Part shown: piece by piece, positions 1 to 49,405 of the stretch
Layout: every line of letters starts with the position of its first letter
Numbering within the stretch: position 1 is the stretch's first letter
Assembly (NCBI GenBank): GCA_028690055.1
Contig: JAQVBZ010000011.1
Coordinates: forward strand, 1-49,405
Source: Minisyncoccota bacterium
GTDB taxonomy: Bacteria > Patescibacteriota > Minisyncoccia > JAHIHE01 > JAGLIN01
Reading direction: 5' to 3'
DNA: 49,405 bases
Made by a program: the position numbers and the translations under genes
Notes under the pieces: generated by a model
Database searches by the model: none
What the model was told of the DNA's origin: nothing
Seen by the model: only the letters and a program-made list of their open reading frames with translations

Positions 1-117
1 AAAATCAAGATGATTAAGAGGGTTTCATTCGGATTTAGGAATATCAATAACTATATCGCCAAGATTACATTAGCTTTCTTACCGCTGATTTGGATTATGA
101 ACTATCACACTTGTTGA
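1..117 (+). CDS. C-terminal tail of an ISL3-like transposase (partial)
   Basis: The frame is open from the first base and ends at TGA 115-117, giving 38 residues. The stretch IKRVSFGFRNINNYIAKI resembles the conserved C-terminal block of ISL3-family DDE transposases (IK-R-x-S/A-x-G-F/Y-R-N-x-x-N-Y). The remainder lies outside the window, so it cannot be judged whether the transposase is intact. The DNA that follows is a decayed gene, which suits the edge of an old insertion sequence. No terminal inverted repeat was recognised just after the stop. Confidence 0.5.
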   Translation, partial: KIKMIKRVSFGFRNINNYIAKITLAFLPLIWIMNYHTC

Positions 118-189
118 CGGGGAGCCAAAGAGATGTGATAACATGCAGCAAGAAGATACAGATCCGAAAGAGACAGAAACGATCAATAG

Positions 190-790
190 AAAAAATTCAA
201 GGAAGACGGCCTATCAAAAGCAGAAAGAGATAAAAGGAAGATAAAAGTACCGAATGCAAAAAAGGACCTTCCCGTTTATTAGAGACATGACCTTGATATA
301 CCGGGAGAAAACATAGCCGCAGAAATCACCTTAGACAAAGAAACACATATAGTGGTTCCGGCTGGAAACTTCAAAAAGATGGCCTTAACAGAACCTACAG
401 CACGTGCCATATGACCGGAGCTAGCTATGATACCTGCATTGGTAGGAATATGCTAACCGTTCACACTGTCAATATAGTGTTGAACAATGTACTTCCCGAG
501 TCCATCAAGATCTGGAAAGAGAGAGAGTTTGAAAATTTAGAGCCTGTCAAAAAGAGAATTCTAATCGACAGACAATTTCGGATCGAACAGACGGAAACAA
601 ATACTCGCATTGTGTGCAAAAAAAATATAACAAAAAAATCATTGCGGCTCTTTTTGAGAAAACAGGAGAAAGATGGTTTGAGTATCGGTCCTCCGGACTG
701 ATAATACATTGCGTACGAAAAACGGAAGAGATCGAAAATTATATGAAAATAATACAAGAGATAACGATATTAAAAGAACGAGAAGGTTAA
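190..790 (+). pseudogene. Decayed protein gene of unknown function, several frameshifts and stops
   Basis: Protein-like sequence can be followed on the plus strand only by changing frame. About 75 codons from 190 contain one internal stop (TAG near 278) and read through a segment including AEITLDKETHIVVPAGNF before a TGA near 412. A second frame is open from 411 to 701. A third frame picks up after a run of seven A's near 638 and continues with IIAALFEKTGERWFEYRSSG to TAA at 788-790. Joining the last two frames across the A run gives a smooth sequence, so a one-base indel there is likely. No family was recognised. A hairpin plus T run follows at once, as expected behind a former gene. Confidence 0.45.
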
Positions 791-838
791 CCCAAAATAC
801 ACCCCGAAGCTCAAACGAGCCTAGGGTTTGTTTTTTTA
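789..838 (+). terminator. Rho-independent terminator behind the decayed gene
   Basis: AACCC pairs with GGGTT around an inner GCTC-AAAC-GAGC hairpin. It is followed by TG and seven T's. It sits directly behind the last frame of the decayed gene. Confidence 0.55.
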
Positions 839-974
839 TTATGCCGATTGCAGCCCGACGAGACACAGGCTAAGATCTGCCAGAACCAACCGTCATGTTT
901 TTGCGAGCTTCACGAGTATTGACAATAAATCATATCCGTGCTATAAATTTTAGTTGTTCTTTCAAAATTAATTA

Positions 975-1025
975 TTCTAGGAATATCTGATCAGAAAAGA
1001 GTTTTATGGGCATATATTCCTAGAA
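975..1025. promoter_or_regulatory. Perfect 12-bp inverted repeat just upstream of a start codon
   Basis: TTCTAGGAATAT (975-986) is repeated as its exact reverse complement at 1014-1025, with a 27-base spacer. The right arm ends 30 bases before ATG 1056. It could be a repressor operator or a 5'-UTR hairpin controlling the downstream gene. There is no T run after it, so it is not a terminator. Confidence 0.45.
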
Positions 1026-1055
1026 AAGGAAGAAGAAATCAAAAAGAGGTGGATC

Positions 1056-2225
1056 ATGGTTTTTATACCAAGAAGAGAAAAGATTTATCGAGAAACACTC
1101 CCATGCGAAGGTATGGGCAAAGAAATTTTTGGGCTATTAAAACAAATCAATGACACATTCGAAGAGGAAGGATTGCCTTTCAACATAATGGTGAAAGGTG
1201 GCACATCTCGAGGATTTGTCGGCGAAAGGGCTAGACTACCGGCAAAAAAGTGTGCCATCGCAACAGACCTAGACCTTGTTCTTATCCATATGCTTACGTT
1301 AGAAAAAGAACTCAAAGGAAAAAATATCTTTCGAGCCGCAGAAATTATGCAAAAGGCATTAAACGGCACTCTTTCGAATGAAGATATTGAAACAATTCGA
1401 TACAAACCTGGAGAAGTCAGTGGTATTCCGAATACAGTCAGGGGAGTCCTGCTCTCCAGGGACATGACCGTGAATGAAACGGTCATCACATTTAAAAACG
1501 GAAGGCTCGTACTTTATTACACTGACGAATGTCTGCGAGACATAAGATGCGGGAATGGATTGCTCTCAACTAACAACTCCACGGTAGTAAGACCGCATGT
1601 CGGAAGATTAACCATTCTTCCGTACGGAGCTGCTAGATTAATCAGATTTGCAGTTGAAGACAAAGCGAAGTTCATATATCTCCCAGAAAGAGATATAGAA
1701 ATACTTTGGAACGAAGCCCATGGCAAGGAGCCTCTCGGAGTGTATGGCCTAATGCTTTGCCACAGGTACCAAGATTTCTCGGAATTACAAGAAAAATTAA
1801 TGAGAATTCTGGTATCAACGGGACTCACAAAAGAAAAGTCCTTCATCGGCTACAGAGAAAAACTGAAAAAGGAATTCTTCATAAAGAATGGCTATGAATT
1901 CCAACTCCGACAAAGAACCTTTGAAGAGATTTTACACTCCCGCAAAAACAGGATGGAGACACAAAAAATTGGAAGAACGTTCAGGAAGGATGATCGCGAT
2001 AATTGTTGTCATCCAGAAACAACGGAAGATAGGATTGAGAACGGACCTGATATGGGTTATTCTGTCCTTCATTGTAAGGACTGCGGTTTTCTCAGGATTA
2101 AAAACAAAGCTGGGAGAGAACTGGGAATGGAGGCGCTCCCCAGCAATAGGAATCTTATGGATGCGAACATAAAGGCACTTCCCGACATGGGATTCTTTAA
2201 TATAGGCAAGATACTAGGATCCTAA
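1056..2225 (+). CDS. Nucleotidyltransferase-like protein with C-terminal zinc-ribbon-like segment
   Basis: A 389-aa soluble protein with a good Shine-Dalgarno (AGAGGTGG) six bases before ATG. Residues 46-73 contain KGGTSRG followed by TDLDLVL; GG(S) plus D-x-D is the signature of pol-beta-fold nucleotidyltransferases. The gap between GG (48-49) and DLD (71-73) is longer than in tRNA CCA-adding enzymes, so substrate cannot be inferred. Near the C-terminus, Cys317-Cys318-His319 and His339-Cys340-x2-Cys343-Gly could bind zinc. It stands alone between two terminators with a perfect inverted repeat upstream, so it may be separately regulated. Aminoglycoside- or RelA-type nucleotidyltransferase alternatives cannot be excluded. 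The gene is sure, the function weak. Confidence 0.6.
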   Translation: MVFIPRREKIYRETLPCEGMGKEIFGLLKQINDTFEEEGLPFNIMVKGGTSRGFVGERARLPAKKCAIATDLDLVLIHMLTLEKELKGKNIFRAAEIMQKALNGTLSNEDIETIRYKPGEVSGIPNTVRGVLLSRDMTVNETVITFKNGRLVLYYTDECLRDIRCGNGLLSTNNSTVVRPHVGRLTILPYGAARLIRFAVEDKAKFIYLPERDIEILWNEAHGKEPLGVYGLMLCHRYQDFSELQEKLMRILVSTGLTKEKSFIGYREKLKKEFFIKNGYEFQLRQRTFEEILHSRKNRMETQKIGRTFRKDDRDNCCHPETTEDRIENGPDMGYSVLHCKDCGFLRIKNKAGRELGMEALPSNRNLMDANIKALPDMGFFNIGKILGS

Positions 2226-2257
2226 AAAACAATTACCTGTTAGTTGCAAACATTTTA

Positions 2258-2298
2258 TTCCCCAAAGCTTCACAAGAAACTGCGGGGTTTATTTTTTT
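2258..2298 (+). terminator. Rho-independent terminator
   Basis: CCCC at 2260-2263 pairs with GGGG at 2284-2287, followed by TTTATTTTTTT. It lies about 35 bases after the stop of the nucleotidyltransferase-like gene. Confidence 0.6.
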
Positions 2299-2310
2299 AT
2301 TCCCTCAATC

Positions 2311-2319
2311 TGGTATAAT
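2311..2319 (+). promoter_or_regulatory. Extended -10 promoter for recX-vanW
   Basis: TGGTATAAT is a perfect extended -10 (TG-N-TATAAT) with no clear -35. Initiation would fall near 2326 and give a leader of about 34 bases before recX. No purine-rich ribosome site is evident in that leader. Confidence 0.6.
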
Positions 2320-2359
2320 TAAGAAATAAGACAATATTTTTATCATCTAGACCTCCTTT

Positions 2360-2863
2360 ATGCCCAAAATCATAGAAACCAAAAACGACGCGCTCAAATT
2401 CGCAATGAAACTGATCGGCCTGCGCCGCCGTTCCGAGGCCGAAATCCGCCAGCGACTAGAGGCGAAGGGCTGCGACACCGCACTTACGGAAGAAACCGTT
2501 GCGGAGCTCTACAGATACAAATATTTGAATGACGAGATGTTTGCCGAAAGCTATATCAACGACAGGATAAATTTCCGTCCGGCAGGGCGATTCGCTATCA
2601 CGAACGAACTCAAGAAAAAAGGCATTGCGCCGAATATCATAAAAGACAAACTGGACGAACTGATGGACAAGACGAAAGAATTGGAACTGGCGGAAAAACT
2701 CGTCGAGAAGAAAATCCGAACATCCGGCACCACAGACGAGAAAAAGCTCCGCAGCCGCATCGTTTACCACCTCCAGTCTCGAGGCTTTTCTGCCGCGATA
2801 GCTAGCCAAGCGATGAAAAATAAGCTAAAATTAGATATCAATATTATCGAAGAAGATGAATAA
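2360..2863 (+). CDS. recX: Regulatory protein RecX
   Basis: A 167-aa basic helical protein with the three-helix-repeat layout of RecX, the modulator that binds RecA filaments and limits recombination and SOS. Recognisable blocks are ALKFAMKLIGLRRRSEAEIR with an RLEAKG element (residues 11-38), a YLNDEMFAESYINDR block near residues 55-70, and an HLQSRGFS block near the C-terminus; these match the family's L-x3-R-x-S/R-E-x-E and Y-L-D/N-D-x-x-A/F-A motifs. Length is normal for the family. recA is not adjacent. The last eight bases overlap the vanW-like start, so the two genes are very probably cotranscribed. Confidence 0.9.
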   Translation: MPKIIETKNDALKFAMKLIGLRRRSEAEIRQRLEAKGCDTALTEETVAELYRYKYLNDEMFAESYINDRINFRPAGRFAITNELKKKGIAPNIIKDKLDELMDKTKELELAEKLVEKKIRTSGTTDEKKLRSRIVYHLQSRGFSAAIASQAMKNKLKLDINIIEEDE

Positions 2864-4598
2864 AAAAATCCCAAAAATCGACAAGAAAACCATAGCCATT
2901 CTATGCGCCGCTTTCGTATTGCTCATTCCTATCATATACGCCGGATGGTTCAATCTCAAATACAGGGACACGGCTTTTCCTGGAGTCGCGCTGAACGACA
3001 GGGGCTATACGGGTCTTTCCTGGGCAGACACCAAGATATTGTTTGAAGGCAACATCGCATATATGTACAAGGACGGCATGAAATTAACATATCAAGACAA
3101 AGTTTTCAACGTCGCACTCGCCGAGCTGGGATACTCAATCGATACTGACAAATCGATTGGACAAGTCTATTCCTATGGCAAAAAACAGGACCTCGCGCTC
3201 AGCATCAGGGAGCAAATAAACCTCATTGACACTACGATAATCTTCCAAAACCAAATCGATCGTAAAGATTTCCTGATCGAGGCCAACCGCTGGCGAGAGC
3301 TTGCCGCCCTCGAGACTCCGGCACAGGACTTTTCTTATAAATACAACAAAGGGGCGTTCGTTTCGGTGGAGGCGACAGAAGGCTTTGTCATAAACCAAGA
3401 TAAGCTGCGAGCGGACATCGAAAATAATCTCCTTAATTCCAAAAATGACACGATAGCGCTGGAGATGATCAAGGACACTCCATCCGTAATCGAGGACAAG
3501 GATGGAAACGCTCTCGCGCAAGCGAAAAATCTGCTCGATAGAGAAGTCGTTCTCAAATATGATACCGGTTCCCGGAAAATGGACGCTGAAGATTTCGGCA
3601 GTTGGATAGGTTTTGCTGCTAAAGAAAGCAACGACGAACACCATGTTCTCTCTCCTGCCCCAGATATGGATGAAATCAAAGACTATCTCGTTTCTCTCGT
3701 GCCACAGGTAAACCGCGAACCGGTAAACGCGCAACTGGAATTCAAGGACGGCAAAGTCCAGGTATTTTCGCTGAGCCAAGAAGGCATCGCGATAGACACG
3801 GATCAGAGCGCCAACAAAATCGGCGAGAAAATTTTTCAGGAGGAAAATTATACCGAGATACAAAAAAATAGTGTCATCAATGCCGCCCCTGTATCGATTA
3901 CAGTAGAATTGGATGTAAATAGTATTGCTCCAGAACTCTCAACCGACAACATCGACAATATGGGAGTCACTTCACTTCTCGCCACCGGTGAATCAAATTT
4001 CCGCGGATCCACAAAAAGCCGTATCCACAACGTCACCGTCGGCGCCGGCAAATTCAACGGTGCGCTGGTCGGCCCCGGAGATACTTTCTCTTTCAATTCC
4101 ATCCTGGGAAATGTCGGAGCCAAAGAGGGCTATCTACCCGAACTTGTCATTAAGCAAGGTCAAACCATAGCGGAATACGGCGGCGGCTTATGCCAAGTTT
4201 CCACCACCGCCTTCCGTGCTGCGGTCAGCGCGGGGATGGAAATAACTGAAAGAAAAAATCACGCTTACGCGGTCAGTTACTATTCCCCGCAGGGAACCGA
4301 CGCCACTATTTATCCACCACACCCCGACCTTGCTTTTATCAACAACACACCGAATTATATCCTCATCCAAACCCGCATCTCAGGTACTATTTTGACTTTC
4401 GATTTTTACGGTACTGACGACGGCCGCAAGGTCGAGACTGAAGGACCGGTCGTCTACGAGCGCGGTGAGGGGGGAGCAATGAAAACCTGGTGGGGGCAGA
4501 AAGTATATGACAAAGATGGAAATCTCTTCTTGGAAAAAGTTTTCTACAGCAACTATAAATCACCGGCGCTCTATCCGCATACCAATCCACTAGAGTAA
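2856..4598 (+). CDS. VanW-family envelope protein with peptidoglycan-binding-like repeats
   Basis: A 580-aa protein anchored by one N-terminal membrane segment (about residues 12-30) with the rest outside. Residues ~45-340 form two repeats of the type seen in PG_binding_4 domains of Gram-positive VanW/YkuD proteins. Residues ~382-505 are the VanW domain, with GPGDTFSFN, EYGGGLCQVSTT and ERKNHAYAVSYY; the GGGLCQVST block and following NH are hallmark residues. VanW domains accompany cell-wall metabolism and glycopeptide-resistance clusters, but their chemistry is not established, so no reaction is assigned. The start overlaps recX by eight bases. The common CPR domain order and normal length make the family call secure. 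Confidence 0.88.
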   Translation: MNKKIPKIDKKTIAILCAAFVLLIPIIYAGWFNLKYRDTAFPGVALNDRGYTGLSWADTKILFEGNIAYMYKDGMKLTYQDKVFNVALAELGYSIDTDKSIGQVYSYGKKQDLALSIREQINLIDTTIIFQNQIDRKDFLIEANRWRELAALETPAQDFSYKYNKGAFVSVEATEGFVINQDKLRADIENNLLNSKNDTIALEMIKDTPSVIEDKDGNALAQAKNLLDREVVLKYDTGSRKMDAEDFGSWIGFAAKESNDEHHVLSPAPDMDEIKDYLVSLVPQVNREPVNAQLEFKDGKVQVFSLSQEGIAIDTDQSANKIGEKIFQEENYTEIQKNSVINAAPVSITVELDVNSIAPELSTDNIDNMGVTSLLATGESNFRGSTKSRIHNVTVGAGKFNGALVGPGDTFSFNSILGNVGAKEGYLPELVIKQGQTIAEYGGGLCQVSTTAFRAAVSAGMEITERKNHAYAVSYYSPQGTDATIYPPHPDLAFINNTPNYILIQTRISGTILTFDFYGTDDGRKVETEGPVVYERGEGGAMKTWWGQKVYDKDGNLFLEKVFYSNYKSPALYPHTNPLE

Positions 4599-4632
4599 CT
4601 GATGAAATTGAAAGTACGGTCTTTTCGCTCTC

Positions 4633-4770
4633 TAATACCGAATTAACTAAACCCGTTCTACAATCCAGCCATATAGCATTTGATATCCTCTCTCCCAGCA
4701 GGAGAGTGTCGGGGTGAGGGGGGTATAAAAATAAAATCATTATGTCACAGATTAAGTTGACTCGGTATTA
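4633..4770. repeat. 138-bp element with 9-bp inverted ends (MITE-like)
   Basis: TAATACCGA at 4633-4641 is matched exactly in reverse complement at 4762-4770. The similarity extends imperfectly inward (ATTAAC against GTCAAC). Inside is a perfect hairpin, CTCTCC-CAGCA-GGAGAG, near 4691-4707. It fills most of the gap between the vanW-like gene and maf. No clear target-site duplication is visible, so transposition is only a suggestion. Confidence 0.4.
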
Positions 4771-4890
4771 CAACATATACGGACAGATTGCCTTTATAAT
4801 TTTCTCTTGCAAATAAATAATAAGAAAAGCTTCAAAAGGACTGTCCCTAATTCGAATATTAATAAAGTAAAAAACGTAAAATCCAATCAT

Positions 4891-5469
4891 ATGACAAAAC
4901 GAATTATCTTAGCTTCCGGCTCTGAAGCGCGCAAAAAACTTCTTGAAAAAATCAAATTGGACTTCGAGATTCAGCCGAGTAACTACGAAGAAGTAATGAC
5001 TCCCGAGACTCCCCCCGAAGAATTGGCGGTCGAGCTAGCGCTAGGAAAAGCGCATAATGTGGCGGCAAAAAATACGAATGCCGTCATCATCGCCGCCGAT
5101 TCTTTCGTAATCCTAGACGGCGAATATCTAAGCAAACCTCATTCCGCAGAAGAAGCCCGCGCCATGCTTCGCAAAATCAGTGGCAAGAAACAAAGTTTCG
5201 TCACTGGCATGGCAATCATCGATACAGATAGCGATAAAACTTTTACCGATTTTGAGATAAGCGAAATCTGGATCAAAGAAATTTCCGACAACGAAATCGA
5301 GAACTATATAAAGACCGGAGAACCTTTCAGTAAAGCCGGCGGCTACGCTATCCAAGAAATCGGCTCGGTTTTCATCGAAAAAGTACACGGTAGCTACACC
5401 AGTATCGTAGGGCTTCCCATTGATAAGGTTTACAAGATCCTGACCGAATTAGGCGTGAAAGTGATATAG
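4891..5469 (+). CDS. maf: Maf-family nucleoside triphosphate pyrophosphatase
   Basis: A 192-aa protein from ATG 4891. It carries the family blocks: ILASGSEARKKLL at the N-terminus (phosphate loop), AADSFVILDGEYLSKP (general-base Asp and Lys-Pro), SGKKQSFVTG, and GEPFSKAGGYAIQEIG with a final IVGLPI. Maf enzymes hydrolyse dTTP, UTP or modified nucleotides to monophosphate and pyrophosphate as house-cleaning or septum-related proteins. An upstream in-frame codon at 4807 would add 28 polar residues before the conserved start and is not credible. Which Maf substrate class applies cannot be decided here. It is followed by a hairpin-rich gap and the tRNA operon. Confidence 0.9.
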   Translation: MTKRIILASGSEARKKLLEKIKLDFEIQPSNYEEVMTPETPPEELAVELALGKAHNVAAKNTNAVIIAADSFVILDGEYLSKPHSAEEARAMLRKISGKKQSFVTGMAIIDTDSDKTFTDFEISEIWIKEISDNEIENYIKTGEPFSKAGGYAIQEIGSVFIEKVHGSYTSIVGLPIDKVYKILTELGVKVI

Positions 5470-5495
5470 TAGGAACACGAAGGACGCAACAGACC

Positions 5496-5548
5496 GTAGT
5501 CGTATCTTTGTAAACAAAGGGTCTTCCGAGGATAACGCAGCTGACTAC
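5496..5548. other. Nested inverted repeats in the maf-tRNA gap
   Basis: GTAGTC (5496-5501) and GACTAC (5543-5548) enclose CTTTGT-AA-ACAAAG (about 5506-5519). The structure is not followed by a T run, so it is not a standard terminator. It may be a 3'-UTR structure of the maf transcript. Confidence 0.3.
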
Positions 5549-5594
5549 AAAAATATAGCGGATTGCTCATTATCTGCGATAATCCTTCTTCCTC

Positions 5595-5623
5595 TTGATA
5601 TTTTTGAAAAGATAGTCTATACT
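5595..5623 (+). promoter_or_regulatory. Promoter of the tRNA operon
   Basis: TTGATA (5595-5600), a 17-base spacer and TATACT (5618-5623). Initiation near 5630 would transcribe the three tRNA genes that follow without other promoters between them. Confidence 0.65.
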
Positions 5624-5652
5624 GTTCAGGTAATTGTGTTCCAGATATTTAT

Positions 5653-5726
5653 GCCCTTGTAGCTCAACTGGATAGAGCGCTTGGCTTCGGACCAAGAGGT
5701 TGTGGGTTCGAATCCTGCCGGGGGCA
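5653..5726 (+). tRNA. tRNA-Arg (anticodon UCG)
   Basis: All four arms form. The acceptor GCCCTTG pairs with CGGGGGC using two G-U pairs. The anticodon stem CTTGG/CCAAG carries the loop CTTCGGA, so the anticodon is TCG (arginine CGN codons). The T loop is TTCGAAT. CCA is not encoded. It is the first gene of the Arg-Lys-His operon. Confidence 0.93.
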
Positions 5727-5770
5727 CAGCATGGCATTCATACATTACAAAGTTACGGATCCATAAACAC

Positions 5771-5842
5771 GGGTCGTTAGCTCAATGGTAGAGCAGTTGC
5801 CTCTTAAGCAATTGGTTGAGGGTTCGAGTCCCCCACGACCCA
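5771..5842 (+). tRNA. tRNA-Lys (anticodon CUU)
   Basis: The acceptor GGGTCGT pairs with ACGACCC. The anticodon stem GTTGC/GCAAT has the loop CTCTTAA, giving anticodon CTT (lysine AAG). The T stem has one A-C mismatch. It lies 44 bases after tRNA-Arg. Confidence 0.92.
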
Positions 5843-5886
5843 CACAAAAGCTAATAGAGATATTAGCGTTTTGTTTATTCAATTAT

Positions 5887-5958
5887 GGTGGCTATAGTGT
5901 AGTGGTAACACTAGAGGTTGTGGTCCTCTCATCCAGGGTTCGAATCCCTGTAGCCACC
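5887..5958 (+). tRNA. tRNA-His (anticodon GUG)
   Basis: The acceptor GTGGCTA pairs with TAGCCAC, and the extra G at 5887 opposite C5958 is the histidine-specific G-1. The anticodon stem AGAGG/CCTCT with loop TTGTGGT gives GTG. The bases just after the gene (CCCAAAT, then a CGCTTGTTTA hairpin terminator) resemble the repeated modules found downstream up to 13.7 kb. Confidence 0.93.
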
Positions 5959-5966
5959 CAAATCAA

Positions 5967-5998
5967 AAATAATCGCTTGTTTAGACGGTTATTTTTTA
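5967..5998 (+). terminator. Terminator of the tRNA operon
   Basis: AATAATCGCTTGTTTAGACGGTTATTTTTT is a hairpin with a terminal T run. Its sequence, not only its shape, is close to the terminator half of the repeated modules at 8901, 10181, 11791 and 13611. Confidence 0.7.
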
Positions 5999-6012
5999 TA
6001 TCCTAAATTAAG

Positions 6013-6067
6013 TTTGGGATTTTTTAAAACCTAAATATTGATAAAAATCCCAAAATAGATATATAAT
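6013..6067 (+). promoter_or_regulatory. Promoter overlapped by a perfect 12-bp inverted repeat
   Basis: TTTGGGATTTTT (6013-6024) and its exact reverse complement (6043-6054) flank an 18-base loop. The right arm covers the end of a likely -35 TTGATA (6038-6043), which is followed after 18 bases by TATAAT (6062-6067). The palindrome could be an operator for the large transglutaminase-like gene. The predicted leader is about 100 bases. Confidence 0.45.
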
Positions 6068-6175
6068 AAAAGCATTATTTAAACTTACACTATTTGACTC
6101 CCTGTGCTTGTAAAATTGCTTCATGCATAAATGTTTTGTCGATGCCAGTTTATTAAATAATCTAAACTAAGATTT

Positions 6176-8626
6176 ATGAAATCATTTGAATTTGATTCTA
6201 TCCACAAACTTATAACTACTAAAGAAAACGGACATAAAGAGACAGAAAAAACAAAAAAAGATCCAAACATTGATACTCCGGAAACAATGAACGAGGGGGA
6301 AAAAAATGAAATAGAGCAAGATGAAGATGATGAATTTGAGATTGAACACAGGCCATATGAAACACCAGCGGTAAGAGAAGACATCGATAAGTTCGTCACA
6401 GACCTGGATTGTAAGCTCAAGGAAAAAGCAATATCTTTCGGAATTACTAATGAGGAAGGATTAGAACATTTTCGCCAGCAGGCTTTTGAGCTAGCAAATC
6501 TAGAGATGAAATATATTGATGGACAGACTTTTATCAGAGAATTAGAAGAGCTGAAGCTTAATCGAGGCGACTTGGAATTTATCAGCGCCTCCATACTAGA
6601 CGCCGTCGATGATATCCATCAAAACCTCGAAGGCAAGCTCGTCGGCGAACATTTTTCTTTTACGCAAAAAGCGTTGGAATTCGTGGGTAAACATAAACGG
6701 GTATTCAATCTGGGCGCGCTAGCGCTTTATCTATCGACTTTCGGTTCAGGAGTCCTTAAGGCGATGAGCGGCGATCAGGCTAAGATAATCATCGATTACG
6801 ACGAGACAAGAGAAAAAGACTATATGGCAAATAGTTTACATTTACCTGTAGCGGAAGACGGTAATCATACTACAGAAAACAATCTAGAGATGACAGAGCA
6901 AGAAAATTACATAGAAAATTTAGGTAGCGATGAGACCTTGGCAGCATTTGAGAAGTTCGAAGAAGAAAATAGGAAAGACGGCTACCAGGAATCGTCTATC
7001 GGACAGATCACAACGGCCCAGCTTATGGAGAACCCAGAACTTATTACCTTGATAGACAATCATAGAGACCTTAATTCACCTATGAATATCTTGGAGCAGG
7101 TATCGCCAGCCGGCGAGTTTTCACACGGAGATGTGCACTTTTCCTTCGTGATGAGAGAAGATAATGATGTGTATTTGGAGAACCTGAGCGCGGATGATAA
7201 TAGTAGCATTCTCCGACTTGACCAAACACTGCAAGAGAAATATGGCATACCTATAAGGGAGCTTGGGACACAAGGTATCCCGCTAAAAATGTTCGCAGAT
7301 GAAGAAGAAAACCTAGTAGAAATCTTCTCCAAAGAGCTCGACATTCCTGCCGCAAAGCTGATGACGTATGCTGATCATATAATACTTCCAGACACCTCTC
7401 AAATAGAAATTGTCAAATTCGAAGACTTCCATATTCCGATTGACGAAGACACTCCAGAGATGTCCCGACTCAAAGAGATGAAGGAAAATATCTATGCTAA
7501 ACACGGGTTAGATATATTCGGACAAATCGTGGTCGATAAAGAACTATCCAAGGAAGTTCAAAATATCACCACCAACGAAGATAGCATCGTGGACTATACC
7601 ACACAAGAAGCCCGAGAAAGCTTCCTGCATCACAATCAAGAAGAACGCTTGGCGGCGGCAGAAGCGGAACTCCAGCAGCGACTAGAAGCCGATGGAGATT
7701 CTACTGGCTACGATAATTACGATATCCTTCTGTCAAGAGCTAGTCAGGACTCTAATACCAGCCAGCTTAAAGCAAAGATTGCCAGTTTAGGAATAAACGA
7801 AGTGCATGCGGATGATTACGAGAACAGCGAAGAATTTCAGGAAATGTTCCTGAAAGCACTGGCTGACGACGGCTTTCCGCTTCCAGAACTGGAAAAAATC
7901 GCCCAGAAAGATCCGAAGAAAGTTATCGAAATCGTCTCTCAGACAGTGGGAAAACATGTGAATTATAGCAACCTTGAATCTACGGAGATCAATAGAGGCA
8001 CGGCATATACTAATATGGACGCCCTCCATCTAAAATTAAGACATCAAAGCTTGCCAGCGGCAACACTCGGCGCAGGAGCAGGCATCTGCCATGATTATGC
8101 TCCGACTATGGCTGCTGGACTGGATGTTTTGGAACAATTGGAGATTCCCCATATGGACAACTTACTCATTATGCAAACTACCTTAAAAGGAGAACATACC
8201 TATGTGCTCCTTGCTACTTATGAAAACGATGCGATACGAATATCATTGGTAGATCCCACTTTTGCCGACAGCGGAAGCGACCTTGATGCCGTTGATAATA
8301 TACATTCTTATCATGGCGTATCGCCAGAAATATATAAGGCACAAAAAGAAATATTAGAGCGACAAGTAGAAGAAAAAGATGAAGCCATAAAAAATTTTCA
8401 CCAGACAATGGCCGCGCACGAAGAAATCCAACGCAGGATTGAACTCAAGAATTTTTTTGCCTTCCAACAAAGAATCGTGGATTTCATAACAAAATATTTT
8501 CCAAAGGAAACACGCGGGCGTAAAATCCAAGTGGACGAAAATTCTTACCGAGCCATCCAGAAGCACGAGCAAAAACTGACAGAAATGCGCAAAAAGATAA
8601 ACGAAGCAGACACTGATAACAATTAA
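6176..8626 (+). CDS. Large protein with C-terminal transglutaminase-like domain
   Basis: An 816-aa, strongly acidic protein. The N-terminal ~65 residues are low-complexity and charged. A weak hydrophobic segment lies at ~176-192. The C-terminal part has a transglutaminase/protease-like triad: Cys638 in GAGICHDYAP, His674 in GEHTYVLL and Asp693 in LVDPTFAD, with spacing typical of the papain-like transglutaminase fold. Such domains hydrolyse or cross-link peptides and glutamines. The last ~90 residues are a charged coiled coil. There is no clear signal peptide, so it is probably cytoplasmic or inner-face attached. It is the first gene after the tRNA operon and stands alone between its own promoter and a terminator. 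The substrate is unknown. Confidence 0.72.
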   Translation: MKSFEFDSIHKLITTKENGHKETEKTKKDPNIDTPETMNEGEKNEIEQDEDDEFEIEHRPYETPAVREDIDKFVTDLDCKLKEKAISFGITNEEGLEHFRQQAFELANLEMKYIDGQTFIRELEELKLNRGDLEFISASILDAVDDIHQNLEGKLVGEHFSFTQKALEFVGKHKRVFNLGALALYLSTFGSGVLKAMSGDQAKIIIDYDETREKDYMANSLHLPVAEDGNHTTENNLEMTEQENYIENLGSDETLAAFEKFEEENRKDGYQESSIGQITTAQLMENPELITLIDNHRDLNSPMNILEQVSPAGEFSHGDVHFSFVMREDNDVYLENLSADDNSSILRLDQTLQEKYGIPIRELGTQGIPLKMFADEEENLVEIFSKELDIPAAKLMTYADHIILPDTSQIEIVKFEDFHIPIDEDTPEMSRLKEMKENIYAKHGLDIFGQIVVDKELSKEVQNITTNEDSIVDYTTQEARESFLHHNQEERLAAAEAELQQRLEADGDSTGYDNYDILLSRASQDSNTSQLKAKIASLGINEVHADDYENSEEFQEMFLKALADDGFPLPELEKIAQKDPKKVIEIVSQTVGKHVNYSNLESTEINRGTAYTNMDALHLKLRHQSLPAATLGAGAGICHDYAPTMAAGLDVLEQLEIPHMDNLLIMQTTLKGEHTYVLLATYENDAIRISLVDPTFADSGSDLDAVDNIHSYHGVSPEIYKAQKEILERQVEEKDEAIKNFHQTMAAHEEIQRRIELKNFFAFQQRIVDFITKYFPKETRGRKIQVDENSYRAIQKHEQKLTEMRKKINEADTDNN

Positions 8627-8823
8627 GTTTTCGGACATTCCTATAGACTAAATTTTGCATTATTCGTCCAAACAGAGCCATAGGTTCGTTACAAACAAAA
8701 TCATCTTTTTTGCCTTTCAAAATGCAATAATAATAACCTGTTTAACTATCCAATAAACCTCCAAGCGACGAACTGTCACAAAATTAGCAAGATAAGAAAT
8801 AACAGAGAAATAAAATTGATTTG

Positions 8824-8851
8824 ATAATGGTCTTGAACTCCATTATTTTTT
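8824..8851 (+). terminator. Rho-independent terminator
   Basis: ATAATGG (8824-8830) pairs with CCATTAT (8840-8846) and a T run follows. It is about 200 bases after the transglutaminase-like gene; the AT-rich stretch between shows no gene. Confidence 0.55.
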
Positions 8852-8900
8852 ATACAATTTTATCCGCATTTAAATCAAATACACGAATTTCATTTCTCAC

Positions 8901-8984
8901 CTTATTCCACTTCAAAGTTCTGAACGCGTCCAGCAGTGGACCCGAATGTCAAATGACCGCTCATATAAGCGGTTATTTTTATAT
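8901..8984 (+). repeat. Tail module copy A (palindrome plus terminator)
   Basis: Shared core with copies C, D and E: CAAAGTTCTGAACGCG, then the hairpin GTCCA-GCAG-TGGAC, then CCCGAATGTCAAAT, then terminator ACCGCT-CATATA-AGCGGT and TTATTTTTATA. It is the first copy downstream of the tRNA-His tail. It runs directly into a ~110-bp promoter module also present behind copy D. Confidence 0.75.
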
Positions 8985-9096
8985 CCCGAATAGAGGTTAC
9001 AACTTTTTTCGATGGCATATACCCAGGAAATTGCACTTCAGAATAGAATTTAAGTTTGAGTACTTGACAATTCATATTTTTTCTGCTATGCTCTGT
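8981..9096 (+). repeat. Promoter module, first copy
   Basis: About 115 bp nearly identical to 11871-11995. Shared landmarks are TATATCCCGAATAGAGGTTA, CGATGGCATATACCCAG, ATTGCACTTC, TAGAATTTAAG and TACTTGACAATT. It ends in a strong promoter. The genes behind the two copies are unrelated. Confidence 0.7.
9064..9092 (+). promoter_or_regulatory. Sigma70-type promoter
   Basis: TTGACA (9064-9069), 17 bases, TATGCT (9087-9092). The perfect -35 and spacing predict strong transcription into the 128-aa gene, with a leader of about 42 bases that includes AAAGGAGTGA. Confidence 0.75.
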
Positions 9097-9140
9097 CGTT
9101 AAGTAAATCCCTAGATTAAGGAACACAAAGGAGTGATAAA

Positions 9141-9527
9141 TTGTTAAACAAAACAACAAAGAAAGCATTAAAATACTTAAACGAAATGCAAGATGTCGAC
9201 AATCGAGTAAAGGTTATTATCGCCGATTGGTTAGAAAACTTTTTTAACTCAGAACCTCTAAATGCCACCCTCTACAAAATTTATCTAAAAGAAGAACATC
9301 ATCTTGGAAAGGTGTGGGCAGCAGCGTTCCTTCTTGGAACAAACGTCGACTTAAAAGAAAAAAAAGAAAAAGAGGAGAAAAATATACAACGTTTGATACT
9401 TGAAGGAGCAGAATTATATAAAAAAGAGGGAAATCAAGAATATAGCGAAGAATTAAAAATAATAGCAGAAAATATTTATGTTTTAATTAACATAAATAAA
9501 AAAATACGCGAAGAAAAAGAATGTTAA
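9141..9527 (+). CDS. Small charged helical protein, unknown function
   Basis: A 128-aa protein starting at TTG 9141, chosen because a near-perfect Shine-Dalgarno (AAAGGAGTGA, 9127-9136) ends four bases before it. The sequence is rich in Lys, Glu and Leu and predicted all-helical, with a lysine/glutamate run in the middle (about residues 72-82). No signal peptide or membrane segment and no recognised family. It has a private strong promoter and a private terminator, and sits between tail modules A and B as a single-gene unit. The strong expression signals argue that it is real and functional despite its size. Confidence 0.7.
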   Translation: MLNKTTKKALKYLNEMQDVDNRVKVIIADWLENFFNSEPLNATLYKIYLKEEHHLGKVWAAAFLLGTNVDLKEKKEKEEKNIQRLILEGAELYKKEGNQEYSEELKIIAENIYVLININKKIREEKEC

Positions 9528-9579
9528 GGATAAAAGTATATTTACATGAAGATTCATGTAAATAGCTTATATCCTTTTT
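9527..9579 (+). terminator. Long hairpin terminator overlapping the stop
   Basis: AGGATA...ATTTACATGAA-GA-TTCATGTAAAT...TATCCT followed by a T run. The hairpin begins right at the stop codon of the 128-aa gene. It is one of the strongest terminators in the window. Confidence 0.8.
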
Positions 9580-9663
9580 AAATTGTCCGGATCTACCTCT
9601 TTACACGAAAAAACATTGCTACATATATAAACAAAATAATTTTCATTAGGGTTTACCCAATCC

Positions 9664-9695
9664 CAGACTATAAACACGTCCAGCATCGGACTCAA
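9664..9695 (+). repeat. Degenerate tail module copy B
   Basis: ACACGTCCAGCATCGGACTCAAAT matches the palindromic core of the module (ACGCGTCCAGCAGTGGACCCAAAT) with a few changes. The terminator half is missing; instead a promoter for the NUDIX gene follows directly. Confidence 0.5.
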
Positions 9696-9696
9696 A

Positions 9697-9726
9697 TTAG
9701 ACTTTTCTATTTTGTTTTGTTATAGT
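9697..9726 (+). promoter_or_regulatory. Promoter giving a near-leaderless NUDIX transcript
   Basis: TTAGAC (9697-9702), 18 bases, TATAGT (9721-9726). Initiation about seven bases later would fall on ATG 9733, so the mRNA would be leaderless. This is consistent with the absence of any ribosome site. Confidence 0.45.
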
Positions 9727-9732
9727 TTTAAT

Positions 9733-10158
9733 ATGGAAAACAAGAATAAAAGAATAACCGCGCACCTTATTCCCTATAAAATTATAGATGGACATTTTTT
9801 CATTTATTTGCAAAAACGTTCGAATGACGCCGAACGCGAGCCTGGCTGGTTTACAATTTTTGGCGGAGGAGTGGAGGGAGAAGAATCCCCCGAGACAGCA
9901 ATGCTACGAGAGATCAAAGAAGAGCTAAATTTTATTCCGACCAGCTATTCCTTCTTGGGAAAATACAGTGATAATTATAGCATCTCTCATTATTATATCT
10001 CAGAGGTTTATAATGATTTTGAATATGAGATAAAGATTGGAGAAGGTGAATATGGCAAATTTTTTTCAGAAGAAGAAATTGAAAATGAACATAAATTAAC
10101 AGAAAACAATAAGCAAATCATAAAAGATCTGATTAGCCATATAAGTATGGGAAAGTAA
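9733..10158 (+). CDS. NUDIX hydrolase
   Basis: A 141-aa single-domain protein from ATG 9733. The Nudix box is clear: GGVEGEESPETAMLREIKEE, matching G-x5-E-x7-R-E-U-x-E-E. The following Gly of the consensus is replaced (LNF instead of xGU). The box binds the metal that activates water to cleave nucleoside-diphosphate-linked substrates. The N-terminus (ITAHLIPYKIIDGHFFIYLQKR) is the usual first strand pair. The specific substrate cannot be told. An upstream TTG in the same frame would add seven residues across the predicted -10 and is rejected. It is a single-gene unit between tail modules B and C. Confidence 0.87.
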   Translation: MENKNKRITAHLIPYKIIDGHFFIYLQKRSNDAEREPGWFTIFGGGVEGEESPETAMLREIKEELNFIPTSYSFLGKYSDNYSISHYYISEVYNDFEYEIKIGEGEYGKFFSEEEIENEHKLTENNKQIIKDLISHISMGK

Positions 10159-10180
10159 TCGTGTTAAATTCCGCTACCAT

Positions 10181-10263
10181 CTTATTCCACTCCAAAGTTC
10201 TGAACGCGTCCAGTAGTGGACCCAAATGCCAAATGACCGCTCATATAAGCGGTTATTTTTATA
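10181..10263 (+). repeat. Tail module copy C (palindrome plus terminator)
   Basis: Almost identical to copy A across TTATTCCAC, CAAAGTTCTGAACGCG, GTCCA-GTAG-TGGAC and the terminator ACCGCT-CATATA-AGCGGT with T run. Similarity stops at the end of the T run; the promoter module of copies A and D is absent here. It acts as terminator of the NUDIX gene. Confidence 0.75.
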
Positions 10264-10337
10264 AAATATTGCCCCCCATTTTTATACATTATAGAATGAT
10301 ATAAGCTAATACAAAAGACATAAACGGCGGAGATATC

Positions 10338-10366
10338 TTGACAATTCCGACATATTACCATATCCT
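10338..10366 (+). promoter_or_regulatory. Sigma70-type promoter
   Basis: TTGACA (10338-10343), 17 bases, TATCCT (10361-10366). Like the promoters at 9064 and 11955 it begins TTGACAATT. The leader is about 50 bases and ends in the same AAAGGAGTGA ribosome site as the 128-aa gene. Confidence 0.65.
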
Positions 10367-10425
10367 ACGAATAATTAGTTAATAATAAACTGCAAAACAA
10401 ACAACAAAATAAAGGAGTGATTTAG

Positions 10426-11610
10426 ATGGAGAGGAAATCTTGGTTGCCATCAGGTGGCGAAAATCTATTTCAGAAAATAAAAGATCAGCAAAAGAAGGCG
10501 GAAGAAAAAGGAATAAGAGTACGCAAGATGTCTATCGGACAGCCTTCAGGAGCAGCTTTGCTGAGCGCGAGAAAAGCGGCTGCATCAGCGGTTTCAAGTA
10601 ACGAAGAAAGCCATCATGAATATCAGGACAACGGAAGCCCGGGAGTTCCTAATTTTGCGGAGCGTTTCGTACAATGTCACATAAAATGTGATTTGAGCAA
10701 AATTGAAGAGATGAGCTTTTTGCCTACACCCGGCACTAAGTCAATGCTTATGATGATACCACTTGCTTGTGGCTCTTCATACAAAAAAGATTTGTTAGTT
10801 GGAACCCACACCAAGCCAGGATATCCGACTCCCGCAATCGTATGCAACTATTTGGGAGTAAAAAATTACGCCCTCAAGACAAACATCAGAAACCAATTCC
10901 TTTTTGATGAAAAAAGTATCAAGAAAGGCACCAAGCTTCTCATGGTCAATTTCCCTCACAACCCAACGGGGCAAATTGCCACCAAGGAGTTCTGGGAAAA
11001 AATCTGTGCCTATTGCGAAAGAGAGGGCATTCGTCTTTTCAACGACGGGGCCTACGCAGGTCTTGCACACAGTAAAGATCACTGCACACTGGCAGATGCA
11101 GCAATTCATCACCCAAGCCTCGAATGGGTAGAAGCCTACACGGCATCCAAAACAGCCGGAAACGCCACGGGATGGCGCGTAGGTGCAATTGTAGGTTCGT
11201 CCGCTTTCGTAGGTGATATCGCCACGATAAAATCAAACCTGGACAGTGGCTTTGTTGCTCCAATGGCGGCAGGCATAATACATGCCATAGAGAACGACCA
11301 AAAGGGAATGAAAAAACACAGAAAAACATACGAAGAAAGAATTGGATTCCTCATTCAAACCCTTGAAAGAGAAGGAATGAGAATTGCTGTAGTTCCTGGA
11401 GCAGGATTCTTCACTTTCTGGCAAGTTCCCAAGGAAGCCTTTGGGATAACAGTTGAGAATGGAGAAGAATTCAATAACCTGATGATCAAAAAAGAAGGGA
11501 TTGTTGGGGTCCCATTTGGAGAATTCATAAGATATTCGGTAACTCAAGATGTTATCGAAATGGGACCTGCCATCGCATCTGCCTTTAAACGGGCAGAAGT
11601 ATTATACTGA
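10426..11610 (+). CDS. PLP-dependent class I/II aminotransferase
   Basis: A 394-aa fold-type I aminotransferase with the family's core residues: Asn179 in NFPHNPTG, Asp207 and Tyr210 in NDGAYAG (pyridine nitrogen and phenolic contacts), the Schiff-base lysine Lys242 in SKTAGNATGWRVG, and Arg369 in FIRYS (substrate carboxylate). Overall layout is closest to LL-diaminopimelate/aspartate-type enzymes, but no amino-acid pathway genes are adjacent, so substrate is unknown. The ribosome site AAAGGAGTGA precedes ATG by six bases. Free-living-type amino-acid enzymes are sparse in CPR genomes; its isolated position in the module-bounded block suggests acquisition. Confidence 0.87.
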   Translation: MERKSWLPSGGENLFQKIKDQQKKAEEKGIRVRKMSIGQPSGAALLSARKAAASAVSSNEESHHEYQDNGSPGVPNFAERFVQCHIKCDLSKIEEMSFLPTPGTKSMLMMIPLACGSSYKKDLLVGTHTKPGYPTPAIVCNYLGVKNYALKTNIRNQFLFDEKSIKKGTKLLMVNFPHNPTGQIATKEFWEKICAYCEREGIRLFNDGAYAGLAHSKDHCTLADAAIHHPSLEWVEAYTASKTAGNATGWRVGAIVGSSAFVGDIATIKSNLDSGFVAPMAAGIIHAIENDQKGMKKHRKTYEERIGFLIQTLEREGMRIAVVPGAGFFTFWQVPKEAFGITVENGEEFNNLMIKKEGIVGVPFGEFIRYSVTQDVIEMGPAIASAFKRAEVLY

Positions 11611-11716
11611 AACAAAATATTAATCTATTTTCAGGAAAGATTAGGAGAAATTCTAAAAAACCTCTCTTTCCTTCTCAATTTCCAAACTCACAAATCATTG
11701 CGATTTTAGAAAAGAA

Positions 11717-11749
11717 AACAACGTATTTCGATCCGTTGTTTTTTATTTA
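11717..11749 (+). terminator. Rho-independent terminator
   Basis: AACAACG (11717-11723) pairs with CGTTGTT (11734-11740) and is followed by TTTTTATTT. It ends the aminotransferase transcript. A weaker hairpin (AGGAAAGA...TCTTTCCT) precedes it near 11633-11672. Confidence 0.7.
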
Positions 11750-11790
11750 TGAATATATTGTTTGATTAAACTTTTTTATTTCATTTCCCA

Positions 11791-11876
11791 TCCTACACCA
11801 CTCAAAAGTTCTAAACGCGTCCAGTAGTGGACACAAATGCCAAATAACCGCTTGTTTAAGCGGTTATTTTTATATC
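11791..11876 (+). repeat. Tail module copy D (palindrome plus terminator)
   Basis: CTCAAAAGTTCTAAACGCG, hairpin GTCCA-GTAG-TGGAC, ACAAATGCCAAAT, then terminator AACCGCTTGTTTAAGCGGTT with T run. Its terminator half is the closest of the set to the tRNA-His tail. Confidence 0.75.
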
Positions 11877-11995
11877 CCGAATAGAGGTTACAACTTTTTA
11901 CGATGGCATATACCCAGAAAATTGCACTTCAAGATAGAATTTAAGCTAAGATACTTGACAATTGTAATCTTTTCTGCTACTATGCGCCTAGTTTA
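11871..11995 (+). repeat. Promoter module, second copy
   Basis: Nearly identical to 8981-9096, sharing TATATCCCGAATAGAGGTTA, CGATGGCATATACCCAG, ATTGCACTTC, TAGAATTTAAG and the TACTTGACAATT promoter start. The downstream genes share no similarity. Confidence 0.7.
11955..11983 (+). promoter_or_regulatory. Sigma70-type promoter
   Basis: TTGACA (11955-11960), 17 bases, TACTAT (11978-11983). It is the end of the second promoter module and drives the helical-repeat gene. Confidence 0.7.
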
Positions 11996-12022
11996 ATAAA
12001 AAAGTACTCAACAATTAAAAGC

Positions 12023-12038
12023 AGGAGGAATCAGCATT
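12023..12038 (+). promoter_or_regulatory. Strong ribosome site facing a possible ATT start codon
   Basis: AGGAGG at 12023-12028 stands seven bases before ATT 12036, in frame with the following gene and 16 codons ahead of its first ATG. The only nearby ATG (12043) is in another frame and opens just MKKPKVP. Either translation starts at ATT, or the 5' end has suffered a frameshift. Confidence 0.4.
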
Positions 12039-12083
12039 ACTGATGAAGAAACCAAAAGTGCCGTAGCACACCAGAATGCTACT

Positions 12084-13445
12084 ATGTTCTTTTGGAGATG
12101 TCTGGAAAGATATTCCCCCGAAACCAGTTTCGGTCACGACAGGGATATGGACGCCTTTTTGTCCGATTTAGATGAAATCGCGTTAGGAACCGATTTCTTG
12201 GACGCTCTATTTGATTATAAATTGAGCAAGCCGAGATTTATGAAATTCATCTGGCTTCTGTTTGCACCCGGTGGGTACGACTTTACAGGAAGCAGGCGTA
12301 TTTTTGACTGGCCGTTCCCACTGAACGACCCAGAAAGGTTCTGCCCCAAGAATCTACCGGAATGGAAGATAAAATTCATAATGGATTTCGTCGAAGAATT
12401 CTCCGATGAAAAGTATTATGGGGGTGATAGATACCACTGGGATATGTGTTCAGAAGCTTACATGCAGCTGGCTTTTGCCATCCTGCCATATATAGAGAAG
12501 GTCGAAGATAAAAAAACGAGAGAAACTCTACTGGAAAGAGCAGTGGTGTTTCTATCTCAAAATTTCTATTTCGAAAGAGCGGTGGAGGGTGATTCCTCTT
12601 CGTTTCTCTACAAAAAAGAATTAGAGGAAGTGGACCAAAACTTTCTCAAGGATTACAAGAACAGGAGGGACTTAATATCCTTGGGATGCAAGAAAGGGTA
12701 TCGCTGGAGTAATAGTTACGCCGAAGAAAGTACTAATCTGGCCATCGCCATCCTTCCTCAGATTGAAGAAATTCAAGATGAGGTAAAGAGAAAAAAGTTA
12801 TGGAGACAGGTTGCCGTTGTACTCTCCCAAAATCTTTTTGGAAGAGCTACCCAAAAAGGGCTCTCAGCGAACGACTTGAAGGATGCCGTCAGATTTCTTC
12901 TTCTCAGGAAGGATATCATCGACGAGACAAAGATAGCTATCCTAGACAGGGTGATACATAAGAATATATCTGAAGTCTTGTCAACCAGGGGTCCGTGGGC
13001 CCTCAAGACAAATTGGATCATGGAACCCCTCCATTTCTATGCAGATATTGTGGGTGTGTTTGTAAAAGAAAACGAAGGTATCCCGTATAGCTCGCAAGTA
13101 TTTTATCACCAAGCTGCATTCATCATGGAGAAAGCACGACAGTATTACGGAGTAGGAGGATACTTCCCTTTCTGTATGATAGAAAAAATATTTTCTGTCC
13201 TTACAAAAGAACAATCCCAAGAGATTGCAGAATTCATTCTTGAGATAAGCCACATCTCCCTATATATAAATAGCGAGGAAGATGTAAAACAGATGAGACT
13301 ATTGATGGAGCACATACCTCCCGAAGATGATAGAGGCCTGCGCTACAGGGCGAGCCGAGAAATCAGAAGGTTTTATGCTCACCAGAAGGAATGCGAAAAA
13401 AAGATAGAAAAGCACAAGTCCTTGATCAGGACTATGTGTGATTAA
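12084..13445 (+). CDS. Helical-repeat protein of unknown function
   Basis: 453 aa from the first ATG; the true start is probably 48 bases upstream at ATT 12036, behind AGGAGG. It is soluble and mostly helical with no signal peptide. An internal duplication is visible: residues 126-168 (YMQLAFAILPYIEKV...VVFLSQNFYFERA) align with 216-258 (STNLAIAILPQIEEI...AVVLSQNLFGRA), suggesting HEAT- or TPR-like helical hairpins. No enzyme motif or known family recognised; a protein-binding scaffold is the plainest guess. It has its own promoter module and shares its 3' block with the aminotransferase, forming another single-gene unit. Confidence 0.68.
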   Translation: MFFWRCLERYSPETSFGHDRDMDAFLSDLDEIALGTDFLDALFDYKLSKPRFMKFIWLLFAPGGYDFTGSRRIFDWPFPLNDPERFCPKNLPEWKIKFIMDFVEEFSDEKYYGGDRYHWDMCSEAYMQLAFAILPYIEKVEDKKTRETLLERAVVFLSQNFYFERAVEGDSSSFLYKKELEEVDQNFLKDYKNRRDLISLGCKKGYRWSNSYAEESTNLAIAILPQIEEIQDEVKRKKLWRQVAVVLSQNLFGRATQKGLSANDLKDAVRFLLLRKDIIDETKIAILDRVIHKNISEVLSTRGPWALKTNWIMEPLHFYADIVGVFVKENEGIPYSSQVFYHQAAFIMEKARQYYGVGGYFPFCMIEKIFSVLTKEQSQEIAEFILEISHISLYINSEEDVKQMRLLMEHIPPEDDRGLRYRASREIRRFYAHQKECEKKIEKHKSLIRTMCD

Positions 13446-13458
13446 AAATATGAGCCTT

Positions 13459-13491
13459 AATGGAGATAAGGCAAAATACCTCATCTCCATT
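13459..13491 (+). terminator. Perfect 9-bp hairpin after the helical-repeat gene
   Basis: AATGGAGAT (13459-13467) pairs exactly with ATCTCCATT (13483-13491). The bases after it are only moderately T-rich (AAACTTTTCC), so it may be an mRNA 3' stabiliser in front of the next terminator. Confidence 0.45.
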
Positions 13492-13494
13492 AAA

Positions 13495-13692
13495 CTTTTC
13501 CAAGCCCACAAAAAATTTGCGGTTTTAGAGAAAAAAATAACGGATTTAGGTCCGTTGTTTTTTATTACACAAGCATATTTAAACTACATTTCCCCGCTTC
13601 CTCTTTTATTTTCACCCACTCAAAAGTTCTGAACGCGTCCAGCAGTGGACCCAAATGCCAAATAACCGCTTGCTTAAGCGGTTATTCTTATA
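13495..13692 (+). repeat. 3' module, second copy, ending in tail module E
   Basis: Aligns with 11678-11876 over its whole length. It contains terminator AACGGA-TTTAGG-TCCGTT plus T run (13539-13565). From 13611 it carries tail module copy E: CTCAAAAGTTCTGAACGCG, GTCCA-GCAG-TGGAC, CCCAAATGCCAAAT and terminator AACCGCTTGCTTAAGCGGTT. It is the last full copy; the minus-strand ABC gene follows. Confidence 0.7.
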
Positions 13693-13734
13693 TATGCAAA
13701 GTTCAAACTCAGTAAATATTCAGATAAACATACG

Positions 13735-13769
13735 CATACAAAAAAAGAAGAGTCTCTATAATAGACTCC
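13735..13769 (-). terminator. Terminator of the ABC transporter gene
   Basis: Read on the minus strand, GAGTCT-ATTATAG-AGACTC is followed by TTCTTTTTTT. It begins right behind the stop codon. An additional palindrome, ACTTTGCG-AAT-CGCAAAGT (13776-13794), overlaps the last codons of the gene. Confidence 0.7.
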
Positions 13770-15485
13770 TCAGAAACTTTGCGAATCGCAAAGTCTTTTA
13801 TATTCCCCTCCTTTATTCATCAAGTCTTTGTGCGTTCCCTGCTCTATGATTTCTCCTTTTTTAAAGACTAGGATTACGTCAGCCCCCTCTATAGTGCTGA
13901 ATCTGTGCGCAATAATAATTATCGTTTTATCTTTTTCTTTTCTTAAATTATCTATAGCCTCCTTAATCAGTTTTTCCGTCCCAGAATCAAGAGACGATGT
14001 GGCCTCATCCAATATAAGGATTCTGGCATTTTTCAAAATCGCTCTCGCTATGGCGATTCTCTGCGCTTCTCCTCCTGAAAGCTTAACACCCCATTTGCCT
14101 ATTTCCTGTTTGTACTTTTGTGGCATTCTTTCAATAAATTCATGAGCGTTAGCGGCTTTCGCGGCTTCAATGACCTCCCCGTCGCTTGCATCTCGCCTAC
14201 CATACCTTATATTGTCCAGAATTGTTCCGTTAAATAAAACTACGTTCTGCGGAACAGTGGCAATATTTTGACGTAGCCAAGATAGATTAATTTTAGAAAT
14301 ATTGATACCGTCCAGAAAAACTTCACCATTTTCAGGCTCGATGAAACGAGAAATAAATTTTACAAAAGTGCTTTTTCCCGCTCCGCTTTCTCCAACCAAA
14401 GCGACCGTTTGCCCGCTTTCAATCTCGACATCGAGATCCGTTAACGTTTCTTCACCATTTCCATTATAAGAGAAGGAAACCTTCTTGAATCTGACATTTC
14501 CCTCTATAACCGGTAAGAGTTCATCATAATATCGTTCTCCCCTCTCGTTATAGATTTTTTCTCCTTCGTCAACACTCACCATCCCACGCTGGGTTCTGAC
14601 GTAATTATCAGAAAGCCTAAATAATGGCTGATAAATAACATTAGTGTATCCGAGAACCATTATCATCTGTCCGGCAGAAAGTGCACCTTGTAATACTAGA
14701 AACAGGGAAATCCCCATTACCGCTATGAATCCGATATCCATGATATTTGATTGATTCATCTGAATTCTGGTCCACATACCCACCAAAGAATCATATTTAA
14801 GAAGTATTGATTCATATTCACGACCAAACTTTTCGCCCTCCTCTTTTTCCGCAGTAAAAGACTTTATAGATTTTACATTATCAATAGAGTCTCCGAATGT
14901 TCCATACATGTCTCCGAATTTCTTATTCAGCTCTTTCTCTGAATTCGCCAAGGGATCTGCATTCTTAAAAGCTTCGTAGATAAATACAGCTATGATAATC
15001 AAGATAGCTGCCCCTAGACGATAATCAAGACTGAAAACGATAATCAAAACAATTAATGCGGTAAAAATATGGGCTAATGTGGAAAATATGGATTGATTTA
15101 TGATATTATTGAGATTCGCTCCGCCTCTGGAAATTTTTTCAAAAATTTCTCCGCTCTTTTCTTTTTCGTGAAATTCCATGGGCAACTCCAGAAGATGCGC
15201 GGTTATACCAACAATGAAATCTTTCTCGCAATTTCCAGCAATCAAGAACTGTTTTCTGCTTACGAAACGCGTCATTACGTTACTGGCCAATTTGGCAAAG
15301 AGCCAGGCCCCCAACAAGATAAAAAGTTGCGCGCCTTTTTCTCCCCCGACTATAAGATCAAACATATGACCATAAATAGCGGGAATCAAAGCTCCTAATC
15401 CGGCAAGAAGCAAAGACAGGATTACTGTCAGATAAGTTTCTTTTTTATAATTACTTAGATATTTCAAGATAACTTTGTACGACAA
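13770..15485 (-). CDS. ABC exporter, fused membrane and ATPase domains (MsbA/MdlB type)
   Basis: A 571-aa half-transporter. The N-terminal ~310 residues hold six membrane helices of the type I exporter fold. The ATPase domain follows with Walker A GESGAGKST (~363-371), signature LSGGEAQRIAIARAI (~467), Walker B ILILDEATSSLDS (~486) and H-loop IIIIAHRFSTI (~520). It would act as a homodimer exporting lipids, drugs or peptides; substrate cannot be inferred since no partner is adjacent. The start is TTG 15485 behind an AGGAAG-type ribosome site. Its convergent orientation to the module-bounded block marks the block's right edge. Confidence 0.9.
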   Translation of the reverse strand: MSYKVILKYLSNYKKETYLTVILSLLLAGLGALIPAIYGHMFDLIVGGEKGAQLFILLGAWLFAKLASNVMTRFVSRKQFLIAGNCEKDFIVGITAHLLELPMEFHEKEKSGEIFEKISRGGANLNNIINQSIFSTLAHIFTALIVLIIVFSLDYRLGAAILIIIAVFIYEAFKNADPLANSEKELNKKFGDMYGTFGDSIDNVKSIKSFTAEKEEGEKFGREYESILLKYDSLVGMWTRIQMNQSNIMDIGFIAVMGISLFLVLQGALSAGQMIMVLGYTNVIYQPLFRLSDNYVRTQRGMVSVDEGEKIYNERGERYYDELLPVIEGNVRFKKVSFSYNGNGEETLTDLDVEIESGQTVALVGESGAGKSTFVKFISRFIEPENGEVFLDGINISKINLSWLRQNIATVPQNVVLFNGTILDNIRYGRRDASDGEVIEAAKAANAHEFIERMPQKYKQEIGKWGVKLSGGEAQRIAIARAILKNARILILDEATSSLDSGTEKLIKEAIDNLRKEKDKTIIIIAHRFSTIEGADVILVFKKGEIIEQGTHKDLMNKGGEYKRLCDSQSF

Positions 15486-15670
15486 AGACCACCACTTCCT
15501 TTATTTTTTCTTTATAGATTGTCAAAGAACGACATAGTATGTTATTACAAATTTTATCAATTGTCAACCTATAAAACTTAAATTCTATCGTGTAACAAAC
15601 CATTCTTTCGAGTGATTCTTTGATATGCCATCAACGATAGACTTTAAGCGTATATACAACAAAATCAAAT

Positions 15671-15702
15671 AAAAAGATCGCTTGCTGTTCAAGCGATCAA
15701 AC
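15671..15702 (-). terminator. Terminator of the lipoprotein gene
   Basis: On the minus strand GATCGCTTG-AACAG-CAAGCGATC is a perfect 9-bp stem followed by TTTTTATTTG. Confidence 0.8.
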
Positions 15703-15750
15703 TGTCTTTTGACAAAAATTTATTGATTTATATTTTTCATTTCTATAATT

Positions 15751-16503
15751 TCAATCTGGATATAACCGCTGTCCATACTCATAAGGCCCCAAATCTACAT
15801 TATCTGCATCGTGTGTCGCCTGATCCACCATAATATCCAATATTTCATTCTTTCGTTTTTGAGCTTCTATATTGTTCTGCATTATGGCATGATGTATCTT
15901 CCAATGCTCATCCTGGGTATGTTCGCTATATATGTTTATTGTCATATGCCCCTGTACATCCCCACCCGCTTCCATATCTTGGACTGCGAAAACTATCTCA
16001 TAAAAACCGGAACCGATTTCTATACGGTTATAATATTCCGTAGATCCTTGACTGCAACAATCTCTGTATAAGCGACTCTCATAGTCGTCTTGCATACCTG
16101 GCACGCCAGGAATAGTGGCACCTGGGATGAAATGATTGCAGAGCGAAGAGTCGCCCAACAGAAACCTTGCAGGGACATCCGTCTTGACTGAAATCTCTAC
16201 GATATCTCCTTCCATAACCGGTATGATGCAATAAGGAATCATATTGAAATCATTACCGCCCCCTTTGAAATCGCTATCGCGAACATTAAAAAAATTCATA
16301 CTGGAATCCCCTGCACCATAGTCGCTTTTCCCGCTTGTCGGATATTGATCATTATGGTTAGCAGATGCCTCGCTATCATATCTATCTGGATCGGTTACCC
16401 CGGCTTGCCCAGAATCACCGCTATCATCACTCCCACTACAACCGCTCATTGCAACAATCAAAAAAACAAGCAATAAGCATATCAAACTTTTTCCTCTTTC
16501 CAT
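15751..16503 (-). CDS. Secreted lipoprotein of unknown function
   Basis: A 250-aa protein with a type II signal peptide: MERGK, a hydrophobic core LICLLLVFLIVAM, then lipobox MSGC with the lipidated Cys at about position 22. A Ser/Gly/Asp-rich linker follows (residues ~23-70), then a compact domain with several cysteines (CIIP, LCNHF, RDCCSQ) that could form disulfides outside the cell. The C-terminal third is charged and helical. No family recognised. It sits alone between the exporter and a long empty gap. The style (lipobox plus acidic linker) also occurs in methanogen surface lipoproteins, as for its neighbours, but this is only suggestive. Confidence 0.72.
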   Translation of the reverse strand: MERGKSLICLLLVFLIVAMSGCSGSDDSGDSGQAGVTDPDRYDSEASANHNDQYPTSGKSDYGAGDSSMNFFNVRDSDFKGGGNDFNMIPYCIIPVMEGDIVEISVKTDVPARFLLGDSSLCNHFIPGATIPGVPGMQDDYESRLYRDCCSQGSTEYYNRIEIGSGFYEIVFAVQDMEAGGDVQGHMTINIYSEHTQDEHWKIHHAIMQNNIEAQKRKNEILDIMVDQATHDADNVDLGPYEYGQRLYPD

Positions 16504-17063
16504 TTAAATTCCCGTCCATTTATTTTTCATTTTTATTTTCAAATAGCCTCTTGATGATTCAAAAGACTATTCCATTCAGTGCTTCCCAGCCATCATAATA
16601 AATAAAAAACAGCTGGACATATCCTCTAGGATGTTGCTGCAAGCACAAAACCCCCAGATTGCATTATATTATCACAAATTATCCGTTGGTCAAGTATATC
16701 TGATACATTTTAGGCGTCCTCTCAACAATCAATAGATAAGAACTACTGATGCCGGAGTCATGGGGTGAGATAAGTTAAACCTTAATCGACAAGAACGACA
16801 GTAAATTCGTTCTTGTGCAAATGACAGGATAGAAAATGATATGGACTCAATCTCGAGTTCACTCTTTTTAATTCATCTAAAAATCTATTCATTGAATCAA
16901 AATAGACGGCTATTTAAACTTATTAAATGATAGAATATAATCTAAATTTTTTACTCAAAATCAGCAACTTATAGATACATATCAAAAAACCGATTTCACA
17001 GATTCGGTTCCGGTGTTCTCCACTTCACCACCCCACTCAAAATATAATTGCTTGTACAAAATG
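16504..17063. other. Gene-free gap with small palindromes
   Basis: No convincing gene in 560 bases. It contains a perfect hairpin AAGAACGA/TCGTTCTT (16791-16814) and ACCGA...TCGGT near 16989-17008. Its end (about 17029-17076, CACTCAAAATATAATTGCTTG then TGTTATTTGTTATA) weakly resembles the tRNA-His tail and tail modules. Confidence 0.35.
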
Positions 17064-17315
17064 TTATTTGTTATAAAAACAGAAATCTGTGATTTTATCG
17101 TATGTGAGAAAGTTCCATCCAGTGACTGGTAATGTCGGAGAAATTAAGTGCGAGATATTTTCGATGAGCATAAAAGATAGACGGGTTTCTGTTGAGACTG
17201 CACAGATATTTGCAGAGTCCGGCTTTGATCTGTTTTTGACAGGCAAGAACACCCCCCCGGCAATCGGCTTCACGTCTGACGCAGAATCAGCAGAGTCAGA
17301 AAAAATGCCCGTCAT
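17064..17315 (-). CDS. Doubtful small protein, possibly a gene remnant
   Basis: 83 codons from ATG 17315. The frame is open 50 codons further upstream, but that part is basic and unlike a protein start. The sequence has no signal peptide and no recognised motif. An 82-codon frame overlaps on the opposite strand, so coding status is uncertain. Its position next to two methanogen-style propeller genes raises the possibility that it is a leftover of transferred DNA. Confidence 0.25.
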   Translation of the reverse strand: MTGIFSDSADSASDVKPIAGGVFLPVKNRSKPDSANICAVSTETRLSFMLIENISHLISPTLPVTGWNFLTYDKITDFCFYNK

Positions 17316-17489
17316 TGCGATTATTTCATCTCTGTAAAGACTTCTATTAAACTTCCGCTCGCATTGTTTGCCCCACTCCCTTTTTTTTAATAACAAAAAA
17401 GACCATACTTTCTTGCAGCATAATCTCACCTCGCGAATAATAAATTTTTTATCCGATAGCAGCATTTTAAAAAATTAAATCACCAAAAT

Positions 17490-17521
17490 TAAAAAGAGGG
17501 GAAATGATTACTCACTTCCCC
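17490..17521 (-). terminator. Terminator of the first propeller gene
   Basis: On the minus strand GGGGAA...TTCCCC is followed by TCTTTTTAATTTT, about 50 bases after the stop codon. Confidence 0.65.
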
Positions 17522-17572
17522 AAAGAATTCATTTAAATACAGATTTTATTTTTTTCTCAAAATATGTTTTAT

Positions 17573-18778
17573 TTATACTGTTGTACTTACCCCCGCTTCC
17601 GTCAAGACGAAAGATCGTACTGAGGAGGGTACCTCCTCTCCATATGGAATAACTGTATATGCACCGCATGGGGCGCTCATTTCTACACTCGATATTCCTT
17701 TCAGATAAAGTTCTCCATCCAAGTAGACGTCAAATTGTCCACCGTCTGAAGAAATGCTTAATCTACCAGTCTCGGCATCTCCAAAAAATTGAGTAGTGTC
17801 GCGACAGTAAATACCTGAATTTACGGAAGGATACATAGAGTCGGGTATGTATTGCCAAACCGCTTTCCCTGTTTCGGAAATAGTTACGGCTGCGGCAGTT
17901 TTTTCTCCTGTCGGGCTTTGGAAGGTTAAACTCAAAAGAGCAGTCTCCCCAGAAGCAGTGTCGTATACATATACTCCAGCCAAGCTTGGGTCAGCAACGG
18001 ATAAATCATAGATTATTTTTTTGTTTTTGATGTCATAGCTTTTAATTTCGTTTTCGTCCGAGTGACCGGGGGTTATCGCTGTAATCGACTTTATCGTATT
18101 GCTGTCTATGTCGAATATCTCGAGATTACCGTTGAAATCAACGCTAACCACCTGATCATCATCGATTTTGGCATCCATCAAGTCCCCTGCGAATGTAATT
18201 GTAGTCTTCTGACTGTTAATAACATTCAGAAGGGCTATTTTATGGACACCACCATCTAAATACTCATATGCAATCAAATCTCCGCTGATATCAATACGAG
18301 GATTAATGCAATCAGAAGCAAGATCTGCTCCTTGCTTGCCTGACGCAACATCGTATGAATGGATTGCATTGCCTGTGGTCCATACTACTCTTTTACCTGA
18401 GATTGCAGGTATACTGGTAGTATCGACATTATTCGCGATATAGGTAACCTTGCCTTTTTGGAATATACCAATTCTAGAGACTCCTTTAGTCGATACCTCC
18501 TTCCATACTATGATTTCACCCGCTTCGTTTATTGTAACAGACGAAGGATTTTGAACCTTTATGGTACTGTCTTTCCCACCTGCATACAGATGGATTAAGT
18601 TCCCATAAGGGTATACTATGATGTCATTAGCACTGACGGAAGGAGAATGCCCCGTACCGATTTTTCTTGTTGTGTCATCGCTCGCTACGGTTGTAGCTGC
18701 TCCCAAAGAGGGTAACAGCAATAACGCTACCATCGCAATTACAATTGCAGCGCTAAATAGATTTTGTTTTTTTTGCAT
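17573..18778 (-). CDS. Secreted TolB-like beta-propeller protein
   Basis: A 401-aa protein with a signal peptide (basic MQKKQN, hydrophobic IVIAMVALLLLPSLGAA). The body consists of short beta repeats of the form x-h-S/A-x-x-I-V/I-h-W plus I-H-S/L-Y-D/A, for example GTGHSPSVSANDIIVYPYGN, AISGKRVVWTTGNAIHSYD and SGDLIAYEYLDGG. This is the TolB/WD40-like propeller style frequent in surface proteins of Methanosarcina and relatives. GGAG lies nine bases before ATG. It opens with KIGTGHSPSVSANDI, closely paralleled by KIGTGHDPAIYADKI in the protein at 21255-22244, so the two are paralogues. Function is probably extracellular binding; the partner is unknown. Confidence 0.75.
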   Translation of the reverse strand: MQKKQNLFSAAIVIAMVALLLLPSLGAATTVASDDTTRKIGTGHSPSVSANDIIVYPYGNLIHLYAGGKDSTIKVQNPSSVTINEAGEIIVWKEVSTKGVSRIGIFQKGKVTYIANNVDTTSIPAISGKRVVWTTGNAIHSYDVASGKQGADLASDCINPRIDISGDLIAYEYLDGGVHKIALLNVINSQKTTITFAGDLMDAKIDDDQVVSVDFNGNLEIFDIDSNTIKSITAITPGHSDENEIKSYDIKNKKIIYDLSVADPSLAGVYVYDTASGETALLSLTFQSPTGEKTAAAVTISETGKAVWQYIPDSMYPSVNSGIYCRDTTQFFGDAETGRLSISSDGGQFDVYLDGELYLKGISSVEMSAPCGAYTVIPYGEEVPSSVRSFVLTEAGVSTTV

Positions 18779-19022
18779 TTTCTTAACTCCAATATCAAAC
18801 CGGCTTTCCTAAATTTTTTCGCCGATTCATATTTTTTTATTTTTCAAAGATCGTTTTTTAACCAATGCACCCATTAAATTTCCCTCTTCGATCCTCGATG
18901 AAAATCAAAAAGTAAAAATATAACTCCCCTACACTGTTTTTTAGTGACATCTTATCTATCTAAAAATTCAGACACCACTTTTTCTATCGTATCATAGAAC
19001 CGAAAGGTGTCAAGTAAACGGC

Positions 19023-19050
19023 TTGCATTTACTGACGTTGAATCTATAAT
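19023..19050 (+). promoter_or_regulatory. Promoter of the 357-aa secreted protein
   Basis: TTGCAT (19023-19028), 16 bases, TATAAT (19045-19050). The predicted leader is about 24 bases without a clear ribosome site. Confidence 0.6.
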
Positions 19051-19079
19051 AAGTATAGATAATATCTAAATCAACAGAA

Positions 19080-20153
19080 ATGAAAAAATTTATCAATTCT
19101 CTTAGAAAAGCGGCGGCAATCGTAATAATAATAGTCAGCATCGTTTCAAGCATGGAAATGATTGCGCCTGCCAAAGCGGCGACGGAGCTGCCATACATTC
19201 CTATCATCGGGGTTAAAAAAGCGGCGGGACCGATTTATTTGGAAGTTAAACGTAATTCTATCGGCGAAAATCCGACTGCTGGGGACGGCGATAAACGAGT
19301 ACTTTTTTCTGATATCACCTTCGTTAATCATGGCTCAAAGAACATATATATAAATAACCCTACTTTTATGTCTCTTTCCAATGAAGACCTGGACGGAGAC
19401 CAGCATGGCATCCAAAGACAAATAAACAATTTCCGTCTTTCAGTCGATGGGAAAGAAGATTGCCATCTATATATCATAGGCGGATATATTTTGCAATTTT
19501 ACCAACCCAAGATTATTGTCGCTCCGAACGCTTCGGTCAATATCAAACTGACGGGAGATATCACTGACTATGCGACTGCAAGCGCTTTAAACTTTGATTT
19601 ATATTGCAATAGAGGGTCTTCCTTTTCTATCGATTATGGCGACCTGATTTCTCCGGCCCCTTTCAATATTAGCGGCCAAGCTCGAGATGTTTCTTTACCG
19701 GAAAATGGCACTGACTCCAGCAATGTATATAGCATTAAGGATTCTTATTATGCCAATCACTATCACAACATCGCAGGAACTTGGGCGGCGCCTTACATTC
19801 CCGAAGGAACTATGATTCGTGCCAAAGATGGAATCGACGTATATATAGTCAAACACGAGAGTTATCGCGACGTTTCTTATAAAAGATTGATCCTGAGCCC
19901 CAGCGTGTTTGAAAGCTATCAGCATCTGAAGTGGACCGACATTTTGGAAGTTGATTCGAACGTATTGGATTATTTTGAAACTTCAAGCTATGCTCGAGTA
20001 GCGGGAGATAACCGCGTCTGGCGTTTGGACCCTCAAGACGACACAGGCATGAGGCATGAGATCGTCAACGTGAAAAATCTCAACGGTATATATGAAATCA
20101 ATGCCACTGACCGTGATTCTTACATGGCTGGCGATCCGATCACATCGGACTAA
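19080..20153 (+). CDS. Secreted protein sharing a domain with the S-layer-like protein
   Basis: A 357-aa protein with an N-terminal signal peptide (KKFINSLRK, hydrophobic IVIIIVSIVSS, cleavage near PAKAA). Residues ~45-210 are a beta-rich domain. Residues ~240-350 contain IDVYIVKHE...YKRLILSPSVFESYQHLKW, then SYARVAGDNRVWRL. The S-layer-like protein at 44517-48005 has the same block near its mature N-terminus (LDVYIVKIV...FKRLVLNPEIFESYGHLNW, LVRVDGNDKVYAI). A shared surface-anchoring or sub-assembly domain is likely. It is monocistronic, with its own promoter and terminator. No enzymatic motif is visible. Confidence 0.78.
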   Translation: MKKFINSLRKAAAIVIIIVSIVSSMEMIAPAKAATELPYIPIIGVKKAAGPIYLEVKRNSIGENPTAGDGDKRVLFSDITFVNHGSKNIYINNPTFMSLSNEDLDGDQHGIQRQINNFRLSVDGKEDCHLYIIGGYILQFYQPKIIVAPNASVNIKLTGDITDYATASALNFDLYCNRGSSFSIDYGDLISPAPFNISGQARDVSLPENGTDSSNVYSIKDSYYANHYHNIAGTWAAPYIPEGTMIRAKDGIDVYIVKHESYRDVSYKRLILSPSVFESYQHLKWTDILEVDSNVLDYFETSSYARVAGDNRVWRLDPQDDTGMRHEIVNVKNLNGIYEINATDRDSYMAGDPITSD

Positions 20154-20170
20154 ATTGTTTAAGATAAGTT

Positions 20171-20202
20171 AAAACCCGACACGGCATGCGTCGGGTTTTA
20201 TT
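20171..20202 (+). terminator. Rho-independent terminator
   Basis: AAAACCCGAC pairs with GTCGGGTTTT around ACGGCATGC, followed by ATT. It lies 17 bases after the stop of the 357-aa gene. Confidence 0.85.
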
Positions 20203-20424
20203 GATGCGAGATTGAACAATAGGTCCGTTGTTAACGGCCACATTAACAATAGGGGGCACTTTTTTCCCATCTTCCCTTACTTTAAAGTCTCTGAGTCTGT
20301 CCGATAGCAACCCTAATTTATACAAGACACGCTTTGGCCAAAAGTTTTTTGGCACCAATAAAAAAGAGCCATAGACTGAAGCCTACGGCAATTTGTTTGA
20401 TTTTTGATTCTGGAAATTTCCATT

Positions 20425-20928
20425 TTATAAAAACTTCCATTTCTTTTTTTTCATATAGATTGTCATCGGACTCACGCGAAGCTTCTCCACGGAGAATCTG
20501 TTGACAATCATATAATTAATACTGATAATCAGCATGAACGTTTCCGCAAATATACGCCAAATTATGCGGAAATGTGACATCTTGCTGACATTCCCGATTA
20601 ATTTGGTCAGGCTCAAGCAGAACCCCATCATCGCGTTACCGCAGAAAGTCATAACAAGACCTCCTACGATAGGTACGGTGACAATCTCATACCCGACGAG
20701 AAGGCCCTTCTCTATTCCTAGCAATAATATTGCTAGAGCCCACTCTAACCAATAGATTCTCCAGAGTTTTTGCTGGATCCAATCCAATGGTTTTGGCAAT
20801 AATATTACAGAGGGGATTGAGCGAGGGATACCGCTTTTGATACGCCGCACCAAACCTCCCAGGAAAGCTTTAATAGCTGCAATGTCCACTTTTTTACACC
20901 TCTCGACTCTTGATTTTCTCAGATTCAA
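20425..20928 (-). CDS. Small integral membrane protein, unknown
   Basis: 167 codons beginning at TTG 20928; the start is uncertain, with no ribosome site and a perfect palindrome GATTCAAA-ACTA-TTTGAATC (~20920-20939) across it. The first 55 residues are basic. Three hydrophobic segments follow, near residues 60-75, 80-105 and 128-150. The overall pattern recalls small GtrA- or DUF-type membrane proteins, but no signature motif supports a family. It stands alone on the minus strand and could be the remnant of a larger membrane protein. Confidence 0.45.
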   Translation of the reverse strand: MNLRKSRVERCKKVDIAAIKAFLGGLVRRIKSGIPRSIPSVILLPKPLDWIQQKLWRIYWLEWALAILLLGIEKGLLVGYEIVTVPIVGGLVMTFCGNAMMGFCLSLTKLIGNVSKMSHFRIIWRIFAETFMLIISINYMIVNRFSVEKLRVSPMTIYMKKKKWKFL

Positions 20929-21196
20929 AACTATTTGAATCCACTTTTCAATTTTCGTTACGCGCTAACCAAAGTTAAAAAGTTACACTGAAACTTTGCC
21001 TGAGACTGAACTTTCCCCTAAATCGGCCCTTATGATTATCTATACTTTATTCAGTATTGTATCACATATTAGCTTTTTGTCAAGGGCCACGAACGATGAG
21101 GAAAGGTGCTACTTGCTCTCCGCGACTAACTGAGAAAGGAATCTGCGCCCACCTCCCATTGTAATTATGTCAGCAAACATATCATTTGATATTGAT
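20929..21196. other. Gap without genes
   Basis: No gene is supported. Read on the minus strand it contains -10-like TATAGAT and ACAATA elements about 110-130 bases before the membrane-protein start. Confidence 0.3.
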
Positions 21197-21198
21197 GC

Positions 21199-21236
21199 AA
21201 AAAAAGGATTGCTTCGCTTTTATCAGCTACGCAATC
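21199..21236 (-). terminator. Terminator of the second propeller gene
   Basis: On the minus strand GATTGCGTAGC pairs with GCGAAGCAATC around TGATAAAA, and CTTTTTTT follows. Confidence 0.8.
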
Positions 21237-21254
21237 ATATCACTTCAAAAGATT

Positions 21255-22244
21255 TTATTCAGCGGAAAGATCATAGACATAGATGCTATAGTTTTCCGTC
21301 TTTTTACTATAAGAATCGCTGATACCCCAAACGACTATATCGCCGTAAACACCTACTTTTGCGAATACTCCTTCCTCTGTCCGGGATACCAAAGTATTTT
21401 CCGATGTAGAAGTATTAAAAACATATATACCCGGAATGCCATGACAATCGTCAGTTATTTTTATATACACAATCCTGTCTTCCCACGCTGCACTGGAAAA
21501 ACCGGTATCACAACCGCAATCGGGATTTTCGGGATCACCGCTATAATCGCTGTCACTCGTAATAAGTGTAGCTTCCCGCGTAGCAAAATCATACATAGCG
21601 AGACTTCCCATTCTCGTGTATGTATCCGACCATACCACTACTTCGGAGCCTATGTGCGGACTTCCTAAATCGCCGAAATATGGCACTCGTATGGCTTCTC
21701 CGGTAGTAATATTATAAAGCGCGATACTATGTCCTTTATCCTCATCGTAGTAGGCATAAGTCATATTAAACCCATATATGCCCGGGTCATCGCCTAATGC
21801 AATCCACTTCTGCTTAGATGTGGAAACATCACGCAAATACACATTACGACTAAGATTTGTTTCATTGTAATTAGCGCTCCACACGATTTTATTTCCATAG
21901 ATAGCCGGAGTGCTAAAACGATCTACATCGCACCTGACACAAGATTGATCGCCCGATAACATGTCATAAACCACAAGGCTATGCCTTGAACCTTCTTCTT
22001 TATACCACACCAGCCTTTCACCATAGATAGCTGGGTGTGTCGCATTCAACGAACGGATTTTGATTTCTATCCCGGATGATTGGTTATATAGATGTATACT
22101 TCCGTTGTCCGACCAAACAATTTTGTCTGCATATATTGCAGGGTCGTGCCCTGTGCCTATTTTCATCGCTTCTGCCGAAACTGCGGAAACTGAGCCCAGC
22201 AAACACATCAATACGAATATTATAGGTAGACTTTTATATCTCAT
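21255..22244 (-). CDS. Secreted TolB-like beta-propeller protein (paralogue)
   Basis: A 329-aa protein with a signal peptide (MRYKSLPIIFVLMCLLGSVSAVSAEA). The mature part begins KIGTGHDPAIYADKIVWSDN and repeats the unit HPAIYGERLVWY..., TPAIYGNKIVWS..., DPGIYGFNMTYAYY..., HIGSEVVVWSD about six times, as expected for a six- or seven-bladed propeller. GGGAGG stands eight bases before ATG. A CGCDTGFS insert near residues 250-257 could form a disulfide. It is a paralogue of 17573-18778; both resemble methanogen surface propellers. Role inferred as extracellular ligand or surface binding. Confidence 0.78.
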   Translation of the reverse strand: MRYKSLPIIFVLMCLLGSVSAVSAEAMKIGTGHDPAIYADKIVWSDNGSIHLYNQSSGIEIKIRSLNATHPAIYGERLVWYKEEGSRHSLVVYDMLSGDQSCVRCDVDRFSTPAIYGNKIVWSANYNETNLSRNVYLRDVSTSKQKWIALGDDPGIYGFNMTYAYYDEDKGHSIALYNITTGEAIRVPYFGDLGSPHIGSEVVVWSDTYTRMGSLAMYDFATREATLITSDSDYSGDPENPDCGCDTGFSSAAWEDRIVYIKITDDCHGIPGIYVFNTSTSENTLVSRTEEGVFAKVGVYGDIVVWGISDSYSKKTENYSIYVYDLSAE

Positions 22245-22432
22245 TTTTTCTGCCTCCCGGTTTTTTTCCTTATATTTCTATTTTTTTTATTCCTTAAATT
22301 TTCAAAGACCTTCTCCCATCAAAACCAAAAGTCATTCGCAAGAACAACCATAGCTTTTATACAATTTAAGTCTTTTAGCGCTTTTTTGTCAAGAGATTAT
22401 GGTAAATCATAATGTTTGCAAGAATAGCATAA

Positions 22433-22466
22433 TAAAAAAATAACCGTCTATTTTATTAAGGCGGCA
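22433..22466 (-). terminator. Probable terminator
   Basis: On the minus strand GCCGCC...GACGGTTATTTTTTTATT forms an imperfect stem with a strong T run, about 65 bases after the repeat-protein gene. Its GACGGTTATTTTTT end recalls the tRNA-operon terminator. Confidence 0.5.
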
Positions 22467-22529
22467 ACCGTTTGTTTTTTCGTAATATTGGATTTGAATA
22501 GATATTCTATTAGATTTTTCCCTCCGCTT

Positions 22530-23228
22530 TTAGCAACCTTTTTGTTCTATCCCCTCTTTCGGGCGAGGCGACAGCCACTCTTTGCACTCAGGCATAAATT
22601 CCTTTGTATCTGCGCCCAACAACTCAGCTTCCCTAAGAGCTTTTCTAAGAGTCTCAATGCCCAAAGAACCTCGACCGAAATTTGCCGCCACATTTTCAAG
22701 AGCTTTCCGCAATTGGTTCAGGGCGTATTGTTTCTCCAGCTCAGGCAGCAACTCCTCATATTTGCGTAAACCTTTTACCTTCAAAACCTTCGCGTTATTT
22801 AACCTCTTCTTGAGCTCGACAGGAGGGTAAACATCACTCGGATAAACCACCGAATAACCGAAAGCCTCCCGCACCTCATCCAGCGCATATTCCTGATCTA
22901 GCTCGCGCAGTCGATCCGCGTATTCGCATTTTACTCTCCCCTTTTTTATCAACGGCCCGATAGTAACGGAAGGAAGAGCACTGCTATGAGGATAAGTCTT
23001 TACGTTCTCAAAAAATTCCTTTACCTGTCTCCGAGCATCCTCCCCTTCCAATCTGCGTAACAGAACACTATCATTCAATATGCCAGTTACCTCCAAAGCC
23101 TCCGCTTTTTCTACCGTCTCTCTAAATTCAGTGAGAGAATAATAACGGCCATGAGGATACTTCTTAAAATAAAGAGCTATCTTTTTCACTTGTTTCCTAG
23201 CTTCTTCCTTCTCAAAACTATCGTTCAG
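22530..23228 (-). CDS. Protein of four degenerate helical repeats, unknown function
   Basis: The first standard start is GTG 23189 (219 aa), but coding continues upstream: the frame is open from 23255 and reads LNDSFEKEEARKQVKKIALYFKKYPHG, which repeats LNDS...GEDARRQVKEFFENVKTYPHS further in. A GAGGAG ribosome site (23237-23242) stands eight bases before CTG 23228, taken here as start, giving 232 aa. Four repeats of ~55 residues share E/D-A/Y-x-R/L-x-x-V/L-R/K-x-A/F and YPxxxxx. The protein is soluble, very charged and helical. No family recognised. A binding scaffold is plausible. Confidence 0.6.
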   Translation of the reverse strand: MNDSFEKEEARKQVKKIALYFKKYPHGRYYSLTEFRETVEKAEALEVTGILNDSVLLRRLEGEDARRQVKEFFENVKTYPHSSALPSVTIGPLIKKGRVKCEYADRLRELDQEYALDEVREAFGYSVVYPSDVYPPVELKKRLNNAKVLKVKGLRKYEELLPELEKQYALNQLRKALENVAANFGRGSLGIETLRKALREAELLGADTKEFMPECKEWLSPRPKEGIEQKGC

Positions 23229-23433
23229 AACACCATCTCCTCTGATTTGCCTGCGCTATAAATCCGCAACCTTATCTTATAAGCAGTTATAACTTTTGTC
23301 AAACCCACGCTACCTCTACAAGCCGCTTGATTTATTGATTGTTTTTTGAACAAAAATCAGCTTCTCGGTCCTTCATCATCACATTCCGAGGTATCACCAG
23401 ACGTTTAACTCTTCTTGCCCTAGTTTATCGACA

Positions 23434-23482
23434 TAAAAAAAGAGGAGAGAGAAATCAAACAAGTACGATTCACTCCCTACTC
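23434..23482 (-). terminator. Terminator of the 95-aa gene
   Basis: On the minus strand GAGTAGGGAG pairs imperfectly with CTCTCTCCTC, followed by TTTTTTT. Confidence 0.5.
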
Positions 23483-23493
23483 AAAAAATATTT

Positions 23494-23781
23494 TTATTTA
23501 GGAAACCCATAACAGGGCTGGATCACTACTCTTGTTCCTGAATCGTCATTAGGTTCCTTTGTAATCTGTTTATAAACGTTGTTCCAGCTGAAACCGGAGC
23601 ATTGGCCTTTGCCCAGTTCCACAATGACATCGACCAAGATAAGACGCATCGCCGAGTCGGCCAAAATCTGCCTTTTAACTTTTAAACTCGCTGCTATCTC
23701 TAGGCCACCATAATCAAATGGCCTCACCCCCCCCCTGAAGGCCCAGATGGTACATGCCTCAAGACGGTCTTTACCGTTCAT
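23494..23781 (-). CDS. Small hypothetical protein
   Basis: 95 codons from ATG 23781 (a TTG one codon earlier is also possible). The sequence is mixed alpha/beta, with two cysteines near each end and RQILADSAMRLILVDVIVELGKG in the middle. No signal peptide, membrane segment or recognised family. A terminator follows directly on the same strand, which favours a real transcribed gene. No clear ribosome site. Confidence 0.45.
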   Translation of the reverse strand: MNGKDRLEACTIWAFRGGVRPFDYGGLEIAASLKVKRQILADSAMRLILVDVIVELGKGQCSGFSWNNVYKQITKEPNDDSGTRVVIQPCYGFPK

Positions 23782-23784
23782 CAA

Positions 23785-24198
23785 ACAAGTCCCGAGACTT
23801 CACTATCGACGTATCCTTTGCCGCTTCTGCGAAAGGTATGATCTTAGCGAGCAACAACAACACTAAGATAATATGAAGCGTAGCTTTACATATCTTATTA
23901 TACTTTTTCAATCATTGTATTAATTCCGAATCTTTTGTATTTTCTGAATGCTATGGTCAGTACACTTATCAAACCGTCATTCCCTGTTTGCGGCAGTCTG
24001 GCATCAGATACCGATGCTGTCAGCCTTCGGAAGTGAGAGCTTTGCCTTATAGCAATTTTTCAACCTTAAAATTACCGGATAGATTATGATATTTCCACCG
24101 ATTAAACGATTTAAACTCCTATTCAGAGCTCAATCTATATTCTCCCGAAATATTTTTTGGATAGAGCAACAATGAATAAATAATACGACAAATATGGT
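23785..24198. other. Gap without genes
   Basis: About 410 bases of AT-rich sequence with no supported gene and no strong repeat. The right part leads into the promoter of the WxL-like locus. Confidence 0.35.
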
Positions 24199-24227
24199 AT
24201 TGACCTCCACCAAAAAATAGTGTATAC
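24199..24227 (+). promoter_or_regulatory. Promoter of the first WxL-like gene
   Basis: TTGACC (24199-24204), 17 bases, TATACT (24222-24227). It gives a 100-base leader without a ribosome site near the ATG. Confidence 0.65.
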
Positions 24228-24333
24228 TGAACAAGTGAGAAAATAAAAGCAAGGGTGGCCAAAATAATTTTTAGGGCGCTTTTTATTTTCACAAAACAAA
24301 AAGAGATACACTTAACACTAAGAAACAAAAAAA

Positions 24334-24906
24334 ATGAAAGACACACAAAAAATCGTTATCTTTAATTTGATTTTAATCTTTTGCCTTACAGCATTTGTAA
24401 AAGTAAAGGCAGATATAAGTGATAGTACGGCTCTTTCTTTACAGGTCTCCCAAGGGGCGCTCTCGGTGGACGCCCCAGCTCAAGCCACTTTCGCCGGGAA
24501 AAGTTTCTCCTTTGACAATCAGATAAGCGCAAACAACCCTATCGGCAGCATCACAACTACTGACGCACGTGGCAACAGAGCGGGTTGGGGTATCAATATT
24601 TCCGCCTCCGATTGGACGAATGGAACCAACATCATCAAGCATAACGGAAACGGCGTGGACGAAGGTTTGCTTACGCTGGACATCCCGACTATAAACAATG
24701 TAACCGCTCTCGCCGGAGACGATAAGGCGGGATTGACAATGGGTACAGATGCCAGTTTCGGAACATCGTCAATCAATCTCGTTACTGCTGCTGCGGAAAG
24801 CGGCTCCGGACAATACACCATCTCCGGACTCAATGCTTCGCAAATCATTCCAGGCAACCAGTTGACGGGTGAATATGTCACGAACCTCACCCTTACTATT
24901 TCATAG
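24334..24906 (+). CDS. Secreted WxL-like surface protein
   Basis: A 190-aa protein with a signal peptide (KIVIFNLILIFCLTAFVKVKA). The mature part is one beta-rich domain: GWGINISASDW in the middle and IIPGNQLTGEYVTNLTLTIS at the very end. The same two blocks end the protein at 26951-27844 (GWSLDVTATDWQD and FVPGNQQEGEYKTVLTFTVS). The design (domain at the extreme C-terminus, W-x-h strand, Y-x-x-x-L-T-h-T-h-S close) is that of WxL domains, which bind peptidoglycan noncovalently in Firmicutes; the call is by pattern and not certain. A DUF916-like partner is the next gene. It has its own promoter and terminator. Confidence 0.68.
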   Translation: MKDTQKIVIFNLILIFCLTAFVKVKADISDSTALSLQVSQGALSVDAPAQATFAGKSFSFDNQISANNPIGSITTTDARGNRAGWGINISASDWTNGTNIIKHNGNGVDEGLLTLDIPTINNVTALAGDDKAGLTMGTDASFGTSSINLVTAAAESGSGQYTISGLNASQIIPGNQLTGEYVTNLTLTIS

Positions 24907-24923
24907 ATATATACCGGACACGA

Positions 24924-24955
24924 AATAACCCGAGATCAAATCGGGTTATTTTTTT
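24924..24955 (+). terminator. Rho-independent terminator
   Basis: AATAACCCGA pairs with TCGGGTTATT around GATCAAA, then TTTTT. Confidence 0.88.
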
Positions 24956-25004
24956 GCGCCCAAGACCAAACTCCCTCCATAGACATTCCCCGCCATAAAA
25001 TATT

Positions 25005-25032
25005 TTCGCATTAGTCATTTATATTGTATAAT
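25005..25032 (+). promoter_or_regulatory. Promoter of the DUF916-like operon
   Basis: TTCGCA (25005-25010), 16 bases, TATAAT (25027-25032), about 38 bases before ATG 25071. Confidence 0.5.
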
Positions 25033-25070
25033 AATTATAAGAACTAAACCTAAAAAACTAAAAAACGCCT

Positions 25071-26915
25071 ATGATTTTGCGGAATGCCAAGAAAGATGTC
25101 TTCAAAAGAATACTGGCCTTAGCTGCCATTATTTTTTGGATCATTCTGCCTTCAAACTGCGTCCGAGCTGTGAGCGGCGACGGACTTATTGCTTACCCGA
25201 CAAACGCAGACCCCGATAACTCGCTCTCTCAATCATGGTTCATTTACGATTTAAACCCGGGAGAAAGCAAAGAGGACTACCTCACTGTCAAGAACGATTC
25301 GGACCAAGAACAATCCATCAAGATTTATGCAGTAGACTCCACGACGAACAATATGGGCGGGTTCGCCTTAGAGGAAGAAAACGATACCCGAGACAGCATC
25401 GGCAAATGGATCATCCCGGAAGTCGATCATATGATTATCAAGCCCAGACAAGAGCAACAAGTTAAATTCAATATCAGCATTCCGATTGAAGCCACCGCAG
25501 GAGAAATTTCCGGGGGTATCATCATTCAGAAAGACCTTACCGAAGAACAGAAGAACGCCAAGAGCGGATTTGTAATCAGCACCCGTATAGGCATCCGCGT
25601 ATATGAAACGGTACCGGGCGAAACCATTCGTCGCGCCAGTTTCAGCGGCGGCTCCGTAGAACACAACAAGCAAGACATGACCTACGTTTACAGCATAACG
25701 GTAAAAAACGAAGGTAATGTCTCCCTCGATTCCACCGTGAAAGTAAATATCAAAGACACACTTCTCGGCAAACAGAACCAGACACTTGAGCAAAAGATCC
25801 TTGTCCCTCGCGGCGAAGAGCAAAGGTTAATTTTTACACTAGATAAAGCTAAAATCGGAAAATTCGAAGCATCTGCCGAGCTCACGTACAAGAATAACGA
25901 CGGTACGGAAGAAAAAATCTCCAACCCCGAAAAAATGTCTTTCTACGCATTCCCGCAAGAATATATTCCGATTATCGGATTATTTCTCTTGGTTAATCTG
26001 ATCTATATCATTCTTCTCAAATTAAAACGAAGAATAAATCGGAAATATTACAAAGAATACACAATCCAATCTGGTGACAATCTGGAAAATATCGCCGAAA
26101 GAACCGAAACCAGCTGGAAAAAAATCGCCAAGATCAATAAATTGAAACCGCCTTACCAGCTTGAAGAAGGCCAGACAATCACAATCGTCGACAAGAAAGA
26201 TGTAATGTCGAGCATATTCTCTAAGAGCGAAGTGCTATCCGAGCCGACCGAACGCATCCGCCAAGACCGCCAGAAAGCTTTTGAAGAAGACCTTTCTCTC
26301 ATTTCAGACGAAAAAAATATCTCCTCTGACAAAAAAAGATTTTCAACCGGCAGGCAAATATTCAAGACGCTACTGCTTCTGATTATCATCGCGGCTCTCG
26401 GCTATTTCATCTATAACGGAATTATCGCCAAGAAAAACAACGCGAACTTTGTCTATAATCGAGGCGGGAACCAAATCGACGGAACAAACGAAGACCAATC
26501 GGACGAACCACAAACAAGCACTGCAACGAAAAACACCGAGACGATAGCGACAGATGAAACCGCCACGGGAGATAAAGAAATAAGCAGCGATACGACAAGC
26601 GAAGCAACTATCGCCGAGATAGGCGCCGCAGACAGACAAGAAACTAAGATTGAAATCCTTAACGGCAGCGGAGTCAAAGGCGCATCCGGCACAGCAGCGG
26701 CAGCCTTTGAAGTGAAAGGTTACGCTAAAATCACTACGGGTAATGCGGACCGTTTCAACTATGCCAATACCACCATCGAATGCGGCAGCAACATCAAAAG
26801 CGCTATCTGCCAAGAAGCAAAAAGTATCATTGCTTCCATTCCCTATACCTCTATCGAGGACAAAGAATGTGAAAGTGCCAATACCGACAAGATCATTATT
26901 ACTCTGGGAAAATAG
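25071..26915 (+). CDS. DUF916-like membrane protein with LysM and LytR C-terminal domains
   Basis: A 614-aa protein. Order: signal or anchor (residues ~10-33); an extracellular Ig-like region ~40-295 opening SWFIYDLNPGESKEDYLTVKN with later IKIYAVDS, the pattern of DUF916/WxLIP domains that bind WxL proteins and peptidoglycan; membrane segment ~299-318 (IIGLFLLVNLIYIILLKL); LysM ~328-372 (YTIQSGDNLENIAE...INKL...LEEGQTI); second membrane segment ~432-452; Thr/Ser/Glu-rich linker; LytR_C ~524-614 (IEILNGSGVKGAS...). With two membrane spans, DUF916 and LytR_C should face outside and LysM inside, unless the first hydrophobic stretch is not a span. It is cotranscribed with the next WxL-like gene (35-base gap). 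Confidence 0.78.
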   Translation: MILRNAKKDVFKRILALAAIIFWIILPSNCVRAVSGDGLIAYPTNADPDNSLSQSWFIYDLNPGESKEDYLTVKNDSDQEQSIKIYAVDSTTNNMGGFALEEENDTRDSIGKWIIPEVDHMIIKPRQEQQVKFNISIPIEATAGEISGGIIIQKDLTEEQKNAKSGFVISTRIGIRVYETVPGETIRRASFSGGSVEHNKQDMTYVYSITVKNEGNVSLDSTVKVNIKDTLLGKQNQTLEQKILVPRGEEQRLIFTLDKAKIGKFEASAELTYKNNDGTEEKISNPEKMSFYAFPQEYIPIIGLFLLVNLIYIILLKLKRRINRKYYKEYTIQSGDNLENIAERTETSWKKIAKINKLKPPYQLEEGQTITIVDKKDVMSSIFSKSEVLSEPTERIRQDRQKAFEEDLSLISDEKNISSDKKRFSTGRQIFKTLLLLIIIAALGYFIYNGIIAKKNNANFVYNRGGNQIDGTNEDQSDEPQTSTATKNTETIATDETATGDKEISSDTTSEATIAEIGAADRQETKIEILNGSGVKGASGTAAAAFEVKGYAKITTGNADRFNYANTTIECGSNIKSAICQEAKSIIASIPYTSIEDKECESANTDKIIITLGK

Positions 26916-26950
26916 TTTTTCTGAGCATACCTTAAATCTCACATCCCATT

Positions 26951-27844
26951 ATGAATAAATGTTTCAGAAAATTTAATACCAAAAAAGCAAGCACTTGCTT
27001 GCTTTTCCTCTGTTTGATATGCGCCTTGGCTTCATTCGGAAAAGAAACGAGTGCAAAGCCGACAACAGTAATCACCATAGATCAAGGCACCGCAGATCCC
27101 TCAATCGCTAACATCGGACAAGAGATAGAGTTCTCCGCCTCATATTCGACAGCCGCGCAAGGAAGCGGATATGCGCTCCACGTTTGCAAAAGCAAGAAGA
27201 TGTCCCCCGACGCATTCTGCCGAGATGGATCATGGTGTGTTTCAGACACCTTCGCCATAGACAACCCCTTGAGCTGCAGATTTACACCTCGCGCAGATGC
27301 AGGTGGCAGCAACAAATATTTCATGGTCGTCTGCGACAATCAGAAAGAATGTTCCGCCCCCTATTCCGGCACCTTCACAGTCAATAGGAGCGTTTTGAGC
27401 CTACAGACTCCGGAAGATATCAGTTTCAAAAGTGTACCCTTTTCTTTCTCCTCGCAGATAAGCGGCAACAATCCATTGGGCAACTTGATTCTGACCAGCA
27501 TAAACCCCGAAAATTCCGGCTGGAGCCTCGACGTAACAGCCACGGACTGGCAAGACAGCAAAGACGGCGACGTTATAGATTTTGACGGCGATGGCAGTAC
27601 AACAGGACAGCTAACCACCGATTTAGATGCAATATCCATAGAATCCTCCGATCCCACAGATGGCATCAAACAGGGCGTAACCGCCTCATTTACGGCCGAC
27701 GTACAGACCATAAATATAGCGACTGCGAGCAAAAAGAACGGCAACGGCATCTTCACTATCAAAAATATTAAATTCGACCAATTCGTGCCCGGCAACCAGC
27801 AAGAAGGCGAATACAAAACCGTGCTGACCTTTACGGTTTCATAG
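26951..27844 (+). CDS. Secreted two-domain protein with C-terminal WxL-like domain
   Basis: A 297-aa protein with a signal peptide (KKASTCLLFLCLICALASFG). Residues ~35-145 form an Ig/PKD-like domain with six cysteines (LHVCKSKK, FCRDGSWCVSD, LSCRF, VVCDNQKECSA) that likely make disulfides. Residues ~150-297 match the whole mature protein of 24334-24906, ending GEYKTVLTFTVS, and are the WxL-like domain. An acidic DFDGDGS loop could bind calcium. It is the second gene of the operon with the DUF916-like protein, the natural candidate for its anchor. A terminator follows 22 bases after the stop. Confidence 0.72.
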   Translation: MNKCFRKFNTKKASTCLLFLCLICALASFGKETSAKPTTVITIDQGTADPSIANIGQEIEFSASYSTAAQGSGYALHVCKSKKMSPDAFCRDGSWCVSDTFAIDNPLSCRFTPRADAGGSNKYFMVVCDNQKECSAPYSGTFTVNRSVLSLQTPEDISFKSVPFSFSSQISGNNPLGNLILTSINPENSGWSLDVTATDWQDSKDGDVIDFDGDGSTTGQLTTDLDAISIESSDPTDGIKQGVTASFTADVQTINIATASKKNGNGIFTIKNIKFDQFVPGNQQEGEYKTVLTFTVS

Positions 27845-27865
27845 CCCTGGAACATTTATTATATA

Positions 27866-27892
27866 AACCGGTCATCTCGACCGTACTTTTTT
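27866..27892 (+). terminator. Rho-independent terminator
   Basis: CGGTC-ATCTC-GACCG followed by TACTTTTTTGG ends the WxL-like operon. Confidence 0.7.
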
Positions 27893-28098
27893 GGGATTAA
27901 ACAATAATCCGCTTCTATGCGATTGCCTGCCGTAAAAGCACAATGATCATACTCCCGACTAAAACGCCAAGAGTATCCATTAAGAGATCTACGCCCGCTA
28001 CTTGAACAAGAACTGCCGATTAGAATCTACTCGTTGTGCGGCTTAATGCTTATCGTAACTTTGTATTTGTTTTTTCATGGTATATTGATTTCTTTTTT

Positions 28099-28178
28099 CG
28101 TCATTCCGGACTTGATGCGGAATCTTCGTTATATTACGTAATATAAAGAAGATGCTGAAACAAGTTCAAGATGACACA
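28099..28178. repeat. 80-bp extended palindromic element
   Basis: CGTCATTCCGGACTTGATGC...AATCTTC is mirrored imperfectly by GAAGATGCTGAAACAAGTTC...AAGATGACA. The centre is the perfect palindrome TTATATTACGTAATATAA. The CGTCATTCCGG start is typical of intergenic dispersed palindromes in many bacteria. The rest of the gap 27893-28259 shows no gene. Confidence 0.5.
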
Positions 28179-28259
28179 GTCTCGGAATTACGTTGATGTA
28201 AGGAAATGATGATCAGATAATCATAGTATTATCCTTATGAGAGAGCTATCGCTCTAAAC

Positions 28260-28290
28260 GCACTCACCGGCTGACGCCGGTGAGTTTTTG
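28260..28290 (+). terminator. Orphan strong terminator
   Basis: ACTCACCGGC-TGAC-GCCGGTGAGTTTTT is a perfect 10-bp stem with T run. No plus-strand gene ends within 400 bases upstream. It might end a small RNA; a second hairpin AGAGAGC-TATC-GCTCT lies just before it. Confidence 0.7.
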
Positions 28291-28340
28291 ATTGTAAAAA
28301 AATACTTGCGAAAAGCAAGTAAATAAAGAATAAAGTGTTT

Positions 28341-28535
28341 TTAGGTGTTCTGGGATTGAGGGAATAATAGCGATTGTCCTTTTTTTACTGGCACGCCGTC
28401 CTCATATTCCAAAATCAACGCTTGTCTTGGTTTGAAGCATAAAGTCCTCTTTTTGTTAATTTCTTGGTTTATTAAATCATCTGCGATAAAAACTCCTCCA
28501 TATAAATCCTTTTTGTTATATTTTGATAACTCCAT
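28341..28535 (-). CDS. Doubtful small protein
   Basis: 64 codons from ATG 28535; the frame is open 66 codons further upstream but those residues look random. The sequence is polar with Lys/Arg-rich and Pro-Gln-rich parts and no recognised family. No ribosome site. It may be a remnant. It lies in a 1.1-kb stretch otherwise holding only palindromes. Confidence 0.25.
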   Translation of the reverse strand: MELSKYNKKDLYGGVFIADDLINQEINKKRTLCFKPRQALILEYEDGVPVKKGQSLLFPQSQNT

Positions 28536-28981
28536 TATACAAAAAATACGATAAACACGCAAATCGCCGTTTTTCCACAAGAAGCCCATGCGCCTGCACT
28601 TCCCATAGTATATTTGATTCCAGATGAGTTTGGATTTAAAAATCCCCTCTCGAGGAGGAAGGACCGTTATGGCTTTAGTTATAACGTTGTGAGAGGGAGG
28701 GTATGTTAAATAGACAAAGGACTGATGATTCACATCTTAATAAAAAAAGACGTCAATGATACTGAAACTATGGACAGCAGACAGTCCTCTCACACCCCGC
28801 ACAACAATAATGCTTCGCTTATGTTAACGCCACTTCTCTTGTAGACAGGAATCAGAATGCGTCGTATTGAAACTTTTGGTGATGATAAAAAGCTTAAACT
28901 GGAAGTAGGCCGAAACCGTGAAAGCCCTGACTTTGTGCCTTTATAAAGTCAGAGCCCTGATGTTTTTACCGGCACGATAGA

Positions 28982-29010
28982 TTACGATTAAACCTAAAAT
29001 ATGATATAAT
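28982..29010 (+). promoter_or_regulatory. Promoter of the ferritin-like gene
   Basis: TTACGA (28982-28987), 17 bases, TATAAT (29005-29010) preceded by TGA, making it an extended -10. The leader is only about 20 bases with no ribosome site. Confidence 0.6.
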
Positions 29011-29036
29011 GGATTCATAATAAATAAGAACTAAAT

Positions 29037-29324
29037 ATGCTTTCCATCAACCCATTTGATCTATCACAACCGAATAATGAAGATACAGAGAAACAGATTC
29101 TCCGTATCGCACTTATTTCTGAACTGGATTCAGTCAATCTCTTCGAACAGCTCGCCTTCGTCAGCAAAGACACAAAGGCCAAGGCCGTCTTTCATAATAT
29201 TCTCAAAGAGAAGAAAGAGCACATCGGAGAATTGGAGACTTTTCTACTGCGCAGCGACCAAGAACAGATGGAAGGATTGGCGGAAGGTACGAAAGAACTG
29301 GAAAAATTGGATGAAGCCAACTAA
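29037..29324 (+). CDS. Small ferritin-like protein of the encapsulin-linked type
   Basis: A 95-aa two-helix protein. It begins MLSINPF and continues IALISELDSVNLFEQLA, KAVFHNILKEKKEHIGELE and LLRSDQEQ. This order matches the N-terminal ferritin-like domain fused to the encapsulin shell of Pyrococcus furiosus and its free-standing relatives (MLSINP, AELDAINLYEQ, EEKxHVGEF, L-DPEQ), as I recall those sequences. Such proteins dimerise, form a ferroxidase site from Glu and ExxH residues, and store iron or protect from peroxide. Likely ligands are Glu29, Glu37 and His62; the Glu three residues before His62 is replaced by Lys59, with Glu58 beside it. No shell gene is in the window. The gene is monocistronic. 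Confidence 0.75.
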   Translation: MLSINPFDLSQPNNEDTEKQILRIALISELDSVNLFEQLAFVSKDTKAKAVFHNILKEKKEHIGELETFLLRSDQEQMEGLAEGTKELEKLDEAN

Positions 29325-29343
29325 ATATAGTTCAACCACAAAC

Positions 29344-29371
29344 AAAAAAAGGGCCCATGCGGCTCTTTTTT
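29344..29371 (+). terminator. Rho-independent terminator
   Basis: AAAAAGGGCC-CATGC-GGCTCTTTTTT, 20 bases after the ferritin-like gene. Confidence 0.7.
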
Positions 29372-29514
29372 GATTAATGTTTTACTATTCTTTCCTCTCA
29401 CCCCGCTTCGTTACGCCGTAGTCTTTAGCGCAGACCCCCCCAACGGAAAAAATAATGAATATCGTATTATTTTTACCCTATAAAGAAGCAGAATCTTACG
29501 TCCTTATTATCGCC

Positions 29515-29604
29515 TTAAAAAACCAACACCTCTATCAGACTCACAATAAAAACTATAGCAAAAAAAGCTATTATCAGCAGTAAATTTTCCAGACCTTGTC
29601 CCAT
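29515..29604 (-). CDS. Putative 29-aa single-span membrane peptide
   Basis: ATG 29604 to TAA 29515-29517 encodes MGQGLENLLLIIAFFAIVFI and nine more residues. It is a polar head of six residues and one hydrophobic helix of about 20, ending near the stop. It is supported by a well-formed minus-strand promoter 32 bases upstream. There is no ribosome site, as for many genes here. Small one-helix proteins of this type often modulate larger membrane complexes, but chance cannot be excluded at this length. Confidence 0.35.
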   Translation of the reverse strand: MGQGLENLLLIIAFFAIVFIVSLIEVLVF

Positions 29605-29635
29605 ATTGATAAATTCATCAATTTAACCTACTCTC

Positions 29636-29664
29636 ATTATAAGTCAGAAACTATAGACAATCAA
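29636..29664 (-). promoter_or_regulatory. Promoter for the 29-aa peptide
   Basis: Read on the minus strand: TTGATT (29664-29659), 17 bases, TATAAT (29641-29636). No other minus-strand gene starts nearby. Confidence 0.5.
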
Positions 29665-29722
29665 GTTAACAAAAAAACAGAAACGACGACCATTTCCATT
29701 TTAAGCCTATAATCTATTTTTG

Positions 29723-29794
29723 TGTCCCCGGCAGGAATCGAACCCACGTTAAGAGCTTAGAAGGCTCCCGTTCTATCCACTGAACTACGGGGAC
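29723..29794 (-). tRNA. tRNA-Arg (anticodon UCU)
   Basis: On the minus strand the acceptor GTCCCCG pairs with CGGGGAC. The anticodon stem GGAGC/GCTCT carries the loop CTTCTAA, so the anticodon is TCT (AGA/AGG codons). T loop TTCGATT. CCA is not encoded. It lies downstream of the pilus operon in the same orientation. Confidence 0.93.
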
Positions 29795-29933
29795 AGTAAA
29801 AGTTTTTCACCCTCAGAGTATACCAGACAAATCCGGAGAAGTCAATCAGAGGTCTGACCTCATTCATTTAAAAGGTCAGACCTCGAATATTGAACCGTCA
29901 CAATAAGTTACCGACTATAACCCCTGTCTCATA

Positions 29934-30434
29934 CTATTGTTCTTTCTCTTCTACCAAAACGCTCTTGCTTTCTCTGTCCACGGCGGTACTATTGGTTTTA
30001 TTCGTAATCTCCGTTTTATCTTCACCGTCGGTTCCAGTTATAACTTCCGGCACATCTTCATCCTCGCCCTCTACGGCAACTATCGGCTGCGGACTTACAT
30101 TCTCCCGGAAACTGAAAGGATCGGCATAAAGCTTGTTTTCCGAATTCGCCAAATTCTCCTTACGATCACCGATAACCTGTATAATCTCTTCTAACATAGT
30201 TTTATCCTTGCCCTCGATAATCGTGTTTTTATACCCCGGATATTGGATATAGACGATTTCCACATAGGCCTTTTTGAAGATGATATTAAAGGAATAAATG
30301 GTCGTGACACCCACAAAAACGAGCAGGATCAGTCGCAGATTTCTCTCCAATGTACCGAATATTTTTTTCTTGATTTCATCGGTAATCTTGATATCGCTCA
30401 ATTTGAAATTGAAATTTATTTTTTTTATATCCAT
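29934..30434 (-). CDS. Pilus-assembly accessory membrane protein (after PilO)
   Basis: A 166-aa protein with a basic N-terminal cytoplasmic stretch of ~32 residues, one membrane helix (~33-52, LRLILLVFVGVTTIYSFNII) and an exterior part ending in a long Glu/Asp/Thr-rich tail. Its start overlaps the pilO stop by one base, so it belongs to the pilMNO operon. Its place corresponds to PilP in Gram-negative clusters, but it has no lipobox and no PilP motif; with no outer membrane a different role is expected. Call by context only. Confidence 0.7.
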   Translation of the reverse strand: MDIKKINFNFKLSDIKITDEIKKKIFGTLERNLRLILLVFVGVTTIYSFNIIFKKAYVEIVYIQYPGYKNTIIEGKDKTMLEEIIQVIGDRKENLANSENKLYADPFSFRENVSPQPIVAVEGEDEDVPEVITGTDGEDKTEITNKTNSTAVDRESKSVLVEEKEQ

Positions 30435-31012
30435 TATTTTTGGCTATCTTCCTGATAAAGCTTTACATCGAAAGTAAGTATTATCATGTTTTTATTATTT
30501 TCATCAAAATCATCATAAGTCATATTCACATTCTCGATATCCAAACAGTATTTGAAATTTTCCATCTCGCCCAAAAAACGCATTACATTGTCGAATTTCC
30601 CGCCCACTGTAAAATTAAAACTGCTACTGGTGAGCGAAACACCTCCTGCCACATTGTCTTTTCCGACAGCCGTGACTGCCTGTGTCGCCATAGTCTTGAT
30701 TTTGAGTTTCACCCTGTCTCTGCTCGCGGTCTCTTCCGACTCTTTGATGAAATCTACGATGTGCTCCTTGTCGATGACGGTCTCGAAAATCTCATTTATT
30801 TTGACCGAGTTCTCTTCATATTGTTTCTTGAGCTCCGGCAGCTGAGCAATCTTAGCTTTTTGCAAAGAAGCCGCCTGCCTGTCCGATACGATCTGCCCGC
30901 TATAAGTTTCTACATCTTTCGCCAGATATTCCGTACCGATGTATATGAAAGCTAAGACAAGCAGAATCGCAATCGAGATATTCAAAGTGAATTTTTTCTT
31001 TATTTCATTCAT
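30434..31012 (-). CDS. pilO: PilO-like type IV pilus alignment protein
   Basis: A 192-aa protein with one N-terminal membrane helix (residues ~11-28), a coiled coil (~35-90, with KAKIAQLPELKKQYEENSVK) and a C-terminal ferredoxin-like domain with alternating strands (FNFTVGGKFDNVMRFLGEME, IILTFDVKLY). Layout and gene order behind PilN identify PilO, which forms a heterodimer with PilN linking PilM to the pilus machinery. It overlaps the next gene by one base and lies 19 bases after pilN. Confidence 0.8.
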   Translation of the reverse strand: MNEIKKKFTLNISIAILLVLAFIYIGTEYLAKDVETYSGQIVSDRQAASLQKAKIAQLPELKKQYEENSVKINEIFETVIDKEHIVDFIKESEETASRDRVKLKIKTMATQAVTAVGKDNVAGGVSLTSSSFNFTVGGKFDNVMRFLGEMENFKYCLDIENVNMTYDDFDENNKNMIILTFDVKLYQEDSQK

Positions 31013-31031
31013 AGGATTTTTGAACGGATTT

Positions 31032-31676
31032 TTATTTTAATAGTTTCTGCTTGTAAATATAAAAAGTGTACTTGAATTCTATATCAGTGGATTCCACATA
31101 GTTCTTGGTATCGTATTGCAAATCAAAAAACAAATCCGAGCCCTTAAGATTCCCTTCCAAAGCAAGTAGTATCTCACGTGTCTTAGCTTCACCGCTGATT
31201 TGTATCTTAATCTTCGCATCTTCCGCTTTGACGGTTTTCTGCGCAACTTTCGTCACCCCAAGCGTTTCTTGACTCTTTCGAGAGGAAGTAGAAGCAGCAG
31301 CAATTTCTTCTTGCACGGCAATATCCGTCAACCTGGCCCCAGCGGGAATAAGACCCGCAATGTTTTCAAAAAGTGTGGTCCAGCTTACATGTCCGGTTTG
31401 GATAGCATATATATCCTCCACTTTACTTTTGCTCTGCGTAAGGCTCTTCTCGATGGTATCCACCTCCTGCGTCGCCGGCAAGCTCTCAATATTGGCAAGC
31501 TCGGCCGCAGCTGCATCCTTTTTCGTCTTCAGATATTCAACTGAGCAGAGAAAAACCCCGACCGAAATAGCCACTGCCAAAAGTACCCAGATAATGCTCT
31601 TGAGCGCCAGATTATTTATTTTCTCCCATTTCAGATTTTCTTTGTCCAAAGGAGAAAGCAGATTTATTCTTATCAT
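31032..31676 (-). CDS. pilN: PilN-like type IV pilus protein
   Basis: A 214-aa protein beginning MIRINLLSP, the conserved PilN cytoplasmic motif that inserts into PilM. A membrane helix follows at residues ~28-48, then coiled coil, and a C-terminal ferredoxin-like domain with TLFENIAGLIPAGARLTDIAV (~100-120), the usual PilN block. The gene starts 11 bases behind pilM. It works with PilM and PilO as the inner-membrane alignment complex. Confidence 0.87.
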   Translation of the reverse strand: MIRINLLSPLDKENLKWEKINNLALKSIIWVLLAVAISVGVFLCSVEYLKTKKDAAAAELANIESLPATQEVDTIEKSLTQSKSKVEDIYAIQTGHVSWTTLFENIAGLIPAGARLTDIAVQEEIAAASTSSRKSQETLGVTKVAQKTVKAEDAKIKIQISGEAKTREILLALEGNLKGSDLFFDLQYDTKNYVESTDIEFKYTFYIYKQKLLK

Positions 31677-31687
31677 AATAGTAGCTT

Positions 31688-32764
31688 TTATATTGTATCG
31701 TCTTTTTCTACGCCCCGCAGCGCCAGCCCTAATACCGTCACGAAAACCATGGAATCATTGCGCGAGATGGCAGGAATTTCCTGTGCACTGCTGATGATAT
31801 TCACCCATGGGCTCCCTTTCTCAATTTCTTTTTTAATTTTGAGGGACAGCAACGAGCTGATGCCATTCAGTCGCGCTTCACCGCCGCATATGATAACTTT
31901 GGCGATATCGGATTCCTCCGTAAAATGTTCATGATAGTAACCCAAAAGCCGATCGATATACCCCATCATTTCGTTCAGATTGGAATCCATCGCCCGATAT
32001 ACTTTTTGGCATTCTCCGCGCGTGCTCAGCCCGCATTTGTACTTGAGCACCTCCGCCTCTTCCTCGCTGATATCCAGTTGCCTCGCAATCGCTTTGTTGA
32101 ATTCCTTGCCGCAAACCGGGATACTGGCCGTGAATTGCACTGCCGGACTCTTGTATATGATAAAACCCGTCCGATCTTTCCCCAGATCGATGATAAGCAT
32201 AGGCTTTTGCGACACTTTTTCATTGACGAGGCTACGTGATATCGCGATGGACTCTATCTCCGCCGCCACCGGACGCAATCCTGCCATCGACAAGACTTCG
32301 GAATAGGAATCCACGACCACCTGAGGAACCACTGCCACCAGAACCTCCAGATATTCTTCGCTCTCTTTTTTGCCGCCCAAAACCTGCCAATCAAGATAAG
32401 ACTCCTCCAGGCTCACTGGAAACAGCTGCTCCACTTCCGCAAATATTGCAGATTCCAAATCATCTTTCTTCTCATATGGAATCTTGATGACCCGAATGAA
32501 CCCCTTGGTCTCAGGAATGGAATAAATAACAAATTTGGACCGGATAGCCTGAGGTGCGGCCTTAGCCATTGCCAGTTTGATATATTTCACCAGCTCTGCC
32601 GGATTCTTGATATCCCCTTCTTCGATAATGCCCTGCGGAATTTCTTCGCGCTGGCATCCGCGCAAAAAGTATTTACCATCTTTCTCTCCCAGCTGCGCCA
32701 CCTTAACCGCCCGATCACTGAAGTCGAGACCGAACGGATTTATTTTATCATTGAAAATCGACAT
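31688..32764 (-). CDS. pilM: PilM, actin-like type IV pilus ATP-binding protein
   Basis: A 358-aa cytoplasmic protein. GLDFSDRAVKVAQL at residues ~13-26 is the actin-fold phosphate-1 motif of PilM/FtsA. LIIDLGKDRTGFIIY (~200) is phosphate-2, and VIICGGEARLNGI (~294) is the adenosine motif. It binds the PilN N-terminus and couples it to the assembly ATPase. A TATAAT on the minus strand (32796-32791) 27 bases before the ATG suggests a promoter of its own within the cluster. Confidence 0.92.
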   Translation of the reverse strand: MSIFNDKINPFGLDFSDRAVKVAQLGEKDGKYFLRGCQREEIPQGIIEEGDIKNPAELVKYIKLAMAKAAPQAIRSKFVIYSIPETKGFIRVIKIPYEKKDDLESAIFAEVEQLFPVSLEESYLDWQVLGGKKESEEYLEVLVAVVPQVVVDSYSEVLSMAGLRPVAAEIESIAISRSLVNEKVSQKPMLIIDLGKDRTGFIIYKSPAVQFTASIPVCGKEFNKAIARQLDISEEEAEVLKYKCGLSTRGECQKVYRAMDSNLNEMMGYIDRLLGYYHEHFTEESDIAKVIICGGEARLNGISSLLSLKIKKEIEKGSPWVNIISSAQEIPAISRNDSMVFVTVLGLALRGVEKDDTI

Positions 32765-32821
32765 AAGAAAAATAGTGAAGTCATAATCTGATTATATTTT
32801 AACACAAAATTTATTTTTGGA

Positions 32822-34342
32822 CTATTTTATTTCCGACCAAGATAAGACATCAAAATTTTCATCCGTCGGAAATGACGGTGGCGGACCATAGGTAAGGTGA
32901 TTGTCATATATAGTCTCCGTAAAAGTATATCCGTCATAAAGAATATTATTGTAAGAATAACTCCAAGTCCACAATTTATTAGTTATAATTCCTCCATAGA
33001 CGGTTATTTTGTTCAACAGACCTCCGCCATTGACTTCCCCGCCATAATTCCTCCTATAAACATGCTCATTTTGAGATAGCATAACCGCATCAATTCTCAG
33101 ATTGGTCGGCGAGTACCCCGGTACTAATACATTACCTTCGGCCATAAGCCCCAAAGAACTGTTTCCGTCACGATAGTCGTCTGGATATCCATCGGGTACA
33201 AAATATGTAATATTATTATTGATTGTTATTTTAGCAAAATTGGGGCGAGTCAATTCAAGGTTTGCCGCCACCACAGTGACCTTGCCTTTGACCGTACCCT
33301 CAACCCAGACATCATCTTGCGCAAAAATCAGTCCGTTCTCCGGCAGGTCATACACTTGCTCTGTAGCTGGCCACAACTTATTTATCTCTTCGTCGTCAGT
33401 TTTCCAACCACCGTCATAATAATCATAAGTAAAAAAAGATCTGATGGCAGTTACTTCAACTTTCCCATCGTCTCTGAATACTATTTTATAACCCCGACCA
33501 GGATGGAATACCGAACGGTTAAATTGGGGAAGATAAATTCCATAATCTTCCGCTTTCTTCTTTATACTAGCCATATCCACGGTAAAAAGAGAGAAGTCCA
33601 CCGGAGAGTCCGGATAGTTCCAATATTGCCCGCACGGATCATCCTCTGCTAATCCCCAAATTCCATCATGCAGAACATAAATTATATTATCGTCTTCATC
33701 ATAATCCCTATACAGATAGTCTGGAGAGGCATTAGTGACCGACGCATTGCAATCACCATCGAAACGGATCCCTTTGTTGGAATGGAACGGTCCTGAAGTT
33801 GATTCTCCTTCTCCTATCCAAATCGAAGAATTGGAAAGAAAACTATATCTCGCCAATGACTTTTTTCCAAGTTGCGAAGTTACAACTTTTTTTACACTGT
33901 TGTCCTCATATACCCAACCTGTCGATTCTACCCCCACTACTGTCGAGCCTATCGAGGGGGGAGTAATCATTAGCGAATATTTACCTATTGCCACATCATT
34001 ACAATTCCGATATTCCGTAGTATAAGGTCCGCAAACACCACCGCAGTCCTCCAGAGTAAGAGCGTCATCGCCCACACCGTCACCGTCATCATCACCGCAA
34101 CACCAGGTATGGCCATCCTTATGATCATTTTCATCATGCGACAAATGCCATTTATAATAATCCACACCCGCTTCAGCGAGCTGAAGCGCTTTTGTATTGC
34201 GCGATTCCCGAAGAACGTCCTTTCTTTCTTGGAGAGACCAACTCATGATAGTTATGGCAAACACGAAAAATATTGCCAGCAGCACCAGCAGCGTCGGTGT
34301 AATCATACCTCCTTGGACTGATATTTTTAGTTTCTTTGGCAT
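32822..34342 (-). CDS. PilX-like pilus-associated protein
   Basis: A 506-aa protein. The N-terminus has a basic start, a hydrophobic stretch (MITPTLLVLLAIFFVFAITIM) and the helix RESRNTKALQLAEAGVDYYKW, typical of PilX-type proteins; it lacks a GFTLIE cleavage motif. Residues ~78-108 contain CCGDDDGDGVGDD...CGGVCG, an acidic calcium-binding-like loop between cysteine pairs. The remainder (~150-480) is beta-rich with Tyr/Asp/Gly repeats, probably exposed at the pilus. It lies between pilM and the prepilins. Possibly a minor tip component. Confidence 0.75.
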   Translation of the reverse strand: MPKKLKISVQGGMITPTLLVLLAIFFVFAITIMSWSLQERKDVLRESRNTKALQLAEAGVDYYKWHLSHDENDHKDGHTWCCGDDDGDGVGDDALTLEDCGGVCGPYTTEYRNCNDVAIGKYSLMITPPSIGSTVVGVESTGWVYEDNSVKKVVTSQLGKKSLARYSFLSNSSIWIGEGESTSGPFHSNKGIRFDGDCNASVTNASPDYLYRDYDEDDNIIYVLHDGIWGLAEDDPCGQYWNYPDSPVDFSLFTVDMASIKKKAEDYGIYLPQFNRSVFHPGRGYKIVFRDDGKVEVTAIRSFFTYDYYDGGWKTDDEEINKLWPATEQVYDLPENGLIFAQDDVWVEGTVKGKVTVVAANLELTRPNFAKITINNNITYFVPDGYPDDYRDGNSSLGLMAEGNVLVPGYSPTNLRIDAVMLSQNEHVYRRNYGGEVNGGGLLNKITVYGGIITNKLWTWSYSYNNILYDGYTFTETIYDNHLTYGPPPSFPTDENFDVLSWSEIK

Positions 34343-34428
34343 ATTTGCGTCTTAATTATGTAAGAAAAAATTACAACCATTTTCTGCTACCCCACGCCTA
34401 AAAAAAGAATCGTGAACCTTCTCATGAC

Positions 34429-35028
34429 TTATAAATTACGAAGGTGAATCTTCGTTTCCACATGCAGAGGATAAGAACTTTGTTTATTTAGAGAATTCAG
34501 GTTCAGCGAAACACCCACTAATCTGACCTGGACGAAATTGATGGGAGGCGTTAGAGGGTCACCTATTCCCACATAATTTTCGTCATAATAAGTAAAAATC
34601 GGCGTAGTACCATTTTGGACTTCGGCACAGACAATAGAAGTCTCGCCTTCCGTAGCATAATACGGAGAGCTCCCCGGCTCTACCACCGTCCTCTTCAAGT
34701 CAGTCTCGCCTTCTGCCAAAGTATAAGAAATTTTCTCCGCCAGACCGTCTCCGTTCACATCAGAATAAAATGTCAATGAGTTCTCTCCTGCTGTGACCCA
34801 AAGGGAACCCACACCCACGCCATTACTAGCTTCCCGTATTTCTTTACTGATCGTTTTAATAAACCGGTTCGCGGCAGCTGTCCTTTGGATCATCCCAATA
34901 CTGGCACTTTGCTGACGGTAAAGAGAAGTAAAGAGAGTGGCAACCGCAAGCATAAGCACACTGAAGATAGCCATCGCAATGATAGTTTCAATCAGAGTGA
35001 ACCCTTTTTGTCGGATGTTTTTTTTCAT
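34429..35028 (-). CDS. Prepilin (PilW/PilJ-like minor pilin)
   Basis: A 199-aa protein with a class III/IVa prepilin leader: basic KKNIRQKG, cleavage before FTLIE, then hydrophobic helix TIIAMAIFSVLMLAVATLF. Glu5 of the mature protein is present. The globular part contains two cysteine-poor beta strands, and TISKEIREASNG recalls PilW. It starts one base after the stop of the giant prepilin, so the two are translationally coupled. A prepilin peptidase is not in the window. Confidence 0.87.
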   Translation of the reverse strand: MKKNIRQKGFTLIETIIAMAIFSVLMLAVATLFTSLYRQQSASIGMIQRTAAANRFIKTISKEIREASNGVGVGSLWVTAGENSLTFYSDVNGDGLAEKISYTLAEGETDLKRTVVEPGSSPYYATEGETSIVCAEVQNGTTPIFTYYDENYVGIGDPLTPPINFVQVRLVGVSLNLNSLNKQSSYPLHVETKIHLRNL

Positions 35029-35029
35029 A

Positions 35030-37393
35030 TTAGGGGTGACAAGTATCGATTACCACATAAGACGTCTCTCCAGGATTAACCATAAGCGGAGTGGGAGGGT
35101 TGGTTGAGACCAGGCACCACGGAGGATCTATCGCAAAATTATAGCTCCCATATTCCAAACCGGTAATATCTTTTTCTCCGGTTACAAGATCGGTAGTAAA
35201 AGTCTCTACAAATTTAGGTATATCTACAGGAGGATCATCAAGGGTCGTTCCTTGTTTTTTCGTACTCGTGAACGTGACCGGAACTCCGCCTTGAATTATA
35301 TTCCCCTGATCGGAAGTATAACGAGCGCACCAAATATCGATGTCATAAGTACTATTCACAAGGTCTTCACGATCATCTTGCCAAGTAATAAAAGGTTTTC
35401 CGATTGAATCGATAAAAATGGAAGGGTCTGACTGAACACTGTCCATAGTATTCGAAGCCATAAAATCATAAGTCCACTGCCTAACTCCGTCAGTATCTAT
35501 TTTAGAAGAATAAATGTTTGTGATACCTCCGTTACGAGTGTCCTCCCAGGATATATATATCCCCGTATCGTTCTGATAGGCTACAACAGGTCCGGTCCTA
35601 TGCGCAATCGCATAAGTGTCATCATTGATTAAAATATCCGCCCCCCACTCCAGAACTCCGTCTTTAGAAATTTTTTGCGCGTAAATATCCGGCTGAGAAT
35701 TCCTTTCATCCGCCCATACTGCATAAAGATTATTGCTCCCGTCATAGACAAGGTCCGGGTCGTACTGTTCCGCAGTCCCCCCGCCTGTATTGATTGCCTT
35801 TTCCGTAAATACTACAGTCTTATCCCATTGAAACTTGCTCAAAAGAATATCAAAGTTTACAGAACTATTGCTCTTCCATACGACATAGAAATTATTAGGA
35901 GCATCGTTGTCAACGACAACTTGGGGGCTGAGCTGGTCGCTCATATCCGTATCGCTATTTACTTTGAAATCCGTACTACCCCAGGGAAAAGACATGGCTG
36001 GATAAGTCACTACTTTTTGCGCATAGATATCCCAATTCCCATTGCGATTATCCTCCCATGTGATATAAAGATTTCCGTCATTATCCACAGTCACACTCGG
36101 ATTGACTTGCTGCGATTGCGAAGCGTCATTGCTGACTACGGTAAACAAAGGGCCGATTCTTGAACCGTCAACCGGGTTAATTTGTTTGATATAGATATTA
36201 CTGTCTGCCACATCACCGGGCTCAGGGATACCATTTTCATCGTGATCATCGCTCCACACGAGATAGATCGTCCCATCCTTTGGCGAAACCACGAGCTGAG
36301 GACTCAGAGAATTCAGATAATTAACGGATTTTTTGTCGCTAGGCCATTCTCTACTATAATTTCCGGTTAAGGGCTTATATACCATTTTCTGCAAATAGAG
36401 ATAAGGAGATGCTACCTCGGAAGTACCGGAAAAAGCTACCAGAACATCATTCATAAGAGGATCCGTTCCTGTTGCTGTAGTCAACAAAACCGCCGAAGCA
36501 TCCGTCTGATTCGAAGTCAATGTAACATTCGCATACCAATTGTCGGGCCTTAGAAAATACACGGTCTTCATATTTATGCTACCCGTAAAATCTATGGCAA
36601 AACCCGCCTCCGTCACTTTCTGATCCAACACAAGGAGATCCGGTTTCTCGGGCAACGGATTTAAAGCGGTAACCGGATAAGTTTGGTCCGTACTATATCC
36701 CGTTTTCGTCACGACAACGTTATAATCATCCGCAGGAATAAGGTTTGAAATCCAAAGATTTCCGTTAGTGTCGGTCAATGCCGTAATCGGACTACAGGTA
36801 GCATCCGGATGAACCACCAAATCACAGCCCGCTTCCGTGCTGGTTATGTTGATAGTAGCATTTGACACTGGGTCTCCTTTTAAATCGAATACGGTAATAA
36901 ACATTCCTCCAAACCCTGCATCGAGTCCCTCCCTCCCTTCCGGGACGACATTCGTGCTCGCCGTAGATATTTGCTCCGAATTCGTAATGGGATTCTTCCA
37001 CTTGACGGTTATCCTCACCTTCTTGTAATCCTTATTGAAAGTATCGGCAGGTGTTACACCATCAAAAGGATCATCGACAAAAGTAATATCAGTTATAATA
37101 GCAAAGGAGGTACCGCTGCGGACTTCCGACTTCTCGCTTGCGAGTTGACCCGGAGGACTAAATCCGTGATCGGTTTTGACGAAATCATAATCCATCCCCC
37201 TCACGATTTCCAGCTCCTCTACAATGATATTGTTGGCGGCAAGCATAGCCTTGTTATTCCGAATAACATTCATCACCGAATGGAACAGACCTATAAGCGC
37301 AACAAAAATCACTACAAAAATACCGATACTGATCACCGTCTCGATTATCGTAAAACCCCTTTCTTCCTTGTTTTTATTCCGCAGTATTTTCAT
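35030..37393 (-). CDS. Giant prepilin with CnaB-like and beta-propeller domains
   Basis: A 787-aa protein with a standard prepilin leader (KNKEERG, then FTIIETVISIGIFVVIFVALI). After a pilin-like helix, residues ~170-255 look like a carboxypeptidase-regulatory/CnaB domain (DLKGDPVSNATINITS, TDTNGNLWISNLIPADDYNV). Residues ~355-700 contain about five propeller blades with the signature V-x-W-x-D-x-R-x-x-x-x-D-I-Y-A-Q-K, for example ITWEDNRNGNWDIYAQKV and AVWADERNSQPDIYAQKI. A further CnaB-like end follows. It is several times the size of a normal pilin and is a good candidate for a tip adhesin. It is coupled to the next prepilin. Confidence 0.85.
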   Translation of the reverse strand: MKILRNKNKEERGFTIIETVISIGIFVVIFVALIGLFHSVMNVIRNNKAMLAANNIIVEELEIVRGMDYDFVKTDHGFSPPGQLASEKSEVRSGTSFAIITDITFVDDPFDGVTPADTFNKDYKKVRITVKWKNPITNSEQISTASTNVVPEGREGLDAGFGGMFITVFDLKGDPVSNATINITSTEAGCDLVVHPDATCSPITALTDTNGNLWISNLIPADDYNVVVTKTGYSTDQTYPVTALNPLPEKPDLLVLDQKVTEAGFAIDFTGSINMKTVYFLRPDNWYANVTLTSNQTDASAVLLTTATGTDPLMNDVLVAFSGTSEVASPYLYLQKMVYKPLTGNYSREWPSDKKSVNYLNSLSPQLVVSPKDGTIYLVWSDDHDENGIPEPGDVADSNIYIKQINPVDGSRIGPLFTVVSNDASQSQQVNPSVTVDNDGNLYITWEDNRNGNWDIYAQKVVTYPAMSFPWGSTDFKVNSDTDMSDQLSPQVVVDNDAPNNFYVVWKSNSSVNFDILLSKFQWDKTVVFTEKAINTGGGTAEQYDPDLVYDGSNNLYAVWADERNSQPDIYAQKISKDGVLEWGADILINDDTYAIAHRTGPVVAYQNDTGIYISWEDTRNGGITNIYSSKIDTDGVRQWTYDFMASNTMDSVQSDPSIFIDSIGKPFITWQDDREDLVNSTYDIDIWCARYTSDQGNIIQGGVPVTFTSTKKQGTTLDDPPVDIPKFVETFTTDLVTGEKDITGLEYGSYNFAIDPPWCLVSTNPPTPLMVNPGETSYVVIDTCHP

Positions 37394-37531
37394 CTTTTAT
37401 TTTCTAAATTTTATAGACATTATTTGCCATCCAAAGCTCATTCCGAGGCTCACTCCCTACCGTCGCACTTTTTTCATTACCATAGCACCTATCTCACCGG
37501 CCCCCTGCCGATTATGAGCTATAGGCTATTT

Positions 37532-38737
37532 CTATACCGTTTCCATAACCGAATACATCGGCTGAATGAGCGCGATTGCAAAAACACCCACCGCGCCTCC
37601 CATCACCAGCATCAGGATCGGCTCGATAACCGAGGAAAGATTGGAAGTAAATTGGTCGACTTCCTCCTCGTAATACTCCGCCACCTGCTTCATCGTAGTT
37701 TCCACGCTTCCGGTTTCCTCACCCACTTCAATCATATGAATCATCATGCTCGGATAGAGTGTACCGTACTCAGAAATCACCTCGCTCAGATTAAGACCTT
37801 TCTGCACTTTTATACACGCATCCTTGGCCGAGGCACTGTAAGCGTAATTTCCCAAAGTACCAGATACCGTATCCAACGCCTGTACGATTGAAACGCCACT
37901 ACTGATCATCGAACTTACCGTCCGGCAAAAGCGCGCCACGTTGACTTTCATTAGAACCGGACCGATTGCCGGTATTTTTAACATAAAACTATCAAAATTT
38001 TTCTTGCCTATCGGAGTCTTGATCGATTTCAAAAAGAAATATATAAATATTGCCAAAACTCCGAATATATAAAGCCCGTAATCAACCAATGCGTCACTGA
38101 CAAACATCAGAGAGCGCGTAGCCAGTGGAAGCTCCTTTCCAGACTCGGTAAACATACCCATCAGTTTCGGAAATACAAAAATCATCATAATAACCCCGAT
38201 TAGAACCATTGCACATATAACTATAGCAGGATACATCATCGCCCCCTTAACCTTGCCAGTCAGCTCATGATCTTTCTTAATTTGAAGAGAAAGCGTACCC
38301 AAAACTTCCTCTAAATTTCCCCCTGTATCACCCACCCGTACCATACTCACAAAAAGATTATCGAAAACCTTGGGGTACTTCGCCATACTGTCTGCAAGCT
38401 GGGTTCCCTTCTCCACATCCACCTGAATTCCCTTTAATACTTCGGCAAAATATTTACTTTTGGTCTGCTCCGACAAGATCGCAAGCGAGCGCGAAAAAGG
38501 CAGCCCCGACCGGAGCATTACCGCCAAGTTGCGCGTAAAAAGCATCTTATCAACCAATCCGACCTTTTTCCTTACAAAAAATTGGATTTCCTTCTTTTCT
38601 TTGAACTCCTGCGCCGAAATCAAAGTCAGTTTTTTCTGTTTTAGTAGTGCCGCAAGCTCCGTCCGATTTTCCGCTTTCAGTTGCCCGGTCTGGACTTCCG
38701 ATATGCTGTTTCGCGCTTTATAAAGAAAATTTGCCAT
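37532..38737 (-). CDS. pilC: PilC/GspF, type IV pilus inner-membrane platform
   Basis: A 401-aa protein with the duplicated GspF domain. The first copy has LFTRNLAVMLRSGLPFSRSLAIL (~65-87) and the second RFCRTVSSMISSGVSIVQALD (~270-290). Three membrane segments lie near residues 170-195, 215-235 and at the C-terminus (~375-398), with GNLEEVL and EETGSVETTM blocks in the usual places. It forms the platform turned by PilB. A REP palindrome pair fills the 246-base gap to pilB. Confidence 0.95.
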   Translation of the reverse strand: MANFLYKARNSISEVQTGQLKAENRTELAALLKQKKLTLISAQEFKEKKEIQFFVRKKVGLVDKMLFTRNLAVMLRSGLPFSRSLAILSEQTKSKYFAEVLKGIQVDVEKGTQLADSMAKYPKVFDNLFVSMVRVGDTGGNLEEVLGTLSLQIKKDHELTGKVKGAMMYPAIVICAMVLIGVIMMIFVFPKLMGMFTESGKELPLATRSLMFVSDALVDYGLYIFGVLAIFIYFFLKSIKTPIGKKNFDSFMLKIPAIGPVLMKVNVARFCRTVSSMISSGVSIVQALDTVSGTLGNYAYSASAKDACIKVQKGLNLSEVISEYGTLYPSMMIHMIEVGEETGSVETTMKQVAEYYEEEVDQFTSNLSSVIEPILMLVMGGAVGVFAIALIQPMYSVMETV

Positions 38738-38791
38738 AAGCCGTAAGGATAATATTTATGTTTTGTGTTCGAACTTTAGATTTAGAATTCC

Positions 38792-38934
38792 GGAGTAGCA
38801 GGTTTTAGCCTGCGTGCATTTCGGAAGATAACAAGAGCAAAACGATTTAGCTACTTTAGTGTGTTTGATTTGATAACGCGAAAGATTCATCCCATTCCGT
38901 ATGTGGGACAGCGGCGTGTGAAGCCCGCTACTCC
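38792..38934. repeat. REP-pair element between pilB and pilC
   Basis: The left palindrome GGAGTAGCAGG-TTTTAG-CCTGC and the right one, inverted, GGGACAGCGGC...GCCCGCTACTCC enclose ~75 bases. It is a slightly decayed copy of the element arrayed around the RAYT transposase gene. Confidence 0.8.
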
Positions 38935-38983
38935 AAACGCAATCCGATTATTCCGCCCCCTTTAGAGACTATCATTTATTTTT

Positions 38984-40786
38984 TTACTCCTTCGTCACTC
39001 TCATCACCTCTTCCAATGTCGTAACCCCCTGTGCCGCCTTGATAATACCGTCTTCCAACATCGTATTCATCCCTTCTTTGACGCCTTCTTGTTCGATTAT
39101 CTCGGCATTGGACTCTGCATTGATAAGCCGCTTGAGCTCGTCGGTAATCTGCAAGACTTCGTAGATTCCCATCCGCCCTTTGTATCCGTTACGGCATTTC
39201 GAACAACCCTTCCCTCGCTTGAATTTCACATTCATCCAAAAATCTTTGACATCTTTAATTTCTTCTTTGATACCCATCTCTTCGCGTAGCACATTCGCCA
39301 ATCTCTCCACATCGAATTTCCGCGACAAACCTTTGTAAGTACCCTCGTCCATCAGACATTCTTCCGTACATTCTTTGCAATTTTTCCGTACCAGACGCTG
39401 AGAGATAATCACATTGGCCGTCGAAGCTATCATAAAATTTTCTATTCCCATATCCGTGATACGGGGCAAAGTTCCCGCTGCGCTGCTAGTATGCAGCGTC
39501 GAAAGCACCAAATGTCCGGTTAGAGCTGCGTGCACCGCCAGCTCGGCAGTCTCACCGTCACGGATTTCCCCCACCATTATGATATCAGGGTCTTGCCGAA
39601 GTAGCGCGCGCAGCCCGGAGGCAAAAGTGAAATTTATCTTGGCATTGATCTGTGACTGATTCACTCTGGCCATTCGATACTCGATAGGATCCTCAAGCGT
39701 ACTTATATTCACACCCGGCTCGTTGAGCATTCCTAATATAGTATAAAGCGTGGTTGTCTTTCCAGAACCGGTAGGACCCACCACCAGAATCATCCCGTTC
39801 GGCTTCTCGATCTCCGCCTGTAATATATCGTGATCCCGCTTGCGAAACCCCATCTGATCCAACGTCAGTACGCTCCCCGAAGATTCGTTGAGAAGACGCA
39901 TAACAACCTTTTCCCCGTCAAAGACCGGAATTATGGAAACACGAAAAGCCACCTTGTAATCAGGCGACTCCACTTTGAAACGTCCGTCCTGTGGCAGGCG
40001 ATGTTCATCGATTTTCAGATTGGCCAGCACCTTGATTCTCGCCACGATACCCGGCAATATGATGCGCGGCAATGTCATCGCATCATGCAGCACTCCGTCG
40101 ATACGGAAACGTGTCACTACATCTTTTTCTTCCGGCTCAACATGGATATCGCTCGCTCCTTCCAAGATGGCATGCTTGAGTAGAGTGTCCACAATCTTTA
40201 CCACCGGCAAATCTTCTGCCGCCTTTTTAAGGTCGTCCTCCTTTTCCTCATTTTCTTCCCTCGCTTCTTCGGATTTCCCGTCATTTTTTATAATAAGTCG
40301 CTCTCCGTCATCACCCACTTCACTCCCTACCAAAGCGCCAAACTCTGCTTTCAGACTTTTCTGAAATAGTTTAAGCGCCTTAGTGATACCTTCGGCATCA
40401 GCAAGACAAGGCACGATTTTCATACCTGTCTTCTTGCCAATAAAGTCGATAAAAAGCAAATCATTTGGATCCAACATCGCCACCTTGAGCTTCTCGTCAT
40501 CTATAGCGAAAGATATGGCATTGTACTGCCTCGCCATCTGCTCTGGGATAATTTCAAGTATCGCCGGATCGATTTCTTCGTCCTTCAGATTCACGTAAGG
40601 AATGCCAGCCGTATACGCCTTGGCCTTTCCCATATCCTGTTCTGTTACAAATTTGTCGCGAACCAGGATATCCTCTATAGGGAGTCCCTCTTTCTTCGCC
40701 TTCGCCTCCACGACATTGAGCTTTTCTTCGCTAAGCATGCCGGAGTCTATGAAAAATTTTTTTAGTTGACCTTTTCGTATCTGCAT
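38984..40786 (-). CDS. pilB: PilB/GspE-type pilus assembly ATPase
   Basis: A 600-aa hexameric ATPase. The N-terminal GspE/MshE domain (residues ~10-110, EEKLNVVEAKAKKEGLPIED) is of the type that can bind c-di-GMP. The catalytic part has Walker A GPTGSGKTTT (~335), the Asp box LRQDPDIIMVGEIRDGE (~393), the His box LSTLHTSSA (~425), and a zinc tetracysteine CKECTEEC (~467) with CSKC (~530). It powers pilus extension. The response regulator gene ends 30 bases upstream. No PilT retraction ATPase is in the window. Confidence 0.95.
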   Translation of the reverse strand: MQIRKGQLKKFFIDSGMLSEEKLNVVEAKAKKEGLPIEDILVRDKFVTEQDMGKAKAYTAGIPYVNLKDEEIDPAILEIIPEQMARQYNAISFAIDDEKLKVAMLDPNDLLFIDFIGKKTGMKIVPCLADAEGITKALKLFQKSLKAEFGALVGSEVGDDGERLIIKNDGKSEEAREENEEKEDDLKKAAEDLPVVKIVDTLLKHAILEGASDIHVEPEEKDVVTRFRIDGVLHDAMTLPRIILPGIVARIKVLANLKIDEHRLPQDGRFKVESPDYKVAFRVSIIPVFDGEKVVMRLLNESSGSVLTLDQMGFRKRDHDILQAEIEKPNGMILVVGPTGSGKTTTLYTILGMLNEPGVNISTLEDPIEYRMARVNQSQINAKINFTFASGLRALLRQDPDIIMVGEIRDGETAELAVHAALTGHLVLSTLHTSSAAGTLPRITDMGIENFMIASTANVIISQRLVRKNCKECTEECLMDEGTYKGLSRKFDVERLANVLREEMGIKEEIKDVKDFWMNVKFKRGKGCSKCRNGYKGRMGIYEVLQITDELKRLINAESNAEIIEQEGVKEGMNTMLEDGIIKAAQGVTTLEEVMRVTKE

Positions 40787-40816
40787 AAAATATTTTGAAA
40801 TAAAGCGATAAACAAT

Positions 40817-41188
40817 CTATCCCGCCAAAGTTCGCTCTACCTTCTGGATCACGTCATCCAAGTGAAAGTCCGCTTTCACCAGGTACGAGTTCGCCCCCAA
40901 TTCGAGAGCCTGCTGCACACTGGACACGTCGCCTAGGTTGGTTAATATGATTATCGGAATATTCTCCGTCTGAGGATTGGCCTTCAGCCCCTTGAGCACC
41001 TCGAAGCCGTCCATCTTCGGCAATATGATATCCAACAAAATCAAATCCGGCAATTCTTTTGTCGCCAGCGCAAACCCGAGTTCACCGTCCAATGCTGAAA
41101 TAGCTTCATAACCTGACTGTTCCAGTACTTCTACCATAGCATTCTGAAGAGTAGCTTCATCTTCAATAACCAAAATTTTCTTAGCCAT
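40817..41188 (-). CDS. Single-domain response regulator (CheY-like)
   Basis: A 123-aa receiver domain: acidic pair Glu9-Asp10, phospho-acceptor Asp53 (LLDIILPKMDG), Thr83 and Lys105 all present. The start is ATG 41188 (MAKKILVIEDE); an in-frame start 11 codons upstream would add a non-conserved leader. It has no output domain, so it must act by protein contact. Directly upstream of pilB and downstream of a histidine kinase, it probably adjusts pilus assembly. Confidence 0.92.
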   Translation of the reverse strand: MAKKILVIEDEATLQNAMVEVLEQSGYEAISALDGELGFALATKELPDLILLDIILPKMDGFEVLKGLKANPQTENIPIIILTNLGDVSSVQQALELGANSYLVKADFHLDDVIQKVERTLAG

Positions 41189-41240
41189 AATTTTTTTTAA
41201 AAATTTATAAATTATTAACAATAATGTTGTCGATTTCGAA

Positions 41241-41394
41241 GTAGCAGACTTTAGTCTGCGCGCATTGTGGAGTAGCAGCTTTTAACCTGCGCGCATTTTG
41301 GGAGGTGGCGAATACGGGAAAGAATGGACGATCGGCGTGATAGATAAACCGGATTGCTGCGTGGGATAGCAGCGCGGGATAAATCCCGCTACTC
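41241..41394. repeat. REP element (two left halves, one right half) between kinase and regulator
   Basis: GTAGCAGAC-TTTA-GTCTGC at 41241 and GGAGTAGCAGCTTTTAACCTGC at 41269 are left-type palindromes. AGCGCGGGAT-AA-ATCCCGCTACTC ends the element. It occupies nearly the whole gap between the two signalling genes. Confidence 0.8.
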
Positions 41395-41417
41395 AACACG
41401 TCAATATAACACTTCGT

Positions 41418-42407
41418 CTATTTAATCTGTTTGACTTCTTGCAGAGGCTTGACTTCCTCCCCCTCTCCGACCTTCGGTAAGGTGAACCAGAATTCCGTGC
41501 CTTTCCCCACTTCGGAAATAAAACCGATTTTCCCGCCGGAACTTTCCACCGCCGCTTTGGCGATATACAGCCCCAGCCCCGTACCGACCGTCTGCTTGCG
41601 CGTAACCTCTTTGGCGCGAAAGAACTTATCGAATATCTTTTTCTGATCCTCCGCCGAAATACCTATTCCGTTATCTTTTACCCCGCAATAAACCTGATCA
41701 CCCTGATTCCTCAGTATGATATGTATCTCACCTTTCTTCTCTCCTATATATTTTACCGCATTATCAATAAAATTCTGCATCACCATCCGAATCCGCATCA
41801 CGTCCGTCTTGACCGGAGCGAGCCCCTCCTCAGCTTCCAGATAAATATCCGTATTATTCGCCTTGGCAAAAACATTAAGATCCTTCATTACCTCCTCCGC
41901 CGTCTTCTTCATATCTACCGCCTCGATATTCATCATCATCCTGCCCGAATCAATCCGCGATACGTCAAGCAAATCATTTACCAGCTTGATCATACGCGTA
42001 ATATTCTCCTCCACATCGTCCATAAATTCTCTCTGTTTATCATTCAAGTCACCCGTTTTCGAACTCTTGAGAACATCGAAGGACCAACGCAACCCCGAGA
42101 GCGGAGCCTTGAGCTGATGCGACGCAATAGAAATGAATTCCGCACGCATCTTGTTGACAGTAGCCATTTCTTGGATACCACGTATGATACTCGTACCCAG
42201 CATAAAAATAAAAACACTGATTATAGATATAGATGCTATCACCAATTCCGGCGAGTCGTATCGATTTACGATTATGTACGTCGCAAGAATCGAAGCGATG
42301 TTGATTGCCCCCATCACAACAAACAAAAAACTCGGACATTGCCAAAGCCCAAGATTATATTCCCGGCACTCCTTAAAACCGATCTCGTCACGCAATGACT
42401 TGAACAT
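41418..42407 (-). CDS. Membrane histidine kinase
   Basis: A 329-aa kinase with two membrane segments (~26-46 and ~54-74) and a very short exterior loop, so it has no obvious extracellular sensor. His97 lies in FISIASHQLKAPLSGLRW (H box). The ATPase domain carries MQNFIDNAVKYIG (N box), VKDNGIGIS (G1), FDKFFR (F) and GTGLGLYIAK (G2). It is probably the partner of the single-domain regulator at 40817-41188. It may be cotranscribed with it across the REP element, unless the palindromes interrupt transcription. Confidence 0.93.
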   Translation of the reverse strand: MFKSLRDEIGFKECREYNLGLWQCPSFLFVVMGAINIASILATYIIVNRYDSPELVIASISIISVFIFMLGTSIIRGIQEMATVNKMRAEFISIASHQLKAPLSGLRWSFDVLKSSKTGDLNDKQREFMDDVEENITRMIKLVNDLLDVSRIDSGRMMMNIEAVDMKKTAEEVMKDLNVFAKANNTDIYLEAEEGLAPVKTDVMRIRMVMQNFIDNAVKYIGEKKGEIHIILRNQGDQVYCGVKDNGIGISAEDQKKIFDKFFRAKEVTRKQTVGTGLGLYIAKAAVESSGGKIGFISEVGKGTEFWFTLPKVGEGEEVKPLQEVKQIK

Positions 42408-42515
42408 TTTTTTGATTTAACTTCTTATCTGCCTTTGAAATTATTATATCACAAATCTTTTTTAAAAACAAAAATAGAGTGGCTGTCCAAAACAGGTAGA
42501 ACGGATAGATGCAAT

Positions 42516-42815
42516 GGAGTAGCAGGTTTTAACCTGCGCGGTTGTCCTATACAGGTAGAACGTGCGTATGCAACGGATTGCCGGGTGGAGTAGCAGACTT
42601 TAGTCTGCGCGGTTGTCCAATGCGGATGGGACGTGGAGTGCGACGGGTTGGCGGCTTGGGATAGCGGCGCGTGATGAATCCCGCTACTCCATGACACATC
42701 TTACCGGGTGGAGTAGCAGGTTTTAACCTGCGCGGTTGTCCTATGCGGGTGGGACGTGCGATGGCGTAGGTTTTAGCGACTTGGGGCAGCGGCGCGGGAT
42801 GAATCCCGCTACTCC
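42516..42815. repeat. REP array left of the RAYT gene
   Basis: Left-type palindromes begin at 42516, 42587 and 42710; right-type palindromes end at 42690 and 42815. A degraded copy (GAGTGGCTGTCC, 42477) precedes them. The second and third units repeat with a 123-base step. The array ends 17 bases from the RAYT stop codon. Confidence 0.9.
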
Positions 42816-42831
42816 GTATGATAAACACGTC

Positions 42832-43365
42832 CTACTCATCCCCATTTGTAAAATCAACAATCGGATATTTCTCAAAAGCATCATTTATCCATTCCACACC
42901 CTTTTCCTCAAGCCATTTCTTGTACGAAGAATATTCGTAGTCTTCCATACGCGCAACATATCCGTGCTTCACCGGATTATGATGGATATAATTAAAACGC
43001 GCCCAAAAATCTTTCTCTTCCTTGATACAAGCGTCCCAATAGTTATACCAAACCATCCTTTCCGCTACATTGTCCATTTCGTTCAGCAGATAAGCGCTCT
43101 TCCCATTAACTTCTTTGATAAAATCGACAAGGTCTTTGCCCTTCTTAATTTTGATTAAGAGATGATAATGATTATCCATAATAACAAAAGCGAAAATATC
43201 AACGCTAAATTTAGCTGCTTTTTCTTTTAAAATATTTTTTAGTATTTCTTTCTTTGTATTATTGTCGAAGAAAGGCGTTTTGTGATATGTAGCTGCGGTG
43301 ATGAAATATATCGTATTGTCAGAAAGATAATGCGGAGGTTTGTGATCGCTTTTAAAATTTTGCAT
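42832..43365 (-). CDS. REP-associated tyrosine transposase (RAYT, Y1/HUH family)
   Basis: A 177-aa single-domain HUH nuclease. Histidines His66 and His68 in FVIMDNHYHLLI bind the metal. The catalytic tyrosine is Tyr126 in RFNYIHHNPVKHGYV, and YNYWDACI is a further conserved block. RAYTs nick single-stranded REP hairpins next to a 5' GTAG and are thought to spread them. Here the gene is embedded in palindromes that begin GGAGTAGC, so the substrate is visible beside it. Length and motifs are complete, so it is probably active. Confidence 0.93.
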   Translation of the reverse strand: MQNFKSDHKPPHYLSDNTIYFITAATYHKTPFFDNNTKKEILKNILKEKAAKFSVDIFAFVIMDNHYHLLIKIKKGKDLVDFIKEVNGKSAYLLNEMDNVAERMVWYNYWDACIKEEKDFWARFNYIHHNPVKHGYVARMEDYEYSSYKKWLEEKGVEWINDAFEKYPIVDFTNGDE

Positions 43366-43403
43366 ATTTATTATATATTTTTATATAATTATAGCAAAAA
43401 TGC

Positions 43404-44387
43404 GCGAGTACCGAAACCCGCTACTCCATGTTACATTTTGCCGGGTGGAGTAGCAGGTTTTAACCTGCGCGGTTGTCCGAAGCGAGTGGAAAGAACGTAT
43501 GCGACGGGTTGGCGGCTTGGGACAGTGGCGCGTGATGAATCCCGCTACTCCATGTTACATTTTGCCGGGTGGAGTAGCAGGTTTTAACCTGCGCGGTTGT
43601 CCTATGCGGGTGGAAAGAATGTATGCGACAGGTTTGGCGGATTAGGACAGCGGCGTGTGATGAATCCCGCTACTCCATAACACATCTTGCCAGGTGGAGT
43701 AGCAGGTTTTAACCTGCGCGGTTGTCCTATGCGGGTGATGCAAGCTATCAAATGGAGTAGCGTGCTTTAGCGCGCGCGGTTGTCCCACGCGGGCGAAACT
43801 AACGTATGCGACGTATTTTCTTTTTGCGATGGAGGGACTTTTAGCGGCTTGGGACAGCAGCGCGGGATGAATCCCGCTACTCCGTGTATTATACCGCTTC
43901 ATGCGATGGAGTAGCAGGTTTTAACCTGCGCGGTTGTCCTATGCGGGTGGAACGTGCGAGTGCGACGGGTTTGGCGGCTTGGGACAGTGGCGCGTGATGA
44001 ATCCCGCTACTCCATGACACATCTTACCGGGTGGAGTAGCAGGTTTTAACCTGCGCGGTTGTCCTATGTGGGTGGAACGTGCGAGTGCGACGGGTTGGCG
44101 GCATGGGACAGCGGCGCGTGATGAATCCCGCTACTCCATGACACATCTTGCCGGGTGGAGTAGCAGGTTTTAACCTGCGCGGTTGTCCTATGCGGGTGGG
44201 ACGTGCGATGGCGTAGGTTTTAGCGACTTGGGACAGCGACGCGGGATGAATCCCGCTACTCCGCGTTACATTTTGCCGGGTGGAGTAGCGTGCTTTAGCG
44301 CGCGCGGTTGTCCTATGCGGGTGGGACGTGCGATATCAAAAGTTTTAGCGACTTGGGACAGCGGCGCGGGATGAATCCCGCTACTCC
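43404..44387. repeat. Tandem REP array, ~124-bp period
   Basis: A right half ending 43427 is followed by units whose left palindromes start at 43447, 43571, 43696, 43754, 43908, 44033, 44157 and 44282; most steps are 124-125 bases. Each unit is GGAGTAGC-AGGTTTTAACCT-GCGCGGTTGTCC, ~45 variable bases, then GGGACAGCGGCGC-GGGATGAATCCC-GCTACTCC. Two left halves (43754, 44282) carry the variant CGTGCTTTAGCGCG, keeping the palindrome while changing its bases. Spacers between units are also conserved (CATnnCACATCTTnCCGGGT). Confidence 0.93.
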
Positions 44388-44392
44388 AAATA

Positions 44393-44422
44393 CCAAAAAC
44401 CCCGCAAATGAATGCGGGGTTT
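44393..44422 (-). terminator. Terminator of the S-layer-like gene
   Basis: On the minus strand ACCCCGCA-TTCATT-TGCGGGGTTTTTGG is a strong hairpin with T run. It stops transcription before the REP array. Confidence 0.8.
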
Positions 44423-44516
44423 TGTGGTTGTCGGCGATTATGCCTTGCGGCAAACCTCCGAACGGGCTTTAGAGATTTACCCGAAGGTAAAGGACTAAAG
44501 GTTTAACACTTGATCA

Positions 44517-47500
44517 TTAGCTCTCGATAGAAGATGATTCAGTCGGGTAGTTAATAATGTTGGTGTTTGTTGCATCTTTTCCAGGGATAGACTGAACGTT
44601 CCCATTTACATCAGTAAATAAGAAAGCTGTAGCAGCACCCAAGGTAGATGAAAGTTTGTTGTCAACAGCAACAGTAGCAGCTGTTCCGTAGATGCTGTAT
44701 ACCTTTGAGGTACCTGCAGCAATCATATCAGGTGTAGAGAAAAGGATAGTATCACTTCCACTTCCCCTTGCAGCAACACCAATACCAGCAGCGTTAGTCG
44801 TGAGAATTATAGCTCCTTGAGCATCCTTCACAACAAGATTATTAGCTGCAGAAACGATAGTTACCGCACCTGTTGAAGTCACTGTGACTGGAAGAGCCTG
44901 CAACTTGATGCTTCCGGCTGCATCAGCAGTAACAGTAACATCCATAAGTTTAACAAGCGTATTAGCCAAACCGGTTCTTGAAGAAGTATTCAAAGTAACA
45001 GTAGGCTTTGAAGCAACTATTGTCATAGTCTTAGCAATTGGAGTAGTGACAGTAGAGTTCTCAGTTGTAGTGTTACCGATAGTATACTTCATATAAGACA
45101 ATTTTACGTCAGCTGTGGTGTTAGAGGTTTGTCCTCCAAGACCTACAGTATTGAAAGTCGGAACGACCTTCACGTCTAAACCGTTATATCCGGCAGGAAC
45201 CGCAAGGCTCAAGCCTGAAAGGTGTGCAACGCCACCAATAACCGGGGCACTGACTGAGCCGATCGCAATTGAAGCAATCGGAGCAGTAGCAGTACCTGTA
45301 ACAGTGAATTTCAATTCTTTAACAGTTGCAGCACCATTGCTGGCAACGAAGTTAATAGTCATGAAATCACCAAGTGTACTTCCACCGATTACGAATTGCG
45401 CAGGCATAGAAGCAGTCAAAGTCGGAGGAGTGGAAAGAGTTCCCTGAGCGACTGTGATTGTCTGTCCTGTAAGAGCGGACGCAATACCATTGCCTGAAGC
45501 GAGTGAAGTGTTAGTTTCATCACTGATTGCAGTAATCTTCAACGAAGTTGTGATTGTGCCTGCTTTCAAGGTAGAAAGGTCAGCAAAGACATCAATAGTC
45601 TTTGAAGCACTAGCTGCCAATGTGAAATTAACTGGGAAGTTATTAGTTCCAGATGGTGCAATCGGAGTAGCATTCTCAGAAGTGTACAAGTTTGACACAT
45701 TAGTAATGGTCATAGGTCCTGTAGCACCTGTAATAACACCAGTAGTATCTCCCACAGATGCAGTTCCGGTACCAATAGTGAAGGTAGTGGCAGTAACCGC
45801 AGTAACGGTACCAGTACCAGCAGTAGTAGCAGCCGGGAAAGTCAAGGTGTCACCAACTGCAATGTTAGCAATACCAGTCAGAGGAGTAATTGTTTGTCCA
45901 GCACCAGTAATAGCGGTTGCAGCTGTCATAGTAGGAGCAACGGCACCGAAGGTAAGACCAACCTGAAGGTTAGTAACCTTAACACCCTCAGTTGAACCTG
46001 ATTGGATTATAAATGATCCAATTTTAGTCTTCTGAGCGCTAGGAGCGACAACCTGGTTGGTGTATCCGCTGTTCACGGAAACAGAACCTGAGGCGGTACC
46101 GATCGAAAGAGCGGTACTTGTCACAGCAGCTGCTGGAACTTGGCTCAATTTTGAAGAAGCAATACCTTGCGCATTACTTGTAGCACCGGAAAGAGCAACA
46201 CTAATTGTTCCACCAGTGTAAGCTACGCTTCCGGTAGTCATTGTATCAGCTTTAACTTCAACAATAACAGTCGTACCGGCAGGGATAATCAACGAAGAAC
46301 CCAAATTGAAAGTCAAAGGAGTCCCAGTTGTAAAATTCTGACTAGTTCCAACCTGACCACCATCAGCGTAGAGCATAACATTGCTCAAAGTTGTAGGAGT
46401 AGCAGGAAGAACATCTGCAAGGATCGGGTTTACAATCAGGCTAGAAACCTTCATGTCTTCACCGTATGCCTTGAATTCGTATTTAGCGATTGAAACACCT
46501 GTGGCACCACCAGTGATGGTTCCGCTCAGTGTTGAATCAACATTCACAGCAACTGAACCCGCTTTCACAGTAATAGTTCCAGCGATACCGTTAGTCGCAA
46601 CATTTGCAGCAGCGACATAAACGCCATCAAGCTGCGTATCAGCCAACATAATGTCAGCTACGTTCTGAACTGAAATCTGGAATTCTCTGTTTGAGCCTTT
46701 GATAACGTCAGCTCTCAAATCGATAGTAGCGGTACCTGTCTTCAGAGCAATAGCCTCTGAACCAAGATCAAACACAATGTTTCCCAAAGAGTTAACTGTG
46801 CCTGAAGTACCAACCTTAGTACCATTTACATAGAGGCTGATGTTTTCCAAAGAATCTGTTGGAGCAGAACCGATGAATCTGAAAGTCATACCTTCAAGAT
46901 TAAGAGTTCTGGTGTTAACAGTCAATGGAGATGACCAAACAGTAAAGTTAGTTGTACCGGCATCAACTTCCTGAGCTGAAACAGCGTTTGCAGCAAAGCT
47001 AGCTGTAGCAGGATTTGATTGAGACACAATGCTCATCAAGTTGCCAGAAAGATTTGTAGCAGAAGCAGTATCTGCAACTGAGAACGAGTTTAACTTAGCA
47101 CCGATGGTTCCTGTAGCAGATGAATCAATGTCAGCACGGACAGAGATAGTCTTTGATCCGTCGACTGAGAAGATTCCTGAAGCATTGTTGAAAGTAACAG
47201 TGCTGTCAGCATTGAAAGATCTAGCATCGGTCAATCTTGTGTTTCCTTCAAAAAGGTAAACATTGTTAACGTCAGCATTGGCAGAAACACCGAATCTCTG
47301 CAGAACTACTTTGGTAACACTTCCCTTTCCTGCGAATTTGAAGTGAGCCAAGTCTGCGAGAGCCTGTCCTGTGACAACAGATCCGGAAGCCGGAGTTGTA
47401 GCAGATAAGGAAGCAGTTACAGATCCGGTCGCAACCTCTGTCGGCAAAGTACCGTCAGCGTAGAATGAAGTCAACTGAGCAACGGTAGTGATATCAGTTT

Positions 47501-48005
47501 TCACTGAATAAGCAGCACCGTCAACATTGTTGATAGTATAGATTGAATCCGGATCTGATTCTGGGAGGCTCAAGAATTGAGCGGCAGTCACATTGATCCA
47601 GCTCTTGGCACCGGTGTCGCCACCAGTTACAGGAGTGATAGCATACACTTTGTCGTTACCATCGACTCTGACGAGTGATGAAGTGGTGTAAGCATCGATT
47701 TCAGCCTGAGAAACAACTTTAAGGTTTTCCCAATTAAGGTGTCCATAAGACTCAAAGATCTCTGGGTTCAAAACGAGTCTTTTGAACATTTTTGTGCCTA
47801 CGATTTTTACGATGTAGACGTCGAGTGAACTGATTGCTGGGGTTCCGTCAGAGTTAACAGCGTTTGATTTCACAATATCGCCATCAACAATAGTTGTTGC
47901 AGCTTTCACTGACAACGGAGCCAACATTGAAACACCTGAGAGGCAAACAACTGATGCGAACATAGTCACACCGGCAATTACCTTTTTTAATTTCTTGTTA
48001 AGCAT
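44517..48005 (-). CDS. Large secreted S-layer-like protein
   Basis: A 1162-aa protein with a signal peptide (LNKKLKKVIAGVTMFASVVC, cleavage near SVKAA). Residues ~60-165 carry the block LDVYIVKIV...FKRLVLNPEIFESYGHLNW and LVRVDGNDKVYAI shared with the secreted protein at 19080-20153. The rest is a long series of Ig-like beta domains rich in Thr, Ala, Val, Gly and Ser, with almost no cysteine. Size, composition and even codon choice suggest a very abundant surface-layer protein. No anchoring motif is visible at the C-terminus. The start lacks a ribosome site; a TCGGG...CCCGA hairpin lies about 25 bases before it (minus-strand reading). Confidence 0.85.
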   Translation of the reverse strand: MLNKKLKKVIAGVTMFASVVCLSGVSMLAPLSVKAATTIVDGDIVKSNAVNSDGTPAISSLDVYIVKIVGTKMFKRLVLNPEIFESYGHLNWENLKVVSQAEIDAYTTSSLVRVDGNDKVYAITPVTGGDTGAKSWINVTAAQFLSLPESDPDSIYTINNVDGAAYSVKTDITTVAQLTSFYADGTLPTEVATGSVTASLSATTPASGSVVTGQALADLAHFKFAGKGSVTKVVLQRFGVSANADVNNVYLFEGNTRLTDARSFNADSTVTFNNASGIFSVDGSKTISVRADIDSSATGTIGAKLNSFSVADTASATNLSGNLMSIVSQSNPATASFAANAVSAQEVDAGTTNFTVWSSPLTVNTRTLNLEGMTFRFIGSAPTDSLENISLYVNGTKVGTSGTVNSLGNIVFDLGSEAIALKTGTATIDLRADVIKGSNREFQISVQNVADIMLADTQLDGVYVAAANVATNGIAGTITVKAGSVAVNVDSTLSGTITGGATGVSIAKYEFKAYGEDMKVSSLIVNPILADVLPATPTTLSNVMLYADGGQVGTSQNFTTGTPLTFNLGSSLIIPAGTTVIVEVKADTMTTGSVAYTGGTISVALSGATSNAQGIASSKLSQVPAAAVTSTALSIGTASGSVSVNSGYTNQVVAPSAQKTKIGSFIIQSGSTEGVKVTNLQVGLTFGAVAPTMTAATAITGAGQTITPLTGIANIAVGDTLTFPAATTAGTGTVTAVTATTFTIGTGTASVGDTTGVITGATGPMTITNVSNLYTSENATPIAPSGTNNFPVNFTLAASASKTIDVFADLSTLKAGTITTSLKITAISDETNTSLASGNGIASALTGQTITVAQGTLSTPPTLTASMPAQFVIGGSTLGDFMTINFVASNGAATVKELKFTVTGTATAPIASIAIGSVSAPVIGGVAHLSGLSLAVPAGYNGLDVKVVPTFNTVGLGGQTSNTTADVKLSYMKYTIGNTTTENSTVTTPIAKTMTIVASKPTVTLNTSSRTGLANTLVKLMDVTVTADAAGSIKLQALPVTVTSTGAVTIVSAANNLVVKDAQGAIILTTNAAGIGVAARGSGSDTILFSTPDMIAAGTSKVYSIYGTAATVAVDNKLSSTLGAATAFLFTDVNGNVQSIPGKDATNTNIINYPTESSSIES

Positions 48006-48411
48006 ATTTTATTGTTCATTTCTTAAATCGGGTTTTTTATATAGCCCGACAGTTTAAATTAAGAAAAATATATTTTAATCAGAATCACATCTTCTCGCGA
48101 ACGGTTTTGATGCCTGTCACTCCCCCTTATCTTTTAACAAGAATGTTAAAGATAAAGACAAACAACTAGGATCGGCCCACCAAACCTTTTCAGTGTTCCG
48201 GACTTGAAAGCTATTACTCTTCGGCGCAGGCGAAAGTCTGCAATTCCGATTTTCACGGCCCCAACTATCCAGTCGACGTCAGCTCACGTATTGGATGTGT
48301 TTCCCTCTGTGAATCGAATTAAATAAGAATACCTGTTTACTTTCATTATTTTGCTCGTATTTGCGAAATAATCACAATTACGAGTAAAACAAGGAAAACG
48401 AATTTATAAAT
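48006..48411. other. Long upstream region of the S-layer-like gene with structured segments
   Basis: No gene in 400 bases. Features: CGGGTTTTTTATATAGCCCG hairpin (48028-48047), CTTTTAACA-AGAA-TGTTAAAG (48131-48151), and around 48230-48249 TCGG-C-GCAGGC-GAAA-GTCTGC-AATT-CCGA, a nested stem with a GNRA loop when read on the plus strand. CTCGTA...TACGAG lies at 48353-48384. The segment is less AT-rich than its flanks, as structured RNAs often are. No known riboswitch or ncRNA was recognised. Confidence 0.35.
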
Positions 48412-48591
48412 GGAGTAGCAGACTTTAGTCTGCGCTGCTATCCGATGCGGATAAAACGTGTGATTGCGATGCGTATTTACCGGATGGAGTAGCAGGTTTT
48501 AACCTGCGCTGCTGTCCTAAGCGGATAAAACGTGTTAATGCGACGATTTTTTCGACTTGGGATAGCCGCGCGGGATGAATCCCGCTACTCC
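48412..48591. repeat. REP element upstream of the S-layer-like gene
   Basis: Left-type palindromes at 48412 (GTAGCAGAC-TTTA-GTCTGC) and 48486 (GTAGCAGGTTTTAACCTGC) and one right-type GCGGGATGAATCCCGCTACTCC ending 48591. Same family as the RAYT array, four kb away. The following 48592-48750 holds nothing recognisable. Confidence 0.85.
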
Positions 48592-48750
48592 ATTCGCATC
48601 GGAGGTTTTATTGTAAATGATGGCTTTTTTCTGCTTAGTATCGGGATTCTTCGGGGTACCTCAGAATGACGATGTACACCCCCTTTTACTGTTTTTGCAC
48701 ACCCTGCTATTGTAAACCTTATCTAAAAATAAATCAATGGTCTTCCAGTG

Positions 48751-49405
48751 CTATTGCGCCGAAGTGCCTATAGTAATCGGGGCGGCTTCGGTAACCGGAT
48801 CCGAAGATACGACCGGCAGCGGCACCGTGTTGACCTGGGCCGTGATTTCCGTTACTTCGGAAACGCTTTTCAATGTATCTGTTAAGTTGCTGTTTTTCAA
48901 GTTTTCTCTGGCTTCTTCCAGTTTCCTACTGGCTTCTTCCGCAATTACTACGTTTCCGGCATTCGTATCTTTCGATGTGCAAATACTGTCGGCGGCCGCA
49001 GTGTCGTTTTTGACGTCTTCTTCACTGCAAGCGGTTTGGGTCTCTACGGCGGCTGCGGTCTGTGCGGAGAGCGCACTCACTTTCGCCTGAGCTTCTTCCA
49101 CTGTCTTCTGCACCTTGGCGGCAATTTCCTCGACATCCTCTTCTTTCTGCGTCTCTATCATTACCATCAGGGCTGAAATATTGGTTTTTGCAGTAGTCTT
49201 AGCGGCATCTGCCACTTTTGTCGCCACTCTTTCTTTGACCGTAGTCGGTAGGCCTTCCGTAGTCGTTTTCAAAACATTTGTATATTTCTCGCTTTGTTCG
49301 TTTACTATTTTGGCTACACCAGCTACCTTGACGGTTGAATCAGTCTTTCCTTTTTCACTCAGCTCACCCAAATGCGTATTGGCACTGTCCACCTTGGCCT
49401 GGAAT
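48751..49405 (-). CDS. Alanine/glutamate-rich coiled-coil protein (partial, DUF5667-like)
   Basis: The frame is open to the window edge, so the N-terminus is missing; about 217 C-terminal residues are visible. The first residues (FQAKVDSANTHLGELSEKGK) and several helical stretches (VQKTVEEAQAKVSALSAQT, EEASRKLEEARENLKNSN) form coiled coils. Two cysteines (TACSEED, SICTSKD) could pair. The pattern recalls DUF5667-type secreted helical proteins common in CPR bacteria, but the defining N-terminal part is not visible. The tail is Pro/Val/Thr-rich. Confidence 0.65.
   Translation of the reverse strand, partial: FQAKVDSANTHLGELSEKGKTDSTVKVAGVAKIVNEQSEKYTNVLKTTTEGLPTTVKERVATKVADAAKTTAKTNISALMVMIETQKEEDVEEIAAKVQKTVEEAQAKVSALSAQTAAAVETQTACSEEDVKNDTAAADSICTSKDTNAGNVVIAEEASRKLEEARENLKNSNLTDTLKSVSEVTEITAQVNTVPLPVVSSDPVTEAAPITIGTSAQ

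Follow-up and report, generated by a model that had tools for sequence, protein, structure and literature searches.

Arrays of single-gene units behind tRNA genes in Patescibacteria, separated by probable attachment-site scars of a serine recombinase family

The tRNA-His gene in the window (the whole stretch of 49,405 nucleotides analysed here, from contig JAQVBZ010000011.1 of a Minisyncoccota bacterium) is followed by a row of unrelated genes separated by copies of a short module. Each module is, very probably, an attR site derived from a family of large serine recombinases (LSRs) that target the 3′ ends of tRNA genes, with repeated insertion at one place building the array. On the minus strand the module's first half encodes the final ~30 codons of an LSR gene, and it doubles as the recombinase's attachment half-site; the second half is a copy of the sequence normally found after tRNA-His, which makes each module an attR scar.

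The array in the window

Behind tRNA-His lie four full copies of a ~108-nt module, at about 8886-8980, 10165-10260, 11776-11871 and 13598-13689, and one decayed copy at ~9667-9693, and to this extent the initial annotation of the locus is confirmed. The full copies are 76-100% identical to the reference copy, with nhmmer E-values of ~1e-11 to 1e-14 (the search model was built with these copies included), while the decayed copy reads PMLDVFIVWDWV on the minus strand where PLLDAFRTFEW is expected. The sequence 3′ of tRNA-His, which had been reported to align with the second half of the module, does so over 41 bases at 73-83% identity in all full copies. In the list below P and P′ denote the halves of attP, and B and B′ those of the target; a B′-like tail is present after tRNA-His and after each of the window's 4 full modules.

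5888..5959, plus strand: tRNA-His(gtg), the insertion target (ARAGORN; orthologous Arg-Lys-His tRNA cluster in relatives, with an LSR element inserted in the orthologue in genome G003)
Within 5888..5959, plus strand: B half-site, the tRNA-His 3′ end (..GTTCGAATCCCTGTAGCCACCC), crossover ACCC
5960..5996, plus strand: tRNA-His tail with terminator (B′ half), which aligns with the tail of all modules
6176..8626, plus strand: unit 1 gene, 816 aa, no known family
8886..8943, plus strand: module 1 P half, the LSR gene 3′ end on the minus strand (..GPLLDAFRTLKWNKVRNE..)
8917-8931: module 1 core, with crossover ACCC at 8940-8943
8944..8980, plus strand: module 1 B′-like tail with terminator
9064..9092, plus strand: unit 2 promoter, sigma70-like TTGACA-17-TATGCT (from sequence and repeat comparison)
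9141..9527, plus strand: unit 2 gene, 128 aa, no known family
9667..9693, plus strand: decayed P half (ACTATAAACACGTCCAGCATCGGACTC), without terminator
9712..10158, plus strand: unit 3 gene, NUDIX hydrolase, 148 aa (Pfam PF00293)
10165..10223, plus strand: module 2 P half (core 10197-10211)
10224..10260, plus strand: module 2 B′-like tail with terminator
10426..11610, plus strand: unit 4 gene, class I/II aminotransferase, 394 aa (Pfam PF00155)
11776..11834, plus strand: module 3 P half (core 11808-11822)
11835..11871, plus strand: module 3 B′-like tail with terminator
11955..11983, plus strand: unit 5 promoter, sigma70-like TTGACA-17-TACTAT (from sequence and repeat comparison)
12042..13445, plus strand: unit 5 gene, 453-467 aa, no known family
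13598..13652, plus strand: module 4 P half (core 13626-13640)
13653..13689, plus strand: module 4 B′-like tail with terminator, the end of the array

The genes separated by the modules (816 aa, 128 aa, NUDIX, class I/II aminotransferase and 453 aa) are mutually unrelated, as had been said of four of them; the count was too low, the 816-aa gene belonging here too, and the array thus has 5 genes in 5 units, with the decayed copy dividing the 128-aa gene from the NUDIX gene. The unit 4 product is LL-diaminopimelate aminotransferase-like, with a score under the cut-offs. An LSR gene is absent from each of the 5 units, so that the earlier remark that no integrase is visible holds for the units themselves, yet the module is itself the 3′ end of an integrase gene. 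A GTCCA-nnAG-TGGAC hairpin that had been described as a feature of the module is not kept in relatives (which have, e.g., GTCCTGTAGGGGGAGC); it is incidental rather than a functional part. In an Rfam search the window's 4 tRNAs were the sole matches, with no other known RNA.

Two other repeats occur in the window. A second common terminator-like stretch (50 nt, 86%) lies just upstream of modules 3 and 4, at 11698-11747 and 13517-13566. A separate repeat array at 42480-44400 and 48410-48590 (also 38792 and 41238-41394) comprises 13-16 copies of a ~36-69-nt unit, with a hairpin, GGAGTAGCAGGTTTTAACCTGCGCGGTTGTCC, and a spacing of ~124 nt.

Origin of the module in a recombinase gene

On its minus strand every good copy of the module encodes LP-L-[LQ]-DAFRT-[LFI]-[DEN]-W-x-x-I-[RK]-x-E-L followed by a stop. 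This frame is open over 18 codons in 116 of 129 copies (the other frames in 37 and 10), and its second codon positions are conserved while third positions vary. At two loci, L069 and L102, the peptide runs on upstream into the C-terminus of an LSR, and the corresponding C-terminal segment (P0001) matches intact LSRs of 500-550 aa together with many fragments, in 32 of 384 genomes of the class. In these genomes the LSRs are antisense, with their 3′ ends entering a tRNA gene (Asn, His, Glu, Gln, Leu, Lys, Trp, Arg or Ser). Across relatives the module retains the sequence GTTCTGAAYGCGTCC together with a 3′ end that depends on the target, and often a terminator as well. Among the parts of our best explanation we regard the derivation of the P half from an LSR gene as demonstrated. 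Two LSRs (L284 in G004 and L297 in G095) have another tail, ..WLTIVDNVRTIIQRQNEYIYIPDLRP, which suggests that there is a second class of attP in which the R-T codons are unchanged.

The initial annotation had kept open the alternative that the module is simply an ordinary or spreading terminator, and many modules do contain a good terminator. This reading is almost certainly wrong. The module is not a genome-wide terminator, because a search of the whole 1.46-Mb genome finds it only in the tRNA-His array; its conserved half is protein-coding, precedes the terminator and ends at the recombinase crossover; and in other genomes the module also occurs without a terminator, with a promoter directly after it. 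The terminator reading is refuted outright by the complete LSR elements described next, unless these are coincidences.

Genome G003 carries the window's Arg-Lys-His tRNA cluster, and there a 544-aa LSR with Resolvase, Recombinase and zinc-ribbon domains overlaps tRNA-His. At this orthologous locus (G003:C28) the LSR is antisense and reads into the tRNA. A module with a tRNA-His-type terminator after it is found 16.0 kb beyond; the comparison of orthologous tRNA-His loci, which had been put forward as a check, thus revealed an intact 16.0-kb LSR element with the module at its far end. When the ends of this element are joined as in an excised circle the LSR frame is restored, with ..SDWGPIVDAFRTVEW.. 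/ ..SRAFAPAFSDWGPIVDAFRTVEWDRIKGELMGLDRKLALS in frame. Rejoining the ends also restores the LSR frame of an element in tRNA-Glu (G266, 10.4 kb) and of one in tRNA-Asn (G351, 11.1 kb, core GGAGCC), and we consider in-frame restoration to be established for the complete elements, which have LSR domains PF00239, PF07508 and PF13408. They meet the expectation of an attachment site inside the recombinase gene and of a gene divided by integration. Two smaller elements of 1.8-2.0 kb, both in tRNA-His (G114 and G021), have ~110 aa of LSR left. All of the genomes are draft metagenome assemblies, and orthology was judged by gene order. A cognate tRNA-His LSR was not identified in the window's own genome, where the LSRs found are not at tRNA-His.

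A tyrosine recombinase had been suggested as the enzyme responsible, but the complete elements identify it as an LSR, and the only PF00589 protein in the window's genome is XerC/D-like. This bears on the possibility that the array is a classical integron (CALIN), with attC sites and a tyrosine integron integrase. The layout is certainly similar: single-gene units, each ending in a repeated recombination site, usually with no adjacent recombinase and with genes that mostly point towards the site (69:18 in Patescibacteria). The ends of attC sites carry the consensus motifs RYYYAAC and GTTRRRY. The site described here lacks these motifs, GTTCTGA not being GTTRRRY, and it is a double-strand att half-site that comes from the end of an LSR gene; the recombinase is a serine recombinase, and many units have a terminator and some a promoter. 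We therefore give the classical integron practically no credence.

Half-site rule, targets and distribution of the modules

In serine integrase sites the outer motif is 5 bp nearer the crossover in attB than in attP (Rutherford et al. 2013, PMC3783163). Measuring each half-site from GTTC up to where the shared core ends, and comparing P and B halves (the P′ half was left out), we find 27 in the modules for Asn (55/62) and for His (14/18), and 26 for Tyr (32/36), a class which also took in tmRNA-type modules; the tRNA genes give 22, 22 and 21 respectively, in each case 5 less. Outside these three scored classes are 17 of the 133 modules. Modules ending CCACCTCCA have 26 as against 21 in tmRNA, and the difference is 5 when measured element by element as well; at L312, counted by hand to CTGC, the values are 27 (module) and 22 (tRNA). 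In 5 elements, from 4 target classes, the half-site of the module exceeds that of the tRNA by exactly 5 bp. The 3′ end of the module varies by target, being ACCC, GGAGC, CGCCCCCA, CCACCTCCA or CTGC, and both the 5-bp half-site rule and the match of the site's 3′ end to its target can be considered established.

Some observations concern the range of targets. At L326, in the chlamydial genome G391, tmRNA is a further target: an LSR of the module family lies antisense and enters its 3′ end, and this target has a module flavour of its own. At L327 and L328 (chlamydial G389 and G388) the LSR enters a tRNA-Tyr 3′ fragment whose 5′ part is unlike a tRNA, and ARAGORN finds no tRNA at that fragment in either. 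The targets met most often, tRNA-Asn, tRNA-His and tRNA-Tyr, share a GUN anticodon and are queuosine tRNAs, a pattern that does not extend to the Glu and tmRNA targets.

The same core, GTTCTGAAYGCGTCC, with a conserved 5′ flank occurs in other genera of the family, in another family of the order and in many families of the class. A 25-base pattern run against 84,980 species genomes matched 81 stretches, with ~1 chance match estimated; nearly all are from Patescibacteria and environmental Chlamydiota, e.g. Anoxychlamydiales, Parachlamydiaceae and Simkaniaceae. The viral collection held no exact match to the 25-base pattern. Altogether 133 distinct modules were found in Patescibacteria and Chlamydiota, the copies being clustered, mostly 0.3-5 kb apart, and 74 units are bounded by modules at both ends (some are one locus counted twice).

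The proposal that module-bounded units are added at the end of a tRNA gene finds support in the relatives, where modules sit behind tRNA-His, tRNA-Asn and tRNA-Tyr and where tRNA-Asn loci differ by one unit. Two orthologous tRNA-Asn loci have ~10 kb upstream in common; G003:C13 has a single unit, which in G001:C34 is preceded by a further unit with its module. The unit common to both is 93.9% identical exactly up to GGGGGAGC, the crossover, and the sequences are unrelated beyond; presence or absence of a unit with its edge exactly at the crossover is thus directly observed. (G003:C13 at L045 and G009:C25 at L055 are 99.8% identical over 12.9 kb, apparently one contig in two bins, and were counted once.) A small Zn-ribbon gene flanked by modules recurs in two families (78% nt), and two chlamydial genomes have a DUF1543 unit in common (82%). 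Contigs of G012 and G010 stop at the tRNA-His 3′ end and G012:C3 starts inside a module, as expected if strains differ at tRNA-His, though repeats alone can break assemblies. The window's own locus was not seen in an empty form, and its right-hand neighbour has no ortholog beside tRNA-His in the relatives.

It might be argued that homologous recombination between module copies built the array, without any site-specific recombination at the level of units. Modules 1 and 3 would offer a substrate: a 202-nt stretch at 8887-9088, containing the unit 2 promoter, is 86% identical to 11778-11979, and RecA could delete or duplicate units there. We think this improbable as an account of the array, as it leaves the tRNA linkage, the 5-bp rule and the unrelated genes between modules unexplained, and the identity between genomes ends exactly at the crossover.

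Units without a recombinase and relation to known systems

In the mechanism that we propose for the attR arrays, attP (P + P′) would lie inside the 3′ end of the LSR's own gene. Insertion would cut this gene near its end, placing the LSR body (the P′ side) antisense into the tRNA. The last ~30 LSR codons (the P half, ..PLLDAFRTLDW..) would stay behind at the distal end of the insert and be fused to the tRNA tail B′ that the insert has displaced. Successive insertions at the same tRNA would give a row of units separated by P-B′ modules, and in the window 5 genes would have been added in this way behind tRNA-His. Bare units, with a B′-like terminator at their start and sometimes then a promoter, may have arisen from circles with a P-B′ site inserted at B-B′ by an LSR acting in trans.

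The left ends of units bear on this last step. Of the 154 left ends at all loci, 55 open with a strict terminator, against 1-2 in shuffled sequence, and 4 retain LSR remnants. Among the 97 patescibacterial left ends 21 have a promoter within 150 nt, compared with 1 on the opposite strand and 3-10 in shuffles. Aligned with the native tRNA-His tail of G002, the module tails score 75 (module 1) and 87 (module 3), with shuffled maxima of 38 and 37, and the module 3 tail scores 68 against the window's own tRNA-His tail (shuffled maximum 35). We infer that circles with a P-B′ site, moved in trans, are the simplest origin of the LSR-less units, because a series of ordinary attP × attB insertions should produce just one B′, at the distal end, with LSR bodies at the remaining left ends; the movement itself is unobserved, and the sequence of steps by which complete elements became bare units is likewise an inference. 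Serine integrases normally recombine only attP × attB, or attL × attR with a helper (PMC3783163), and the P-B′ × B-B′ exchange proposed for the bare units is not an established reaction.

A different account, with no movement in trans, is that all units were once complete LSR elements in which deletions left one cargo gene and an attR scar. Decay of complete elements is indeed seen, in the truncated LSRs at the left ends of L069, L102, L113 and L324 and in the small tRNA-His elements described above, and several array-bearing genomes have no PF07508 match. However, LSR sequence remains at few left ends compared with those starting with a strict terminator, in each unit of the window the deletion would have had to end no more than a few bases from the crossover and to set a tRNA-tail copy at that point, and some units are common to different genomes. 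Pure accretion and decay is a possibility that we rather doubt but cannot set aside. The account with movement in trans is itself tentative, and we hold it as quite possible without claiming that it is probable: the arrays would be a second kind of integron, in which single-gene cassettes, often with a terminator and sometimes a promoter, end in a serine-recombinase P half-site and are exchanged in trans at tRNA and tmRNA 3′ ends in Patescibacteria and environmental Chlamydiota. Integration would replace the C-terminal tail of the recombinase with antisense-tRNA codons, and excision would give the tail back. If this is true, the tail swap could serve as a built-in directionality switch.

Several known systems resemble parts of this one. 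The serine-integrase islands and prophages of the phiC31/A118 type likewise have an LSR with Resolvase, Recombinase and zinc-ribbon domains, attP and attB half-sites 5 bp apart in length, and attL and attR as products, whereas here attP lies within the recombinase 3′ coding end, the targets are tRNA and tmRNA 3′ ends, and there are attR arrays with recombinase-less units. Staphylococcal SCC elements (Ccr) are LSR elements that accumulate one behind another at a single gene's 3′ end; att repeats mark their junctions, and some of them have no recombinase. Accretion works alike here, and the G003 LSR is weakly similar to CcrB and CcrC (77-79 bits, against Ccr cut-offs of 900), but the target is a tRNA rather than rlmH, the units are single-gene and the att site is embedded in the recombinase gene. 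With recombinase, targets and sites all different, the system is a member of neither the SCC elements nor the integrons.

Archaeal suicidal integrases (SSV1, pTN3, pT26-2) also have the target within their own gene, which integration splits; they are tyrosine recombinases and exclusively archaeal according to a 2021 review (PMC8371274). The enzyme described here is a bacterial serine recombinase that loses only its last ~30 codons, and it would be a bacterial serine-recombinase case of the self-interrupting integrase, extending the type beyond the archaeal tyrosine recombinases. In the integration-dependent immunity of mycobacteriophage BPs, attP lies inside an ORF and integration alters the encoded C-terminus (PMC4557955); there it is the repressor that is altered, here the recombinase itself. 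In the literature searched, which excluded subscription journals, we found no description of LSR elements at tRNA genes in Patescibacteria/CPR or Chlamydiae, or of cassette arrays in Patescibacteria.

Little is understood about horizontal transfer in bacteria whose genomes are very small, and the arrays offer a concrete mechanism for gene gain in them, with an easily recognised 15-base signature that also occurs in environmental Chlamydiota. They also draw attention to a group of insertion enzymes for which a tRNA 3′ end specifies the target. The cargo of the complete elements includes restriction systems, of type III in the G003 element (L181) and type I in the G351 element (L315), and the route is therefore open to defence genes as well; these two loci are mobile defence islands in Patescibacteria.
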